From: Luteolibacter sp.
Lineage (GTDB): Bacteria > Verrucomicrobiota > Verrucomicrobiia > Verrucomicrobiales > Akkermansiaceae
Assembly (NCBI GenBank): GCA_030696085.1
Contig: JAUYNL010000104.1
Span: 1-64,000 of the forward strand
Reading direction: 5' to 3'
DNA length: 64,000 nucleotides
Within the stretch, counting starts at the first letter, position 1, and every line of letters starts with the position of its first letter. The notes under the pieces were generated by a model. That model did no database searches. It was not told where the DNA came from and was given only the letters and a program-made list of their open reading frames with translations. Of the stretch, positions 1 through 64,000 are shown piece after piece. Both the position numbers and the translations under genes were made by a program.

Positions 1-1
1 G

Positions 2-304
2 AACAGCGCGGGCGGAGATTCCGACACGGACGGATTGCCCGATGGATGGGAGCTTTTCCACTTCGGCTCATTGATTGCTACTCCCGGCGCTATCGGGTTT
101 CCACTACCTAACGGGGATGGACTCACCAACAAGGAAAAGGCTGATCTGGGTCTGCGGCCTGATGTTGACTATTCCGCCCTCGGTGCTTTGCAACGCGCTA
201 AATACACTTACGACCCAGTAGGTCGACTGACAGGCGTGACCGCCCCTGTGGTTGCAGCAAACTACACGCCAGATGCCGAAGGCAACATCCTGAACGCCAA
301 CTAA
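2..304 (+). CDS. C-terminal end of a secreted repeat protein (5' truncated by window)
   Basis: The frame is open from the first base, so only the last 100 residues are seen. It begins with an Asp-rich DSDTDG / LPDGWE segment followed by an NGDGLTNKEK segment, the pattern of thrombospondin type 3-like calcium-binding motifs common at the ends of large secreted proteins of Verrucomicrobiota and Planctomycetota. It then runs into one YD-type repeat (YTYDPVGRLTGV) of the RHS kind and stops 9 bases before the next gene, itself a giant RHS protein in the same direction. The lone YD repeat suggests a small RHS-like tail or a recombined end. Function unknown; extracellular location is inferred from the motif only. 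Confidence 0.7.
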   Translation, partial: NSAGGDSDTDGLPDGWELFHFGSLIATPGAIGFPLPNGDGLTNKEKADLGLRPDVDYSALGALQRAKYTYDPVGRLTGVTAPVVAANYTPDAEGNILNAN

Positions 305-313
305 CCCATCCCT

Positions 314-3300
314 ATGAAACTTAGATTACTTGCTTTTGCAATCCTGGCGCTCTGGAGTTCCAATACGTTCGCCCAAATTGAGCCAGGTTGGGCAACCATG
401 GATGACAGCGGAACGCGAGCGGCCGAAGCTCTAACTTCGGGGGCACCCGCGAGTTCATTTACCATTCCAGAATTGCGAGGCTTCACGGCATCGGAAACTG
501 CCGAACCTAGCGGTGGAGGGGGATTCGCACCCATGTCGATTGTTACCGGGGCAGCCGACGCCATCACTCCTGAGATCACGGAACTCGCCAGAGGACTGGG
601 GAATGATCCAGTTCGGATCTTCAACCATGTTTTCAACCACATCGACTACGACCATTATTTCGGATCGAAAAAAGGTGCCTCAGGCACGCTGATGGAAGGC
701 AGAGGGAATAGTTTCGACACCGCAGCGCTGATGGTGGCCATGCTTCGGTCTTCGGGCTACACTGCGGAATACAGGTATGGTCCGGCCCAATTCACCTTCA
801 ACGAACTATCCAACTGGTGCCATTTCAACCTTACCCCATACAGCCATCTTTCGGAAACACAGTTTCGCACACAATTTGGCCTGACCGGCGTGGCGATCCC
901 TATTTCCGATTTGAAGAAATACGTGTATGTCTTCAATTTCAATGACCAGCGTGGTTACCCCTACACCGACTGCGGGGACCTTGGCTCAGGGGCGAACTAT
1001 TATCAGATTCCTCATGTTTGGGTTCGGGTCACTGTCAATGGCCAGACTTGGGAAGTGGATCCTTCCTTCAAAACCTACAACCACTACATCAAAGAGGACG
1101 TAAAGGCTAGAGCCAGTTTCAATCGAGCCAACTTCCTCACTGATATTGGTGGAGCGACAGGAACCAATTACGCAACCGGCCTTTCGGACTCCACATTGGG
1201 CGCGCGCCTCACGACCTACAGCACTAATATCAGAAACTGGATCAGGAACAATAATTCAGGCACTCAGTTGATCGCATTTACTGGAGGTCCAAAAATCATT
1301 GAGCGGGAGATCGCAGACTTCGGCGAAGCGTGGAGCGTACTCTACGCCTCGCGAGCGTGGCTATCGGTTACGACATGGCCGACGACGATCCCCGCCGCGA
1401 TGATGTCGAAGTACGAACTTACCTCCGGCACTTTGGCGACCAATGGCACCTTTACACCGGGAACCATGACTACTAGCATCCAGATGCCGGTTCTCAACGG
1501 ACAGAAGCTGGCGCTGATCTTCTCCGGAAACATTGCCAAGCTGCAATTGAACGACGTCGATTGGGAAACCTTCACGGTTTCAGGCGCGAGCGTGGATCTG
1601 AGGATCAAGGCGACCCACCCAATCTACAATTACCAGTATAATTCCTCAACGGGCGTATTTGATACGGTGAATGTTGGCCGGGCGGATCATCAGGAAATCA
1701 AGAACTACAAAAAGAGCAACGCCAACGCCTATGCTTTCGTTTACGGGTTCCAAAACCCAGCGATGCAGCTTCGGAAACGCCAGGAGCAATTGGATAAGTA
1801 TCGGCGGCTAGGTTACACGGATACCGATTCACGGGTGCAAACCGAAATCCTCAACGTCATGGGTCTGACTTGGCTCATGGAGGTGGAAATGAGCAATTAC
1901 TTGCTGGCAACCCAGGTGGATGTCGCCCGGGTTTATCAACATCGCTTCGGGCGTGTGGCCCAGGAAACCAATTTCTACATTGATGCGGGCCTAAACCTCG
2001 AAAGTATTCAAGCGAAATCTGGCGTTCAACGTGAACACGACATTTATTTGGCAATCGGTTCGATGCTGGCGAGTTCCCTTGAGCACGGCGTTCTTGAGCA
2101 GTTGCAAGGCTTGTCAGTGACCGGTGCCTCCGCAGTGAAGATGCTCCATCTCGCGAATTCCACCAACGTGCCAATCTACCGCGCCACCTCTGCCAACTGG
2201 TCAGGAGCTGGCGGCGTGAAAGCCCAACTCACCGGTTATCCTGCCGCCATTTTGGCCGAAATCGAGGATTCCGTCTTGAATCGGAGCGGTGCCATCCTGA
2301 TTCCCAAAAGCGGAAGTCTCACCCTCAACAGCTGGACCGGCTATGGCTACTACCTATCGGAACCTTTGCTGGCGAATTTCAAGATCACCGGTGGATTGAA
2401 AGGCGGGTACAGCACCTCCTCTGGAACTGTGGACACCTTCACGTTGGCTAAATGGCTGGCATCGGACCCTTCCTACCTATGGGCCGCCTCCGCACTGTTG
2501 AATCTCGGATCGCAGCCAACCACAACGCCGTCGTATTACGGAGCCGATCCAGTAGAAATGGCTTCAGGAGGATTTGTGGTTGATCGGCAAGATATCAGCT
2601 TGGGAGACAAAGTCCCCCGCGGCCTTTCTTTCAGCCGCCACTACCATTCAAACAACAATTACAACAAAGCAGCGGCACTGGGATACGGTTGGACGCACAG
2701 CTACAATATGTATGTGTCTCAATCCTCCGGCATCAAGGCTGGCCTCGGGCAGACAACGGTCAGCCACATGTCCCCGTATCTCGTTGCCTGCGCTGTTGCG
2801 GCGGAGATCTATCGAGGAGGAACGAACACCCCCAAAGAAATGACGGCGATGGCGCTGGTTTCGAAATGGGCAGTAGATCAGTTGCGGAACAATGGAGTCG
2901 GGGTTGTGGTAGGGAACCGCACCTACCAGTTCGTGCTGATGCCGGATGGCAGCTATGAGCCACCCGCCGGCACAAAAATGACTTTGGAAAAGGTTGGGAG
3001 TGACTTCGTTCTCAAAGAACGCCACGGACCCATCTTTACGTTCGACTCCACCAACAATAATAAGGTGAAGCTCATCACCGATCCATGGGGCAATCAACAA
3101 ACTTTCACCTATTCCGGGGGTAAATTGAACGTGGTGACAGACTCCTTCAACCGCACGTTGACATTCGGTTACAGCGGAGGGGACAAGATCACCTCCGTGA
3201 CGGATGGTGCGCGCACGTTCTCCTTTGGATATACGGGAGATACGCTGATCACAGCAACGGATGTAGAAAACAAGGCTTACACCTACACTTACGACGGGGA

Positions 3301-6300
3301 AAACCGAATCACCGAACTGCGCGACCCCGACACCCGGCTCATCACAATGAACACCTATGACGCGGAAGGGCGCGTGGATACCCAGAAAAGCATGGGAGAC
3401 AATGCTCGGCTATGGAAATTCTATTACACCGGCTTCTGCAACATCGAGGAAGACCCTGCCGGAGGGCAGAAGAAATATTTATTCGATGATAGAGGAAGAT
3501 CCACTGGGACAATCGACGCTCTAGGAAACTTCGAAGGTCGAGGCTACGACGGTCAGGACCGAATCGTCGCCGTGGTGACCCCGGAGGCGGAACTAAGCTC
3601 CTACACGTTCAATGCGGACCACAACGTTGTGACGGAAACCGATCCTCTCAACAAAGTTACGACCTACACCTACAACGCCGACAAGGAAGTCGAGACCGTC
3701 ACCGATAAGAGAGGTAAAGTGACCACCTACACCTATTGGCCGGAGCACGTTCCCCACACAGTGACAGATCCGCTCGGAAATCAAACCGTTTACACGTACA
3801 CCAACAAAGGTCTGTTGCTCACCTCCACAGACGGGGAATCAAAAACCACCACCTACGGATACGACACTTACGGTTCGGTTTCCAAGGTGACCAGCCACGA
3901 TTCCACCGAAGTCAATTATACAAACAATCCTCAAGGTGATGTGCTAACCGTCACCGATGCGGAAAACCGGACCACCACAAAAACGTGGAACAAGCGTCGG
4001 CAGCTTCTTACTTCTACTCTCCAGCCGATCGCCGGAGAACCCACTTCAGTAACGACGAATGTTTACGACAACTGCGGTAATCTCCAGTCTACCACAGACG
4101 GCAAGGGGAATACGTCATCCTATGCATGGAACGCTTTGGCTAGAAGGATCACCGCAACCCTGCCCACGCTTCCCGCCGGAAACAACGTGGACACAACCAG
4201 CTATGACCTGCGCGACTGGCCCACTGGCCTCGCGGATTCAGCCGGACGGAGCGTCACAACGGAATACGACGATGGTGGTCGAGCGACCGCTGTATTGGAC
4301 GCTTTGAACCGCCGAAGGGAAACCACCTATGATGCCAACGGCAGAGTGACCGCCACCAAAGACGCATTGAACCGGATTACGAACTATGGCTGGAGTGACC
4401 GTGGGGAAAAGTCCCTCACGACCAATCCGATGTTGAAGACCGTCAACGAAGTCTATGACGAAAACGGCAACAGGAAGGAACTCACCAATCGAAATGGAAA
4501 GACTTTCACGACCGTCTATGATGATGCCAATCGTCCCACTTCGTTGACTACACCAACGGGCAAGGCGACATTGATGACCTACTGGAACAACGGTCTTGTA
4601 AAAACGATCCAGGAGGCGTCTGGCCAGACGGCCACGATGGCCTACAACGGGAAGAATCTTCTCCAAACGAAATCCGATCCGACAGGGAATATCTCATACA
4701 CCTACGACGATAGTGGTTTGTTGGAAACCGTCACCGAAGGAACCTCCGTCATCACCCGAACCTATGACCAGCGGGGCAGGTTGAAGACCTACAAGCTCAC
4801 CCAGGCATCGGTGATTCAGTACCTCCTTCAATACGATTACGACGCCAACGGAAACCTTGCCAAAATCACCTACCCTGATGGCAAGGAGGTGAGCTACACC
4901 CACAACGAAAGGAATCAGCTTTCGACGGTAACCGATTGGAGAAACAAAACCACGACCTACAATTACGACCGGCTTGGTCGCCTCGTTGGAATCAATCATG
5001 CCAATGGCACGATCACGACGATGGACCGGGACAATGCCGACCAACTCAAGGCGGTTCGTTCGAGCTTCGGCGGAAAGCTGTTTTCTTACATCAATCTCGG
5101 CTATGACAATGCCGGTCAAATCATCAACAAGTTTCAGGCACCATTAACGAACGCTGCTTGGCAGCATCCCACTTTCACCGGAACCTACGATAACGACAAC
5201 CGTCTACTCACCGCAAATGGAAGCGCTGTAGTTCACGATGCCGATGGGAACATGACAAGCGGTCCCATCAGCCAATCATCGGGAACCGTCTCGCTTACCT
5301 ACAACTCGCGGAATCAACTAACGAGCGCAGGTGGGATCACCTACACCTACGATGCCGAAGGTCGCCGCCTGACTTCAACCAGTTCAGGTAACACCACCAA
5401 CTACGTCGTAGATCCGGGAGGGGCACTGAGCCGCATGCTTGTAAAAAAGGCACCTGACGGGACCCTGATATTCTACGTGTATGGCCTCGGTCTCCTGTAT
5501 GAGGTTGACGAATCCGACCAAGCGAAAACTTATCATTTCGATCAAACCGGCAGCACTATTGTCCGCACGAATGATTCTGGCAGCGTGATCGGACGGGCTT
5601 TCTACTCCGCCTACGGCCTTATTGCCAAAAAAGAGGGCGACATGAACACCTCATTTCTTTATAATGGAGAAGCGGGTGTTAGCACAGAGGAGAACGGATT
5701 GCTGCATATGAGGGCGCGTTATTACAGCCCTTACTTGATGCGGTTCCTAAACGCTGATCCGATGGGTTTCACGGGCGGACTAAACTGGTTTGCGTACGCA
5801 AACGGCGATCCTATTTCGACGAGTGATCCGTTCGGATTGTGGGGTTGGAAAAACACCTTCGGAGTCCTGAAAGCAGTAGGAGGCGCGTTCGAGGCCGTGG
5901 CCGGTGCGGCTCTCGCGACCGCTACGGGCGTCAGTGGAGTGGGTCTAGTCGCCGGCATTGCGGTGGCGGCTCATGGAGTGGACACCTTCCAATCCGGAAT
6001 CCGGCAAGCTATCTCAGGAGAGGATGTAGATACTTTCACTTCAAAAACCATCCTTCAGGACGGCTTTGGAATGGAACAGAATACGGCAAACCTCGTGGAT
6101 GCCGGAATCAGCGTTGTTGGTTCGATGGGTGCAGGCTCGATGAGAGCAGCCACTCAGTGGGGCACGGTCGCAATCCCATCGAGTGCTGCCACAATGTCCA
6201 CGGCTGAGCGAGTTATTGCCTATGAGATTGGGCAAAAGACATTGGATAAAGCTCCTTATATCTGGTATGCGGGCCGCTTTGAGAACCCTATCGAGCGCGG

Positions 6301-6496
6301 CGCGGCTATGATCGCCGAACAGGGGTGGATTCAGGTAATCACCCCTCAAGCCAGTGGTTGGAGACTTGGATTGGGCGTGACCTTCTCCACCGGCCCAACC
6401 CCGGCCGCGTGGTTCGGTGTCGGAGCCTTGGGAGCTGCTGAAAGAGCGGGATCCGAATATTTGAATACGCAATATAACCCAGCCAACTCAAAATAA
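314..6496 (+). CDS. RHS repeat protein with transglutaminase-like domain and variable C-terminal tip
   Basis: 2060 residues. Residues 1-20 form a clear signal peptide (MKLRLLAFAILALW...FAQ). About 95-255 resembles a transglutaminase-like domain: His and Asp positions are present (HVWVRV, EVDPS), but where the catalytic Cys would sit the sequence reads GRGNSFDTA, so enzymatic activity is doubtful. About 740-800 matches the DUF6531 entry domain (GGFVVDRQDISLG, then RHYHSNN). About 900-1750 is a long array of YD repeats (TYTYDGENRI type). The RHS core signature follows (GLLHMRARYYSPYLMRFLNA, ending SDPFGL near residue 1840). The last ~220 residues are a variable tip containing a Gly/Ala-rich hydrophobic stretch and a DUF4225-like helical section. 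RHS proteins form a cocoon around a C-terminal effector; I do not recognise a toxin fold in this one. The gene overlaps the next by one base (TAATG). GC is lower than in the rest of the window. Confidence 0.9.
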   Translation: MKLRLLAFAILALWSSNTFAQIEPGWATMDDSGTRAAEALTSGAPASSFTIPELRGFTASETAEPSGGGGFAPMSIVTGAADAITPEITELARGLGNDPVRIFNHVFNHIDYDHYFGSKKGASGTLMEGRGNSFDTAALMVAMLRSSGYTAEYRYGPAQFTFNELSNWCHFNLTPYSHLSETQFRTQFGLTGVAIPISDLKKYVYVFNFNDQRGYPYTDCGDLGSGANYYQIPHVWVRVTVNGQTWEVDPSFKTYNHYIKEDVKARASFNRANFLTDIGGATGTNYATGLSDSTLGARLTTYSTNIRNWIRNNNSGTQLIAFTGGPKIIEREIADFGEAWSVLYASRAWLSVTTWPTTIPAAMMSKYELTSGTLATNGTFTPGTMTTSIQMPVLNGQKLALIFSGNIAKLQLNDVDWETFTVSGASVDLRIKATHPIYNYQYNSSTGVFDTVNVGRADHQEIKNYKKSNANAYAFVYGFQNPAMQLRKRQEQLDKYRRLGYTDTDSRVQTEILNVMGLTWLMEVEMSNYLLATQVDVARVYQHRFGRVAQETNFYIDAGLNLESIQAKSGVQREHDIYLAIGSMLASSLEHGVLEQLQGLSVTGASAVKMLHLANSTNVPIYRATSANWSGAGGVKAQLTGYPAAILAEIEDSVLNRSGAILIPKSGSLTLNSWTGYGYYLSEPLLANFKITGGLKGGYSTSSGTVDTFTLAKWLASDPSYLWAASALLNLGSQPTTTPSYYGADPVEMASGGFVVDRQDISLGDKVPRGLSFSRHYHSNNNYNKAAALGYGWTHSYNMYVSQSSGIKAGLGQTTVSHMSPYLVACAVAAEIYRGGTNTPKEMTAMALVSKWAVDQLRNNGVGVVVGNRTYQFVLMPDGSYEPPAGTKMTLEKVGSDFVLKERHGPIFTFDSTNNNKVKLITDPWGNQQTFTYSGGKLNVVTDSFNRTLTFGYSGGDKITSVTDGARTFSFGYTGDTLITATDVENKAYTYTYDGENRITELRDPDTRLITMNTYDAEGRVDTQKSMGDNARLWKFYYTGFCNIEEDPAGGQKKYLFDDRGRSTGTIDALGNFEGRGYDGQDRIVAVVTPEAELSSYTFNADHNVVTETDPLNKVTTYTYNADKEVETVTDKRGKVTTYTYWPEHVPHTVTDPLGNQTVYTYTNKGLLLTSTDGESKTTTYGYDTYGSVSKVTSHDSTEVNYTNNPQGDVLTVTDAENRTTTKTWNKRRQLLTSTLQPIAGEPTSVTTNVYDNCGNLQSTTDGKGNTSSYAWNALARRITATLPTLPAGNNVDTTSYDLRDWPTGLADSAGRSVTTEYDDGGRATAVLDALNRRRETTYDANGRVTATKDALNRITNYGWSDRGEKSLTTNPMLKTVNEVYDENGNRKELTNRNGKTFTTVYDDANRPTSLTTPTGKATLMTYWNNGLVKTIQEASGQTATMAYNGKNLLQTKSDPTGNISYTYDDSGLLETVTEGTSVITRTYDQRGRLKTYKLTQASVIQYLLQYDYDANGNLAKITYPDGKEVSYTHNERNQLSTVTDWRNKTTTYNYDRLGRLVGINHANGTITTMDRDNADQLKAVRSSFGGKLFSYINLGYDNAGQIINKFQAPLTNAAWQHPTFTGTYDNDNRLLTANGSAVVHDADGNMTSGPISQSSGTVSLTYNSRNQLTSAGGITYTYDAEGRRLTSTSSGNTTNYVVDPGGALSRMLVKKAPDGTLIFYVYGLGLLYEVDESDQAKTYHFDQTGSTIVRTNDSGSVIGRAFYSAYGLIAKKEGDMNTSFLYNGEAGVSTEENGLLHMRARYYSPYLMRFLNADPMGFTGGLNWFAYANGDPISTSDPFGLWGWKNTFGVLKAVGGAFEAVAGAALATATGVSGVGLVAGIAVAAHGVDTFQSGIRQAISGEDVDTFTSKTILQDGFGMEQNTANLVDAGISVVGSMGAGSMRAATQWGTVAIPSSAATMSTAERVIAYEIGQKTLDKAPYIWYAGRFENPIERGAAMIAEQGWIQVITPQASGWRLGLGVTFSTGPTPAAWFGVGALGAAERAGSEYLNTQYNPANSK

Positions 6497-6921
6497 TGGA
6501 CACACCTGAAGATCTGAAGAGGGTCCACATTTCGTTCCTTCAGTGGTATTGCAATCCCTTGGAACTTGCCCTGCTCCGCACAGTTCTGTTCATGGTGATT
6601 CTGCTTTTGTTGGCCGGAACCGTAGCCGCGGCCATGTCCGGAGTGTTAGGTCAGGCAGCCTTGATGGGGGGAATTGCCCTCGTACTCGCTTTGATGGTGC
6701 GACGCACTGTGGTTCAGGTTTTCGCAACCATTTCCAAGGGCGGCGCGGACATATACATCAAAGACGGGGCTGACCATTTCGAGATAGGCACGCATCCCAG
6801 CCAGATCATGCGAATCGATAAGAACGCTGTAATTCGGAAAAATGGCGTATTCGGCGTGGTCAACATCCAGGTGAGAGACGGACTTTTCAATCTGGTGATT
6901 CCCCGGGGAGTCATAACGTGA
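6496..6921 (+). CDS. Small membrane protein behind RHS gene, possible immunity protein
   Basis: 141 residues; family not recognised. The ATG shares its A with the TAA stop of the RHS gene, so translation is probably coupled. Residues about 24-72 contain two hydrophobic helices separated by a short loop (LLRTVLFMVILLLLAGTVAAA, then ALMGGIALVLALMV). The remaining ~65 residues are soluble and look like a small beta-rich domain (GADIYIKDGADHFEIG), somewhat like YcxB-type proteins, though I cannot confirm that. In polymorphic toxin loci the gene directly behind the RHS tip usually encodes the cognate immunity protein, and a two-helix inner-membrane protein would fit a toxin that acts on or from the membrane. 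That role is inferred from position only. Confidence 0.7.
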   Translation: MDTPEDLKRVHISFLQWYCNPLELALLRTVLFMVILLLLAGTVAAAMSGVLGQAALMGGIALVLALMVRRTVVQVFATISKGGADIYIKDGADHFEIGTHPSQIMRIDKNAVIRKNGVFGVVNIQVRDGLFNLVIPRGVIT

Positions 6922-6982
6922 GGTGTAGTTCATCCACAACGAATATTGGAACCATGGCTAAGAGTGTCGCCAATTCAGATTC

Positions 6983-7261
6983 ATGAAATTCAACACAGAC
7001 CTGAAATATCCAATGTGGATTCACTTCAAGGGAATCCTGCTTGCCGCAATCGGGATTATCGCCGGACTACTATTGGTGACGCAAACCCCGACTTGGAAAA
7101 CATTTTTTCTTTACGCGGCGGGCACTTGGGGGTTCTGCCGCTTCTATTACTACCTTTTTCACGTAATGGAACGCTACCTAGGCGGAGGTCGATATACCGG
7201 AATACTGGATCAGTTCCGGCACCTGAGTCGGGAGCTGCGCAGCAAACGAGGACGCCAATAA
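6983..7261 (+). CDS. Small two-helix membrane protein in RHS locus
   Basis: 92 residues, family not recognised. Residues about 16-36 (FKGILLAAIGIIAGLLLV) and 43-62 are hydrophobic and likely cross the membrane; the tail is basic (SRELRSKRGRQ). It follows the preceding membrane protein by 61 bases on the same strand. It could be a second immunity-like protein, a duplicated and diverged partner, or an orphan. Codon use and GC match the RHS gene rather than the housekeeping genes downstream. Confidence 0.6.
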   Translation: MKFNTDLKYPMWIHFKGILLAAIGIIAGLLLVTQTPTWKTFFLYAAGTWGFCRFYYYLFHVMERYLGGGRYTGILDQFRHLSRELRSKRGRQ

Positions 7262-7566
7262 CGAAGACCTCTCGTGCTGTGAGTGAAACTCAATTCGGAA
7301 CAGTTGCGGCCCAAACGACGGGGCTTTGCCGTCCTTGGGTTCAATTGTGGGATTCAATCAAAGATCGACCGCAAGGTTTCTCCACCTTGGTAACCAGATC
7401 ACTCCGCCTGCTCTATCCACTAGACAAACCGCGCCCACGCATCAAAGGGGAATGATGGTGATCGCACTTATTTTGGTTCCGCTGACGGACGAAAGAACAC
7501 CAGAATGCAAGCTTGGAAAACGGGCTTGAAAATTCCGGGCAATAAATCCATGTTTCTCCCGCAGTT
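7262..7566 (+). other. Intergenic stretch without a supported gene
   Basis: About 305 bases between the RHS-associated membrane protein and the PEP-CTERM-like gene. Open frames across it have no recognisable protein character. It contains a 13-base motif at 7416-7428 (TCCACTAGACAAA followed by CCGCGCCC) that recurs at 25091-25103 ahead of the DUF6172 gene. Nothing else is evident. Confidence 0.5.
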
Positions 7567-8193
7567 ATGCGCTCTATAGCTTTTTTCAGCTTTCCACTTT
7601 TCACTCTCGCCGTTGTGGTGGGGTCGACGCTGGCCCCCAAGGCGGAAGCAACAACGATTTGCATTACATGCGCTGTGAAAGGCTCCAACGACCTTTTCCC
7701 CACGACCATCGTTGATGGGATGCTGAGCGAAGAATACTCCGCTGCCCTTGAATACAGTTCCATGCGGGGAGTTGTCGCCTCGTTGACGGAAACGGATCCG
7801 ACGACCGCTGCAATGTGGCTCCGAAGCATGCCCGCTGACAACGAACGAGGGTTCACAGCTTTTGTCTGGAGTCCCCAAGGAAGCGATTCCGAAAGCATCA
7901 GTGAGTTCATCAGAACCATGCCCGATGAGACGGAAAGCAGGAGGGGACGAAACACGACCGATCTTGATCCTGAAGAAACCACGCTGAACTTGATCACCAA
8001 TGACCGTCGGTTACGAAGGGAATCCGTCTTGGGTGGTTTTCCCAGTAGTGCCATTCCCGAACCGAGCGTAGCCATACTCACGGCAGTTGGCATTTTCGGC
8101 CTGTTGCGACACCGCCGTCGTACCGTGAACATTTTACCTGCCTCCGCCAATTCCTGCAAGAGGCCCTCTGCCGAACGTCACGGGCCTGACTGA
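7567..8193 (+). CDS. PEP-CTERM-like exported protein with abnormal C-terminal extension
   Basis: 208 residues. Residues 1-29 are a signal peptide (hydrophobic FFSFPLFTLAVVVGSTLA, then AEA). The centre has no domain I know. Near residue 160 comes the PEP-CTERM sorting tripartite: IPEPS, a hydrophobic segment (VAILTAVGIFGLL) and a basic RHRRR cluster, the anchor processed by the exosortase/EpsH system. Proteins of this class normally stop within a few residues of the basic cluster. Here translation continues for 23 residues (TVNILPASANSCKRP...), and shifting the frame by one base just after the Arg run gives an immediate TGA. The original stop was therefore probably lost by a small frame change, or the assembly has an indel. 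Confidence 0.7.
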   Translation: MRSIAFFSFPLFTLAVVVGSTLAPKAEATTICITCAVKGSNDLFPTTIVDGMLSEEYSAALEYSSMRGVVASLTETDPTTAAMWLRSMPADNERGFTAFVWSPQGSDSESISEFIRTMPDETESRRGRNTTDLDPEETTLNLITNDRRLRRESVLGGFPSSAIPEPSVAILTAVGIFGLLRHRRRTVNILPASANSCKRPSAERHGPD

Positions 8194-8275
8194 TCGTCCC
8201 GCATCTGGAACGGCAATCAAAAGTGGTATAATTGCGCACTCGTTGGTCATAGACCGCCGCTACAATTTTCAAACC

Positions 8276-8845
8276 ATGTTCCGCCTGCTCCTCTTCGTTT
8301 CCCTATTTCCCATCGCCATCGCGCTCATCGCCCGCTGGTGGTTTGGCGTGAGGATTTTGGCGATGGAAGGAAAGCGCCCGTGCCGCTGCGATCTCGCGAG
8401 TTGGCTGCCCGCTCCCGGAGATGATGCGATCATCCACCGCGCCGAGCAATCGGCTGGCGAGTTCGGCCGACAACTCCGGCTCAAGGCGCTCGCCGCATGG
8501 AAAGCCCACGATCCGAAAGCCGCCGCAGCGCGCGAAAACACGCGGCGTTTCGGTCTGGCCGTGCCGCCGCTCACCGGAGTGGTCGCGGTGTTCGCCGTGC
8601 TGGTGAAAAAAATCCCGGTGATGGGTGCCGTCGCGGTTCTTCTGGCAGCCACCGCCTTGTCCGCCGCTTTAGGGTTGCTCTCGCTGGCACCCGAACTCGC
8701 CGCCATCACCCGTGCCGCCCGCAAGACCCGTGAAACGAAGGGTTTTCCCCGCCAGGAAGACGAGGAGGCCGTCATCCGCTGCGCCATCGCCCATGCGTGG
8801 GACGCGGCGCTTCCCCCCATCCTGCGATGGGTGCAAAAGCCATGA
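8276..8845 (+). CDS. Hypothetical membrane protein
   Basis: 189 residues, family not recognised. An N-terminal hydrophobic helix (MFRLLLFVSLFPIAIALIA) anchors the protein; two more hydrophobic helices lie near residues 98-135 (VVAVFAVLV, AVAVLLAATALSAALGLLSL). The central loop has a CRCDLASWLPAPGDD segment. An upstream in-frame start exists at 8243 but adds only a polar 11-residue leader, so the ATG directly before the hydrophobic helix is preferred. The stop overlaps the next start by four bases (ATGA), so the two genes form a translationally coupled pair. Its conserved acidic tail (RQEDEEAVIRCAIAHAWD) suggests a cytosolic C-terminus. No function can be assigned. Confidence 0.7.
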   Translation: MFRLLLFVSLFPIAIALIARWWFGVRILAMEGKRPCRCDLASWLPAPGDDAIIHRAEQSAGEFGRQLRLKALAAWKAHDPKAAAARENTRRFGLAVPPLTGVVAVFAVLVKKIPVMGAVAVLLAATALSAALGLLSLAPELAAITRAARKTRETKGFPRQEDEEAVIRCAIAHAWDAALPPILRWVQKP

Positions 8846-9219
8846 TTCCCACCAAACAATGCGCGGAATGTGGGAAATCATTCACTTGCGGGAGTTCCTC
8901 CGGCTCCTGCTGGTGCGCCGGATTTCCGGCGATCATGCCTGCGGATTTTTCCCGTGATTGTCGTTGTCCGGACTGCCTGGCGCCGGCCATCGGCCGGATG
9001 ATTGAGAAATGCCTCGCCGCCTTGTCACACGAGGAGGCGTTGCGGCTTGCCGCCACGCAGAATCCTTCCTTCCGCCCCATCGAGCATATCGACTACACCA
9101 TCGAGCAAGGCAACCTGGTCTTCACCCGATGGTATCTGCTCAAGCAGGGAAAATGCTGCGACAACGGTTGCCGGAGCTGCCCCTATCCAGCCACCGGAAC
9201 ACGCCCTGGCCAATCCTGA
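8842..9219 (+). CDS. Cysteine-rich protein: CWC-type zinc module plus DUF5522-type module
   Basis: 125 residues. The N-terminal half matches the Cys-rich CWC pattern (KQCAECGKSFTCG, then CWCAGFP, then CRCPDC), presumably a metal site. The C-terminal half matches DUF5522 (GNLVFTRWYLLKQGKCC, then NGCRSCPYP). In many bacteria the two modules are separate neighbouring proteins; here they are one chain. The ATG overlaps the stop of the preceding membrane protein gene. Eleven or more cysteines suggest binding of zinc or Fe-S, but no biochemical role is known to me for either family. Residues 1-40 and 75-120 are the conserved parts, joined by a helical linker (IGRMIEKCLAALSHEEALRL). Confidence 0.75.
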   Translation: MIPTKQCAECGKSFTCGSSSGSCWCAGFPAIMPADFSRDCRCPDCLAPAIGRMIEKCLAALSHEEALRLAATQNPSFRPIEHIDYTIEQGNLVFTRWYLLKQGKCCDNGCRSCPYPATGTRPGQS

Positions 9220-9266
9220 CACGGATCCAACCTTGATGCCTCCCCATTTCCTGCTACCCGTTCGTC

Positions 9267-10685
9267 ATGGATCACTCGGGTAACGGTGAATGCGCCCGCC
9301 GCGACTGGCTCAAATCCGCAGGACTCGGCACGGCCGCCCTGATGGCAGGCGGACAGGCCCGCGCCCAATCACCCGCACCCATTGCGGAAAAAGTCCGGGG
9401 CGTGGTTTTCATGGTCTCGGATGGCATGAGCCCCGGCGTGCTCACCCTGGCCCAGTCCTATTCCATGCTCACCCGCAAACGCGGCACGCGGTGGTGGGAT
9501 TTGATCAATGAGCGCAGCTCCGTGCGCGGTCTGATGGACACGGCATCCGCGAACTCAATGGTCACGGATTCCGCCGCAGCCTCGTCCTCATGGGGCGGCG
9601 GACAACGCGTGAACAACGGGGCTATCAACACCTCTCCGGATGGTAGGGAAATCACCCCCATCGCCGCTGTCCTGAAAAAGAACCGCAAGGCGCGCATCGG
9701 CCTGGTGACCACCGCCACCGTGACCCATGCCACGCCGGCCGGCTTCGCATCGTCCGTGCCCGCTAGGGCGAATGAAAACGCGATCTCCCCGCAATACCTC
9801 GAGCGCGTGGATGTGATCCTGGGCGGTGGCTCCGAGTATTTCGAGGCGAAAACCCGCCCGGACAAACGGGACCTGCGGGCGGATTTCTCGAAAGCCGGCT
9901 ATCAGATCGTCCATGACCGCGGCCAGATGCTCGCCGCGCGCGGAGGGAAGCTGCTAGGCACCTTCACAGCGGGCCATCTGCCGTTTTCCATCGACCGCGA
10001 CCACAGCGAAAAACTCGCCGCCCGCGTCCCCACCCTCACGGAAATGGCCGGCGCGGCGCTGTCCCGTTTTCTTGCGGACGACAAGCCCTTCCTGCTCCAG
10101 GTCGAGGGCGCTCGCATCGACCACGCCGCGCACCTCAATGACATCGGAGCCCTGTTGGGCGACCAACTCGCCTTCGATGACGCGCTCGCCTCCGTTCTGG
10201 GAATGATTGCCGGGCGCGGCGACATCCTGGTGGTCGTCACCAGCGATCACGGCAATTCGAATCCAGGTCTCAACGGCATGGGAAATGGTTATGGTGAGAG
10301 CACCCAGCGTTTCGAGCGCATCACCCGTTTCGCCGGCTCGCACGAGCGGATTTTCGCCGAATGGGCCGGCATCAGGAATGGCGATGCCGGGCAGCTATCC
10401 TCCCTGGTCAAGCGTCACCTGAACCTCACTTTGAAAGCCGAAGAGATCGAGGCGCTGACCGCCATCCTGGCCAAACGCGATGTCACCGAGTGGAACCACC
10501 AGCTTGCAAAACCCGAAGGATTGTTAGGACAATTCCTCGGCAACCACACCGGCATCGGCTGGACCGGCACCACCCATACGGCGGATCCCACGCTGGTCTC
10601 CGCCATCGGTCCACAGGCGGAGCGCTTCGCCGGCATGGTGAGAAACTCGGATGTCTTCGGACACCTGTTGGAAATGCTCGGCTAA
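9267..10685 (+). CDS. Tat-exported alkaline phosphatase (PhoA superfamily)
   Basis: 472 residues. A twin-arginine signal is visible at the N-terminus (ARRDWLKSAGLG, Ala-rich stretch, ARAQ), so the enzyme should be exported folded. It releases phosphate from monoesters in the periplasm. Family residues are visible: first metal Asp in VSDGMS, nucleophile Ser in VTDSAAASS, THATPAGF, EGARIDHAAH, SDHGN, and the late metal His in GWTGTTHTAD. Length is typical. The gene stands alone, 47 bases after the Cys-rich protein gene, with panC 52 bases downstream on the same strand. No Pho box could be recognised with confidence, so phosphate regulation is unproven. Confidence 0.93.
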   Translation: MDHSGNGECARRDWLKSAGLGTAALMAGGQARAQSPAPIAEKVRGVVFMVSDGMSPGVLTLAQSYSMLTRKRGTRWWDLINERSSVRGLMDTASANSMVTDSAAASSSWGGGQRVNNGAINTSPDGREITPIAAVLKKNRKARIGLVTTATVTHATPAGFASSVPARANENAISPQYLERVDVILGGGSEYFEAKTRPDKRDLRADFSKAGYQIVHDRGQMLAARGGKLLGTFTAGHLPFSIDRDHSEKLAARVPTLTEMAGAALSRFLADDKPFLLQVEGARIDHAAHLNDIGALLGDQLAFDDALASVLGMIAGRGDILVVVTSDHGNSNPGLNGMGNGYGESTQRFERITRFAGSHERIFAEWAGIRNGDAGQLSSLVKRHLNLTLKAEEIEALTAILAKRDVTEWNHQLAKPEGLLGQFLGNHTGIGWTGTTHTADPTLVSAIGPQAERFAGMVRNSDVFGHLLEMLG

Positions 10686-10737
10686 CGGAATGGTATTCCC
10701 GGTTGCGGGCCGGCTGGAATGATGGCATTTGAGTCCC

Positions 10738-11580
10738 ATGAGAGTTGTGGAAACGGGCGCGGAATTGCGGGAAGTCTTGTTGGAATATGCCGGGCTGGCG
10801 GGCCGGCGGGTGCTGGTGCCCACCATGGGCGCGCTGCACCACGGGCACCTCGAGCTCGTGAGGCTGGCGCGCGAAGCGGCAGGGCCGGGCGGCACGGTGA
10901 TCGTTTCGATTTTCGTGAACCCGATCCAGTTTGATCGTTCCGCGGATCTGGAGGCTTATCCGCGGCCGCTGGAGAGCGATCTTGAGAAATGCCTGGCCGC
11001 CGGAGTGGATGTGGTGTTCCTGCCGGATCGCCAAAGCATGTATTTTCCGGACCGTTCGACCACAGTGACCGAGTCGCTGCTGTCCAGCGGACTCTGCGGG
11101 GCCACGCGGCCCGGGCATTTCGACGGCGTCTGCACGGTGGTGCTGAAGTTGTTCCTGCTCAGCGGCTGCCACGCAGCGGTATTCGGAGAAAAGGATTTCC
11201 AACAACTCGCCATCATCCGCCGCATGGTCAGGGATCTGGACGTGCCGGTGGAAATCATCGAATGCCCGACGGTGAGGGAATCCGACGGGCTTGCCATGTC
11301 ATCGCGCAACGTGCGCCTCACCTCCAAGCAACGTGCCGACGCCCCGCGGATCCGCCGCGTCCTCGCCGCAGCCGCCGGGCTGCGCGACGTGGAGGAAATC
11401 CTCGCCTCCGCCCGCAGCGGGATCGAGGCCTCGCCGCTCGCGCGCATCGATTACCTCTCTCTGGTGGATGCGGAAACCTTGCAGCCCGTGACCCGCCTCG
11501 AGCGACCGGCGGTTCTGGCGGCGGCGGTGTTTTATGACGAGGTGCGTTTGATCGATCATGTGGGCGTCGCGCCGCTGTGA
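10738..11580 (+). CDS. panC: Pantothenate synthetase
   Basis: 280 residues. Joins pantoate and beta-alanine with ATP hydrolysis to make pantothenate, the precursor of coenzyme A, in the cytosol. Signature parts are present: PTMGALHHGHLELV (HxGH nucleotide motif), SIFVNPIQF, the LCGATRPGHFDGVCTVV segment, GEKDFQQL, and SSRNVRLT near residue 185. The ATG at 10738 is chosen over an upstream TTG because it starts directly at the conserved beta strand (MRVVETG). No other pantothenate gene is in the window. Confidence 0.96.
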   Translation: MRVVETGAELREVLLEYAGLAGRRVLVPTMGALHHGHLELVRLAREAAGPGGTVIVSIFVNPIQFDRSADLEAYPRPLESDLEKCLAAGVDVVFLPDRQSMYFPDRSTTVTESLLSSGLCGATRPGHFDGVCTVVLKLFLLSGCHAAVFGEKDFQQLAIIRRMVRDLDVPVEIIECPTVRESDGLAMSSRNVRLTSKQRADAPRIRRVLAAAAGLRDVEEILASARSGIEASPLARIDYLSLVDAETLQPVTRLERPAVLAAAVFYDEVRLIDHVGVAPL

Positions 11581-11633
11581 CAAGATGCATGCCGGAGCTT
11601 CCCCTCCGCCCGGATTTCTGAAATGAGTTCCGC

Positions 11634-12365
11634 ATGCCCCCTTCCTTGAAACCGCTCGTTTTCCCGCTGCTGGCCATGCTGCTGGCGTCTTGCGCCGCTC
11701 CCGGAATCCGATCCTCCTCCGGTCGGGACGAATGGGGCCACCGCGCGGGACCCAGAGGTTTCAAAACCGTGATCATCGATGCCGGCCACGGCGGCAGCGA
11801 CCCGGGAGCCGTCAGCCGCCATACCCGCCAACTCGAGAAAGACCTCACGCTCGACATGGCCAAGCGCATCCGCGCCGAACTCGGCGGCGGCTTCCGCTGC
11901 ATCCTGATGCGCTCCGATGACACGTTCATCGATCTCGACGAGCGCGTGGCCCGCGCCAAGCGCCACGGTGACGCCATCCTCATCAGCATGCATTTCAACA
12001 GCGGCCCGGCCCACGTCCGCGGACCCGAAACCTATTACTGGCGCGTCGATAGCCACGGGCTTGCGGTGCGCCTGCAACGTGCGATGACCGCCGCCAGCCC
12101 GGCGGAAAGCTCCAACCGCGGGCTCGTCCGCCGCCGCCTGCGCCTCACCCGCAACCCGGAAATCCCCTGCGTCCTGATAGAGGGCGGCTACCTCAGCCAT
12201 TCCGCGGAAAGCCAGCTCATCGCCAATCCCGCATATCGGCGGAAACTCGCCTCCGCCATCGCCTCCGCCATCCGCGGCCAATCCGCCGATGGCGATGCCG
12301 GCACCGGCCCGCTACCCCGCCCTCTCCACGAACCGCCCAGCCGCCCCAGCGACACGCGGGAGTGA
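11634..12365 (+). CDS. N-acetylmuramoyl-L-alanine amidase, lipoprotein (Amidase_3)
   Basis: 243 residues. A lipoprotein signal ends in the lipobox LLASC (Cys about residue 19), so it is likely lipid-anchored. The catalytic domain follows: VIIDAGHGGSDPGA (first zinc His), E in LEKDLTLDMAKRI, the LMRSDDTFIDLDERV segment, ISMHFNSG (second zinc His) and the catalytic Glu in VLIEGGYLSH. It cleaves the amide between MurNAc and the stem peptide, consistent with septum cleavage or wall turnover. The last ~30 residues are Pro/Arg rich and run over a decayed transporter on the opposite strand, so the tail may be an extension after loss of the original stop. Confidence 0.93.
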   Translation: MPPSLKPLVFPLLAMLLASCAAPGIRSSSGRDEWGHRAGPRGFKTVIIDAGHGGSDPGAVSRHTRQLEKDLTLDMAKRIRAELGGGFRCILMRSDDTFIDLDERVARAKRHGDAILISMHFNSGPAHVRGPETYYWRVDSHGLAVRLQRAMTAASPAESSNRGLVRRRLRLTRNPEIPCVLIEGGYLSHSAESQLIANPAYRRKLASAIASAIRGQSADGDAGTGPLPRPLHEPPSRPSDTRE

Positions 12366-12485
12366 TTCGACCGGAAGTTGCCCGCCTTCCGATTTCGCGA
12401 TGACCACTGCGGTGCAGGAATCGCTGTAAATGTTCACCGCCGCGCCCAGCGGCAGCGTGAAACTGGCCACCCGCTTCGAAACGCC
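12312..12485 (-). pseudogene. C-terminal relic of a dicarboxylate/amino acid:cation symporter
   Basis: A short minus-strand frame reads [18 protein letters not shown] followed directly by IYSDSCTAVVIAKSEG. The first part resembles the transmembrane segment 7 motif of the DAACS family (SRFVLPLGATVNMDGT), the second the segment 8 motif (RTTVNVxGDxxxAVVIAKxEG). The stretch between the two motifs is missing; they are joined at the shared VN, as expected from an internal deletion at short homology. No start or remaining helices are present, and the end overlaps the amidase gene. This is read as a decayed gene; the match is by eye only. Confidence 0.45.
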
Positions 12486-12652
12486 GCCGTGAAGGTGGTC
12501 AATCCCAAGGCCGCCGGAATCTGCCAGTGCGCAGCAATGCGTTTCATCCCCGGCAGCCAAGGGAATCCAGCGCCGGAAATCCAGAAACATCGGTGATTTC
12601 CCCGCCCATGCCATCAATCTTACGGGCTGCCAAAAATCCGCTGATTTCCCGG

Positions 12653-12681
12653 TTGACACCCCGAAACCGGCTCCCTAGCTT
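12653..12681 (+). promoter_or_regulatory. Promoter of rplM-rpsI
   Basis: TTGACA at 12653-12658, a 17-base spacer, and TAGCTT at 12676-12681, followed by a run of C residues as discriminator. It lies 52 bases upstream of rplM. The same architecture recurs before tRNA-Thr-tuf, rpsT and rplY. Confidence 0.6.
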
Positions 12682-12733
12682 GCCCCCCCCTTCGCGCACG
12701 CAAAGTGCCCGAGGGTATTTTCCCAAGAAACAC

Positions 12734-13165
12734 ATGAAGACGTTTTCCGCCAAGCCTCACGAAGTCGAGCGCAAGTGGTATGTGATCGACGCCAAGGGCA
12801 AGGTCCTCGGCCAAGTCGCCGTGGAGGCCGCGCGCCTCCTTCGCGGCAAGCACAAACCGACATTCACCACCCATGTGGACACCGGCGATTTCGTCGTGGT
12901 CATCAATGCCGACCAGGTGGTGCTCACCGGTGCCAAGGAAAATGCCAAGATTTACACCCGTTTCTCCGGCTACGTCGGTGGGCAGAAGGTGGAAACCCCG
13001 CGCATCGTCCGCGAGCGCCGCCCGGTCCTGCTCGTGGAGCGTGCCGTCTATGGCATGCTTCCCCACACCCGCCTCGGCAAAGCCCAATACGGCAAGCTCA
13101 AGGTGTATGCCGGCGCCGAGCATCCGCACGAAGCCCAGCAGCCCGTCGCCTACGCCGTCCGCTAA
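12734..13165 (+). CDS. rplM: 50S ribosomal protein L13
   Basis: 143 residues, the normal length. Characteristic segments: [21 protein letters not shown], the [15 protein letters not shown] strand, [31 protein letters not shown] and the [12 protein letters not shown] ending. L13 is an early assembly protein of the large subunit. The ATG at 12734 is used because longer in-frame extensions upstream have no L13 character and cross the promoter. It is followed by rpsI after 21 bases, the usual L13-S9 operon. The leader is A/C rich and lacks a Shine-Dalgarno sequence. Confidence 0.98.
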
Positions 13166-13186
13166 TCCACACACTCATTTCCCAAC

Positions 13187-13585
13187 ATGACCGCCACCAC
13201 CACCACTCAAAGCGCCACCGGCCGCCGAAAAACCGCCGTCGCCCGCGTCTGGATGATCGAAGGCACCGGCCAGATCACCATCAATGATCGCCCGTTCGAA
13301 GAATACCTTCCCACCATCGAGCTCCAGAACGCCATCCTCGCCCCCTTCCAAGCGGCATCGGTGATGAACAAGTTTGATCTCAAGGTCGTCGTCAAAGGCG
13401 GTGGCACCCATGCCCAGGCCATTGCGATCCGCCACGCGATTTCCCGCTCGCTCACGCAGGTGGACCCGGAAAACCGCAAGCTCATCAAGCCGCTCGGCTT
13501 CCTGACCCGCGATCCGCGCATGAAGGAACGCAAAAAGTCCGGCCAACCCGGTGCCCGCAAGCGCTTCCAGTTCTCCAAGCGTTGA
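13187..13585 (+). CDS. rpsI: 30S ribosomal protein S9
   Basis: 132 residues. Conserved features: TGRRKTAVARVWM at the N-terminus, GTGQITINDRPFEEYLP, the KGGGTHAQAIAIRHAISRSL helix region, TRDPRMKERKKSGQPGARKR and the C-terminal QFSKR tail, whose last residues reach the P-site tRNA. Second gene of the rplM operon and closed by the hairpin at 13611-13644. Confidence 0.98.
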   Translation: MTATTTTQSATGRRKTAVARVWMIEGTGQITINDRPFEEYLPTIELQNAILAPFQAASVMNKFDLKVVVKGGGTHAQAIAIRHAISRSLTQVDPENRKLIKPLGFLTRDPRMKERKKSGQPGARKRFQFSKR

Positions 13586-13610
13586 TCTGGATCCGCAGCT
13601 TCCCACTTCA

Positions 13611-13644
13611 AAAAAACCGCACCCTTTCCGGGCTGCGGTTTTTT
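13611..13644. terminator. Bidirectional intrinsic terminator between rpsI and cysK
   Basis: AAAAAACCGCA at 13611-13621 pairs with TGCGGTTTTTT at 13634-13644 around a 12-base loop. The A-run and T-run make it usable from both strands, ending the rplM-rpsI transcript and the convergent cysK transcript. Confidence 0.85.
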
Positions 13645-13655
13645 CATAGGGAGGG

Positions 13656-13674
13656 GTGGACACTCCTTGTCCAC
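13656..13674 (-). terminator. Hairpin at the end of cysK
   Basis: GTGGACA at 13656-13662 pairs with TGTCCAC at 13668-13674 around a 5-base loop, 26 bases after the cysK stop. It has no T-run of its own and probably helps the neighbouring bidirectional terminator. Confidence 0.4.
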
Positions 13675-13700
13675 CTGCCCATGGAGCGCGGCGCTGCGGC

Positions 13701-14660
13701 TCAGATCTCGTGTACCGGCAGGTTCGCCACTTCCTCGCGCACCTTTTCCGCCAGCGAGGTGGAGAGGTAGCGTTCGGTGGAGGAGCACCCGACCGTGACG
13801 ATGCGCTTGCCCTTGTACTCCGGGCGCTTGGCGATCTGGATCGCAGCCCAGACATTGGCACCGGTGGAGATGCCGGCCGGCAGGCCTTCGAGTTGGGCAA
13901 GCATCTGCGCGGTGGCGAAGGCGTTCTCGTTGGTGACTTGGATGACCTCGTCCACGATGGCGACGTTGAGGTTTTTAGGGATGAAGCCGGCGCCGATGCC
14001 CTGGATCATGTGTGGCCCTGGCGCACCGCCGGAAATGACCGGGCTGGCGGCTGGCTCCACGGCGAAGATTTTCGCATCGCTGCGAGATTTGAGGACTTCA
14101 CCCACTCCGGTGATCGTGCCACCCGTGCCGACACCGGCGACAAAGGCGTCCACCTGGCCATCGGTGTCGCGCCAGATTTCCTCGGCGGTGGTGTCGCGGT
14201 GGACCTGGGGATTGGCCGGATTTTCAAACTGGCCGGGACCGAATGCGCCGGGAGTTTCATCGAGCAGTTTCTTCGCCATGGCGATGGCACCGTTCATGCC
14301 GCGGGCGCGGGGGGTGAGAACGATCTCGGCGCCCAGCAGGCGCAGCAGCACGCGGCGCTCGATGGACATGCTCTCGGGCATGGTCAGGATGCAGCGGTAG
14401 CCCTTGGTCCGGGCGATGAAGGCCAGCGCGATGCCGGTGTTGCCGGATGTTGGCTCGATGATGAGTCCTCCGGGTTTGAGCGAACCGTCTTTTTCCGCCG
14501 CCTCGATCATTGCCTTGCCGATGCGGTCCTTCACGCTGAAAAGCGGGTTGAAAAACTCCGCCTTCACACAGATCTCGGCATCAAGACCGGTGGTGACGTG
14601 GTTCAGGCGGATGAGCGGGGTGTTGCCGACCGTCGCGGCCATGTTTGCTGCGATTTTCAT
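13701..14660 (-). CDS. cysK: Cysteine synthase A (O-acetylserine sulfhydrylase)
   Basis: 319 residues. PLP enzyme that makes cysteine from O-acetylserine and sulfide. Seen: [11 protein letters not shown], the PLP lysine in [19 protein letters not shown] (substrate-binding loop), the PLP phosphate loop [13 protein letters not shown] and [11 protein letters not shown] near the end. The segment before the PLP lysine reads [11 protein letters not shown] where NPA/NPG-SVKDR is usual, a mild variation. It faces rpsI convergently. A TTGACT box lies about 50 bases upstream of the start (14711-14716). With cysJIH nearby it completes the reduction of sulfate sulfur into cysteine. Confidence 0.96.
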
Positions 14661-14814
14661 GATGGGTGAAAATGAGTTGATGCGTGGGAATCTGCCGAAT
14701 CTGGTGTTGGAGTCAAGGCATGAGGGCGCTTAAATCATCAAGGGAGCCAGAGTGGCGCGTTTGATTTCCCGGGAGACCTCCTCCTCCGCCAATATCCGCA
14801 TGAATCCAAAACAT

Positions 14815-14846
14815 CCAGGGTCTCCCGCATGCGCGGAAGACCCTGG
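14815..14846 (-). terminator. Strong hairpin behind the PEP-CTERM protein gene
   Basis: CCAGGGTCT at 14815-14823 pairs with AGACCCTGG at 14838-14846, and the stem continues as CCGC/GCGG after one mismatch, giving a 13-pair stem with a four-base loop. On the minus strand it is followed by ATGTTTTGG, a weak T-tract. It lies 24 bases after the stop of the PEP-CTERM gene. Confidence 0.7.
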
Positions 14847-14869
14847 AAGGGAAGGGGATTTGGTGTTTG

Positions 14870-15550
14870 CTATGAGCGGTGGCGGCGAAGCAGCGCCAGC
14901 AGCCCCACAGCACCCATGAGTGCTGCGGACGGTTCCGGAACCGCATTGAAATTGTAGGTGATGCTCACTTCGCCCGAAGCGGTTGCCGGATCGATGGCCA
15001 CGGCCGCGCCACCGATCGCGGATGTGTTGAATCCCTGGACACCGTTCGCATCGATCAAGTAAGTTCCCAAGCCGGTGTAGCCGCTCCAGGCAATCTCGTT
15101 GACGTTCCGGGTTTGTCCCGCCGAGACTTCGCTGAAGGATGTGCCGTCGTAGTCGGCTCCGACGCTTTGCACGCCGGGTCCGTCGCCATCGTCCGCACCT
15201 ACGTTCGCGAAATAGACCGAAGTCGCGGCGATTCCATTACCGATCGGCTGGAGGGAGGTATCGATCAGGCTCACAGCAGAGCTCGAAAGCGTGATGGTCA
15301 CGGATTGGTTGATGTTGCCCGACGCAGGCGTTGCGGACTCGTTGTCCACGAAGAGCGAGCCGCCGCTCTTCGTCAGGCTGGTGGTGATGACGATGCTCGT
15401 GAGCGTTCCTAGCGAGGAATCAAACTGGTTGAACGTTAGAGGAGCGGTATCCTCGGGAACGAATGTGAACGTCTTGGTTTGAACGATGCTGGCTGCATGG
15501 CCGACTCCCGCGAGAGACATGGCCAGCAATATGGGATGAAGCGCTTTCAT
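14870..15550 (-). CDS. PEP-CTERM sorted exported protein (choice-of-anchor type)
   Basis: 226 residues. Signal peptide MKALHPILLAMSLAGVGHAA. The body is Ser/Thr/Gly-rich and beta-like; TFTFVPEDTAPLTFNQF and SLGTLTSIVIT resemble the 'choice-of-anchor E' domain. The end shows the sorting signal VPEPSA, a hydrophobic helix (ALMGAVGLLALL) and RRHRS, and then stops, as expected for exosortase processing. Such proteins are usually attached to the envelope or exopolysaccharide of Verrucomicrobiota. The ATG at 15550 is chosen because it begins the signal peptide; frame upstream is AT-rich and non-coding. The gene stands alone with its own promoter candidate and a strong hairpin behind it. Confidence 0.85.
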   Translation of the reverse strand: MKALHPILLAMSLAGVGHAASIVQTKTFTFVPEDTAPLTFNQFDSSLGTLTSIVITTSLTKSGGSLFVDNESATPASGNINQSVTITLSSSAVSLIDTSLQPIGNGIAATSVYFANVGADDGDGPGVQSVGADYDGTSFSEVSAGQTRNVNEIAWSGYTGLGTYLIDANGVQGFNTSAIGGAAVAIDPATASGEVSITYNFNAVPEPSAALMGAVGLLALLRRHRS

Positions 15551-15969
15551 GGTGATAATAAGATGAGTTGTTGGTAAGGGTGCTGAATAATAGTAGCATA
15601 TAAAGACTTGTTGAAAGTCAGTAGCAACTTGAGGAGAGCTATTCTGAAACATCCAAATGACAAGATTTTTTTTAAATAAGCAAAATACGGTTAGCCTGAA
15701 TGAAATAGACAAATCGAAACCCAAATGCTCATGATCTCACGATCCCTGGCAGTCTGGATTTTTAAAATCCACTTAAAATGAGCCCATTAGATTTCAGGCA
15801 TGATAAAATATGCGGAATATCAGATAGCTTTCCAACTCCGCATATCCTGCCGGAATATCGAATTGATTGCCCCCAGGAAAATTCCGCCTCACAGCAGAGA
15901 TGTCATTGGATCGAGGACCAATGGTGACGCATCCCGCCGGATTTCCAACCGGAATGTCGAACCGGAGGA
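15551..15969. other. AT-rich intergenic region
   Basis: About 420 bases between the divergent-side start of the PEP-CTERM gene and the end of a short minus-strand gene. GC is clearly lower at 15590-15800. It holds the PEP-CTERM promoter candidate and an imperfect dyad (GGATTTT / AAAATCC at 15756-15770). A plus-strand open frame from 15800 crosses into cysH and lacks protein character. No gene is supported here. Confidence 0.5.
15587..15616 (-). promoter_or_regulatory. Promoter candidate of the PEP-CTERM protein gene
   Basis: On the minus strand TTTCAA (15611-15616), an 18-base spacer and TATTAT (15587-15592), 37 bases before the start codon. The -10 is one base from consensus; the -35 is weak. 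Confidence 0.35.
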
Positions 15970-16098
15970 TCAGTCCGGGGAGGAAGCGTTATTGTCCGCA
16001 ATCATGTCACGAATTTTTCCGATGTCCGCGCCGAACATGCCGTACTTGAAGCGTGCCTGTTTGAGCATGCGGCTCGCTTTGCCGCTCATCAGGACCAT
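15970..16098 (-). CDS. Unrecognised 42-residue basic protein behind cysH
   Basis: A short minus-strand frame starts at 16098, 36 bases after the cysH stop, and ends with TGA at 15970. The product has a basic N-terminal half (MSGKASRMLKQARFKYG) and a mixed C-terminal half (MFGADIGKIRDMIADNN) that could form one amphipathic helix. An in-frame stop lies five codons before the start, so this is the full frame. Codon choice (GGC, GCG, CGC, ATC) matches the neighbouring housekeeping genes, and it is co-oriented with cysJ-cysI-cysH. I do not recognise the family. ATG at 16089 is an alternative start. Confidence 0.45.
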   Translation of the reverse strand: MVLMSGKASRMLKQARFKYGMFGADIGKIRDMIADNNASSPD

Positions 16099-16134
16099 GA
16101 GCAACAGTCCTCACCAGGTGTTCGGAACAGATGC

Positions 16135-16878
16135 TCAGATCTGGAAGTCCGAGCTGCTGGAATCAATGTGCAGGCCGCATTCGTATTTCTGGCCGTTGAA
16201 GCGGGTGGACTCCGCTTCACCATTCTCGGCGGGGCGGGTGCTGTGCCAGTCTCCCATGGTGAGGTAGCCCTGCTCGGCGAGCGGATGGCGCGGCAGGTCG
16301 TGCTGGCGGAAATAAAGGTCCACCTGGGTGTCCGCCCAATCGAGAATGGGATAGGCCTTGAGGGTTTTCTTCTGGCGCTCGATAAATGGGCGGTCGCTGC
16401 GGGTCTTGGACTGCGAGCGGCGCAGGCCGCTGAGCCAGACATCGGCACCGAGTTCGCGCAGGGCGCGGTTCATCGGCTCGATTTTGGTGAACATGGCGTA
16501 GCGGTCGAGGTCTTCCTGGCCGCCCTCCCAGAGCTTGCCCCACAGTGCTTCCATGCGCGCGGCGGTGACGACTGGCTGATAGATCCTCATGTTGAGTTTT
16601 TCCAACAGACCGGAGAGCTGCTCGATGTAGCGGTAGGTTTCGGGGAACAGGTAGCCGGTATCGATGAAGACGATGGGGATTTTCGGCGCGTGCTCGTGGA
16701 TGAGGTGGAGCATCACCGCAGCCTGCAGGCCGAAGCTGGTGGTGGCGACGAGGCGGTCACCCAGTCGCTCGTACAACAGGCGGATGCGCTCGCCGGCGCG
16801 CAGCGGGGCGACTTCCGTGGAGAGTGCCTGCGGATCGAAATCGGGATCCGCGTGGAATTTGATGGCAGGCAGCGGCAT
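16135..16878 (-). CDS. cysH: Phosphoadenosine phosphosulfate reductase
   Basis: 247 residues. Reduces PAPS (or APS) to sulfite in the cytosol. Seen: TTSFGLQAAVMLHLI (nucleotide/PP-loop region), FIDTGYLFPETYRY, the WLSGLRRSQSKTR segment, and the catalytic YECGLH near the C-terminus. The CC/CxxC pairs that bind the Fe-S cluster in APS reductases are absent, so this is the thioredoxin- or glutaredoxin-dependent, PAPS-type enzyme. The start lies 3 bases after the end of cysI, making cysI and cysH an operon. The ATP sulfurylase and APS kinase genes needed upstream are not in the window. Confidence 0.96.
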   Translation of the reverse strand: MPLPAIKFHADPDFDPQALSTEVAPLRAGERIRLLYERLGDRLVATTSFGLQAAVMLHLIHEHAPKIPIVFIDTGYLFPETYRYIEQLSGLLEKLNMRIYQPVVTAARMEALWGKLWEGGQEDLDRYAMFTKIEPMNRALRELGADVWLSGLRRSQSKTRSDRPFIERQKKTLKAYPILDWADTQVDLYFRQHDLPRHPLAEQGYLTMGDWHSTRPAENGEAESTRFNGQKYECGLHIDSSSSDFQI

Positions 16879-16881
16879 GGT

Positions 16882-18603
16882 TCAGGCTTTGAGAGCCTCC
16901 GGCTTGATGTTCTTGTGGAAATCTCCGCCCTGGATGGTGGCGGCCACGTAGCCGGCGCGGATGCAGAAATCGCCGAAGCGCTCGCCCGCGTCGCGCTCCC
17001 TGGCATAGCGGGCGATAATGGGTGCGAGCAGCGGTTTGATGTCCTCGGCCTTCACGCTTTCGCGATAGAGTTTGGAGAGCCGCTGGCCGGCGAAGCCGCC
17101 GCCGAGATAGACGTTGTATTTTCCGGGGGCGCGTCCGACGAAGGCGATTTCCGAAATGAAGGGGCGGGCGCAGCCGTTCGGGCAGCCGGTCATGCGGATG
17201 GTGATGGCATCGTGACGGAGGCCGTTTTCCTCGATGAGCTCCTCAAGCTCGGTGAGCAGGTCGGGCAGGTAGCGCTCGGCCTCGGCGAGGGCGAGGCCGC
17301 AAGTCGGCAGGGCGACGCAGGCCAGCGAGTTGAGGCGCAGCGCACTCTTGAGGTGGCTGTCCCTGATGCCGTATCGCTCTAACAACTTTTCGATTTCCGG
17401 GCGTTTCGCGGAGGAAATATTGGCGATGATGAGGTTCTGGTTGGCGGTGAGGCGGAAGTCGCCGTCATGCACCTTGGCGATCTCGCGCAGGCCCGAGAGA
17501 AGCGGATAGTCCGGGGTATCGCGCACGCGGCCGCCCTGGATGAAGAGTGTGAGGTGCGAGTTTCCATTGGCATCGTCCACCCAGCCGAAGCGGTCGCCGT
17601 TGTCCTCGAAAACGAAGGGACGCGCGGGAGCGAGTTGGTAGCCAAGGTATTGGTTGATTCTGGCGAGGATCCACTCCGGGCCGTGGTCATCGACGGTGTA
17701 CTTGAAGCGCGAGTGCTTGCGGTCCGTGCGGTCGCCGAAATCGCGCTGCACGAGCACGGTTTTTTCCGCGATGTCCACAACCTGTTGCGGCGTGCAGAAG
17801 CCGATGATATCGGCGATGCGGGGATAGGTTTTCTCGTTGCCATGAGAGGAGCCCATGCCGCCGCCGACGGCGACGTTGTAGCCGGCGAGTTTTCCGTCAT
17901 CGATGATGGCGATGAAGGAAAGGCAGTTGGCGTAGATGTCCACGTCGTTGGACGGCGGGACGGCGATGCTGATTTTGAATTTGCGTGGCAGGTAGGTCTT
18001 GCCGTAGATCGGCTCGACAATCTCCTCGCTGGACTCGATTTTTTCGTCATCGAGCCAGATTTCATGGTAGGCGCGGGTCCTGGGCGTGAGATGGTCTGAG
18101 ATTTCCTGGGCGAGTTTGAGCGTTTCCGCGTGTATTTCGGATAGATAGGGGTTCGGATTGCACATCACGTTGCGGTTCACATCGCCACAGGCGGCGATGG
18201 TGTCCATGGAGCAGCGGTTGATCTCCTTGATGGTGCGCTTGAGGTTGCTCTTGATGATGCCGTGGAACTGGAAGGCCTGGCGGGTGGTGAGCTTGATGGT
18301 GCCATTGGCGAAAGTGGTGGCGAGGCGGTCGGTTTCGAGCCATTGCGCGGGCGTGGCCACGCCACCGGGCACGCGGATGCGGATCATGAACGAGTAGGCT
18401 TTTTCCAGCTTGTGCTTGCGGCGTGCCGCACGCAGGTCGCGGTCGTCCTGCTGGTATGTGCCGTGGAACTTGAGCAACTGCTGGTCATCCTCGGACATCG
18501 AGCCGGTGGATTGATCGGCGAGGCCCTCCTCGATGGTGCCGCGGAGGTAGTTGCTGCGGATCTTGATAGATTCGTTGGCGGTGAGTTTCTTTTCTTCAGA
18601 CAT
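16882..18603 (-). CDS. cysI: Sulfite reductase hemoprotein subunit
   Basis: 573 residues, close to the 570 of the enterobacterial subunit. Six-electron reduction of sulfite to sulfide using siroheme and a 4Fe-4S cluster. The cluster cysteines are visible as CVALPTC and, about 40 residues later, TGCPNGC. Substrate-side segments include [21 protein letters not shown] and YLPRKFKIS. The start at 18603 gives [11 protein letters not shown]; the frame remains open upstream but only as the antisense-phase shadow of cysJ. Together with the flavoprotein cysJ directly upstream this is the NADPH-dependent form. A heptamer tandem repeat occupies the ribosome-binding region. Confidence 0.96.
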
Positions 18604-18607
18604 GATG

Positions 18608-18632
18608 GGTAGGCGGTAGGCGGTAGGCGGTA
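18608..18632. repeat. Heptamer tandem repeat in the cysJ-cysI gap
   Basis: GGTAGGC repeated three times plus GGTA on the plus strand, that is GCCTACC units 5-29 bases upstream of the cysI start on the coding strand. Copy-number slippage here would change the spacing before the start codon. Confidence 0.85.
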
Positions 18633-18667
18633 TTTTCGTTTTCCGAATGCCACTTTCCGCATTGAGA

Positions 18668-20431
18668 TCAATAGACGTCGCGGTGGTAGCGTTTGGATTT
18701 CTTGAGGTCTTCGACGTAGTCATTGGCGGACTCCGTGGATTTTCCGCCTTGTATTTGGACGATGGAAACAAGGGCTTCGTGAACGTCGGCGGCCATGCGG
18801 GTAGCATCTCCGCAGACGAAGAAATGAGCGCCTTCCTCGAGCCAGGCATAGAGTTCCGCCGCTCTGGCGGCCATGCGGTGCTGGACGTAGAATTTTTCCG
18901 GCTGATCGCGGGAGAAGGCGGCATCGAGGCGGGTGAGTGCGCCACTCTTGAGGGCATCCTGCCATTCGAGTTGATAGAGGAAGTCGTAGAGGTAGTGCTG
19001 GTCACCCGTGAAGAGCCAGTTTCTGCCAGTGGCGCCGAGGGCGGCGCGGTGTTCGATGAAGGCACGGAAGGGAGCGATACCAGTGCCGGGACCGATCATG
19101 ATGACGGGCAGGGAGGCATCTTCCGGAAGGCGGAAGTTTTTATTGGGCTGCACGAAGACTGGCACCGTGTCTCCGGGTTTCACCAGATCTGCGAGATAAG
19201 TCGAACAAACCCCCTTGCGGGCGCGGCCGTGGGACAGGTAGCGCAGCGCCGCCACGGTGAGATGGACTTCATCCGGATGGGCAAGCGGGCTGGAAGCGAT
19301 CGAATACAGGCGCGGCGGAAGTTTCCGGAAGAGGCCCGCCAGGTCATCCGCGCCAAGGCCGGATGGGGCGAACTCGAGGAGCGCGTCACTGATCTGCCTG
19401 CCGGCCAGGAAATCCTTGATCGGCTCCTTCGCTTCCTCGCCGAGCAAGGATTTCAGTCGGGCGGAACCGGTGGATTCTGCGAGTTTGGCGAGCACATTGC
19501 GGGACAGCGCGGTGATGTCGAAATCCTCGCGCAGGGCATCTGCGAGGCGCTTGCGGCCGCTGATTTTGGTATCGATCTCCTCATTGCCGCTGAGCTTGGC
19601 GGCATCCAGAATGGCCTGGACGGTGTCCGGCGCATTGATCGGAATCACGGCGAGGGCATCGCCGGGATCATAGGAAAAGGCGGAGCCGGCCAGGGAGAAT
19701 TCGAGGTGCAGCGTTTCCTTGGACGAGCGTTCGCCATTCAGAATCACGGCATCGAGCAACTCGGCTGGAAACGGGTTTTTCTTTCCATATCCGATGGCAG
19801 GCGCAGCCGGGGCGGCGACTTCCGTGGCCACCGAGGAGAGCGCGGAATCTGGAGCCAGGGCGACGAGCGAGTGACCGAGCCAGCCAGTGAAGGCATCCTC
19901 GAAATCGACATCGCAGTCCTGGCGGTCATGCAGCCGGCTGGCCCCCAGCGCTTCAAGGCGGGCATCAATGTCCTTGCCGGTTTGGCAGAATTTCTCGTAG
20001 GAGGTATCGCCCAGTGCGCACACCGAGAAGCGGACGCCCTTGAGGGAAAGCGCCGATTTCATGAATTCCTTGTAAAACGCGGTGGCGGTTTCCGGTGGTT
20101 CGCCATCACCCCAGGTGGAAACGATCACCAGCAGGTTGGAAAAGTTGGCAAGCTCCGCGGGCGACAGGTCGCTCATGTTCTTCATTACCGCCTGAAAGCC
20201 GCATTTCCTGGCTTCCTTGACCGCGCGGTCTGCGAGGACTTCGGCGTTTCCAGACTCGGTGCCGTAGAGCACGGTGAGCTTTCCTGCGACTACCGGTGTG
20301 GTGCGAACGGCGGGTCCGGCAGCAGCCAGAAATCCGCTGAGCCACCCGCGCTGGACAGGATCGAAGCCAGAAAGTAGGGAATTCAGCGTTTGGCGTTGAT
20401 CGATGGTGAACGGAGAGAGCTCTGGAAGCAT
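18668..20431 (-). CDS. cysJ: Sulfite reductase [NADPH] flavoprotein subunit
   Basis: 587 residues. Transfers electrons from NADPH through FAD and FMN to CysI. Domain order: a short N-terminal extension, a flavodoxin-like FMN domain (about 52-190; [36 protein letters not shown]), then the FAD/connecting domain (about 215-430; PRLYSIASS flavin motif) and the NADPH domain ([33 protein letters not shown]-terminal YHRDVY). First gene of the cysJIH operon; 64 bases separate it from cysI. A weak promoter-like TTGCAC-17-ACAATC lies upstream on the minus strand. Confidence 0.96.
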
Positions 20432-20677
20432 AATCCTTAGTTTCTAGCCTTTGATTGTGAGGTTTCGCAAAAAATGTGCAATTAAATTCCCGGCTAGGCA
20501 ACCATTTTATCTGCTCGATATCGGGAATTTCGCCCAAAGCGGGGGCTGGCCATTCAGCCGTTTGCGCGGCCTATCCTTGTTGGCGGGACGAATCGCAATC
20601 TGGATGTGCGCGGCATTCCCGCCGCTGGCTTGCATGGATGATCCGGTTGCCGTCGTTGGCAAGCAGCGGACAGGTCT

Positions 20678-23353
20678 TCACTTCGGGAAGGGCTCGGCGC
20701 GGAAACGTTGCTGCTGGCGCCGCAGCATGGAATCCGCAGGGGCGAAATTGACGGCCTTGACGGACCATTCGAGGGCCTTGGCGCGATTTCCACGGGCGAA
20801 TTGAATCTCGCCCATGGTATCGAGATAGGCGGCCTGCTCGGGATTGGCGGCGATCGCCTTGCGGAGGTGCTTTTCGGCCGCATCGAGCTGGCGCAGCGCG
20901 CGGGCGGCAAACCAAGCCGCGGTGTTGAGGGTATTGTCGGAATCCGGATATCGGCTGATGATTTTGGAGATGCGGTCCCACGATTCCTTGAACCATGTGT
21001 CGTGCTCCTGCTGGAGCCCGGCCTTGCGCAAGGCTGGAAAAAAGACATCGGCCAGCGAACCGTCGCTGATGAAGGTGCGGTGGCACTTGGCGAGGGTGGC
21101 GATCGCACCGGAACGGTCGGATTTGAGACGGCTCAGTGCGCGGGCCATGTCGGCCTGCATGCGCTGGCGCATGAAGGGCAATTGATTTCCCGCAGGATAC
21201 GTCGAGAGCGAGTAGCACGCGGCGACCACCTCTGAAATCGCGGCGTTTTCCAGCCATTTTTCCTGCCCCTGAAGCGCCTCGGCATGCAGCTTCATGGCCA
21301 GAACGAACTCATCCGAATCCGGGTCCGCTTGGATCGCGGCTCTTGCATACCATTCGGCGGCGCGCGGGTAATCGCGGCCATAGGCATGGCCGTTGCCGAT
21401 TTTGATGGCGACGGTGGCGTTGCCCAGGTTCAGGCGATCAGCCCAGCGCTCATGGGTGGCGGCCTGCTCCTTGTCGCCCGCCTCGCGAAGGGCGGCGGCG
21501 GCGTAGGCATGTTGGTCGGCTTCGGGTTGCTGTTGGGCTTCGGTGATGGCGGAAATTTGTTTGAGAATCACCTTGGCCGCATCATCCCAGCGCTCCACTG
21601 CGGAAAAATGGATGATTTGTTTTCCCCAGAAAATCTCCTCGCGTCCCTCGGGTGACATTTGCTCCCATGCCTTCAGGCAGGTGGCGACGTCGCCAGTCTC
21701 ATCGGCGAGGTCGGCGATGCGCGCCGCCATGATCGTGCGTTCGGAGGGAGCGGCGGCTTCGGCGGATTTCCACAACAGGCCCAGCCACCTGGTGCGCAGC
21801 CCCCTGGGATCCGGACCGATCCCAAAGAGCGCGAGCATCGCGTCGAAACGCTCGACACGGTCCGAATCCGGCTTGATCTCCTTGAGCCAGTCCCACCAAT
21901 CCCCCGTGCGGTCGTCATCGCCGCATGCCGCGACGACGAGATCCTCCCAGCGTCCCTGATCCTCGCCCGCCCAGGAGACGCCGATGTTTCGAGCCAATCG
22001 CGGGGCATAACGCACATGATCGGTAGTTTCCGGGATGATGGCGAAAAGCTTGCCTAGAAAGTCCACGAAGGCATTGAGATCCTTCTCCGCCATGGCAGCC
22101 AGCGGCCCGGAGAAAACCGCGGAAGCCTGCTCGTGCAGGCCCCTGCGTTCGAGGAATCTGGCCAGATTCAGGATTTCCGCTTCATCGCTGGATGCCTCGT
22201 GCTGGTTCTCGATGTCGTCATCCAGCAGCGTGGCGATGCGTTTTTCCACCCAGGGCTTGTAGTCCGGTTTTTTGGGGTCGAGCCCGAGCGCCTGGAGCGC
22301 CTCGGGAATCCGTTCCAGAGCCTCAAAATAGAGGAATGCATCGAGCGGCTGGGATTTCACGAGCGCGGTTTCCGCGGCATCCGCCTCGCCCAGTAGGAAC
22401 AGGGCGCTCATCGCAGAGTCACGCTCGGCGGAATTTCGCGAGGTGAGCGCCCGCATCAGGGGCTCCAGATCCGCCGGGCGGCCTTTTTGTGCCAGCCAGC
22501 GTTTCGCGGCGATTGAGGCATAGTGGGCGGCCAAGGGGAAATCCTTTGGCTGCTGTTGGATTTCGCGCAACCAAGGCAGTGGGTCTCCCACCAGCGCGGC
22601 CATGGCTGCGGCGATTCTCGGCTCCCCGGCGGCGATTGCGGCCTCGCGGGCGGCGGCGGGATTTCCGGCAGCCCGGTGGAGTGCCAGGCGCCAAGCCGCC
22701 GCCTTGCGGCCCTTGTGGGTGTTCGCGAGTTCCAACTCCGCTTCCAGCGTGCCATGGCTGCGGTGGAATTCCGCGAGTGCCAGCAATCCCGCCGCATCGG
22801 CCGGAGCCATTTCCAGAAACTCGCGGGCTCCTGCGGCATCGTTCTGAAGCAAGCGCTGGCGGGCCGCTCTCACGGCCACCACATTCATACTTGGGCGGAG
22901 TTTTTCACGAAATTCGGCGTCGGTCTCCGCAGCATACAGCTTGAGGATTTGCCTCCACGCGCGTTTTCCGCGCATTTTTCCCAGCAGGGCGGCCTTTTCG
23001 CCGGGTGTGGCGCTGCCGTAGCGCTCGACCAGCGAAATCACGGACGGATCGGTGTCCGGCGTGATGTGAAGCTGGATCTTGCGGAGCAAATCCTGGGCCC
23101 GGACCGCCTGTTCCGGGTCGGAGGAGGCCGCCGCTTCCTTCAAGGCGGGAAGCGCCTTCTCGCCCAGCTCCCACAGCTCGCGGGTGGCTTTTTCCCGGTT
23201 GCGGAAATTTTCATCGGCCAGTCCGCGCACCAGCGCGTCTATCTCCGGCACCGCTTGCGCGAGCACGGGAGCCACCGTTAGTTCCGGAGCCGCCGCCTCG
23301 GAGCGGTGGCACGCGACACAAGCCGCGAGGATCGGCAACAGGTGGAGTTTCAT
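20678..23353 (-). CDS. Large TPR/HEAT-like helical repeat lipoprotein
   Basis: 891 residues. The N-terminus is a signal with a lipobox-like LAAC (MKLHLLPILAACVAC), so it is probably exported and possibly lipidated; the CVACHRSE stretch also resembles a CxxCH heme motif, which I regard as coincidental because no cytochrome context follows. Residues ~35-110 look like HEAT-type helices (LVRGLADENFRNREKATREL), and the C-terminal third is clearly TPR (AAEWYARAAIQADPDS; LDAAEKHLRKAIAANPEQ; GNRAKALEWSVKAVNFAP). Function unknown; this architecture is common in Planctomycetota-Verrucomicrobiota exported proteins. It is transcribed after the Fe-S carrier gene with 34 bases between. Confidence 0.75.
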   Translation of the reverse strand: MKLHLLPILAACVACHRSEAAAPELTVAPVLAQAVPEIDALVRGLADENFRNREKATRELWELGEKALPALKEAAASSDPEQAVRAQDLLRKIQLHITPDTDPSVISLVERYGSATPGEKAALLGKMRGKRAWRQILKLYAAETDAEFREKLRPSMNVVAVRAARQRLLQNDAAGAREFLEMAPADAAGLLALAEFHRSHGTLEAELELANTHKGRKAAAWRLALHRAAGNPAAAREAAIAAGEPRIAAAMAALVGDPLPWLREIQQQPKDFPLAAHYASIAAKRWLAQKGRPADLEPLMRALTSRNSAERDSAMSALFLLGEADAAETALVKSQPLDAFLYFEALERIPEALQALGLDPKKPDYKPWVEKRIATLLDDDIENQHEASSDEAEILNLARFLERRGLHEQASAVFSGPLAAMAEKDLNAFVDFLGKLFAIIPETTDHVRYAPRLARNIGVSWAGEDQGRWEDLVVAACGDDDRTGDWWDWLKEIKPDSDRVERFDAMLALFGIGPDPRGLRTRWLGLLWKSAEAAAPSERTIMAARIADLADETGDVATCLKAWEQMSPEGREEIFWGKQIIHFSAVERWDDAAKVILKQISAITEAQQQPEADQHAYAAAALREAGDKEQAATHERWADRLNLGNATVAIKIGNGHAYGRDYPRAAEWYARAAIQADPDSDEFVLAMKLHAEALQGQEKWLENAAISEVVAACYSLSTYPAGNQLPFMRQRMQADMARALSRLKSDRSGAIATLAKCHRTFISDGSLADVFFPALRKAGLQQEHDTWFKESWDRISKIISRYPDSDNTLNTAAWFAARALRQLDAAEKHLRKAIAANPEQAAYLDTMGEIQFARGNRAKALEWSVKAVNFAPADSMLRRQQQRFRAEPFPK

Positions 23354-23387
23354 GCTTTTTGAAAACGTCGGGACTTTCACCGATTAT

Positions 23388-23753
23388 TCAAGCCGCGAAA
23401 CTCTCGCCGCATGAGCAAGTGACGACCGCGTTCGGATTGCTCACCTTGAAACCGCCTTGCTGCAAGTCATCTGAAAAATCCAGCTCGCTGCCGCTCACAA
23501 ACAGGGCGCTCTTGGGATCTATCACCACATTCACCCCGTTGCTGGGCACCAGGATGTCGCGTTCACGAGGGCCATCCACCAGATCCATCTTGTATTGCAG
23601 GCCGGAGCATCCGCCGCCCACCACCGCGATGCGCAGCGCCCCGTCCGGGCGGCCCTGGCGGTCCAGCAAGCTCCGCAAGTGCGAGGATGCGCCATCCAGC
23701 ACGCGCACCAGCTTTTCGTTGCCGATCTTGTAGTTCACCCTTGCAGCCGACAT
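23388..23753 (-). CDS. A-type iron-sulfur carrier protein (IscA/ErpA/HesB family)
   Basis: 121 residues. Carries and delivers Fe-S clusters to apoproteins. The three conserved cysteines are present: GGGCSGLQY near residue 50 and TCSCGESF at the C-terminus. The preceding LRIAVVGG and VVIDPKSALFVSGSELDF segments match the family fold. Start at MSAARV is preferred over an upstream ATG that adds five residues. IscA, ErpA and SufA cannot be separated by eye, and no isc or suf genes are adjacent. A supply role for the Fe-S cluster of CysI is possible but not shown. Confidence 0.93.
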   Translation of the reverse strand: MSAARVNYKIGNEKLVRVLDGASSHLRSLLDRQGRPDGALRIAVVGGGCSGLQYKMDLVDGPRERDILVPSNGVNVVIDPKSALFVSGSELDFSDDLQQGGFKVSNPNAVVTCSCGESFAA

Positions 23754-23877
23754 GCGCGGAACCTGCATCCACCCCGGCCTTCCGTCAATCCCCGCTCTGC
23801 CGGAGTGTCCCGCACTGCGCCGCCGGCAGTGGTTTTCCGGATTGTGCGGGTGCGGTCTCTCACGTATTCCTCAGGGC

Positions 23878-24243
23878 ATGGATTTTGAAACGCTGTGCAA
23901 CTGGGCCGAGGAGGAACTCAAGTCATTGATCAAGGTGCTGCCGGAGGACGTGCGCGCCGCCGCAGCCCAAGTGCCGGTTTCCATGGAGAAAAAACCCGGG
24001 CAGGATGCGTTCGACGGTGAACTGGATGGCGGCGAGCTCGGGCTCTTCGAAGGCCCGCCCGCGATGGAGGAGGCCGATGCCTCGGACCTGCCGCGCATCC
24101 GGCTTTTCCTGCTCAACCTCTGGGAATGGACCGACCGTGACGAGCAGGACTTCCGCGACGAGGTGGGAACCACTTTCCTCCACGAGCTCGGCCATTACCT
24201 CGGCTGGGACGAGGATGAAGTGAGCGAACGCGGCCTGGAATGA
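23878..24243 (+). CDS. Small zinc metallopeptidase family protein (zincin, PF06262 type)
   Basis: 121 residues. The zinc-binding helix HELGHYLGWDEDE lies near the C-terminus, matching the HExxHxxGxxxxD/E signature of the small zincin family PF06262. The N-terminal helix (FETLCNWAEEELKSLI) and the LPRIRLFLLNLWEW strand also fit. Substrate unknown. It is divergent from the Fe-S carrier gene and its stop lies 13 bases from the end of the next, convergent gene. Confidence 0.85.
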   Translation: MDFETLCNWAEEELKSLIKVLPEDVRAAAAQVPVSMEKKPGQDAFDGELDGGELGLFEGPPAMEEADASDLPRIRLFLLNLWEWTDRDEQDFRDEVGTTFLHELGHYLGWDEDEVSERGLE

Positions 24244-24256
24244 TCCTGTTGCCAGC

Positions 24257-24607
24257 TCAGATCTTCATCTCGTTGAGCAGCTTCGTGGCTTCATCGAATT
24301 GATGAACGAAGCCGCGGAGGGCGATGTAGGTGAGCCAGCAGAAACCCGCGATGAGCACCGTGATCGCCAGTTTCAGGGCCACATGCATTTTCGGGTGCAG
24401 CCAGACGGATGGCAGCGCGAAGGGCGGGACGGTGAGGAACATCAGGACGATGAACGATGTTTTGAAATACCATGGCAGCGGCGGCTCGCGCTCCATCGGC
24501 AGGGCCGGCGGCGTGCGCTGCGCCGATCCGTCGAGAAATTCCATGCAGTGCTTGCACTTGATCGCCTCGTCCTGGATTTCCTCAGCGCAATAAGGGCATT
24601 TCTTCAT
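24257..24607 (-). CDS. Zinc-ribbon plus two-helix membrane protein
   Basis: 116 residues. The N-terminus carries a zinc ribbon ([21 protein letters not shown]), the pattern often placed at the cytosolic face of small membrane proteins. Two hydrophobic helices follow ([38 protein letters not shown]), then a short polar tail ([15 protein letters not shown]). No function is known. The ATG at 24607 is chosen because the cysteines start directly after it. The yecH-like gene is 49 bases upstream on the same strand. Confidence 0.8.
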
Positions 24608-24656
24608 CAGTACGGATGCTTCATTGGAAGCCGGGGAAACCAATCCTTTAAAAAAA

Positions 24657-24905
24657 TCAGTGCTTACAAGGCGGCGCTCCGCCCGGATAGACCACGCCGC
24701 TGGCGATGCGCACCTTTTCCTTCGTTTCCAGAAAGTGGAGCAGGCCGTCGAGATCCATTCCCATGGACGAGCAGGTGTGGAATGTGGTTGAGCGGCCATA
24801 GCGCTCGCTGACAATCTGCATCAACTGACTCAGGCGGATGCCATCCGGATAGGTGGCAACAAGGTCGATGATGTCGTGGCCGTGGATGGCGGTGGGAGAA
24901 GTCAT
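24657..24905 (-). CDS. YecH-like putative metal-binding protein (DUF2492)
   Basis: 82 residues. Matches the DUF2492 / YecH layout: [10 protein letters not shown] at the N-terminus, [27 protein letters not shown] in the middle, and a C-terminal CKH. His and Cys positions suggest a metal site, but the family role is unknown. The ATG at 24905 places the conserved IHGH near the start. It is co-oriented with the zinc-ribbon membrane protein gene. Confidence 0.82.
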
Positions 24906-25132
24906 GGATGAAGGATGGGGGATGCGCGGAGGAGCGGCATTCTTGAAGGATTGCCCGTAAAAGCAAGCCCTTGTCTTGGTGAGTGCCGTTTCCGGATTTT
25001 GTGGAATGCCGCGAAAGCGTGTGCGGAATCGCGGGGAGGGGCCATGGAAGGATTTCGCCAAATGGCTGCCTCATCCGCCCCGGATCGTTCTCCACTAGAC
25101 AAATCCGCTCCCGGTGAACACAAGCGGGCGAC

Positions 25133-25426
25133 ATGAAAAAGACATTTCCGCTCAACCTGCCGGGCCACCAGCCGCCCAGGGTGGTCGCATCGATCAAGAA
25201 TGACGTGCGGAAATACCTCAAGCGAGAGCGCCGCAAACCCCTCACGGAAGGCGTCGATTTCTGGGACTTCAACTGCAAGGTCGGCCAGGGCGAGACCGAA
25301 CCGGAGGTGAAACATGTCGAGGAAATCATCGCCGCCATCGATCAGGCTGCGGCCAGCCAATGCACCTCGGTCTATATCGAGATCCTCGCCACCCCCGGCC
25401 ACCGCACGAGCAAGGGAGAGACTTGA
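25133..25426 (+). CDS. DUF6172 family protein
   Basis: 97 residues. The sequence starts MKKTFPLNLPGHQPPRVV and has IKNDVRKYLKRERRKPL and GVDFWDFNCKVG, the conserved parts of DUF6172 as I know it. It is soluble and basic at the N-terminal half. Function unknown. The 13-base motif TCCACTAGACAAA lies 30 bases upstream and may be part of its promoter. Tail GHRTSKGET is variable in this type of protein. Confidence 0.8.
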   Translation: MKKTFPLNLPGHQPPRVVASIKNDVRKYLKRERRKPLTEGVDFWDFNCKVGQGETEPEVKHVEEIIAAIDQAAASQCTSVYIEILATPGHRTSKGET

Positions 25427-25602
25427 CTGGATCAGGCGTCAATCTCCCTACCGAAGGGAATTCCGCCATGGAACATCAGCGGCACGAATCCCACACATCC
25501 ACCGCCGTCACATTTCAGAATCTGGAAAATCCACTTGCAACGCGGTCGAAAATCACGGTTGCTTTCGCCGACCCGGAATCAACCGGGAGACGCCAGCGAT
25601 GT

Positions 25603-25679
25603 CGGGGCGTAGCGCAGTCTGGTAGCGCGCCTCGTTCGGGACGAGGAGGCCGTGGGTTCGAATCCCGCCGCCCCGACCA
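25603..25679 (+). tRNA. tRNA-Pro (CGG)
   Basis: 77 bases with encoded CCA. The acceptor stem CGGGGCG pairs with CGCCCCG; the anticodon stem CCTCG/CGAGG encloses the loop TTCGGGA, giving anticodon CGG; the T arm contains GTTCGAATC. The antisense strand gives a familiar false protein ([12 protein letters not shown]), which is ignored. Confidence 0.97.
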
Positions 25680-25749
25680 TTGTTAAGGGCGCTTTCACAA
25701 GTGCTTCATTTTCAAAGTATTTAGGCGATCGGGCTAGGCCCGCGACAGA

Positions 25750-25773
25750 AATTCCACACAGAATTCCACACAA
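25750..25773. repeat. Tandem 12-mer behind tRNA-Pro
   Basis: AATTCCACACAG followed directly by AATTCCACACAA. It lies 70 bases past the tRNA, in a gap of 200 bases with no gene before the protease stop. It could be a remnant of an integration site. Confidence 0.6.
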
Positions 25774-25879
25774 CTTGACACGGCATACGCGGCCGATGAC
25801 CCGGAAACGCGAACGCCGCAGCAGTGTCGTGGAGATCGGAACCTAACCGGCCGCGCAGCTACCCGAATGAGGTAACTGC

Positions 25880-28800
25880 TTACGGTTGGCGGATGCGGTA
25901 GAACGCCTTGCCTGGCGGCGGCGAGGGGTCGGTGAAGGAGACGGTGCCGTCCGGGGCGGCGGTGGGAGCGGCGATCACGCTCCAGCTTGTCAGATCGACG
26001 GAGCGCTGGATTTCGTAGGTTTGATCGGGATCTCCGGTGAAATCAAGCCGTGCTTCGCCGTTGCCGGGCAGCAGGGTGATGGTCGGCGGATTGAGGATGG
26101 TTGCGCCAGGGATGGCTCCCACGGTGAAGGTGACGGTTGCCTGGACCGTGGCGCCGCGGGCGTCGGTGATGGTGATGCTGATGGTGTCATTGCCGGAGAA
26201 ACCTGCGGGCGGGCTGTAGCGGATGGAGTCGGACAGGAGGCCGGAGCTGCCGCCGTGGGCGGAGGCAGGGCTGGCGGCGGTGATGGCGAGCGCATCGCCA
26301 TCCAGATCGCCTGAGGCCGCTAACAAGGTGCCGAAGGAGATGGTGGCCGCGGTTTCAAAGGGCGTGGTGGCGGAGTGGCCGGCGAAGGTGGGGGCGTTGT
26401 TGGAGCCGGCGCTAACAGGAGTGGTGTCGCCGCTCTGCCAGATCTCGCCGCCGGCGCCCACGGTGATGAAAGTGTGTTTGAAGAACACGGCGCCATTGCG
26501 GTTGGCGGTGGTGGGCGCGGTGAAGGATGACCAGGTGACGCCATTGAGCGATAGCACGTCCACGTCGGCGTATGCGGCGTCGAGTTGCTCGCCGGCGGTG
26601 AAGTAGATGCCGTCCCCATAGGCCATGGCGGGGTTGTGTTCGTTGACCGTGCGGGTGGTGGTGAAGGTCTGCGCGTCATCGGTGGAAACCCGGAGTTTGG
26701 AATACCGGCCGCTGCTGACGAAGCGGTCGTTGAGCCAGGCGACCTTGCGGAGGTCCTGCAAGCCGGGGTCGATGCCCACGCCGGCGGTGACGTCCATCCA
26801 GTCGCTGCGGTTGGAGGAGGTGAAGACGGTGGCGCCGCCGTTGTTCCCGGCGTAGCCCGCGATGACATAAGTGCTGCCGTTCCATGCCGCGCCGCGCAGA
26901 TTGGCCGCGACTCCCGCGATGACGACTGGGCTCCATGTGAGGCCGTCGGCGGAGGTGAGGACGGTGCCGGAATTTCCCACGGCCACTGCCCCGGTGCCAT
27001 CCGAGGCGACGGCTTGGAGATCGTCGTTTCGATTGGTGCTGCCGTAGCGGCGCGTCCATGTGATGCCGTCGGGCGAAGTATAAATGGCACCCTGCCATCC
27101 GGCGGGCGCGGTGAGGTTGTAGTCCGTGCCGACGATGATGAACTTCGCGCCGTCCCACACCGCACCGCGGAAGGTCAGGTTTCCCCCGAATTCCGGCACG
27201 CTGCGCGTCGTCCAGGTGACGCCGTCCGTCGAGGTGCGGATCACTCCGCCGGTGCCACCGACGGCGACGGCGACCGTGTCGTTGGCGGCGACCGCGAGGA
27301 GGCTGTTAGTGGTGCCGCTGGTGCGCTGGGTGAAGACGCGGGAGGAATCGGTGACGGTGAGGTTGTGGGTGAGCACCGTGAGTCCGCCATGGCCGTCGCT
27401 CACGCGCAGGGTGGCGGTGTAATCGCCGCCGAAGTCGAAGCTGCGCAGCGTGCTGTTTCCATCGACGATGGGTTTGTCCGCGCCGAAATCCCAGGCATAG
27501 ACGAGGGAGTCGCCATCGGCATCGCCAGCGGCGGATGCGAAAAGCCGGCCTTGGCGGGCGGGGACGGTGGAGGGATTGGCGGTGAACGCGGCGGTGGGGG
27601 CGGAGTTCGCCGGATAGAACGAGCCGGAGCTGCGGGTGATGCCGCCGTTTTCCACGGTGAGGAAACAGCCGGCTCCGAAGGCGAGGTCATTGCCGTTGGC
27701 GACGGCGGTGTTTCCGCCATTGGCGGTGCTGCGGGACCAGTGGATGCCATCGCTGGAAACGAGCAGGGCATCCGGCGCGCCGCTCTCATCCATCGCGGTG
27801 CCGAGTGCGAGCAGCGTGCCGTCTTCCGCCATCTTGATCCGCGTGGTGCTCCAGCGGGTGGTGCCGGGCGTGGCGGCATTCAGCCACGTCAGGCCGTGGT
27901 CGGTGGAATACTTGATGCCGGCATACCAGCCGAGGGCGTAGAGCACGCCGCCGTATCCATTCACGGCGGCGATGCTGGAGCCGAGTTCGGAGTGCTGGCT
28001 CCAAGCCGCGCCATCGAGCGATGTCCAGACGACGCGCGCTTGTGAGGAGGCATTGAGCGCGATGGCCAGCCAGGTGTTGCCGTCCCATGCGACGTGGCGG
28101 AAATCCGGAGCTTCCGGCACGGTGGCGAGTGTCCAGTTGATGCCGTCCGTGGAGGACAGCACCTTGCCGGCATCGGCGACGGCGAGGAACTTTCCGCCGC
28201 CGTAGGTGATGCCGCGCACCTGCGGCACGCCGGCGGGAAAGCCGGCCTCGGACCAAACGCGGCCGTCCGCGGAATAACAGATCTGCGCGGCGGAAACGCC
28301 GTCCTTCTTGCCTGCGATCACGAACTTGTCAGCGCCGAACGCGAGCAGCGGCTGGCTGTCGAACGCGGGAGGATCGCCCACGTTGCTCCATGTGACGCCG
28401 TCCCAACTCTGATAGATGGTTCCCCAGTATTCCGCGGCGATAAAGCGGCCTTTGCCCCACACGACGCTCTTCAAATCCTCGGTGGTGCCGACGCTGTGTT
28501 GCGTCCAGCTATCGATGGGATCGGTGACGGTGACGGATTTGGTGAGGGTTTCCACGCCGCCTTTCATGTCCGAAACGGTGACGCCGAGGGTATAGCCGCC
28601 GCCGACGGTCCACGAGTTCGCGAGGCTTGCGGAGTTTTCATGGACGGCTCCGTTCTGGGTATCCCACCAATAAGCGAGGGCGTCGCCGTTAGAGTCCGTG
28701 GCGCTGGCGGTGTAGGTGGCGGAGCCGCGCGCGGCGACGGTGGACGGGCCGGCAATGGCGGTGGCGTCCGGGGCGGTGTTGGACGGGAACGGGCCGAAGT

Positions 28801-30793
28801 TCACGGCCACATCCAGATAACGGTTGGCGCCGGTGCCGCCGGTGGCCGTGGGAGTGATGTGGATGTTGGCCGCGGTGTCGGAATAGGTGCGGCCGAGATC
28901 GATGGCACCGTCTTTTTTGCCATCGGCAGTGCCGGGCGTGGTATCCAGCACCCAGCATTTGGTTTGACCGGGGCGCTGCCAGTTCAGATAGGCGCCTTTC
29001 TGCAAATGATCGTTGCTGGCGAAGGCGGGACGGTAGGCGAGCCAGTAGTATTCCTCGCTGCCGGGCGTGGCCGCCTTGGTCACACGCACGCCGCGCGAGT
29101 GGCTGGAGCTGGTGTCCGGATCGTCGATGCGATGGATCCGATAAACGTTGGCTCCGCCGGCGGTCGCGTCCGTCCATTGCGAGGTGGTGAGCCAGTTTAG
29201 CCTGGACTTGCCTTGCGGATGGAAGTGGCCCTCGGGGTCCGGTCCGCCGCCCATGATGTCGAAAATATCGCCGTATTCGGTGGATGCGCCGGTGCCGACC
29301 ACCGAGCCGTCCGTGGTGTCCCATGAGCTGGCGTGGCTGAGGCCGTAGTTGTGACCCCATTCGTGAATGTAGAGACTCGGATAGTTCGCGTCCTGCACCC
29401 AAAGGCGGTTGCCGCCGGCAAGACCGGCGTAATAGACTCCGTTGCTGCTGACCATGCCGACGTCGCCGAAGAAAACCCCGACGATGTCATAGTCGCCGGT
29501 GCCGCCGCTGTCGCCGGTGCCTGTATTGCTAACGGGCCCGATATTGATCGCCGCATCCGCGCCGCTCTTGTTCGTGCGGAAGGTGTTCCGTCCGTCACGG
29601 ATGAGCTCGTCATTGAGCCCGCTGCCTCCATTGACGTAATAGGTGGAGTTTTGGGGCATGGTGTAAACATTGGCGCTCACTCCGCATTCCATCCAGGTCT
29701 TGCCATAGGACATGGCGCGGATTCCATCGCTGGCGGGTCCGTTCATGACCGAATCCGCGGCGGCCTGGGTGACGGGTTCGGCCAATTGGTCCGGGAAATT
29801 GATGCGGATGAGGTAACAGGTCTTCTTCGTTTCCGTCCATGCGGATGCTTCGTTGGCGGACGAGGTTTCCACTGCGGTCCAATCGAATCCGCCGCTCTCG
29901 GTGCCGGGCATGGGCGCGGCGAGCACGGAAGAGGCGGCCGCCGGGCCTGGCAGGGCGTCGAGTTTCGCCAGGCGCTTGTCAAAGGACTCCAGTTCGGCGG
30001 TGTTGGAGAATACGAACAACCTGCCGCCGGCGAGGGCCTGCACGGCCTCCGCGCCGGCGGGCACGCCAGTGGCGAAACTGCGCGACATGTCGGCGCTGGC
30101 TGGGAACAGCGCGCGCACGGTATTCAACTCGCCGGCGGGGATTCTCTGGAATACTCCGTCCCGGATGGCGGCAAGTCCATTGAGGGAGACTCCCTGGAGC
30201 GGCATGCGGAGCTTGCTCATGAGCTCGCTCCGTCGGCCATAGACGAACGCTTCCAGCTTCGTGCCGTCATCCATCGTGATGTTTGCGAAATAATCCGGAG
30301 TTCCTGCGGGCCGCGCGGTTCCGGGAGCGGTGCAGACCGGATAGAAGTTATAGTTCGCCACGAGGCTGAATGGTTTTTCAACGAGCGCCTGGACTTCCGG
30401 CGGCAGGGCCGACCATTCGGCGAAAGTGAGCGACTCGGAAATCGCCTGCTCCGGATTCTCACGGATCAAGCGCTCCATGTGAGCCCGGCGGGTCCGTGCC
30501 AGCGCCACGCCGGCGGCGATGCGTTCCGCGCGCGGTGCGGGCGATTTTTCAGCCGCGCCGATCCATTGCCGGAATCCTGCCTGTGCATTGGAGTCCTCGG
30601 TGGAGGCGGTGGCCGGCCTGTCGGCGGCGCGGGATTTTTCGACCGACACCGGTCTGGCTGGGGAATCCGCAGGTCCGGCATCCCGCGTCTCCTGGTGGAA
30701 GACAAGAATGCCGACGCTGGCGGCAAGCAGCAGCAGCGGAACAAGAATGACCAAATGGCGGACGGTGGATCGGAAGCTTCGATATGCAGACAT
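25880..30793 (-). CDS. Giant secreted metzincin-like protease with PKD domains and BNR-type repeats
   Basis: 1637 residues. Residues ~9-32 are a hydrophobic signal/anchor (HLVILVPLLLLAASVGILVF). A prodomain-like section follows, then the protease: the zinc helix HEWGHNYGLSH at ~477-487 fits HExxHxxGxxH, with DIMGG shortly after as the Met-turn, as in metzincins (M11-like). A first PKD-type domain is at ~668-740 (NTAPDATAIAGP, NGDALAYWW), a second at ~1062-1130 (NSAPTAAFTANPS, DADGDSLVYAWDFG). Between and after them are many short SxDGxTW repeats (STDGINWT, TSPDGITWTRRY), as in BNR or Ycf48-like propellers. A cadherin-like domain near 1465-1560 and a terminal module ending FYRIRQP close the chain; that ending is common in secreted proteins of this phylum and may be a sorting signal. 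Probably digests extracellular protein or glycoprotein. A start 28 codons upstream is possible. Confidence 0.85.
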   Translation of the reverse strand: MSAYRSFRSTVRHLVILVPLLLLAASVGILVFHQETRDAGPADSPARPVSVEKSRAADRPATASTEDSNAQAGFRQWIGAAEKSPAPRAERIAAGVALARTRRAHMERLIRENPEQAISESLTFAEWSALPPEVQALVEKPFSLVANYNFYPVCTAPGTARPAGTPDYFANITMDDGTKLEAFVYGRRSELMSKLRMPLQGVSLNGLAAIRDGVFQRIPAGELNTVRALFPASADMSRSFATGVPAGAEAVQALAGGRLFVFSNTAELESFDKRLAKLDALPGPAAASSVLAAPMPGTESGGFDWTAVETSSANEASAWTETKKTCYLIRINFPDQLAEPVTQAAADSVMNGPASDGIRAMSYGKTWMECGVSANVYTMPQNSTYYVNGGSGLNDELIRDGRNTFRTNKSGADAAINIGPVSNTGTGDSGGTGDYDIVGVFFGDVGMVSSNGVYYAGLAGGNRLWVQDANYPSLYIHEWGHNYGLSHASSWDTTDGSVVGTGASTEYGDIFDIMGGGPDPEGHFHPQGKSRLNWLTTSQWTDATAGGANVYRIHRIDDPDTSSSHSRGVRVTKAATPGSEEYYWLAYRPAFASNDHLQKGAYLNWQRPGQTKCWVLDTTPGTADGKKDGAIDLGRTYSDTAANIHITPTATGGTGANRYLDVAVNFGPFPSNTAPDATAIAGPSTVAARGSATYTASATDSNGDALAYWWDTQNGAVHENSASLANSWTVGGGYTLGVTVSDMKGGVETLTKSVTVTDPIDSWTQHSVGTTEDLKSVVWGKGRFIAAEYWGTIYQSWDGVTWSNVGDPPAFDSQPLLAFGADKFVIAGKKDGVSAAQICYSADGRVWSEAGFPAGVPQVRGITYGGGKFLAVADAGKVLSSTDGINWTLATVPEAPDFRHVAWDGNTWLAIALNASSQARVVWTSLDGAAWSQHSELGSSIAAVNGYGGVLYALGWYAGIKYSTDHGLTWLNAATPGTTRWSTTRIKMAEDGTLLALGTAMDESGAPDALLVSSDGIHWSRSTANGGNTAVANGNDLAFGAGCFLTVENGGITRSSGSFYPANSAPTAAFTANPSTVPARQGRLFASAAGDADGDSLVYAWDFGADKPIVDGNSTLRSFDFGGDYTATLRVSDGHGGLTVLTHNLTVTDSSRVFTQRTSGTTNSLLAVAANDTVAVAVGGTGGVIRTSTDGVTWTTRSVPEFGGNLTFRGAVWDGAKFIIVGTDYNLTAPAGWQGAIYTSPDGITWTRRYGSTNRNDDLQAVASDGTGAVAVGNSGTVLTSADGLTWSPVVIAGVAANLRGAAWNGSTYVIAGYAGNNGGATVFTSSNRSDWMDVTAGVGIDPGLQDLRKVAWLNDRFVSSGRYSKLRVSTDDAQTFTTTRTVNEHNPAMAYGDGIYFTAGEQLDAAYADVDVLSLNGVTWSSFTAPTTANRNGAVFFKHTFITVGAGGEIWQSGDTTPVSAGSNNAPTFAGHSATTPFETAATISFGTLLAASGDLDGDALAITAASPASAHGGSSGLLSDSIRYSPPAGFSGNDTISITITDARGATVQATVTFTVGAIPGATILNPPTITLLPGNGEARLDFTGDPDQTYEIQRSVDLTSWSVIAAPTAAPDGTVSFTDPSPPPGKAFYRIRQP

Positions 30794-30863
30794 AAGAGAC
30801 GGGTGGTTGAATCCGCGCGAATTCAAGATCCCGATGGCCTGCAAGACGAGTCTGAAATCCTGT

Positions 30864-30886
30864 CCCTTTGTCGTCACGACAAAGGG
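30864..30886. promoter_or_regulatory. Perfect 23-base dyad upstream of the protease gene (operator candidate)
   Basis: Arms CCCTTTGTCGT and ACGACAAAGGG around a single central C, 71-93 bases before the protease start and about 200 bases before cvfB. A further GACAAAG half-element follows at 30892-30898. Exact symmetry and location between divergent genes suggest binding of a dimeric regulator. There is no T-run, so it is not a terminator. Confidence 0.5.
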
Positions 30887-31088
30887 TGCATGACAAAGAA
30901 GCCAAAGCTGTTATGTGTCTCATTTTTTTTGCTTGAAAGGTGCTTTGTGCATAGGCAACCAAGCCAAAGCCAGCCGCCCCGACCATGGTTCAGGAGCTCT
31001 CTCCCAAGGGACTCCGCATCAAGCGGCTTTCGGAGATCCCGGAGGGAAACGCCATGGACTCCGCGGGCATCCGCGTGCATCCTCCGGC

Positions 31089-31922
31089 ATGGCGAACATT
31101 GGCGAACGCGCATCCTTGAAAATCCTCCGCGAGAAATCCTTCGGACTCTACCTTGATGGCGGCCAGCTGGGCGAGGTCCTGCTGCCCCACCGGGAAGTCC
31201 CGAAGGACAACGTGCTCGGCGGATTTCTCGATGTGTTCCTCTACACCGATTCCGAGGACCGCCCGGTCGCCACGCTGCTGACGCCCAAGGCGATGCCCGG
31301 AGATTTCGCCAAACTCAAATGCGTGGATGTCACCGGCGTGGGCGCGTTTCTCGATTGGGGCTTGGCCAAGGAATTGCTCGTTCCATTCCGCGAACAAACC
31401 ACGCGGATGGAGCCTGGAAAGAACTATTTGGTGCATGTCCATGTCGATCCGGTTTCCGGACGGATCATCGCCTCGGCGCGCTTGCCGCGTCATCTCGATC
31501 TCACGCCGCACACGTTCCGGGCCGGTGATGAGGTGGATCTCATCATTTTCGGAAAGACGGATCTCGGCTACAAGGCGATCATCAACGGCAGCCACAGCGG
31601 CTTGTTGTTTTCCGAGGGCGTTTTCCAGCCGCTCCAGCCCGGTGAGAAGACCAGGGGATACATCTCCGGCATCCGGGAGGATGGAAAGATCGACCTCACC
31701 CTGCACGCGCCAGGCCGCGCCCGGGTGACGGATCTTGAAGAGCGCATCCTCGCCGAACTTGGCGCGCGCGGCGGCTTCTGGTCCATCGGCGATCACAGCT
31801 CCGCCGCGGAGATCCATGAGGAACTCGGCGTCAGCAAGCGCACGTTCAAACAAACCATCGGCGCCTTGTTGAAGAAGCGCCTGCTCCAAATCGAAGACCG
31901 CGGCATCCGCCTGGCGAAGTGA
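31089..31922 (+). CDS. S1-domain RNA-binding protein, CvfB/YitL family
   Basis: 277 residues. Tandem S1-like modules and a C-terminal winged helix, as in CvfB: first module around LKILREKSFGLYLDGGQ and LLPHREVPKD, second around CVDVTGVGAFLDWGLAKELLVPF, third around GYKAIINGSHSGLLF and GYISGIREDGKIDLTL. The end (AEIHEELGVSKRTFKQTIGALLKKRLL) is the winged helix. Members bind RNA and affect virulence-gene expression in Firmicutes; the role here is unknown. The stop overlaps the GTG start of uvrC by four bases, so the two are co-translated. Confidence 0.9.
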   Translation: MANIGERASLKILREKSFGLYLDGGQLGEVLLPHREVPKDNVLGGFLDVFLYTDSEDRPVATLLTPKAMPGDFAKLKCVDVTGVGAFLDWGLAKELLVPFREQTTRMEPGKNYLVHVHVDPVSGRIIASARLPRHLDLTPHTFRAGDEVDLIIFGKTDLGYKAIINGSHSGLLFSEGVFQPLQPGEKTRGYISGIREDGKIDLTLHAPGRARVTDLEERILAELGARGGFWSIGDHSSAAEIHEELGVSKRTFKQTIGALLKKRLLQIEDRGIRLAK

Positions 31923-33472
31923 ACAAACCGGATTTCAAAGCCAAACTCCGCGAGGTGCCCCACCAACCCGGGGTCTATCTGATGAAGGATCGTCTGGGAT
32001 CGATCATCTACGTGGGCAAGGCGCGCGATCTCAAGCGCCGGGTGTCCTCGTATTTCATGGCCTCGCAGCAGATGCGGGCGAGCCTGAAGACGCGCGCGCT
32101 GATCGATTCGATCCACGATTTCGAGATCCACACGGTGCGCAACGAGGAGGAGTCATTATTGTTAGAGGGCAAGCTCATCAAGGACTACCGGCCGCGTTAC
32201 AACGTCGCCCTCCGCGATGACAAGCGTTTCCTGCTGGTGAAAATCCGGCTCGCCGACCCATGGCCGCGATTCAGCGCCATCCGCGTGAAAAAAGATGACG
32301 GCTCGCGATACTTCGGCCCCTTTCCGCATTCCAGCGCGCTCCACCACACGCTCGAATGGCTCAACCGCAGCCTTGGCCTGCGGGTTTGCCGTCCGCTCAA
32401 TCCCGATGAGGGCGACTACCGCCATTGCAACGCGGACATCATCCGCAATTGCTCGGCCCCGTGCATCGGACGCATCACCCGCGAGGCCTATCTCGAACGC
32501 GTGGAGGAAGCCTGCCGCATCCTCGAAGGCAAGGGCCGCCGCGATTTGCTGGATCAACTCCGCGCCGGGATGGAAACGGCCGCGGAAAAGCTCGACTTCG
32601 AAAAGGCGGCCACCCTTCGCGACGTGTGGCGGAACCTGGAGAAAACCCTCACGCCCACGCGCCAGTTCAGCCGCGGCCGCGGCCTGCCGAGCACCGTGAA
32701 GCCCACCGAGGATCTCGCGGAACTCGGCGAGCATCTGCATCTGGCCGGCCCGCCGCGCGTGATGGAGTGTTTTGATATCTCCAATGTTTCCTCCAATCAC
32801 ATCGTCGCCTCGATGGTGCGCTTCACCGACGGCCGGCCGGACAACCGGAACTACCGCCGCTATCGGATCCGGACGGTGGAGGGCCAGGACGATTTCGCCT
32901 CGATGGCGGAAGTCATCCGCAGGCGCTATTCCAGGATATTGCTGGAAAACTCCGCGGCCAATCCGGATGCCGCGATCTCCCAGGAAAGCGCGCTGGACAT
33001 CCAGCGCCGCCTCGCCCGCGAGGGACGCGCGAAAATCGTGCTGCCGGACCTCGTTATCGTCGATGGCGGGAAAGGCCAGCTCGGCATGGCGGTCCGGGAG
33101 TTGAACGCGCTGGGTCTTCACGACCTGCCGGTCATCGGCCTGGCCAAACAGCGCGAGGAGATTTTCGTCCCCGGCAGGAGCGAGCCGCTCCTCATTCCGC
33201 ATGATCGCGGAGCGCTCAAGCTGCTCCAGCGCATCCGGGACGAGGCCCACCGCTTCGCCAACGGCTACAACGCGCTGCTTTACCGCCGCCGCATGCGCGA
33301 GAGCATGTTGGACGAATGCCCCGGCATGTCGCCCGCGAAAAAACAACGCCTGCTCCAGAAGTTCGGCAGCGTCGCGCGCATCAAGGCCGCCAGCGTGGAG
33401 GACATCGCCAGCCTGCCGGGCATCTCGAAAAAATCGGCGCAGGACCTGCTGGATTTCCTGCTGCGCGAATGA
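31919..33472 (+). CDS. uvrC: UvrABC system protein C (excinuclease subunit)
   Basis: 517 residues, shorter than the ~600 of the Escherichia coli protein but with all domains. Makes both incisions in nucleotide excision repair. N-terminal GIY-YIG nuclease (GVYLMKDRLGSIIYVGKA, ~17-95), Cys-rich part (CNADIIRNCSAPC), UVR motif for UvrB (~200-235, AAEKLDFEKAATLRD), RNase H-like nuclease (MECFDISNVSSNHIVASMV; PDLVIVDGGKGQL; LIPHDRGALKLLQRIRDEAHRF) and C-terminal helix-hairpin-helix pair (FGSVARIKAASVEDIASLPG). GTG start within the stop of cvfB. Confidence 0.97.
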   Translation: MNKPDFKAKLREVPHQPGVYLMKDRLGSIIYVGKARDLKRRVSSYFMASQQMRASLKTRALIDSIHDFEIHTVRNEEESLLLEGKLIKDYRPRYNVALRDDKRFLLVKIRLADPWPRFSAIRVKKDDGSRYFGPFPHSSALHHTLEWLNRSLGLRVCRPLNPDEGDYRHCNADIIRNCSAPCIGRITREAYLERVEEACRILEGKGRRDLLDQLRAGMETAAEKLDFEKAATLRDVWRNLEKTLTPTRQFSRGRGLPSTVKPTEDLAELGEHLHLAGPPRVMECFDISNVSSNHIVASMVRFTDGRPDNRNYRRYRIRTVEGQDDFASMAEVIRRRYSRILLENSAANPDAAISQESALDIQRRLAREGRAKIVLPDLVIVDGGKGQLGMAVRELNALGLHDLPVIGLAKQREEIFVPGRSEPLLIPHDRGALKLLQRIRDEAHRFANGYNALLYRRRMRESMLDECPGMSPAKKQRLLQKFGSVARIKAASVEDIASLPGISKKSAQDLLDFLLRE

Positions 33473-33511
33473 CCGCCACCTGCCGGAAATGGATTCGCAT
33501 GGCGGGCACGA

Positions 33512-34417
33512 ATGGTTTTCAATCGCCGCGTGACCCCGTCCACCCTCAAGTCCTGCGTGCTCGCCGCGCGTCCCAAGACCCTGCCAGCGGCCGTCGTGCC
33601 GGTGTGGGTGGGCTGCGTGCTGGCATGGAAACTCAGCGGTGACTTCGATCCCCGGCTGGCCGCGTGCACCCTGTTCGGCGCGCTGGCCATCCAGATCGCG
33701 ACGAATTTTTTCAACGATGCCATCGACGCGCGGAAAGGCGCGGACACCGCAGGCCGGCTAGGACCGGTGAGGGTGACGGCCTCCGGTTTGTTGTCCCCGC
33801 GCACGGTGATGAGGCTGGCTGTCGGGTTTCTCGGCATGGCGCTGGCCTGCGGGGTGGTTCTCTATCAGGCGCGTGGCTGGCCGATCGCGCTCATCGGCGT
33901 TCCCTCGTTGTTTCTCGCTTATGGTTATACCGGAGGTCCGTTTCCGCTGGCATACCGCGGGATGGGCGAGTTGTTCGTGATTCTTTTCTTCGGGCTGGTG
34001 GCGGTGGGCGGCACTGTTTTCATCCAGACCGGCGGCTGGCCGCGCGAGGCGCTTTTGTTAGGATTGCAGGTCGGCCTGCTCTCGGCGGTGCTGATTTCGA
34101 TCAACAATTTCCGCGACCGCGAGGAGGACTCCGGCACAGGAAAACGCACGCTGGCCGTGCGCTGCGGGCCGAAGGTGGCGGCCTCGGTGATCTGGCTGGA
34201 AATCAAGCTCGCCGCCTTCGCGGGGCTGGCCTGGCTGGCGCTGGACCAGCCGCGTTTCATCTTCGCGAGCATCCCGGTGCTGCTGATCGGCCTGCGCATC
34301 ATCTGGGGAGTCTTCACGCTCCCGCCGGGTCCGGGTTTCAACCGGCTGTTAGCGCTCGGCGGCGTGCAGCTCGTGCTCTTCGCGGCGGTCTATCATGTGG
34401 CTGCGGCGGTCGCTTGA
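33512..34417 (+). CDS. menA: 1,4-dihydroxy-2-naphthoate polyprenyltransferase
   Basis: 301 residues, multi-pass membrane UbiA-family enzyme. It attaches an isoprenoid chain to dihydroxynaphthoate in menaquinone synthesis. The Asp-rich prenyl-diphosphate motif is NFFNDAIDARKGAD; the second, typical of MenA, is NNFRDREEDSGTGKRTLAVR. Several hydrophobic helices are evident, for example LAVGFLGMALACGVVLY and LFVILFFGLVAVGGTVF. Its presence indicates menaquinone-based respiration. It sits 39 bases after uvrC and ends almost against the convergent exonuclease/RuvX frame. No other men gene is in view. Confidence 0.95.
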   Translation: MVFNRRVTPSTLKSCVLAARPKTLPAAVVPVWVGCVLAWKLSGDFDPRLAACTLFGALAIQIATNFFNDAIDARKGADTAGRLGPVRVTASGLLSPRTVMRLAVGFLGMALACGVVLYQARGWPIALIGVPSLFLAYGYTGGPFPLAYRGMGELFVILFFGLVAVGGTVFIQTGGWPREALLLGLQVGLLSAVLISINNFRDREEDSGTGKRTLAVRCGPKVAASVIWLEIKLAAFAGLAWLALDQPRFIFASIPVLLIGLRIIWGVFTLPPGPGFNRLLALGGVQLVLFAAVYHVAAAVA

Positions 34418-34419
34418 AT

Positions 34420-34860
34420 TCAGGATCCCATCCAGGTGTTGAGGATTTCGATGGCGGCGGCCTGGTCGATGACGGCCTTTTGATGGCGGCTCGACCGTCC
34501 GGCTTCGCGGAGTTTTGCGGCGGCGCTGGAGGTGCTGAGCGATTCATCGACGAACACCAGCGGGATTTCCGGGATGCGCTGGCGGAGTTGATCGGCAAAG
34601 GCGCGGACCTTGGCGGCGGATTCGCCCTCGCTGCCATCCATCCGGAACGGCAGGCCCACGACCAGGGTGCGGATCTTGCGGATATCGGCGAGCCGGGCGA
34701 TGCGTTCGATCGGATCCATCCGGCTGCGGTCGATGGTTTCCACCGGGTGGGCGAGGATCCCGAAATCATCGGTCGCGGCAATGCCGATGCGGGCGTCGCC
34801 GTGATCGATGCCCAGTGCCGGGTGCGGGGTGTCGGGGTGGCTTTTCAAGGAGGGAACCAT
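34420..34860 (-). CDS. ruvX: RuvX/YqgF Holliday junction resolvase module with its own possible start
   Basis: An ATG at 34860, in frame with the longer coding region, would give a 146-residue protein (MVPSLKSHPDTPHPALG...), the normal length of RuvX. The RNase H-like fold residues are present: Asp in GIDHGDARIG, Glu in VDESLSTSSA and Asp in IDQAAAIEIL. RuvX proteins act in 16S rRNA 5' maturation and/or Holliday junction resolution and are essential in many bacteria, so independent translation from this ATG is plausible even if the upstream part is decaying. No Shine-Dalgarno sequence precedes it, which is usual in this window. Confidence 0.5.
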   Translation of the reverse strand: MVPSLKSHPDTPHPALGIDHGDARIGIAATDDFGILAHPVETIDRSRMDPIERIARLADIRKIRTLVVGLPFRMDGSEGESAAKVRAFADQLRQRIPEIPLVFVDESLSTSSAAAKLREAGRSSRHQKAVIDQAAAIEILNTWMGS

Positions 34861-36570
34861 GGATTTCCGCAAAGGATCCCGCGGGGAAGGGGAGCAGGCT
34901 GTGGCCTGCGCGTCTGCGAGACGTCGGTGGCGTGCGAGCACGGCGATTTCTCCGGGGTCCGCGCCGCAGGACATGGCGCGCTGGAGTTCATCGGGCTGGG
35001 CGTGGCAGGCTGCGGCCAGCGCTTCGAGCAGCAGCAGGGGATCAATGCCGAGGCGGAGATCGCCGTTGAGGAGTTTGAGAAGGGTCTCGCTATCCGCCGG
35101 GTGCAGGGTGGCGAGGCGTTTGGCCAGGCGGTGAACGCGCTCCATGGAGGCGGCGCTGTGGTGGAATTCCCCGATGAAGGCGGCGGTTTCCGTGAGATCG
35201 AGCGGGGCGGGCTGGAGGTGGAGTTCCTGAAGGAAGAGGCGGGCGCTGCGGGTGCGATCACCGGATGCGAGATGGATGTTGCGGTAGCGTTCGGCACGGG
35301 CACCTGGAATGGCGGCGAGCGCGTGGCGGAGGGTGGAGGCGTCCATGGGTGGCTGGCGCTTGCCGGTGCTCTGCGGCGGGAAATCACCGGCGAGCCAGCG
35401 CACGGCGATGCGCAGGTCCTTGTCGTTTTCCAAGCCGCCGAGGTAGGATTTGAGAAACTCGGTTTTGGCGACACGGCTGCCGGTTTCCGCCACCAGGCGG
35501 CAGAGATCGCTGAAGTCCGCCAAGGGGCAGGCGATGCGTTGGTGCGAGGAGCCGCGTGCGGCGGGTTGGCGGTGGGCCGGGCGATGGATGGAAAACTCCA
35601 ATTGGTCGCCTCCGGCGGCGCACCAGGCATCCATGCCGCTGGCGCGGAGTTCCGCTGCGAATTCCCGGGTGAAGCCGTGGACGGTGAGAATCCGGCGCGG
35701 GTGGACGCGCTGGATGCATTCCATGAGGCCCGGATGGTCGGCATGGTCGGAGAGCGGGATCATCGCATCCACGCGGTAGCGGTATTTCGCGCCTGCTTGC
35801 AGCGCCCAACCGCTGAGCATGGCGCTGCGTTTTGTTTTCAGCCCGCGGAGCAGCTTGGTGCGCATGGCGTGGGGTGGGGCGATGACCACATGGCCGGGCG
35901 GCGCGTGGCCGTTGAATTCGGCGGGTTCCGGCAATCCGGGGACACCGGCCTCGCGGCAGGCGCGCGTCATCTCGGCGGCCGCCGGGTGGAGCAGCGCGGG
36001 AATTCCGTGTTCCTCGAGCAGGGCCAGGGCCTCCTGGGCCTTTCCCAATGAATAAGCGAGCAGGATGGGCGTCGCGCCATCGGAGAAGCTGTCATGCACG
36101 AAACGCAGGATTTCCGCCTCGATTTCCATCGGGTTGGGAAATTCGTAGCCGGGCAGTCCGAAGGTGGTTTCGAGAACCAGGGTATCGGCTGATAGAAAAT
36201 TGGCGGTTTCGGCGGTGCGGCTGCGGCGGGTTTTGAAATCGCCGGTGTAGAGCAGGGTGGCGTTGTCGGAAATACGGGTCACATGCAGCATCGCGGAGCC
36301 CGGAATGTGTCCGGCCGGCAGCAGGCGCAGGCGGAATCCATTGCGAACCAGCGGGACATGGAATGAGGTGGCATCCAGGCGGTTCGTGGCGAGGCGGAAG
36401 CGCTGGTGCAGCAGCAGGCCGGTGGTTTCCGAACAAATCACCGATTCGTGGCGTGCGAAGTGATCGGCGTGGGCGTGGGAGACGAAGGCGCACGGTTTGG
36501 GATCCGATGGATCGAGCCAAAGGTCCGGCTCCGGCAGGTAAAGGCCGCGTTGGAATCGCACTTCGATCAC
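34420..36570 (-). CDS. Metallo-beta-lactamase exonuclease / DNA ligase N-domain / RuvX continuous frame
   Basis: One uninterrupted frame. With the GTG at 36570 it is 716 residues; it is open to a TTG at 36672, and GTG at 36588 is another option. Residues 1-330: metallo-beta-lactamase/beta-CASP-like nuclease (VSHAHADHFARH, LPAGHIPGSAM, LYTGDFK, PLSDHADHPGL) like the ligase-associated DNA exonuclease. About 350-565: the N-terminal DNA-binding domain of ATP-dependent ligases (FSDLCRLVAETGSRVAKTEFL; ASGDRTRSARLFL; LLKLLNGDLRLGIDPLLLLEAL). The adenylation domain with KxDG and the OB domain are absent. Residues 571-716: complete RuvX (GIDHGDARIGIAATD, VVGLPFRMDGSEG, VDESLSTSSAAA). In other bacteria exonuclease and ligase are separate neighbours, so a deletion of the ligase core that joined its remnant to ruvX is likely. 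Whether one fused protein is made is unknown. Confidence 0.8.
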   Translation of the reverse strand: MIEVRFQRGLYLPEPDLWLDPSDPKPCAFVSHAHADHFARHESVICSETTGLLLHQRFRLATNRLDATSFHVPLVRNGFRLRLLPAGHIPGSAMLHVTRISDNATLLYTGDFKTRRSRTAETANFLSADTLVLETTFGLPGYEFPNPMEIEAEILRFVHDSFSDGATPILLAYSLGKAQEALALLEEHGIPALLHPAAAEMTRACREAGVPGLPEPAEFNGHAPPGHVVIAPPHAMRTKLLRGLKTKRSAMLSGWALQAGAKYRYRVDAMIPLSDHADHPGLMECIQRVHPRRILTVHGFTREFAAELRASGMDAWCAAGGDQLEFSIHRPAHRQPAARGSSHQRIACPLADFSDLCRLVAETGSRVAKTEFLKSYLGGLENDKDLRIAVRWLAGDFPPQSTGKRQPPMDASTLRHALAAIPGARAERYRNIHLASGDRTRSARLFLQELHLQPAPLDLTETAAFIGEFHHSAASMERVHRLAKRLATLHPADSETLLKLLNGDLRLGIDPLLLLEALAAACHAQPDELQRAMSCGADPGEIAVLARHRRLADAQATACSPSPRDPLRKSMVPSLKSHPDTPHPALGIDHGDARIGIAATDDFGILAHPVETIDRSRMDPIERIARLADIRKIRTLVVGLPFRMDGSEGESAAKVRAFADQLRQRIPEIPLVFVDESLSTSSAAAKLREAGRSSRHQKAVIDQAAAIEILNTWMGS

Positions 36571-36670
36571 ACGCTGCGGATCATGCACAAGTCCGGCGGG
36601 CCGCGCCAAGGGAAACCGTGCGCCCGCGATGAGGAAAATGCGGGATGGCGGTCTTTCGATTGGTAGAGTC

Positions 36671-36705
36671 AAAAAAAAACGGAACCGCGGCCGGGCAGTT
36701 CCGTT
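36671..36705 (-). terminator. Intrinsic terminator of ssb
   Basis: Read on the minus strand: AACGGAAC pairs with GTTCCGTT (plus 36698-36705 with 36678-36685), followed by a run of nine T residues ending at 36671. It lies 30 bases after the ssb stop. Confidence 0.88.
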
Positions 36706-36735
36706 AGGAGTCAGGAAGTGATGGGAAGCGGAGGA

Positions 36736-37221
36736 TCAGAACGGAATGTCGTCCTCTTCCTGGAATTCGTCCGGCGGTGCGGCGGATGCGCCTTGTGGTG
36801 GGCCGGAACGTTGCTGCGGGGAGCTGGCGCGCTGCTGTGGAGGGGCTCCGCCGCCGCCGTTTCCGCCGGCCGGGGTGGCTCCGCCGCGGCCATCGGGAAG
36901 GAATTGGAGGCTGTCGCCCACGACCTTGAGTTTGCTGCGTTTCTTGCCGGTTTCCTTATCGTCCCAGGTATCCATTTGGAGGCGGCCTTCGATGTAAGCG
37001 CCGCGGCCTTTGGTGAGATATTGTTGGGCGAGTTCGGCCTGGCGGCCCCAGAGGGTGACATCCACGAAGGTGGTGTCCTCCTGCTTTTGTCCCGCGTCAT
37101 TGACCCAGACGCGGTTGATGGCGAGGGAAATGTCCGCAACAGCTTTGCCGCTGGGGGTGTAGCGCAATTCGGGATCCCGGGTCAGGTTCCCGATGAGCAT
37201 GACTTTATTGAGATTGGCCAT
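36736..37221 (-). CDS. ssb: Single-stranded DNA-binding protein
   Basis: 161 residues. OB-fold at 1-110 (MANLNKVMLIGNLTRDPELRY, TTFVDVTLWGRQAELAQQYLTKG, GAYIEGRLQMDTWDD), then a Gly/Pro/Gln-rich linker, then the acidic tip EEDDIPF that binds partner proteins of replication and repair. Last gene of the pth-rpsF-ssb run, 71 bases after rpsF, followed by a strong terminator. The rpsF-ssb pairing is common; rpsR, often next, is not here. Confidence 0.97.
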   Translation of the reverse strand: MANLNKVMLIGNLTRDPELRYTPSGKAVADISLAINRVWVNDAGQKQEDTTFVDVTLWGRQAELAQQYLTKGRGAYIEGRLQMDTWDDKETGKKRSKLKVVGDSLQFLPDGRGGATPAGGNGGGGAPPQQRASSPQQRSGPPQGASAAPPDEFQEEDDIPF

Positions 37222-37292
37222 AGCGGTGGAAAAAGTGGGGGAAAGGAGAACGGAAAGCAAGACGAAATGCTGTTCTTTCGAACAAACAGCAA

Positions 37293-37580
37293 TCAGGCGA
37301 TGCGCAGAAAATGCTGGAGGTGGACGTGGCCGTTGAGGCGAAGTCGCTCCTGGATTTTGGTGATGATGTCGGGTGCGCCCTGGAACACGTAGTTCACATA
37401 GTGACCGGCCTCAAGGTGGCGGGAGTTGTAGGCGAACTGGCGGCGGCCAAGCTGGGTGATTTTCTCAAGTTTGGCGCCTTCGGCTTCGATTTCCTTTGAA
37501 ACGGCGGTGACGAGGTCATCAACGCTGCCTTCGTGGGATTTGGTATTAAGGACAATCAGGCCCTGGTATTTGCGGCTCAT
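37293..37580 (-). CDS. rpsF: 30S ribosomal protein S6
   Basis: 95 residues. Matches S6: YQGLIVLNTKSHEGSVDDLV, KLEKITQLGRRQFAY, HLEAGHYVNYVFQG and the final strand LRLNGHVHLQHFL. It binds S18 on the platform of the small subunit. The ATG at 37580 lies inside the end of pth (35-base overlap in another frame), so expression is tied to pth. ssb follows. Confidence 0.96.
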   Translation of the reverse strand: MSRKYQGLIVLNTKSHEGSVDDLVTAVSKEIEAEGAKLEKITQLGRRQFAYNSRHLEAGHYVNYVFQGAPDIITKIQERLRLNGHVHLQHFLRIA

Positions 37581-38166
37581 CGGTGTGCGGTGGAGTGGAT
37601 TGAATGCGAGTGTGATAGCGGTTCGCCGCGGCGGCGATCCCTTGGGAACGCGCAAGCTGCACGGCTTCCAAAGCCGTGGCAAGCGTGTTTTCGACAAGCG
37701 GTCGTTCGTCGGGTGAAAATTTCCCCAGAACATGGCCGGTCAGGTTGCCCGGTTGGCTGGCGCCGATACCGATCTTGAGGCGCGGGAAAGCGTCGCTGGC
37801 AAGGTGTTCGAGGATCGACTTGATGCCGTTGTGGCCGCCGGCCGAGCCTTTTTCCCGGAAGCGCAGCGCGCCGAGCGGAAGGGCGGTGTCGTCGTAGATG
37901 ACGAGCATGGATTCGGGCGGCCACTTGTGGAAGGCGAGCACCTGACGGATGGCGCGACCGCTCAGATTCATGAAGGTTTGCGGCTTGAGCAGCAGGGTGC
38001 CGCTGCCGGGCAGCTTCGCAAGATGGCACTGCCACTTGGGCACGGATTGGAAGTTCACGCCGGATGAGGCGGCCAGGCGGTCGAGCACCATGAACCCGAT
38101 GTTGTGGCGGGTGTCTTCATACTGCCGCCCCGGATTTCCGAGGCCGACGATGAGGGAGAAGGACAT
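37546..38166 (-). CDS. pth: Peptidyl-tRNA hydrolase
   Basis: 206 residues. Releases tRNA from peptidyl-tRNA that drops off the ribosome. Signature parts: LIVGLGNPGRQYEDTRHNIGF (catalytic His), LLKPQTFMNLSGRAI, VIYDDTALPLGALRFREKGSAGGHNGIKSIL and FPRLKIGIGA. The C-terminal tail is longer than usual and overlaps the start of rpsF. Upstream, 109 bases separate it from rplY, including the rplY terminator; read-through could link the two. Confidence 0.96.
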   Translation of the reverse strand: MSFSLIVGLGNPGRQYEDTRHNIGFMVLDRLAASSGVNFQSVPKWQCHLAKLPGSGTLLLKPQTFMNLSGRAIRQVLAFHKWPPESMLVIYDDTALPLGALRFREKGSAGGHNGIKSILEHLASDAFPRLKIGIGASQPGNLTGHVLGKFSPDERPLVENTLATALEAVQLARSQGIAAAANRYHTRIQSTPPHTDEPQIPGPDCP

Positions 38167-38212
38167 GGTTGGGAGGATGATCCGAAACTTTTACTGTGGG
38201 ATTTGAAATTGC

Positions 38213-38250
38213 AAAAACGCCCGGGGCGCGATGGCGGCCCGGGCGTTGTT
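38213..38250 (-). terminator. Terminator behind rplY
   Basis: Plus 38217-38225 (ACGCCCGGG) pairs with 38238-38246 (CCCGGGCGT). On the minus strand the stem is followed by TTTTTGC (38213-38217). It lies between rplY and pth. Confidence 0.8.
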
Positions 38251-38275
38251 GGCAAGGCGGTGGGGCGCTTCGCGA

Positions 38276-38881
38276 TCAGGCGGCGGGCGTTTCCGCGGAG
38301 GCGGCTTCGAGATCGGCGCCGGAGCCGGCGCGGCCGATATGCACGATCACGACATCCTCGGCATGCGTGGGCCGGACACCCTTGGGGTATTTGATTTCAC
38401 CGACGTGTAGCGAATCTCCGAGCTGGAGGCCGGAAATGTCGAGATTGATGGTTTCGGGCAGGTCGTCGGGCAGGCAGACGATTTCGAGTGCGTGGATATA
38501 TTGCTCGATGACACCACCGCTCTTGACGCCCGGGGCCTCCCCCACCAGGTGGGCGGGAATGTGGGCGGTGATTTCGGTTTTGTCGTCGATGGAAAGGAAG
38601 TCGGCATGCACGGCGATACCTGAAAGCGGGTCGTGCTGGATGGCCTGGAGGAATGCGAGGCGGGTGCCTTCGCCGTCGATTTCCAGGTTGACGATGATGT
38701 TTTCCGAGCTGCTATGGGCGATGAGATCGAAGAAGGACTTGGCATCCACCTTGAGGTTCTTGTTTTCGGTGCCACGTCCGTAGATCACGGAGGGGAGCCA
38801 GCCTTCGCGGCGCATTTGATTGAGGCGGCCGGACCCGGTGCGGGCGCGGTTTGCTGCTTTAAGTGAGGTCTTCTTGGCCAT
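38276..38881 (-). CDS. rplY: 50S ribosomal protein L25/general stress protein Ctc
   Basis: 201 residues, the long CTC form: an N-terminal L25 beta-barrel that binds 5S rRNA (LKAANRARTGSGRLNQMRREG, LPSVIYGRG) and a C-terminal TL5-type domain (VGEAPGVKSGGVIEQYIHALEI, LPDDLPETINLDISGLQLGDSL). It has its own promoter with a perfect TTGACA box and is followed by a terminator. Pairing of ctc with pth downstream is a common arrangement. Confidence 0.95.
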   Translation of the reverse strand: MAKKTSLKAANRARTGSGRLNQMRREGWLPSVIYGRGTENKNLKVDAKSFFDLIAHSSSENIIVNLEIDGEGTRLAFLQAIQHDPLSGIAVHADFLSIDDKTEITAHIPAHLVGEAPGVKSGGVIEQYIHALEIVCLPDDLPETINLDISGLQLGDSLHVGEIKYPKGVRPTHAEDVVIVHIGRAGSGADLEAASAETPAA

Positions 38882-38946
38882 GACGGAGAGGGCGTTGTTG
38901 TTGGAATGGAGCTCTGGAATGTTCGGAAATCCAGTGCGGGGCGGGC

Positions 38947-38975
38947 TGTGTAGCGGCCCGATGGGCACTTGTCAA
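38947..38975 (-). promoter_or_regulatory. Promoter of rplY
   Basis: Minus strand: TTGACA at 38970-38975, 17-base spacer, TACACA at 38947-38952, followed by GCCCGCCCC. About 65 bases before the start of rplY. Confidence 0.55.
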
Positions 38976-39016
38976 AAAATTGTTCGCCTCGTTGGGTTTT
39001 ATCGCAGGGGGATCAC

Positions 39017-39943
39017 TCACAATGAGAACAGCGTGGTGATCGACTGGCCGCCGTGAATCCGACGAATAGCCTCGCCAAGCAGCGGGGCAATGCCGACGAC
39101 CTGGACTTTCGGGCCGGCCGCCTGGGGAACGGAATCGGTGGTGATGATTTCCTCGATATCCGAATCGCGGATCCGCTGGTGGGCGAGTTCGCCGAGAATG
39201 GCATGGGAAACACCGGCATAGATGCGTTTCGCGCCGTGCTTGCGCAGGATATCCGCGGCGGCCATCAAGGTGCCGGCGGTTTCAGTCATATCATCCACGA
39301 GCAGCACATCGCGGCCTTCGACCTCGCCGATCACATTCATGGCCTCGACCCGGGTGGCGTTGACGCGGTGCTTGGCGACGATGGCGAGCTCGGCGCCAAG
39401 TGCCTCGGCATAGGCGCGGGCCATTTTGACGCCGCCGACATCCGGCGAGACTACGGTGAGATTGGAGGTGTCCGGGTGGCGCTCGCGGAGGTAGTTGATG
39501 AGCACCGGTTTCGCATACAGATGATCGACGGGAATATCGAAGAAACCCTGGATCTGCGGGGCATGGAGGTCCATGGTCAGGACCCGGTTCACTCCGGCGG
39601 AGGTCAGCAGGTTGGCGACGAGTTTGGCGGTGATGGGCACGCGCGGCTGATCCTTGCGGTCCTGGCGGGCGTAGCCGAAAAACGGGATCACCGCAGTGAT
39701 CCGCTCGGCGCTGGCACGGCGGGCGGCGTCCACCATGATCAGCAACTCCATGATGTTGTGATTGGTCGGCGGACAACTCGGCTGGATGATAAAAATATCC
39801 TCTCCGCGGATGTTTTCGTCGATTTTGACAAACGTTTCACCGTCGGGGAAGGCGGTGACCTGAACATCGGCGAGGGCTTGGCCTAGGTTTTCGGCGATGC
39901 GCTCGGCGAGAGCGCGGTGGGCGGTTCCACTGATGATTTTCAT
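39017..39943 (-). CDS. prs: Ribose-phosphate pyrophosphokinase (PRPP synthetase)
   Basis: 308 residues. Makes PRPP from ribose 5-phosphate and ATP for purine, pyrimidine, histidine and tryptophan synthesis. Visible: FPDGETFVKIDENIRGEDIFIIQ, FFGYARQDRKDQPRVPITAKLVA (ATP and flexible loop), MDLHAPQIQGFFDIPVDHL, VVSPDVGGVKMARAYAE and the PRPP loop VLLVDDMTETAGTL. The ATG at 39943 gives the usual MKIISGTAHRALAE start. Monocistronic, divergent from the tRNA-Thr-tuf unit; the gap also carries that unit's promoter. Confidence 0.97.
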   Translation of the reverse strand: MKIISGTAHRALAERIAENLGQALADVQVTAFPDGETFVKIDENIRGEDIFIIQPSCPPTNHNIMELLIMVDAARRASAERITAVIPFFGYARQDRKDQPRVPITAKLVANLLTSAGVNRVLTMDLHAPQIQGFFDIPVDHLYAKPVLINYLRERHPDTSNLTVVSPDVGGVKMARAYAEALGAELAIVAKHRVNATRVEAMNVIGEVEGRDVLLVDDMTETAGTLMAAADILRKHGAKRIYAGVSHAILGELAHQRIRDSDIEEIITTDSVPQAAGPKVQVVGIAPLLGEAIRRIHGGQSITTLFSL

Positions 39944-40161
39944 GGGAGATGATGAGCGGGGTGCTGCAGTGCGGAGGGATTGTTGACGGCGGAGTGCGGG
40001 TCGGCAATACTTTGATCGCAAATCGTTGCGAATCCCATCCCGGACGCCATTCCATCCATCCGGAAATCACCCTTCCGGGGGCTTTTTCAAAGGGCGGAGG
40101 GTGGCTGGAACCCTTGATTTTCCAAGGATTTGAGGAAATCTTCTTTTCAACGAGATTTTTT

Positions 40162-40189
40162 TTGACAGAGTGACCGGCTTTGCTAAGGT
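40162..40189 (+). promoter_or_regulatory. Promoter of the tRNA-Thr-tuf unit
   Basis: TTGACA at 40162-40167, 16-base spacer, TAAGGT at 40184-40189, then a C-rich discriminator (CCGCCCG). An AT-rich block (GAGATTTTTTT) directly upstream may serve as an UP-like element. Confidence 0.65.
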
Positions 40190-40220
40190 CCGCCCGCTCT
40201 TCCCCACAACCTGTCAGGGG

Positions 40221-40265
40221 TGCCGCGTCTGGTCTCGCATTGATGAGACAAGTCGCGGTGTTTTT
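40221..40265 (+). terminator. Terminator-like leader hairpin before tRNA-Thr (attenuator candidate)
   Basis: CCGCG at 40223-40227 pairs with CGCGG at 40254-40258; inside, GTCTC (40232-40236) pairs with GAGAC (40245-40249); a TGTTTTT tract follows to 40265. It lies about 30 bases after the expected transcription start and 34 bases before tRNA-Thr, so it could end a short leader RNA or regulate the unit. Confidence 0.5.
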
Positions 40266-40298
40266 GTCGGGTCGAAGGCAGGGTGATTCATCAACATC

Positions 40299-40373
<75 letters not shown>

Positions 40374-40423
40374 GGGCGATCACGAAAAAATCTCAAACCG
40401 TCTCAAGCAGAACAACAACCACC

Positions 40424-41608
40424 ATGGCTAAAGAAGCATTCCAGCGCAACAAACCGCACGTCAATATCGGCACCATCGGCCACGTTGACCACGGCAAAAC
40501 CACCCTGACCGCAGCGATCACCAACACCCTCGCGGAAAAGGGTCTCGCCCAAAAGAAAAGCTACGCGGACATCGACGCCGCTCCCGAAGAGCGCGAGCGC
40601 GGCATCACCATCAATACCGCCCACGTCGAATACGAAACCGCAAAGCGCCACTATGCGCACGTGGACTGTCCGGGCCACGCCGACTATGTGAAGAACATGA
40701 TCACCGGTGCCGCCCAGATGGACGGTGCGATCCTCGTGGTTTCCGCGGCCGACGGCCCGATGCCACAAACCCGCGAGCACATCCTGCTTGCCCGCCAGGT
40801 CGGCGTGCCCGCCCTCGTGGTGTTCATGAACAAGGTTGACCTTGTGGACGATGCGGAACTTCTCGAACTCGTCGAAATGGAAGTTCGCGACCTGCTTTCC
40901 GTCTATGAATTCCCGGGTGACGAAATCCCGATCGTGATGGGCTCCGCCAAGGCCGCCCTCGAAGGCGACGCCGCCCAAATGGAAAACGTGATGAAACTCA
41001 TGGATGCCGTGGATTCCTACATCCCCGAGCCTGAGCGTCCGATCGACAAGACCTTCCTCATGCCCGTTGAAGACGTGTTCTCCATCGAAGGTCGCGGCAC
41101 GGTCTGCACCGGTCGTGTCGAGCGCGGCATCATCAAGAAGATGGAGGAAGTCGAAATCGTCGGCATCCGTGACACCCAGAAGACCACCGTCACGGACATC
41201 GAAATGTTCCGCAAACTGCTCGACGAAGGTCGTGCCGGTGACAACTGCGGCCTACTGCTCCGCGGCCTCAAGAAGACCGACATCGAGCGCGGCCAGGTCA
41301 TCGCCAAGCCGGGCACCGTCAAGGGCCACACGATTTTCAAGTCTGAGATCTACGTTCTTTCCAAGGAAGAAGGCGGCCGCCACACCCCATTCTTCTCGAA
41401 CTATCGTCCGCAGTTCTACTTCCGCACCACCGACGTGACCGGCAGCATCAAGCTTCCGGAAGGCGTGGAAATGGTGATGCCGGGTGACAACATCAATCTT
41501 GAAGTGGAGCTCATCACCCCGATCGCCATGGAGCAGACCATGCGCTTCGCCATCCGCGAAGGTGGTCGCACCGTTGGTGCCGGCCGCGTGGGTGAAATCA
41601 TCAAGTAA
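40424..41608 (+). CDS. tuf: Elongation factor Tu
   Basis: 394 residues. GTPase that brings aminoacyl-tRNA to the ribosome. G1 GHVDHGKTT, switch region [14 protein letters not shown]3 [13 protein letters not shown]4 NKVD, G5 GSAKAA, then domains II and III with [13 protein letters not shown] and [13 protein letters not shown]. The start is preceded by an A/C-rich leader (AACAACAACCACC) with no Shine-Dalgarno. The tRNA-Thr upstream and tRNA-Trp downstream are likely processed from the same transcript. Confidence 0.99.
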
Positions 41609-41665
41609 TCATTCGCGAAGAGGCTTCGAATCCGGTCTCCGGGTTGGGTTCGGGCGCAAGATTTC

Positions 41666-41693
41666 GGGGCACTCCTGTCAAACGGAGTGCCCC
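41666..41693 (+). terminator. Hairpin between tuf and tRNA-Trp
   Basis: GGGGCACTCC at 41666-41675 pairs exactly with GGAGTGCCCC at 41684-41693 around an 8-base loop. No T-run follows, so it may be a processing or stability element rather than a full stop. Confidence 0.5.
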
Positions 41694-41707
41694 TGAGTCG
41701 CCTCAAA

Positions 41708-41783
41708 ACGGCAGTAGTTCAATTGGTAGAGCATCGGTCTCCAAAACCGAGTGTTGGGGGTTCGAGTCCCTCCTGCCGTGCCA
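41708..41783 (+). tRNA. tRNA-Trp (CCA)
   Basis: 76 bases including CCA. Acceptor ACGGCAG/CTGCCGT; anticodon loop CTCCAAA gives CCA; T arm with GGGTTCGAGTCCC. It sits 35 bases before secE, the order found in many bacteria. Confidence 0.97.
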
Positions 41784-41817
41784 GTTTTTAAAATTCGTCC
41801 CATAGTCAGCGCACATC

Positions 41818-42045
41818 ATGTTTTCAAAAATCTCCGGTTTTCTGGGTGAGGTCAAAGGCGAGCTCCGCAAGGCGAGCTGGCCTTGGGAGTCCGATCCGAA
41901 AATCAAGGGATTGAAGAAATACAAGGAGCTGGTGGATTCCACCGTCGTCGTTTTGATCGCAATGATCCTGCTCGCCGGCTTTGTCCAGTTCTGGGACTTC
42001 TTCCACGTTTTGATCGTGGGTTTCTTCACCAACATCGGTCGCTGA
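41818..42045 (+). CDS. secE: Preprotein translocase subunit SecE
   Basis: 75 residues, the short one-helix form. The cytosolic amphipathic part contains FLGEVKGELRKASWP, the family hallmark, followed by KKYKELVDSTVVVLIAMILL and a single membrane helix. It clamps the SecY channel. It precedes nusG by 43 bases as usual. Start at the ATG right after the A/C-rich GCGCACATC leader. Confidence 0.96.
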   Translation: MFSKISGFLGEVKGELRKASWPWESDPKIKGLKKYKELVDSTVVVLIAMILLAGFVQFWDFFHVLIVGFFTNIGR

Positions 42046-42088
42046 TCCACCTTCAGCATCCGCCCATTCATTTTTTCTTCGAACCATC

Positions 42089-42658
42089 ATGTCCGAAACC
42101 AAGTCATTCCGCGACCAGTGGTATGTAGTGCAAGTTCTCTCCGGCCAGGAAGGCAAGGTTCGTGACCGGATCATGCGCAATGCGGAAGCCGAGGGCATGA
42201 CCGAATACATCCGGGAGGTGCTGGTGCCGACGGAAATGGTTTCCGAAATCCGTCGTGGCAAAAAAACCGAAACGAAAAAGAAATTTTTCCCCGGTTATAT
42301 CATCGTCAACATGTACCTCAGCACCGAGGACGGCCAGCTTGTCGAAAAAACCTGGTTTTTCATCAAGGAGATGGACGGTGTGATCGGCTTCGCCGGAACC
42401 AAGGACCGCCCCGCACCGATGCGCCAGCGCGAGGTGGATGCGATGCTTTCACAAATCAAGGAACGCGAGGAAAGCGTCCGTCCAGCCATTAGCTTCGAGG
42501 TCGGAGACACCGTGAAGGTTGCCGATGGTCCGTTCCAAAGCCAGAACGGCATCGTCGAGGAAATCGACCCCGAACGCGGCAAACTCCGGGTTTCCGTCAC
42601 CATCTTCGGCCGCAGCACGCCGGTTGAACTCGAATACTGGCAGGTCGAACGTGCCTGA
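42089..42658 (+). CDS. nusG: Transcription termination/antitermination protein NusG
   Basis: 189 residues. The NGN domain starts DQWYVVQVLSGQEGKVRD and contains VSEIRRGKKTETKKKFFPGYIIVNM; the KOW domain at ~125-189 has FEVGDTVKVADGPFQSQNG and IFGRSTPVELEYWQVE. It links RNA polymerase to Rho or the ribosome. Placed between secE and rplK as in most bacteria. Confidence 0.97.
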   Translation: MSETKSFRDQWYVVQVLSGQEGKVRDRIMRNAEAEGMTEYIREVLVPTEMVSEIRRGKKTETKKKFFPGYIIVNMYLSTEDGQLVEKTWFFIKEMDGVIGFAGTKDRPAPMRQREVDAMLSQIKEREESVRPAISFEVGDTVKVADGPFQSQNGIVEEIDPERGKLRVSVTIFGRSTPVELEYWQVERA

Positions 42659-42723
42659 TTTGTCTGGACCTGCACCGCTGAATTTCCAATCACCCCTCTC
42701 CCGAACGTAAACACGCATTCATC

Positions 42724-43152
42724 ATGGCCAAGGAAGTCGTCAAAATCATCAAGCTCCAGATCAACGCCGGAGCAGCCAACCCGTCACCGCCCGTGGGTCC
42801 CGCCCTCGGTCAGGCAGGCGTCAACATCATGGGATTCTGCAAGGAATTCAACGCCGCCACACAAAGCCAGACTGGCGACGTGCTGCCGGTCGTGATCTCG
42901 GTGTACAAGGACAAGTCCTTTTCGTTCATCACCAAGAAACCCCCGGCGGGCAATCTGCTCAAGAAGGCCGCCGGTCTCGCCTCCGGCTCCAAGGAAGCGA
43001 ACAAGATCAAGGTCGGCAAGATCACCAAGGCGCAATTGATGGACGTCGTCAAAATCAAGATGCCGGACCTCAACACCAAGGATCCCGAGGCAGCCTGCCG
43101 CATCCTCGCCGGAACCGCCCGTCAAATGGGCCTCGAAATCGAAGGCATGTAA
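42724..43152 (+). CDS. rplK: 50S ribosomal protein L11
   Basis: 142 residues. [35 protein letters not shown] and the C-terminal rRNA-binding domain with [18 protein letters not shown] and a final [10 protein letters not shown]. Part of the GTPase-associated centre, where RelA senses uncharged tRNA. Starts 65 bases after nusG. Confidence 0.98.
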
Positions 43153-43246
43153 GATTCTCAGCCGGATGCCTCACTGAGGTTTCCGGCACCCGCAGGAGGG
43201 AGACGCAACCCGCGTTTTCCGACCGAACTGCAAACCAAACACCACA

Positions 43247-43954
43247 ATGGCCAAACAACGCAGCAAACGCTACAAACAGGCGGCGGCTCTCCTCCAATCC
43301 GGAAAGAGCTACTCCCTCCCAGATGCAATCAGCACCGTGAAGCAATTCCCGGCACCGAAGTTCACTCCCACTGTCACGCTCTCCTTCCACCTCGGTGTGG
43401 ACCCGCGGAAGAGCGATCAAATGGTCCGGGGTTCGGTTTCCCTGCCGCACGGCACCGGCCGAAATGTCCGGGTCGCCGTGTTCGCCCAGGGTGCCGCCGC
43501 TGAGGCGGCCATCGCCGCCGGTGCTGAACACGTCGGCTATGAGGACCTCATCAAGAAAGTCCAGGAAGGCTTCACGGATTTCGATTCCGCCATCGCCACT
43601 CCGGACGCCATGACTGAAGTCCGGAAAATCGCGCGGGTTCTCGGTCCCCGTGGATTGATGCCCAACCCGAAAACAGGCACCGTCACCGACGACACCGCCA
43701 AGGCTGTGCGTGAAGTGAAAGCCGGTCGCGTCGATTTCAAACTCGACAAGAACGGCAATGTTTCCGGATCCATCGGCAAGGCTTCCTTTGAATCCGCGCA
43801 ACTTGAGGAAAACGCCCGCGCTTTCGTCGATAGCGTCGTTCGCGCCAAACCCGCTTCCGCCAAGGGCAACTACATCCAGGCTGTGACACTCGCCGCCTCG
43901 ATGCTCCCCGGCATTCCGCTGGAAGCCGCCACCTACACCAAAGCTTCCGCCTAA
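43247..43954 (+). CDS. rplA: 50S ribosomal protein L1
   Basis: 235 residues. KRSKRYKQAAALLQ-type N-terminus, AISTVKQFPAPKF, LHLGVDPRKSDQ-like SFHLGVDPRKSDQMVRG, and the domain II LGPRGLMPNPKTGTVT. L1 forms the stalk over the E site and often represses its own mRNA; the 94-base gap before it could host such a site, but I cannot define it. The GGAGGG in that gap is about 50 bases from the ATG, too far to act as a Shine-Dalgarno. Confidence 0.98.
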   Translation: MAKQRSKRYKQAAALLQSGKSYSLPDAISTVKQFPAPKFTPTVTLSFHLGVDPRKSDQMVRGSVSLPHGTGRNVRVAVFAQGAAAEAAIAAGAEHVGYEDLIKKVQEGFTDFDSAIATPDAMTEVRKIARVLGPRGLMPNPKTGTVTDDTAKAVREVKAGRVDFKLDKNGNVSGSIGKASFESAQLEENARAFVDSVVRAKPASAKGNYIQAVTLAASMLPGIPLEAATYTKASA

Positions 43955-43972
43955 CCCAGCACGCCAACGACC

Positions 43973-44551
43973 ATGAATCCCGATAAGAAAATCATCATCA
44001 ACGGTCTGCTCGATCGCGTCAACGCGTCCCCTTATCTGATCGTCATCGATTACACCGGACTCACCGTGAAGCAATTCACCGAGCTCCGCAATCGTCTCGA
44101 TGCCGGTGGTGCCCGCTGCACCGTCGCCAAAAACAGCTACATGCGCAAGGTGCTCACCGAAGCCGGTCTGCCGGACATTGGTGAAGGCCTCGTCGGCCAG
44201 ACGGCCTTCGTCATGGGTGACAGCGAGGTGTTCGCCGCCGCCAAGGTCATCAAGAATTTCGAAAAGGAATTCAAGAAACCGGAAATGAAGATCGGCCTGC
44301 TCGGCAATGCCGTGCTCGACGGAGCAAAGCTCAAGGCCATCGCCGACATCCCGTCGCGCGAAGCGGTTCTTTCCCAACTTCTCGGAACGATTCTCGAACC
44401 TGCTTCGATGATCGCCCGCGTGATCAAAAACAAGTTCGATCCGGAAGGCGAATCCAGCCCGAAGGAAGAAGAAGCAAGCGCCCCGGCCGCCGAAGCCGCT
44501 CCAGTTGCACAAGAAGCAGCAGCAGCCCCGGCCGAAGCCGCCGCCGAATAA
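43973..44551 (+). CDS. rplJ: 50S ribosomal protein L10
   Basis: 192 residues. NASPYLIVIDYTGLTVKQFTELRN, CTVAKNSYMRKVLTEAG and MIGLLGN-like IGLLGNAVLDG segments match L10; the C-terminal helix with ASMIARVIKNKF binds L12 dimers. An Ala/Pro/Glu-rich tail of ~35 residues is an extension. It follows rplA by 18 bases, so there is no separate L10 leader. Confidence 0.97.
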   Translation: MNPDKKIIINGLLDRVNASPYLIVIDYTGLTVKQFTELRNRLDAGGARCTVAKNSYMRKVLTEAGLPDIGEGLVGQTAFVMGDSEVFAAAKVIKNFEKEFKKPEMKIGLLGNAVLDGAKLKAIADIPSREAVLSQLLGTILEPASMIARVIKNKFDPEGESSPKEEEASAPAAEAAPVAQEAAAAPAEAAAE

Positions 44552-44687
44552 ACAAACAATCTGAATGGATGGCGGCGGCGTCTCCCGCTTCCGCCTGAAC
44601 ACATAATGGTTCCTCGTCGGGGCGGCGGCTGCCGCACTGAAATCTCCGGAGGCTCCGGAGGCGACGATACCGCAACAGGAAAACAAC

Positions 44688-45062
44688 ATGTCTAACATCG
44701 CACAACTCGCAGAAGAACTCGGCAAGCTCACCGTCCTGGAAGCAGTCGAACTCGTCAAACAACTCGAAGAAACCTGGGGCGTCTCCGCCGCAGCTCCCGT
44801 GGCCATGGTCGCCGGTCCTGCCGCCGCCGCCGAAGCCGTTGAAGAAAAAACCGAATTCGATGTCGTCATCATCGATTGCGGCGCCAACAAGATCGCCGTC
44901 ATCAAGGCGGTGCGCGAAGTGGCTCCCGGTCTCGGTCTTGCGGACGCCAAGAAGCTCGTCGAAAGCGCGCCTGCCAAGGTGCTCGAAGGCGTGGCCAAAG
45001 ACGCGGCCGAAGGTGCCAAGAAGAAACTCGAAGAGGCTGGTGCCAAAATCGAGCTCAAGTAA
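44688..45062 (+). CDS. rplL: 50S ribosomal protein L7/L12
   Basis: 124 residues. N-terminal dimer domain ([25 protein letters not shown]), Ala-rich hinge, and the factor-binding C-terminal domain ([31 protein letters not shown]). Several copies sit on the ribosome, bound to L10. The 136-base gap behind rplJ contains a duplicated CTCCGGAGG, and may allow extra expression of this gene. Confidence 0.98.
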
Positions 45063-45077
45063 TCACCACCGGATTTC

Positions 45078-45105
45078 TCCCGGGGCGGATCGTTCCGCCC
45101 CGGGA
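45078..45105 (+). promoter_or_regulatory. Stable hairpin between rplL and rpoB (attenuator or processing site)
   Basis: TCCCGGGGCGGA at 45078-45089 pairs exactly with TCCGCCCCGGGA at 45094-45105 around TCGT. No T-run follows. A second stem, CGGAGCGA (45120-45127) with TCGCTCCG (45160-45167), encloses a TTTTT stretch. In Escherichia coli the same gap holds a partial terminator and RNase III site that lowers rpoBC expression. Confidence 0.55.
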
Positions 45106-45260
45106 ACTTCCGTCGAAACCGGAGCGAGATTCCCGTTTTTATCAGACAAACCGAGGCTTTCGCTCCGATTCCGACACATCCCTACACCGCTTGAGAACCA
45201 ACCTGCCTGAGACCGTTCGCGGCTCGGGCTCAATTTGTCATTAGAATACCACACAACGCC

Positions 45261-49214
<3,954 letters not shown>

Positions 49215-49259
49215 TTTCCAACCGCGAACCCCAACCTGACCTAAAACGTTCCTAATAAC

Positions 49260-53471
<4,212 letters not shown>

Positions 53472-53498
53472 GGTCATTGATATTCATTGATTCCAATC

Positions 53499-53537
53499 AC
53501 GTCCCGGAAGGCTCAATGCTCTCCGGGACGTTTTTTT
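53499..53537 (+). terminator. Intrinsic terminator of the rpoBC operon
   Basis: ACGTCCCGGA at 53499-53508 pairs with TCCGGGACGT at 53522-53531, followed by a run of seven T residues to 53537. Confidence 0.93.
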
Positions 53538-53601
53538 GGGGGGGTGTTTTTGTGGAGAAACATGAGTTGTCTTTTTGCCGGGAAACGGGAGATTTCCGTC
53601 C

Positions 53602-55023
53602 ATGCGTCTTTCATACCCCCTTCTGCTGTGCCTCGCTGGATTCGCTTCCGCCCAAAAAGTGAAGGTTGAGGAACTGTATGCCAGATACTGTACCGGCTGC
53701 CACGGCGCGAATTTCGAGGGTGGCCAGGGCGGCTCGCTGGTGGATGGAAACTGGAAACACGGAAGTTCCGATGACGAGATTTTCACGTCCATCGCCAAGG
53801 GCAATCTGCAGATGGGCATGACTCCGTGGGAGGGGGTTCTCAGCATCGATCAAATCCGCAGTCTGGTGATTTTCCTGCGGGAAAAGGAGAAGCAGACACT
53901 CGCCGCCGGGATGGATTTTCCGGTTCCCTCGCCCGACAAGGTGACGAAAACCGAACTTCATGATTACCGAATCGAGACCGTGGTGGAGAAGGGTCTGGCG
54001 AAACCCTGGGCCATCGCCTTTCTGCCGGACGGCCGCAGGCTGGTGACCGAGAAAGCGGGCGGACTCAGATTCATCGGAGCGGACGGCAAGATCGACCCGG
54101 AAGCCATCGAGGGCACTCCGCCGGTGATCGATCACGGCCAGGGCGGCTTGATGGAGGTGGCCCTGCATCCCGATCATCGCAAGAACGGTTGGATCTATCT
54201 GGGATTCTCGGACGGAACGCGTGAGAAGAAAGCGGACGGCAAGGAGGATGTCCGCTGCATCACTGCCGTGGCGCGCGGCCGCATCAAGGACCACCGCTGG
54301 ACGGACCAGCAATGGATCTATCGGCCCGAACCGGAGTTCCGCTCCGGAGCGGGCGTGCATTTCGGCACCCGCTTCGTGTTCGACAAGGGTTATGTCTATT
54401 TTGTTATCGGCGAACGCGGAGGCATGATGGAGGCGCAGGATCTCAAACGGCCTAACGGGAAAATCTTCAGGCTCCACGACGACGGTCGGATCCCCGCGGA
54501 CAATCCCTTCGTCAACAGCCCCGGCGCTATTCCGGGGATCTGGTCATACGGCCACCGTAATCCGCAGGGCCTCACGATGGATCCGCGCGATGGATTGCTC
54601 TACAGCACCGAGCACGGCCCGCGCGGCGGCGACGAGCTGAACCTGATCCTGCCCGGGCGCAACTATGGCTGGCCGGTGATCACCTATGGCATGAATTACG
54701 ACGGAACGCCGATGGTTGGCATCACCGCCAAGGAGGGAATGGAACAACCGCTCGTATATTGGGTGCCGTCCATCGCCGCCTGCGGGCTGGATTTTCTAAG
54801 CGGCACGCGTTTTCCCAAGTGGAGGAACGATCTCTTCGCCGGTGGCCTGGCCCAACAGGAGGTGCGGCGCATCCGCATCGTGGACCGCAAGGTCGTTTCC
54901 CAGGAAATCGTCCTCAAGAACATCGGCCGCGTGCGCGACGTGGCGTGCGGCCCCGACGGACTGCTCTATGTGATTCTCAACGATCCCGACCGTATCGTCA
55001 GGCTGGTGCCTGCCGGCGGATGA
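53602..55023 (+). CDS. Cytochrome c / PQQ-dependent sugar dehydrogenase fusion (GSDH family)
   Basis: 473 residues. Signal peptide MRLSYPLLLCLAGFASAQ. Residues ~25-110 are a class I cytochrome c: heme motif YCTGCH and a later Met in LQMGMTPW as sixth ligand. Residues ~125-473 are a six-bladed propeller of the soluble glucose/aldose dehydrogenase (GSDH/Yli) type: KPWAIAFLPDGRRLVTEK, GQGGLMEVALHP, WSYGHRNPQGLTMDP, STEHGPRGGDELNLI, GRNYGWP. Electrons from sugar oxidation would pass from PQQ to the fused heme. Periplasmic. PQQ synthesis genes are not in the window. The gene follows the rpoC terminator and is 71 bases ahead of a cytochrome b562-like gene on the same strand. Confidence 0.9.
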   Translation: MRLSYPLLLCLAGFASAQKVKVEELYARYCTGCHGANFEGGQGGSLVDGNWKHGSSDDEIFTSIAKGNLQMGMTPWEGVLSIDQIRSLVIFLREKEKQTLAAGMDFPVPSPDKVTKTELHDYRIETVVEKGLAKPWAIAFLPDGRRLVTEKAGGLRFIGADGKIDPEAIEGTPPVIDHGQGGLMEVALHPDHRKNGWIYLGFSDGTREKKADGKEDVRCITAVARGRIKDHRWTDQQWIYRPEPEFRSGAGVHFGTRFVFDKGYVYFVIGERGGMMEAQDLKRPNGKIFRLHDDGRIPADNPFVNSPGAIPGIWSYGHRNPQGLTMDPRDGLLYSTEHGPRGGDELNLILPGRNYGWPVITYGMNYDGTPMVGITAKEGMEQPLVYWVPSIAACGLDFLSGTRFPKWRNDLFAGGLAQQEVRRIRIVDRKVVSQEIVLKNIGRVRDVACGPDGLLYVILNDPDRIVRLVPAGG

Positions 55024-55094
55024 TTGCCTCGCTTTGAGAAAAATCAGACATTCCTGCTGGAACGCGGCCGGACTCCGTGCTCAGTTCGGGGCGT

Positions 55095-55514
55095 ATGAAG
55101 ATCCGAATGATATTATTGGGCTGTGCCGTGTGCCTGCTGGGTTCTGTTGTCGCCGCTGAAGACCAGGCGGACTCGCCGCTGGCGAAGCAGATGGAGACGT
55201 TCAACGACGCCTACAAGGCCTTCCGCAAGGAGACCGATCCCGCGAAAGGCGCGGCTCTGTCCCGCGAGGCGCAGCAGGCCGTGCTCAAGGGCATCCTGGA
55301 AACCCCGGAAATGTTGGCGAAAATGCCTGAGGGTCCCGCCAAGGCGAAGGCCGCCGCCGAATTCCGCAAGATGATGGGCCGGGCTTTCGTGACGCTATGC
55401 GAAGTCGAGGAGGCATTCCTGGCGGGAAACATCGCCGAAGTCGCAAAACTGGTAGAAGCCCTCAAGGAGATGAAAAAGGCCGGTCACGACAAGTTCATGG
55501 AGGAGAAGGAGTGA
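55095..55514 (+). CDS. Cytochrome b562-like periplasmic protein
   Basis: 139 residues. Signal peptide to about residue 21 (MILLGCAVCLLGSVVAA). The mature part is a four-helix bundle by pattern. Near its start KQMETFNDAYKAF resembles NMETLNDNLK of cytochrome b562, whose Met is a heme ligand; near its end KKAGHDKFMEEKE aligns with the His ligand (NAYHQKYR). Spacing of Met33 and His131 fits. It would be a soluble electron carrier without covalent heme. Its position behind the cytochrome c-sugar dehydrogenase gene suggests it takes part in that electron path; this is inference. Confidence 0.7.
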   Translation: MKIRMILLGCAVCLLGSVVAAEDQADSPLAKQMETFNDAYKAFRKETDPAKGAALSREAQQAVLKGILETPEMLAKMPEGPAKAKAAAEFRKMMGRAFVTLCEVEEAFLAGNIAEVAKLVEALKEMKKAGHDKFMEEKE

Positions 55515-55540
55515 GGCTGTCGGCGGCGCAGGCACCGCCA

Positions 55541-56182
55541 TCACTCGACCACCACTCGCGTTCCCGGCTTCACCTTTGAATAAACCGTGGGAATCGTTCC
55601 GCTAGGGCCGCGAATGCAGGCATGCGATGCCGGGTAACGGCGGATCGGTCCGATGTGGTGGCCCACTCCGTCGTTGGTCAGGCGCATCCAGTAGCGCATC
55701 GGTGCGCCGACGAATTTCCCGCCTTCGGGGATGGGATCTGCGAAGGCGTCGGCGTCGCCGTTGACGACATTGCCTTCGGCATCGAGGATTTTGCCGTATC
55801 GGTTGGAATTTTTATCGACGACTTTTTCCAGGATGTAAAAGGTGCCCGTGGGGGTGGGGCGGCTTTTGATGCCGGAGCAGATCGGGTAGTCGATGACGAT
55901 TTCCTCGCCGTTCATCAGGAAACCGCGCTGGGTGGCGAGATCGATCTTGATGTGGGAGTTCGAATCGTTGGTTCGCGAGAGCAGCTCCTCGTTTTTCCAA
56001 ACCGAATGGGTTTTCGGATAGGTCGGCTCGGCCTTGAAGTGCTCGTAGGTGCCCGCAGGATAGGGATTGATGGGTTTTCCATCCTTGTCGAATTTTGCGA
56101 TTGGCTTCTGATTGGCGCAATTTGCGAGCAGCAGCACGGCGGCGGCCCCGGCGCATCGGACAAAATTTCGAACGGTAATCAT
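55541..56182 (-). CDS. L,D-transpeptidase lipoprotein (YkuD)
   Basis: 213 residues. Lipoprotein signal with lipobox LLLANC. The YkuD domain occupies ~75-213: IKIDLATQRGFLMNGEEIV, RPTPTGTFYILEK, and the catalytic HHIGPIRRYPASHACIRGP with the active Cys. It makes 3-3 or protein cross-links in peptidoglycan, in the periplasm. It is the last of a group of minus-strand genes, convergent with the cytochrome b562-like gene. A second YkuD protein lies 2 kb away. Confidence 0.93.
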   Translation of the reverse strand: MITVRNFVRCAGAAAVLLLANCANQKPIAKFDKDGKPINPYPAGTYEHFKAEPTYPKTHSVWKNEELLSRTNDSNSHIKIDLATQRGFLMNGEEIVIDYPICSGIKSRPTPTGTFYILEKVVDKNSNRYGKILDAEGNVVNGDADAFADPIPEGGKFVGAPMRYWMRLTNDGVGHHIGPIRRYPASHACIRGPSGTIPTVYSKVKPGTRVVVE

Positions 56183-56248
56183 GATCGTGGATGATTGGCG
56201 GGGAGGGGATTAGAACGGATTCCGGGGAAATGCAACCCTCCTTGTGCG

Positions 56249-56815
56249 TCAGGGTGCGAGGCACGCTTCACCTTGCAGGCGGGAAAAGGACTCGTCGTCC
56301 AGCACCGGTCTTGCGGATTCGCGCCAGGCCGCGGGCGCTTCCGGAAGCGTGATCCAGGATCGGCAACCGCCGAAAGCTGGCTGGTAGGTGAGTTCCCATG
56401 GCTGTGCGAGTTCACGCACCCGCACTAGGGCGACGTGGATGCTGCCGGCGGCCATGCCCTTGCCTTCCCAGTCGAAACGATCACGAACGGTTTCCTCCGA
56501 ATAGATATGAAAAGGCTCCAGAGCTGCGACTTTCGCCCATTCAGTGAGGGTGACGGCGCAGAAGGCTTCGGCGTGATGCGTGATGCGCAGAGTGTCGCCG
56601 GGCTGCCATTCGGGCATGACCTCTACCTTGCCCTCGCGGACTTGGTTGCTCTGCGTGTGGAAACGGGTGGGAAAGAGGAAAAACGCTTCGTGGGCGAAGG
56701 AGAATCCCTGGCGCCCTTCGTGGATGCCGCCCTTGCGCAGGAGAATCGATTGGCGGCCGCTGGCCAGAGCGTCGCAAACAACCTGCCACTCTTTGAAACC
56801 GATGGATTCTGCCAT
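56249..56815 (-). CDS. DUF1802 family protein
   Basis: 188 residues. Follows the DUF1802 layout: GFKEWQVVCDALASGRQSIL and LRKGGIHEGRQGFSFAHEAF-type start, LFPTRFHTQ, then a beta-rich second half. Members occur in cyanobacteria and the PVC group; function unknown, though the layout resembles a nucleic acid processing fold in my reading only. ATG at 56815 is chosen because it starts the conserved segment. It follows the zinc-ribbon gene by 26 bases, suggesting one transcript. Confidence 0.8.
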   Translation of the reverse strand: MAESIGFKEWQVVCDALASGRQSILLRKGGIHEGRQGFSFAHEAFFLFPTRFHTQSNQVREGKVEVMPEWQPGDTLRITHHAEAFCAVTLTEWAKVAALEPFHIYSEETVRDRFDWEGKGMAAGSIHVALVRVRELAQPWELTYQPAFGGCRSWITLPEAPAAWRESARPVLDDESFSRLQGEACLAP

Positions 56816-56841
56816 GTGAGGTTTGGAATTCGGAATGATTC

Positions 56842-57072
56842 TCAGGCGAGGTCGTCCGCGGTGACCGTGGTTTGCTCGCGGGCTCCAAGAATGCGGGCCT
56901 GGAGGATCACTCGTGCCGGAGCGGCGTCGAAACGGTAACTGTGGCAGTTCGGGCAGAGGGCCGCACCGCTGCCGACTATCGAGTCGCAACCTTCGCAAAC
57001 TTTATAGCCTGTGGGGTTGGCGGCGATTTTGGCGGCGGTGGCCGCGCGGTTTGGTGGTGGTGAATCGGACAT
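56842..57072 (-). CDS. Small zinc-ribbon protein
   Basis: 76 residues. A CxxC...CxxC ribbon is visible: VCEGCDSIVG and ALCPNCHSYRFD. The N-terminus is low-complexity (SPPPNRAATAAKIAANPTG) and the tail acidic (TTVTADDLA). No known family beyond the ribbon. It is co-oriented with the DUF1802 gene and begins just after the rpsT terminator. Confidence 0.75.
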   Translation of the reverse strand: MSDSPPPNRAATAAKIAANPTGYKVCEGCDSIVGSGAALCPNCHSYRFDAAPARVILQARILGAREQTTVTADDLA

Positions 57073-57081
57073 GGAACTATG

Positions 57082-57112
57082 AAAAAAGCGGCACCGGTAA
57101 TCCGGTCCGCTT
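57082..57112 (-). terminator. Intrinsic terminator of rpsT
   Basis: Minus strand: AAGCGG.ACCGG pairs with CCGGT.CCGCTT (one bulge) around ATTA, followed by TTTTTT (plus 57082-57087). It starts 38 bases after the rpsT stop. Confidence 0.82.
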
Positions 57113-57150
57113 GTTTTCTGGACGCCGGGAAATTTCCGTGGATGCGCAAC

Positions 57151-57414
57151 TCAAGCGATTGCGGCGATCGCCTTCGCGGTCTTGCTCTTGAGGTTCGCGG
57201 CTTTGTTCGAGTGAATCACGTTGCGCTTGGCCGCCTTGTCCACGGCGGAGGAGAATTCGGAACCCGCCTTGGTGGCGGCATCCTTGTCACCGGCGGCAAT
57301 GGCGCTGAGAGTCTTCTTGCGCAGCGTCTTCATGCGGCTTTTTTCGGCGCGGTTGCGCTCGGTGCGGACGATGGTTTGGCGTGCGCGTTTGATCGAGGAT
57401 TTGTGGTTGGCCAT
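57151..57414 (-). CDS. rpsT: 30S ribosomal protein S20
   Basis: 87 residues. Typical start MANHKSSIKRARQTIVRTERN, then SRMKTLRKKTLSAIAAGD and AAKRNVIHSNKAANLKSK; strongly basic and helical. It binds 16S rRNA early in assembly. Monocistronic with its own TTGACA promoter and terminator. Confidence 0.97.
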   Translation of the reverse strand: MANHKSSIKRARQTIVRTERNRAEKSRMKTLRKKTLSAIAAGDKDAATKAGSEFSSAVDKAAKRNVIHSNKAANLKSKTAKAIAAIA

Positions 57415-57457
57415 GATGTTTCTGGAAAAGGTCGTTTGCCGCGTGGCAGGGGGGCGG

Positions 57458-57485
57458 AAAGTAGGGAATCGGGCGGAGGTGTCAA
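57458..57485 (-). promoter_or_regulatory. Promoter of rpsT
   Basis: Minus strand: TTGACA at 57480-57485, 16-base spacer, TACTTT at 57458-57463, then CCGCCCCCC as discriminator. About 43 bases before the start. Confidence 0.65.
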
Positions 57486-57504
57486 GCTCGTGTTTCAGAG
57501 ATTC

Positions 57505-58140
57505 TCAACTGCGATTCCGGCCACCGTTGCGGACCGTGGAGACGGTGGACTGTCCGTTCCTGCGTCCTTTGTGGATGGAGCCGCGGATGATGAAGACATC
57601 CGCCCCGTATCCCACGCGTTTGTAGAGGTCCGCAATGTCGCGGCTGGCCATGCGGATGCAGCCATAGGACGCGGGCTGGCCGAGTCGTTTCTCCTCCGGG
57701 GTGCCGTGGATGTAGATCGTCCTCTTGAAGGCGTTCTTGTTGCGCTCTTCGAGACCCTTGAGCCAGAGGATGCGGGTGACCACGGGGTCGCGGCCGGGCG
57801 CGTTGGGCTTGAGGATCTCCCCGGTCGGCCGGCGGCTTTTGAATACGGCGCCATGCGGCGCGCTGGAGCCCAATTTATTCGCCACCCGCAGATGGCCGAG
57901 CGGCGTGCGGTTGCTGCCGGGTTTGTCTCCGATGCCGAATTTGGAAGTCGAGATCTTATAGGTTTTGACCGGGGTTCCGTCTCGAACCAGCAGCATCCTC
58001 TGATCGCTCACGCTCACGATCATCTTGTTGCGCGTGTCGCGCCCGAAGTAGGGCGTGCTGCCGCAGCCGCTGAAAACAAATGCGACGAACAGGCTGAGAA
58101 AGGCTGGTAGAAGGCAACGCGGCGTCGGAAGTCCGGTCAT
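57505..58140 (-). CDS. L,D-transpeptidase lipoprotein (YkuD), second copy
   Basis: 211 residues. Signal with lipobox VFSGC near residue 26. YkuD domain at ~40-195: MIVSVSDQRMLLVRDG, SNRTPLGHLRVANK, and the catalytic RTIYIHGTPEEKRLGQ then ASYGCIRM. The C-terminal tail is basic and variable. Different in sequence from the copy at 55.5 kb, so probably not a recent duplicate. It lies 7 bases after the glycosyltransferase gene on the same strand and may be co-transcribed with it. Confidence 0.92.
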   Translation of the reverse strand: MTGLPTPRCLLPAFLSLFVAFVFSGCGSTPYFGRDTRNKMIVSVSDQRMLLVRDGTPVKTYKISTSKFGIGDKPGSNRTPLGHLRVANKLGSSAPHGAVFKSRRPTGEILKPNAPGRDPVVTRILWLKGLEERNKNAFKRTIYIHGTPEEKRLGQPASYGCIRMASRDIADLYKRVGYGADVFIIRGSIHKGRRNGQSTVSTVRNGGRNRS

Positions 58141-58147
58141 GGTTCTG

Positions 58148-59647
58148 TCACGGAATGTTTCGGTTCACGATCTTCGGTCCGGTGCCGGATGGCAGCATGC
58201 GGGAGAGCGAGGACAACGAAGTGTAGAAAAAGCCGACAGGGAAAGGCAGTAAGAGGATCGCCGAGGACCAGGAGCCACGCATGGCGGCATCCACGACGAC
58301 GAACAGGAAGAAGAAACCGAAAAGTAGTTCCACGAAAGGCGTAAGCGTCTTGATGGCCTTATAGCTGCTTTTCTTCCAGTCTGCGCGCTTGGATTGGCCG
58401 ATGCCGTATTTCGGCGTGCGCACAAAGGCGGACTGATGGTTGCAAAGCGCCTCGATGACGGCCTTCGCATTGCTGATGGACATTCCGATGCCGAGCGCGA
58501 GCAGCAGCGGCAGGTAGGGAATTTCCCGCCACCACGAGCCCGGGCGGAGCGCCTTCTGGGAAACCATGTAGAAGACGATCACCGAGACCGACGAGAAGAA
58601 GAAGATCGGGACGTTGATGATGTAGTAGGTGAATTTTCCGAAATCCGGCTGCCACTGCTGGTTCGGGTAAATCAGGAAGCAGAGCACTATGAGGAGCAGG
58701 TAGGCGAAATTCGACGTGAGGTGGGCGGTGGCCTCCAGCTTGATGAAGAGCGGCACGTCGGCACGCCAGATGGCGGGCAGCACTTTCTTGCAGACCTGGA
58801 TGGAGCCCTTGGTCCAGCGGTGTTGCTGGCTCTTGAAGCCGTCCATGTCCACGGGTAGCTCGGCCGGGGTTTCCACGTCGTTGAGGAAAATGAAGCGCCA
58901 GCCATTGAGTTGGGCGCGGTAACTGAGGTCCATGTCCTCGGTGAGGGTGTCATGCTCCCAGCCGCCGGCGTCCGCGATGCAGGATTTCCGCCAGATGCCA
59001 CCGGTGCCATTGAAGGTGAAAAAGCGTCCCGAGCGGTTGCGGGCGGTTTGTTCGAGTTCGAGGTGGCCGTCCAGGAACATCGCCTGGATACGGGTGAGCA
59101 CGTTGAATGTGCGGTTCAGGTGCCCCCAGCGGGTCTGGATCATGCCGATCTTGTCATCGGAGAAATAGTGGATGGTTTTCTGCAGCAGGTCCGGGTTCGG
59201 CACGAAGTCGGCATCCAGGATCAAAAGGAATTCGCCCTTGGCGAAACGGGTGCCGTTTTCCAGCGCCCCGGCCTTGTATCCGGTGCGGTCGCTGCGGTGG
59301 ATGTGTTCGGCGTCGAAGCCGCGGGCCTTCAGTCTCTCAATGCCCGCCCGGCAGATGCCCACGGTCTCATCGGTGGAGTCGTCCAGCAATTGGATCTGCA
59401 GCTTGTCCTGCGGGTAGTCCATGGCCGAAACCGCGTCCAGCAGGCGGTCCACCACGTGCATTTCATTGAAAACCGGCAACTGCACGGTCACCATCGGCAG
59501 ATCGGCGAACAACTCCTTCGGTTGCGGACGGTTGCGTGCGTGCTTGAGGTAGAGAAAAATGATCGTCAGGCGGTGCGAGCCATAGCCGGCGAGTCCAAGA
59601 AGCACGAGAACATAAGAGGCATACCAAAGGGGTGAGGACCAGTCCAT
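58148..59647 (-). CDS. Membrane glycosyltransferase family 2 (cellulose synthase-like)
   Basis: 499 residues. One N-terminal membrane helix (YASYVLVLLGLAGYG), a GT2 domain with VTVQLPVFNEMHVVDRLL, LLDDSTDET, LILDADFVPNPD, TEDMDLSYRAQLNGW and QQHRWTKGSIQV, and at least four C-terminal membrane helices. The D, DxD, ED and Q(Q/R)xRW set marks a processive enzyme that may make and export a polysaccharide. Substrate not certain; glucomannan- or cellulose-like polymers are usual for this subgroup (CslA-like). The ATG at 59647 directly precedes the first helix. Together with the two PEP-CTERM proteins it hints at an exopolysaccharide, but no exosortase gene is seen. Confidence 0.88.
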   Translation of the reverse strand: MDWSSPLWYASYVLVLLGLAGYGSHRLTIIFLYLKHARNRPQPKELFADLPMVTVQLPVFNEMHVVDRLLDAVSAMDYPQDKLQIQLLDDSTDETVGICRAGIERLKARGFDAEHIHRSDRTGYKAGALENGTRFAKGEFLLILDADFVPNPDLLQKTIHYFSDDKIGMIQTRWGHLNRTFNVLTRIQAMFLDGHLELEQTARNRSGRFFTFNGTGGIWRKSCIADAGGWEHDTLTEDMDLSYRAQLNGWRFIFLNDVETPAELPVDMDGFKSQQHRWTKGSIQVCKKVLPAIWRADVPLFIKLEATAHLTSNFAYLLLIVLCFLIYPNQQWQPDFGKFTYYIINVPIFFFSSVSVIVFYMVSQKALRPGSWWREIPYLPLLLALGIGMSISNAKAVIEALCNHQSAFVRTPKYGIGQSKRADWKKSSYKAIKTLTPFVELLFGFFFLFVVVDAAMRGSWSSAILLLPFPVGFFYTSLSSLSRMLPSGTGPKIVNRNIP

Positions 59648-59901
59648 GAAGGTGGGGAAATTGAGTGGATGAAGTTGAAAGCCAGGGTGCATCCCCAGGA
59701 GGTAGGTGCGAAGAGGCGGCAGCGAGGGCCGGGCCCAAATGATTGCAAATCAATCGCCAGAGGCCGCAGGCAAGCAGGACGCATCCCGCATGTCAAGCCT
59801 CAAGCCGGGTTCCGCGACGGTGCCGGAGAAAAGCGCCCGGTTCGTCCTTTGATGCGCTTGCTGCTTGCCGGAGCGGGGCGCGCGCCACCAGAATCCCGCC
59901 C

Positions 59902-60708
59902 GTGAAATCAGGGCCACTGGGGATTTTCGACTCGGGTGTCGGCGGCTTGACCGTCGTGCGGGCGGTGCAGGACTTGCTGCCGGCGGAGGATATCCTATAT
60001 CTCGGCGACACGGCGCGCATGCCCTATGGCTCGAAAAGCCCGGAAACCATCCGCCAATTCGCCGATGAGGACGCGCGTTTTCTTCTGGCTCACGGAGTGA
60101 AGGGGATCGTGGTGGCTTGCAACACGGCGACCGCCCACGCCCTGCCGAGTTTGCGGGAAAAATTCCAATTGCCCATTCTCGGGGTGATCGAGGCCGGAGT
60201 GGATGCCGCGCTCGCCAATCCGCAGGCCCAGCGGATCGGCATCATCGCCACCCGCGGGACGATTCGCTCCCACGCCTATCAGCACGCCCTGGCCCTGCGG
60301 CGGACCGGTTTGCTCATTCACGCCCAGGCGGCCCCTTTGCTGGCACCGCTGGTGGAGGAGGATTGGATCGACCACCCCGCCACCGAACTGATTCTTAAAG
60401 CGTATCTCGATCCGTTGATCGAAAAAGGCATCGATACCCTGATGCTCGCCTGCACGCATTACCCCTTGTTGATTTCCGTGCTGCGGAAACTGCTGCCTGA
60501 GGATGTGTTCCTGGTCGATTCCGCGACGACCTGTGCGGAGCATTTGCAGCGGGAGCTGACGCGCCTTGATTTGCTGGCTCCGGACAGTCACGAGGGAAAG
60601 CTGGAGGTGCATTTGACGGACCTTTCCGAGGAATTCGAGGTCTTGGCCCGGCGTTTCCTGAGAAAAGCCCCGGGACGAATCCAGCGGGCGGTGCTCGGCG
60701 GCGCTTGA
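59902..60708 (+). CDS. murI: Glutamate racemase
   Basis: 268 residues. Makes D-glutamate for peptidoglycan stems. IFDSGVGGLTVVRAV with the first substrate site, LGDTARMPYGSKS, catalytic Cys in VACNTATAHALPSLR, and the second catalytic Cys in LACTHYPLL. GTG start at 59902 gives MKSGPLGIFDSG; the upstream frame has no conserved sequence. Divergent from the glycosyltransferase gene across a 254-base gap in which I see no gene. First of the murI-glmM-LbH-glmS run. Confidence 0.95.
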   Translation: MKSGPLGIFDSGVGGLTVVRAVQDLLPAEDILYLGDTARMPYGSKSPETIRQFADEDARFLLAHGVKGIVVACNTATAHALPSLREKFQLPILGVIEAGVDAALANPQAQRIGIIATRGTIRSHAYQHALALRRTGLLIHAQAAPLLAPLVEEDWIDHPATELILKAYLDPLIEKGIDTLMLACTHYPLLISVLRKLLPEDVFLVDSATTCAEHLQRELTRLDLLAPDSHEGKLEVHLTDLSEEFEVLARRFLRKAPGRIQRAVLGGA

Positions 60709-60779
60709 AATACGGCTTGATCGCGTGCCCGATTCGGCCCATAAGGCTCGTTTTCCACCCAGTAGCTGTTGAACGCACC

Positions 60780-62126
60780 ATGAAACTATTCGGAACCGAT
60801 GGCATCCGCGGTCGTGTGAATGAATTCCCGATCACCGCGGAGGTCGCGCTGCAAATGGGCAAGGCCGTCGCGAGTGTGTTGCGCTCCTCCGGCCCGAACC
60901 GCAACCGCGTGCTGGTGGGCAAGGATACCCGGATTTCCGGCTACATGCTGGAGACAGCCCTCACCAGCGGCTTGGTGTCGATGGGGATGGATGTGTTCAT
61001 GGTGGGTCCGCTGCCCACGCCGGCGGTTGCCCACTTGACCAAGTCGATGGGTGCCGCCGCAGGCATCATGATCACCGCCTCTCACAATCCGTACGAGGAT
61101 AACGGGATGAAAATCTTCGGCCCGGATGGCTACAAGCTCTCCGACGAGTTGGAGGAGTTGATCGAGAGCCACATTCACGGCAAGGAAGCGGACGCCGCGC
61201 CCTTACCGCCCCAACAAATCGGCAAGGCCCACCGGATCGATGACGCGCGCGGCCGCTACATCGAGTTTGCCAAGCACACCGTGGACAACATATCGCTGCA
61301 TGGGCTCAAGGTGGTGGTGGATTGCGGCCATGGAGCCGCCTATTTCATCGCGCCGCTGATTTTCAAAGAGCTCGGAGCCGAAGTCATCACCACCGGCATC
61401 CAGCCGGACGGCCTCAACATCAACCACGGCTGCGGTGCGCTCCATCCGGAACATGCGGGCGAATTGGTGCGGCGCTGCAACGCCGATCTTGGAATCTCCT
61501 TCGACGGCGATGCCGACCGTGTGATTTTCACCGACGCGGACGGTCAGGTGGTCAGCGGCGATCGGATTCTTGCGCTGTGTGCCATCAGTCTCAAGGAGCA
61601 GGGAAAACTCCGCCGCGATACCTTGGTGGCCACGGTGATGAGCAACCTCGGTCTCAGGGAGGCGATGAAACAACATGGCATCCATCTGGAAACCACCGCG
61701 GTGGGGGACCGCAATGTCATCGAGTGCATCCGCAAGAACGGTTATTCATTCGGTGGGGAAAACTCCGGACACCTGATTTTCGCGGATCACGCCACCACCG
61801 GTGACGGCATTCTCAGCGCACTTCAGGTGTTGCGCATGATGCGGGATCACAAGGCCACCCTGGCCCAGCTTGCCACCGTGATGAACGAGTATCCCTCACA
61901 GCTCGCCAACATGCCGGTGGCCTCCAAGCCACCGCTGGATTCCCTGCCGAACCTCACCCTGCTGATGAAGGAAGCCACCGCGGACTTCGGCGACAAGGGG
62001 CGGCATCTGATCCGCTACTCCGGCACCGAGAACAAGATCCGCGTCCTTGTCGAACACCGCGAAGCCGGGGAATGCCAGGCATGGGTGAGCAAATTCGCCG
62101 CCGTCATTCGCCAGGAAATCGGCTGA
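60780..62126 (+). CDS. glmM: Phosphoglucosamine mutase
   Basis: 448 residues. Converts glucosamine 6-phosphate to glucosamine 1-phosphate. KLFGTDGIRGRVNEFP at the N-terminus, the phosphoserine loop TASHNPYEDNGMKIFG, metal loop SFDGDADRVIF, sugar loop GGENSGHLIF and the phosphate loop RYSGTENKIRVLVE. Starts 71 bases after murI. Its product feeds UDP-GlcNAc synthesis; glmS, which supplies the substrate, lies in the same run. Confidence 0.97.
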   Translation: MKLFGTDGIRGRVNEFPITAEVALQMGKAVASVLRSSGPNRNRVLVGKDTRISGYMLETALTSGLVSMGMDVFMVGPLPTPAVAHLTKSMGAAAGIMITASHNPYEDNGMKIFGPDGYKLSDELEELIESHIHGKEADAAPLPPQQIGKAHRIDDARGRYIEFAKHTVDNISLHGLKVVVDCGHGAAYFIAPLIFKELGAEVITTGIQPDGLNINHGCGALHPEHAGELVRRCNADLGISFDGDADRVIFTDADGQVVSGDRILALCAISLKEQGKLRRDTLVATVMSNLGLREAMKQHGIHLETTAVGDRNVIECIRKNGYSFGGENSGHLIFADHATTGDGILSALQVLRMMRDHKATLAQLATVMNEYPSQLANMPVASKPPLDSLPNLTLLMKEATADFGDKGRHLIRYSGTENKIRVLVEHREAGECQAWVSKFAAVIRQEIG

Positions 62127-62137
62127 TTCCCACCCTC

Positions 62138-62983
62138 ATGCCCGACGAAACGCCTGACTTCCGGCCACTCTCCCTGACGCGGAGAATCGAGGACTTTCCG
62201 ATAGGAAATTTGCCACTTGCCGGGCACCAGCGCCGTGCCATCGCGGCGTCGAAGCTCACCGCGCATCCGCATGCATGGCTGTGTGGCGATGATCTGGCGG
62301 GCTTTCTGGCCGCCGGCGCAGCCACCATGGCGGGCCCGGATCAAGTCCCGCTGGCATGGCACGGAGCGGCGCCGGATCCTGCGGACGTGTTCGCGGTGAA
62401 GTCATCGTTTCTCATCCGATATCCATGGGATCTGCTGCGGGCCAACGAACACTACGTTTCGCATCTGGCTGGAAACCTCATCGCGGGCGATATCCATCCA
62501 TCGGCGGTGGTCGAAGGCGTGATTCATCTTGGCGAGGGCTCGCGCATCCTGCCGGGCGTGTTCATCGAGGGCAACGTGGTGATCGGGTCCGGCTGCAAGA
62601 TCGGACCGAATTGTTATCTCCGCGGCAGCACCAGCATCGGCGACTCCTGCCACATCGGCCAATCCGTCGAGATCAAGAACTGCCTCATTCTATCAAAAAC
62701 CAACGTCGGGCACCTCTCATACGTCGGTGATTCGGTTCTCGGTGAAAACGTCAACTTCGGAGCGGGAACTACGGTTTCGAACCTCCGCCATGACGGGAAA
62801 AACCACCGCTCCGAGGTGGATGGCGCATTGATCGATACCGGTCGCCGCAAGTTCGGCGTGATCGTCGGCGACGGCGTCCACACCGGCATCAACACCTCGA
62901 TCTATCCTGGCCGCAAACTATGGCCCGGCACTTCAACGCGTCCGGGCGAAATTGTCAGCCGGGATCTGAAATCTGAAATCTGA
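62138..62983 (+). CDS. Left-handed beta-helix (GlmU C-terminal-like) transferase
   Basis: 281 residues. The C-terminal ~170 residues are hexapeptide repeats (IHPSAVVEGVIHLGEG, ILPGVFIEGNVVIGSG, GPNCYLRGSTSIGDS, VGHLSYVGDSVLGENVNFGA, GVHTGINTSIYPGRKL), the fold of GlmU-type acetyltransferases. The N-terminal ~100 residues lack the nucleotidyltransferase signature of GlmU; instead a small unknown domain with RIEDFPIGNLPLAGHQ is present. Between glmM and glmS it could acetylate glucosamine 1-phosphate, with the uridylyl step done elsewhere. The 12-base gap to glmM and 7-base gap to glmS support one operon. A heptamer repeat covers its last codons. Confidence 0.8.
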   Translation: MPDETPDFRPLSLTRRIEDFPIGNLPLAGHQRRAIAASKLTAHPHAWLCGDDLAGFLAAGAATMAGPDQVPLAWHGAAPDPADVFAVKSSFLIRYPWDLLRANEHYVSHLAGNLIAGDIHPSAVVEGVIHLGEGSRILPGVFIEGNVVIGSGCKIGPNCYLRGSTSIGDSCHIGQSVEIKNCLILSKTNVGHLSYVGDSVLGENVNFGAGTTVSNLRHDGKNHRSEVDGALIDTGRRKFGVIVGDGVHTGINTSIYPGRKLWPGTSTRPGEIVSRDLKSEI

Positions 62984-62986
62984 AAT
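62964..62986. repeat. Heptamer tandem repeat at the glmS gene boundary
   Basis: ATCTGAA three times plus AT. It encodes the last residues of the beta-helix protein, supplies its stop, and ends 4 bases before the glmS ATG. Confidence 0.8.
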
Positions 62987-62990
62987 TCAT

Positions 62991-64000
62991 ATGTGCGGAA
63001 TCGTCGGATACATAGGCAAGGCGGATGCGCCCGCCGTTCTCATCAACGGCCTGCGCCGGCTCGAATACCGGGGCTACGACTCGGCCGGAATTGCCATTCT
63101 TGATGATGGCGGGATCGTCGTTTCCAAATCCCCTGGCAAGGTTTCCTCGCTCAGCGAGCGGGCCCATGCGGACTGGCCGGCGGAGCGGTTTTCACGCTGC
63201 ACCATGGGCATCGCCCATACCCGCTGGGCGACCCACGGGCCGCCCACGGAAGTCAACGCGCACCCGCACCTCGACCAATCCGGTGACATCGCGCTGGTCC
63301 ACAATGGCATCATCGAAAACTACCGGTCCTTGCGCGCCCGGTTGGAGGGCAAGGGGCACCATTTCTATTCGGAGACAGATACCGAAGTGCTCGCCCATCT
63401 GATCGGCGACAGCGACAAGGGGGATCTGTTCCAAGCGGTGTGCGACGCGCTCCACCAGGTGGAGGGCACCTTCGGCATCGCCGTGCTCTCGGCGCGCGAG
63501 CCGGAGAAAATCATCACCGCCCGCCGTGGCAGCCCGATCGTCATCGGTGTGGGTGAAGGCGAGACGATCATCGCCTCCGATGCCTCGGCCATTCTCGCTC
63601 ACACCCAGCGGGTGATCTATCTGGATGATGATGATATCGCCATTGTCACCGCGGATTCGATCGATATCCGGGATCTCCATAATATTCCGGTCACGCGCGA
63701 AATCGCCGAGCTGGGTCTTGATGCGGCCGCCGCGGAGAAGGGCGGCTTCGAGCATTTCATGCTCAAGGAAATTCACGAGCAGCCCGATTCGCTTGCCAAC
63801 GCCATTCGCGGCCGGCTTGATTTCAACCTCGGCTCCGCCGTGCTTTCCGGCATGGGCACCTCGCCGCGTGAACTCGCCGAGCTCGACCGCGTGGTGCTCC
63901 TCGGTTGCGGCACCTCGCTGCATGCCGGTCTCGTTGGTGAATATGCCTTCGAGGATCTCGCGGACATTCATGCGGAGGTCCAACAAGCCGCCGAGTTCCG
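62991..64000 (+). CDS. glmS: Glutamine-fructose-6-phosphate aminotransferase (3' truncated by window)
   Basis: The first 336 residues are seen; the family is about 610. Makes glucosamine 6-phosphate from fructose 6-phosphate and glutamine. The catalytic Cys is residue 2 (MCGIVGYIG), followed by LRRLEYRGYDSAGIA, HTRWATHG, ALVHNGIIENY and the GTFGIAVL strand of the glutaminase domain; the isomerase half begins at about residue 240 with FEHFMLKEIHEQPDSL and a SIS domain (VVLLGCGTSLHAG). No ribozyme can be recognised in the 7-base gap upstream. The reading frame runs off the window. Confidence 0.97.
   Translation, partial: MCGIVGYIGKADAPAVLINGLRRLEYRGYDSAGIAILDDGGIVVSKSPGKVSSLSERAHADWPAERFSRCTMGIAHTRWATHGPPTEVNAHPHLDQSGDIALVHNGIIENYRSLRARLEGKGHHFYSETDTEVLAHLIGDSDKGDLFQAVCDALHQVEGTFGIAVLSAREPEKIITARRGSPIVIGVGEGETIIASDASAILAHTQRVIYLDDDDIAIVTADSIDIRDLHNIPVTREIAELGLDAAAAEKGGFEHFMLKEIHEQPDSLANAIRGRLDFNLGSAVLSGMGTSPRELAELDRVVLLGCGTSLHAGLVGEYAFEDLADIHAEVQQAAEF

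Follow-up and report, generated by a model that had tools for sequence, protein, structure and literature searches.

Fusions of a metallonuclease to the ligase LigB are known from Opitutus terrae and from Dry Valley metagenomes (PMC10140301, citing Ejaz and Shuman 2018). In the accessible part of that account, the nuclease module was insoluble and was not assayed, and the role of the nuclease in Exo-ligase fusions is given as undetermined. The same part places Lhr and a phosphodiesterase in the O. terrae gene cluster. The fused frame described here is encoded by a Luteolibacter sp. genome (G000; other G numbers denote genomes of the same genus). It resembles the Exo-LigB proteins, as far as the accessible account portrays them, in carrying an N-terminal MBL nuclease followed by the ligase N-terminal DNA-binding domain (LigN) in one chain. 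G000 and ten relatives differ from these proteins in having neither the adenylation nor the OB domain. A further difference is that Lhr belongs to the cluster in O. terrae, but no match to Lhr was found in G000 at E 1e-30. A literature search, with subscription journals mostly outside its coverage, found no published account of Exo-LigN without a catalytic domain or of a LigN-RuvX fusion.

The window is the whole analysed stretch of 64,000 nucleotides. The first-pass annotation had proposed that a single open frame joins an MBL exonuclease, a ligase N-domain and a complete RuvX, and open reading frame analysis together with profile matches confirms this frame as assembled. The features are as follows:

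34420..36570, minus strand: fused Exo-LigN-RuvX frame, 716 codons plus stop, with start codon GTG at 36570
35626..36552, minus strand: MBL-fold exonuclease, TIGR04122-like, residues 41-349
34897..35523, minus strand: LigN, ligase N-terminal DNA-binding domain (PF04675), full length, residues 384-553
34849..34896, minus strand: linker between LigN and RuvX, predicted to be disordered (pLDDT <50)
34420..34848, minus strand: complete RuvX, with PF03652 at residues 619-748 and a probable native start at TTG 34848
34845..34847, minus strand: stop codon in the next frame, overlapping the ruvX TTG (TTGA)
36736..37260, minus strand: ssb, the upstream neighbour of Exo-LigN, followed further upstream by pth, ctc and prs to 40021
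33512..34417, plus strand: menA (TIGR00751 above cut-off), convergent with ruvX

The minus-strand frame is free of stops across 34420-36672, and the ORF caller placed its start at TTG 36672, yielding 750 aa. Domain residue numbers follow this 750-aa version. The start at GTG 36570 is the one that aligns with MIEVRF of relatives. A chance open frame without real domains was ruled out by the profile E-values. A plus-strand frame of 795 aa at 33664-36051 of the window runs antisense to the exonuclease and overlaps menA, and is probably a GC-rich shadow ORF.

The exonuclease has the ligase-associated exonuclease family TIGR04122 as its best NCBIfam match (residues 41-349, E 4e-60). It scores 203 bits, below the curated cut-off of 325, and departs from that family in having no ATP-ligase domain. 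Residues H66, H68, D70, H71, H122, D145, H310 and H332, which include the HxHxDH motif and which we take to be the MBL metal ligands, are invariant in an alignment of 20 rows. The closest solved structures by sequence include the nucleases CPSF, SNM1A, Apollo and Artemis. Among the best 50 Foldseek rows, the hits are MBL/beta-CASP nucleases or complexes containing one; Cas14 rows with rmsd near 27-32 were disregarded. Trimming of DNA ends is a plausible activity of the exonuclease. The LigN domain of G000 covers profile positions 2-174 of 174 (32.4 bits against a cut-off of 24.6) and aligns with residues 6-209 of the PDB 3gde ligase. A structure model gives it a helical fold at high confidence, except for a loop near 435-439. 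Residues 591-629 have very low confidence in the same structure model, which was built on an alignment without RuvX relatives and has low confidence in its RuvX part. The earlier statement that the ligase part stops short of the adenylation domain is borne out, with PF01068 absent from the frame and homology to whole ligases ending just past LigN. PF01068 is also absent from the G000 genome (96% complete), and the possibility of a split ligase, with the catalytic half encoded at another locus, was rejected on this basis.

All 73 genomes of the genus match the query somewhere, and this exonuclease is present in 46 of them (G000 included). The other 27 have nothing better than E 2e-5, the remainder being other MBL proteins. 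Whole Exo-ligases in one frame of 900-963 aa occur in 21 of the 42 genomes with a classified architecture, and also in more distant Verrucomicrobiae such as Chthoniobacter flavus. Four genomes (G064, G060, G093 and G067) stayed unclassified in these counts through contig-end cuts or sequence that was not retrieved; G064 is drawn as Exo-only in the exonuclease tree. Exo-LigN proteins ending at most about 80 residues after LigN are encoded by ten genomes (G091, G086, G078, G072, G080, G035, G087, G082, G028 and G018). Five of these (G035, G018, G078, G072 and G087) have weak PF01068 matches above cut-off in other frames of 260-401 aa. The exonuclease stands alone in three genomes (G073, G070 and G007). 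Exo-only frames at the loci L154, L155, L157, L160, L161, L162, L164, L166 and L168 end directly after a conserved DQ(L/M/I)E, which sits between Exo and LigN in the longer forms. Damaged or incomplete ligases are found in seven genomes. Three of these ligases are interrupted by a frame break or contig end (G026, G008 and G010), and one misses part of its end (G021). In the other three, motif I is altered and the last 40% of the catalytic part has no match: KYDG reads EFVG in L089 (G029), ECRG in L088 (G075) and KYRG in L091 (G032). In these frames the catalytic part (312 residues) had no match past about residue 187, nor was there an OB match, and they are apparently dead ligases retained in frame with the exonuclease.

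The exonuclease-domain tree (51 rows) places G000 with G091, G086, G078, G080, G082, G073, G070 and G007 at a support of 100/100. None of the nine genomes in this clade has a catalytic domain at the exonuclease gene, and LigN is gone as well in three. Branching within the clade is weak (84/41), hence the history of its members is only roughly known. A second Exo-LigN group comprises G035, G087, G028 and G018 (95/90), with the motif-I-altered frame of G075 as sister, and G072 falls apart from both. A single loss of the catalytic domain for all ligase-less genomes was rejected, as one clade formed by grouping 14 rows by architecture received a p-AU of 0.003 (G064, whose frame runs off its contig, was omitted). 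Tree placement and the rejected single clade indicate repeated loss of the catalytic domain, which in the G000 lineage preceded the join with RuvX.

RuvX (YqgF) is essential in E. coli, and no second ruvX match was found in the G000 genome. The G000 copy is a complete member of the family PF03652 (125.3 bits against a cut-off of 29.2), with the conserved columns intact. It keeps 51 of the 52 columns that are invariant among 25 relatives and has an ordinary branch length, and decay of RuvX after the join was rejected on these grounds. The copy differs from its family in being preceded in frame by Exo-LigN and in being displaced from the manC-ruvX-truA order. The first-pass annotation had assigned RuvX an ATG of its own. 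An in-frame ATG does lie upstream at 34860 (34858-34860), but the probable native start is TTG 34848. A similarly placed TTG, a few codons ahead of the conserved SPHPALGIDHG or TPHPALGIDHG, is found in G091, G086 and G022.

The gene order around the fusion combines two ancestral blocks. As in G000, the exonuclease gene lies behind ssb in G091, G078, G080 and G082 (Exo-LigN) and in G073 (Exo alone), and prs, ctc and pth lie further upstream; for G073, pth was the only match beyond ssb and a frame that is presumably rpsF. The first-pass annotation would have counted related genomes with an intact ligase at this position as evidence against it, and none was seen behind ssb. Conversely, no ssb was seen in the retrieved flanks of whole Exo-ligases. 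In G086, of the same clade, Exo-LigN lies away from ssb. Relatives with the ssb-Exo order have ruvX elsewhere, and the order manC-ruvX-truA is found in G003, G013, G086 and G091 (with manC of G091 under the curated cut-off). The G000 copies of manC and truA sit on contigs 90 and 4, respectively, and neither comes within 1.5 kb of a contig end. The ruvX-menA pair is shared only with G022 among the genomes that match menA (68, counting G000). G022 does not carry this exonuclease; upstream of its ruvX lies other sequence and, at a greater distance, a short manC-like end (by eye). Inspection by eye of L185 (G022) at 1-1448 also showed toxin-antitoxin-like genes ahead of ruvX, and the contig seems to begin with transposase-like sequence. 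Because ruvX is detached from manC and truA and the ssb-Exo order is shared with relatives, a rearrangement, or a wrong assembly, placed ruvX behind Exo-LigN. The join is found in one of the 73 genus genomes, G000, and is absent from the 80 loci listed in a second, overlapping collection, of which four run off their contig. Among these 80 loci, ruvX lies near Exo once (L107), on the opposite strand, and never in the Exo frame. The earlier proposal of a deletion that joined the remains of a ligase to ruvX merges what were two separate events, the catalytic loss being older and shared across the nine-genome clade and the RuvX join being seen in G000 alone.

We suggest that the 5' three quarters of the frame represent a ligase-less descendant of an Exo-LigB repair fusion. 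LigN would let the nuclease dock on nicked, gapped or duplex DNA, and sealing would be left to another ligase. The ancestors of G000 would already have had such a ligase-less Exo-LigN when ruvX, in the lineage leading to G000, left the manC-ruvX-truA neighbourhood and landed directly behind it, in frame and with no intervening stop. Provided that the sequence is correct, any ribosome that completes Exo-LigN must go on to make Exo-LigN-RuvX. The work of RuvX could be done by the fusion, by a product of an internal start (ATG 34860 or TTG 34848) or by the two together. We regard the join as most likely a tolerated accident rather than a selected three-domain machine. A shared frame of two adjacent genes is unremarkable, as it arises with a chance of about 1 in 3 given adjacency and long open frames often lie upstream of ruvX in this GC-rich genus. 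We hold the account as a whole, from an ancestral ligase-less Exo-LigN to a later in-frame arrival of ruvX that was probably a tolerated accident, to be somewhat better than an even bet. Points against it are the observation of the join in a single genome, the ambiguous codon usage of the linker, the mostly faster evolution of LigN where the catalytic domain is missing, the additional loss of LigN in three genomes of the clade and the weak branching inside that clade.

An assembly artefact, which the first-pass annotation had considered at 34.86-34.95 kb, or a sequencing indel is possible but clearly less probable, and would mean that Exo-LigN and ruvX are unfused, whether or not they are neighbours. 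One frame over, LigN is followed by a proline-rich tail, like that of several relatives, ending in a TGA that overlaps the probable ruvX TTG. Given a frame change just after LigN, this stop at 34845..34847 would terminate Exo-LigN, and a change of one base, real or artefactual, would separate Exo-LigN and ruvX. By eye, the +1 frame could also give LADAR, the reading of G091 and G086, in place of the LADAQ of the fused frame. In G086, the stop of Exo-LigN overlaps the ATG of the next frame in the same coupling-style way. Furthermore, the junction is the meeting point of two ancestral blocks. An artefact is opposed by codon usage in the linker (19 codons), where the fused frame beats +1 by 5.4, a difference as low in 13% of true-frame windows and as high in 2.5% of off-frame windows, though the +2 frame, which is also open, scores higher still. 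Since this third frame scores best, the linker may descend from a non-coding leader. The 211-base junction also occurs only once in the assembly, about 35 kb inside a 78-kb contig.

Returning to the preferred account of an inherited Exo-LigN, selection on LigN points to a domain that still works. PF04675 is above cut-off in all six of the ten Exo-LigN proteins scanned, with the match in G018 ending at 159 of 174, and no stop codons interrupt LigN in the ten genomes. The dN/dS of LigN (NG86) is 0.15 at dS 0.31 for G028-G018, 0.18 for G035-G087 and 0.17 for G087-G028. The pair G000-G091 has 0.32 (NG86) or 0.18 (YN00), and whole-ligase pairs range over 0.05-0.19. Distant ligase-less pairs reach 0.38 (G078-G091) and 0.50 (G080-G082), or are not computable (G091-G086), with synonymous sites near saturation. 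At Exo identities of 72-76%, LigN identity is 70% in 48 whole-ligase pairs versus 48% in three Exo-LigN pairs; at 80-84% it is 69% in both. LigN without a catalytic domain is constrained, though for the majority of comparisons not as tightly as in whole ligases. Values well below 1 argue for a stump retained as a working domain, and the mostly faster evolution suggests that part of its role may have been relaxed after the loss of the catalytic domain. The earlier idea of a real architecture, in which LigN brings the nuclease to DNA, gains from the ten other genomes with Exo-LigN, from purifying selection and from the full-length LigN. For the attached RuvX, nothing favours a selected role.

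The Lhr helicase (TIGR04121) is above cut-off in 16 of 21 whole-ligase genomes versus two of ten Exo-LigN genomes (G078 and G072), and is not above cut-off in G000. With G000 included, 16 of 21 versus two of 11 gives a Fisher p of 0.003, kinship ignored. It looks as if Lhr and the ligase domain had been dismantled as one pathway. Most Exo-LigN proteins have a short tail in place of the ligase end, often rich in Pro, Ala or Asp. The tails of G086, G072 and G082 contain QLPF, QLSF and QLPL, respectively, and those of G091, G080, G087 and G078 contain ELPF, ELPL, TLSL and DLGV. The consensus for bacterial clamp binding is given as QLxLF in the accessible part of PMC4549789, and that of PMC10421592 gives QLPLWG as the clamp-binding motif of ImuB. 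Some Exo-LigN tails resemble such a C-terminal motif of beta-clamp binders as these excerpts present it, but none holds the full QLxLF. The pattern QL[PSD][LF] is found in three of ten Exo-LigN tails versus three of 619 background C-termini, and was chosen post hoc among related tails. A looser clamp-like pattern, likewise post hoc and among related species, gives five of ten versus seven of 619. Clamp-like patterns are absent from G000, G035, G018 and G028, and the putative clamp-binding tails are a lead only.

A broader scenario connects these observations. The Exo-LigB/Lhr system might have been recast at least twice into a ligase-free exonuclease, with LigN finding the substrate and often a clamp-like tail, and RuvX would replace the tail in G000 to give a nuclease, a DNA-binding domain and a second nuclease in one chain. 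We consider this scenario doubtful. Still less likely is that Exo-LigN is the dying remnant of an abandoned ligase pathway, with G000 one step further. The absence of the exonuclease from 27 of 73 genomes, the skewed occurrence of Lhr, the three Exo-only genomes and the higher dN/dS of the distant pairs would fit such decay, but the low dN/dS in measurable pairs, the uninterrupted LigN frames and the invariant metal-site residues of Exo speak against it. Least probable of all is a selected three-domain enzyme in which LigN brings exonuclease and RuvX to nicks or junctions, coupling resection and cleavage: all three domains are complete with family-conserved residues kept and ruvX has no second match, yet the arrangement is absent from the 72 other genus genomes and the 80 loci listed in the second collection, its short disordered linker merely replaces the Exo-LigN tail and ruvX leader, and an in-frame arrangement has a chance of about 1 in 3.

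The ligase-less nuclease recurs in related species, and the join with RuvX, seen in G000 only, could be an accident or an error. If the join is real, a protein that is normally essential is produced in fused form. The genus offers a natural series, from whole ligases through motif-I-changed ligases without an OB match and Exo-LigN to Exo alone. This series reveals separable parts: with ligation and Lhr both gone, the nuclease and the DNA-binding domain can still be retained. The persistence of these parts makes the exonuclease's own function testable in the ligase-less species.
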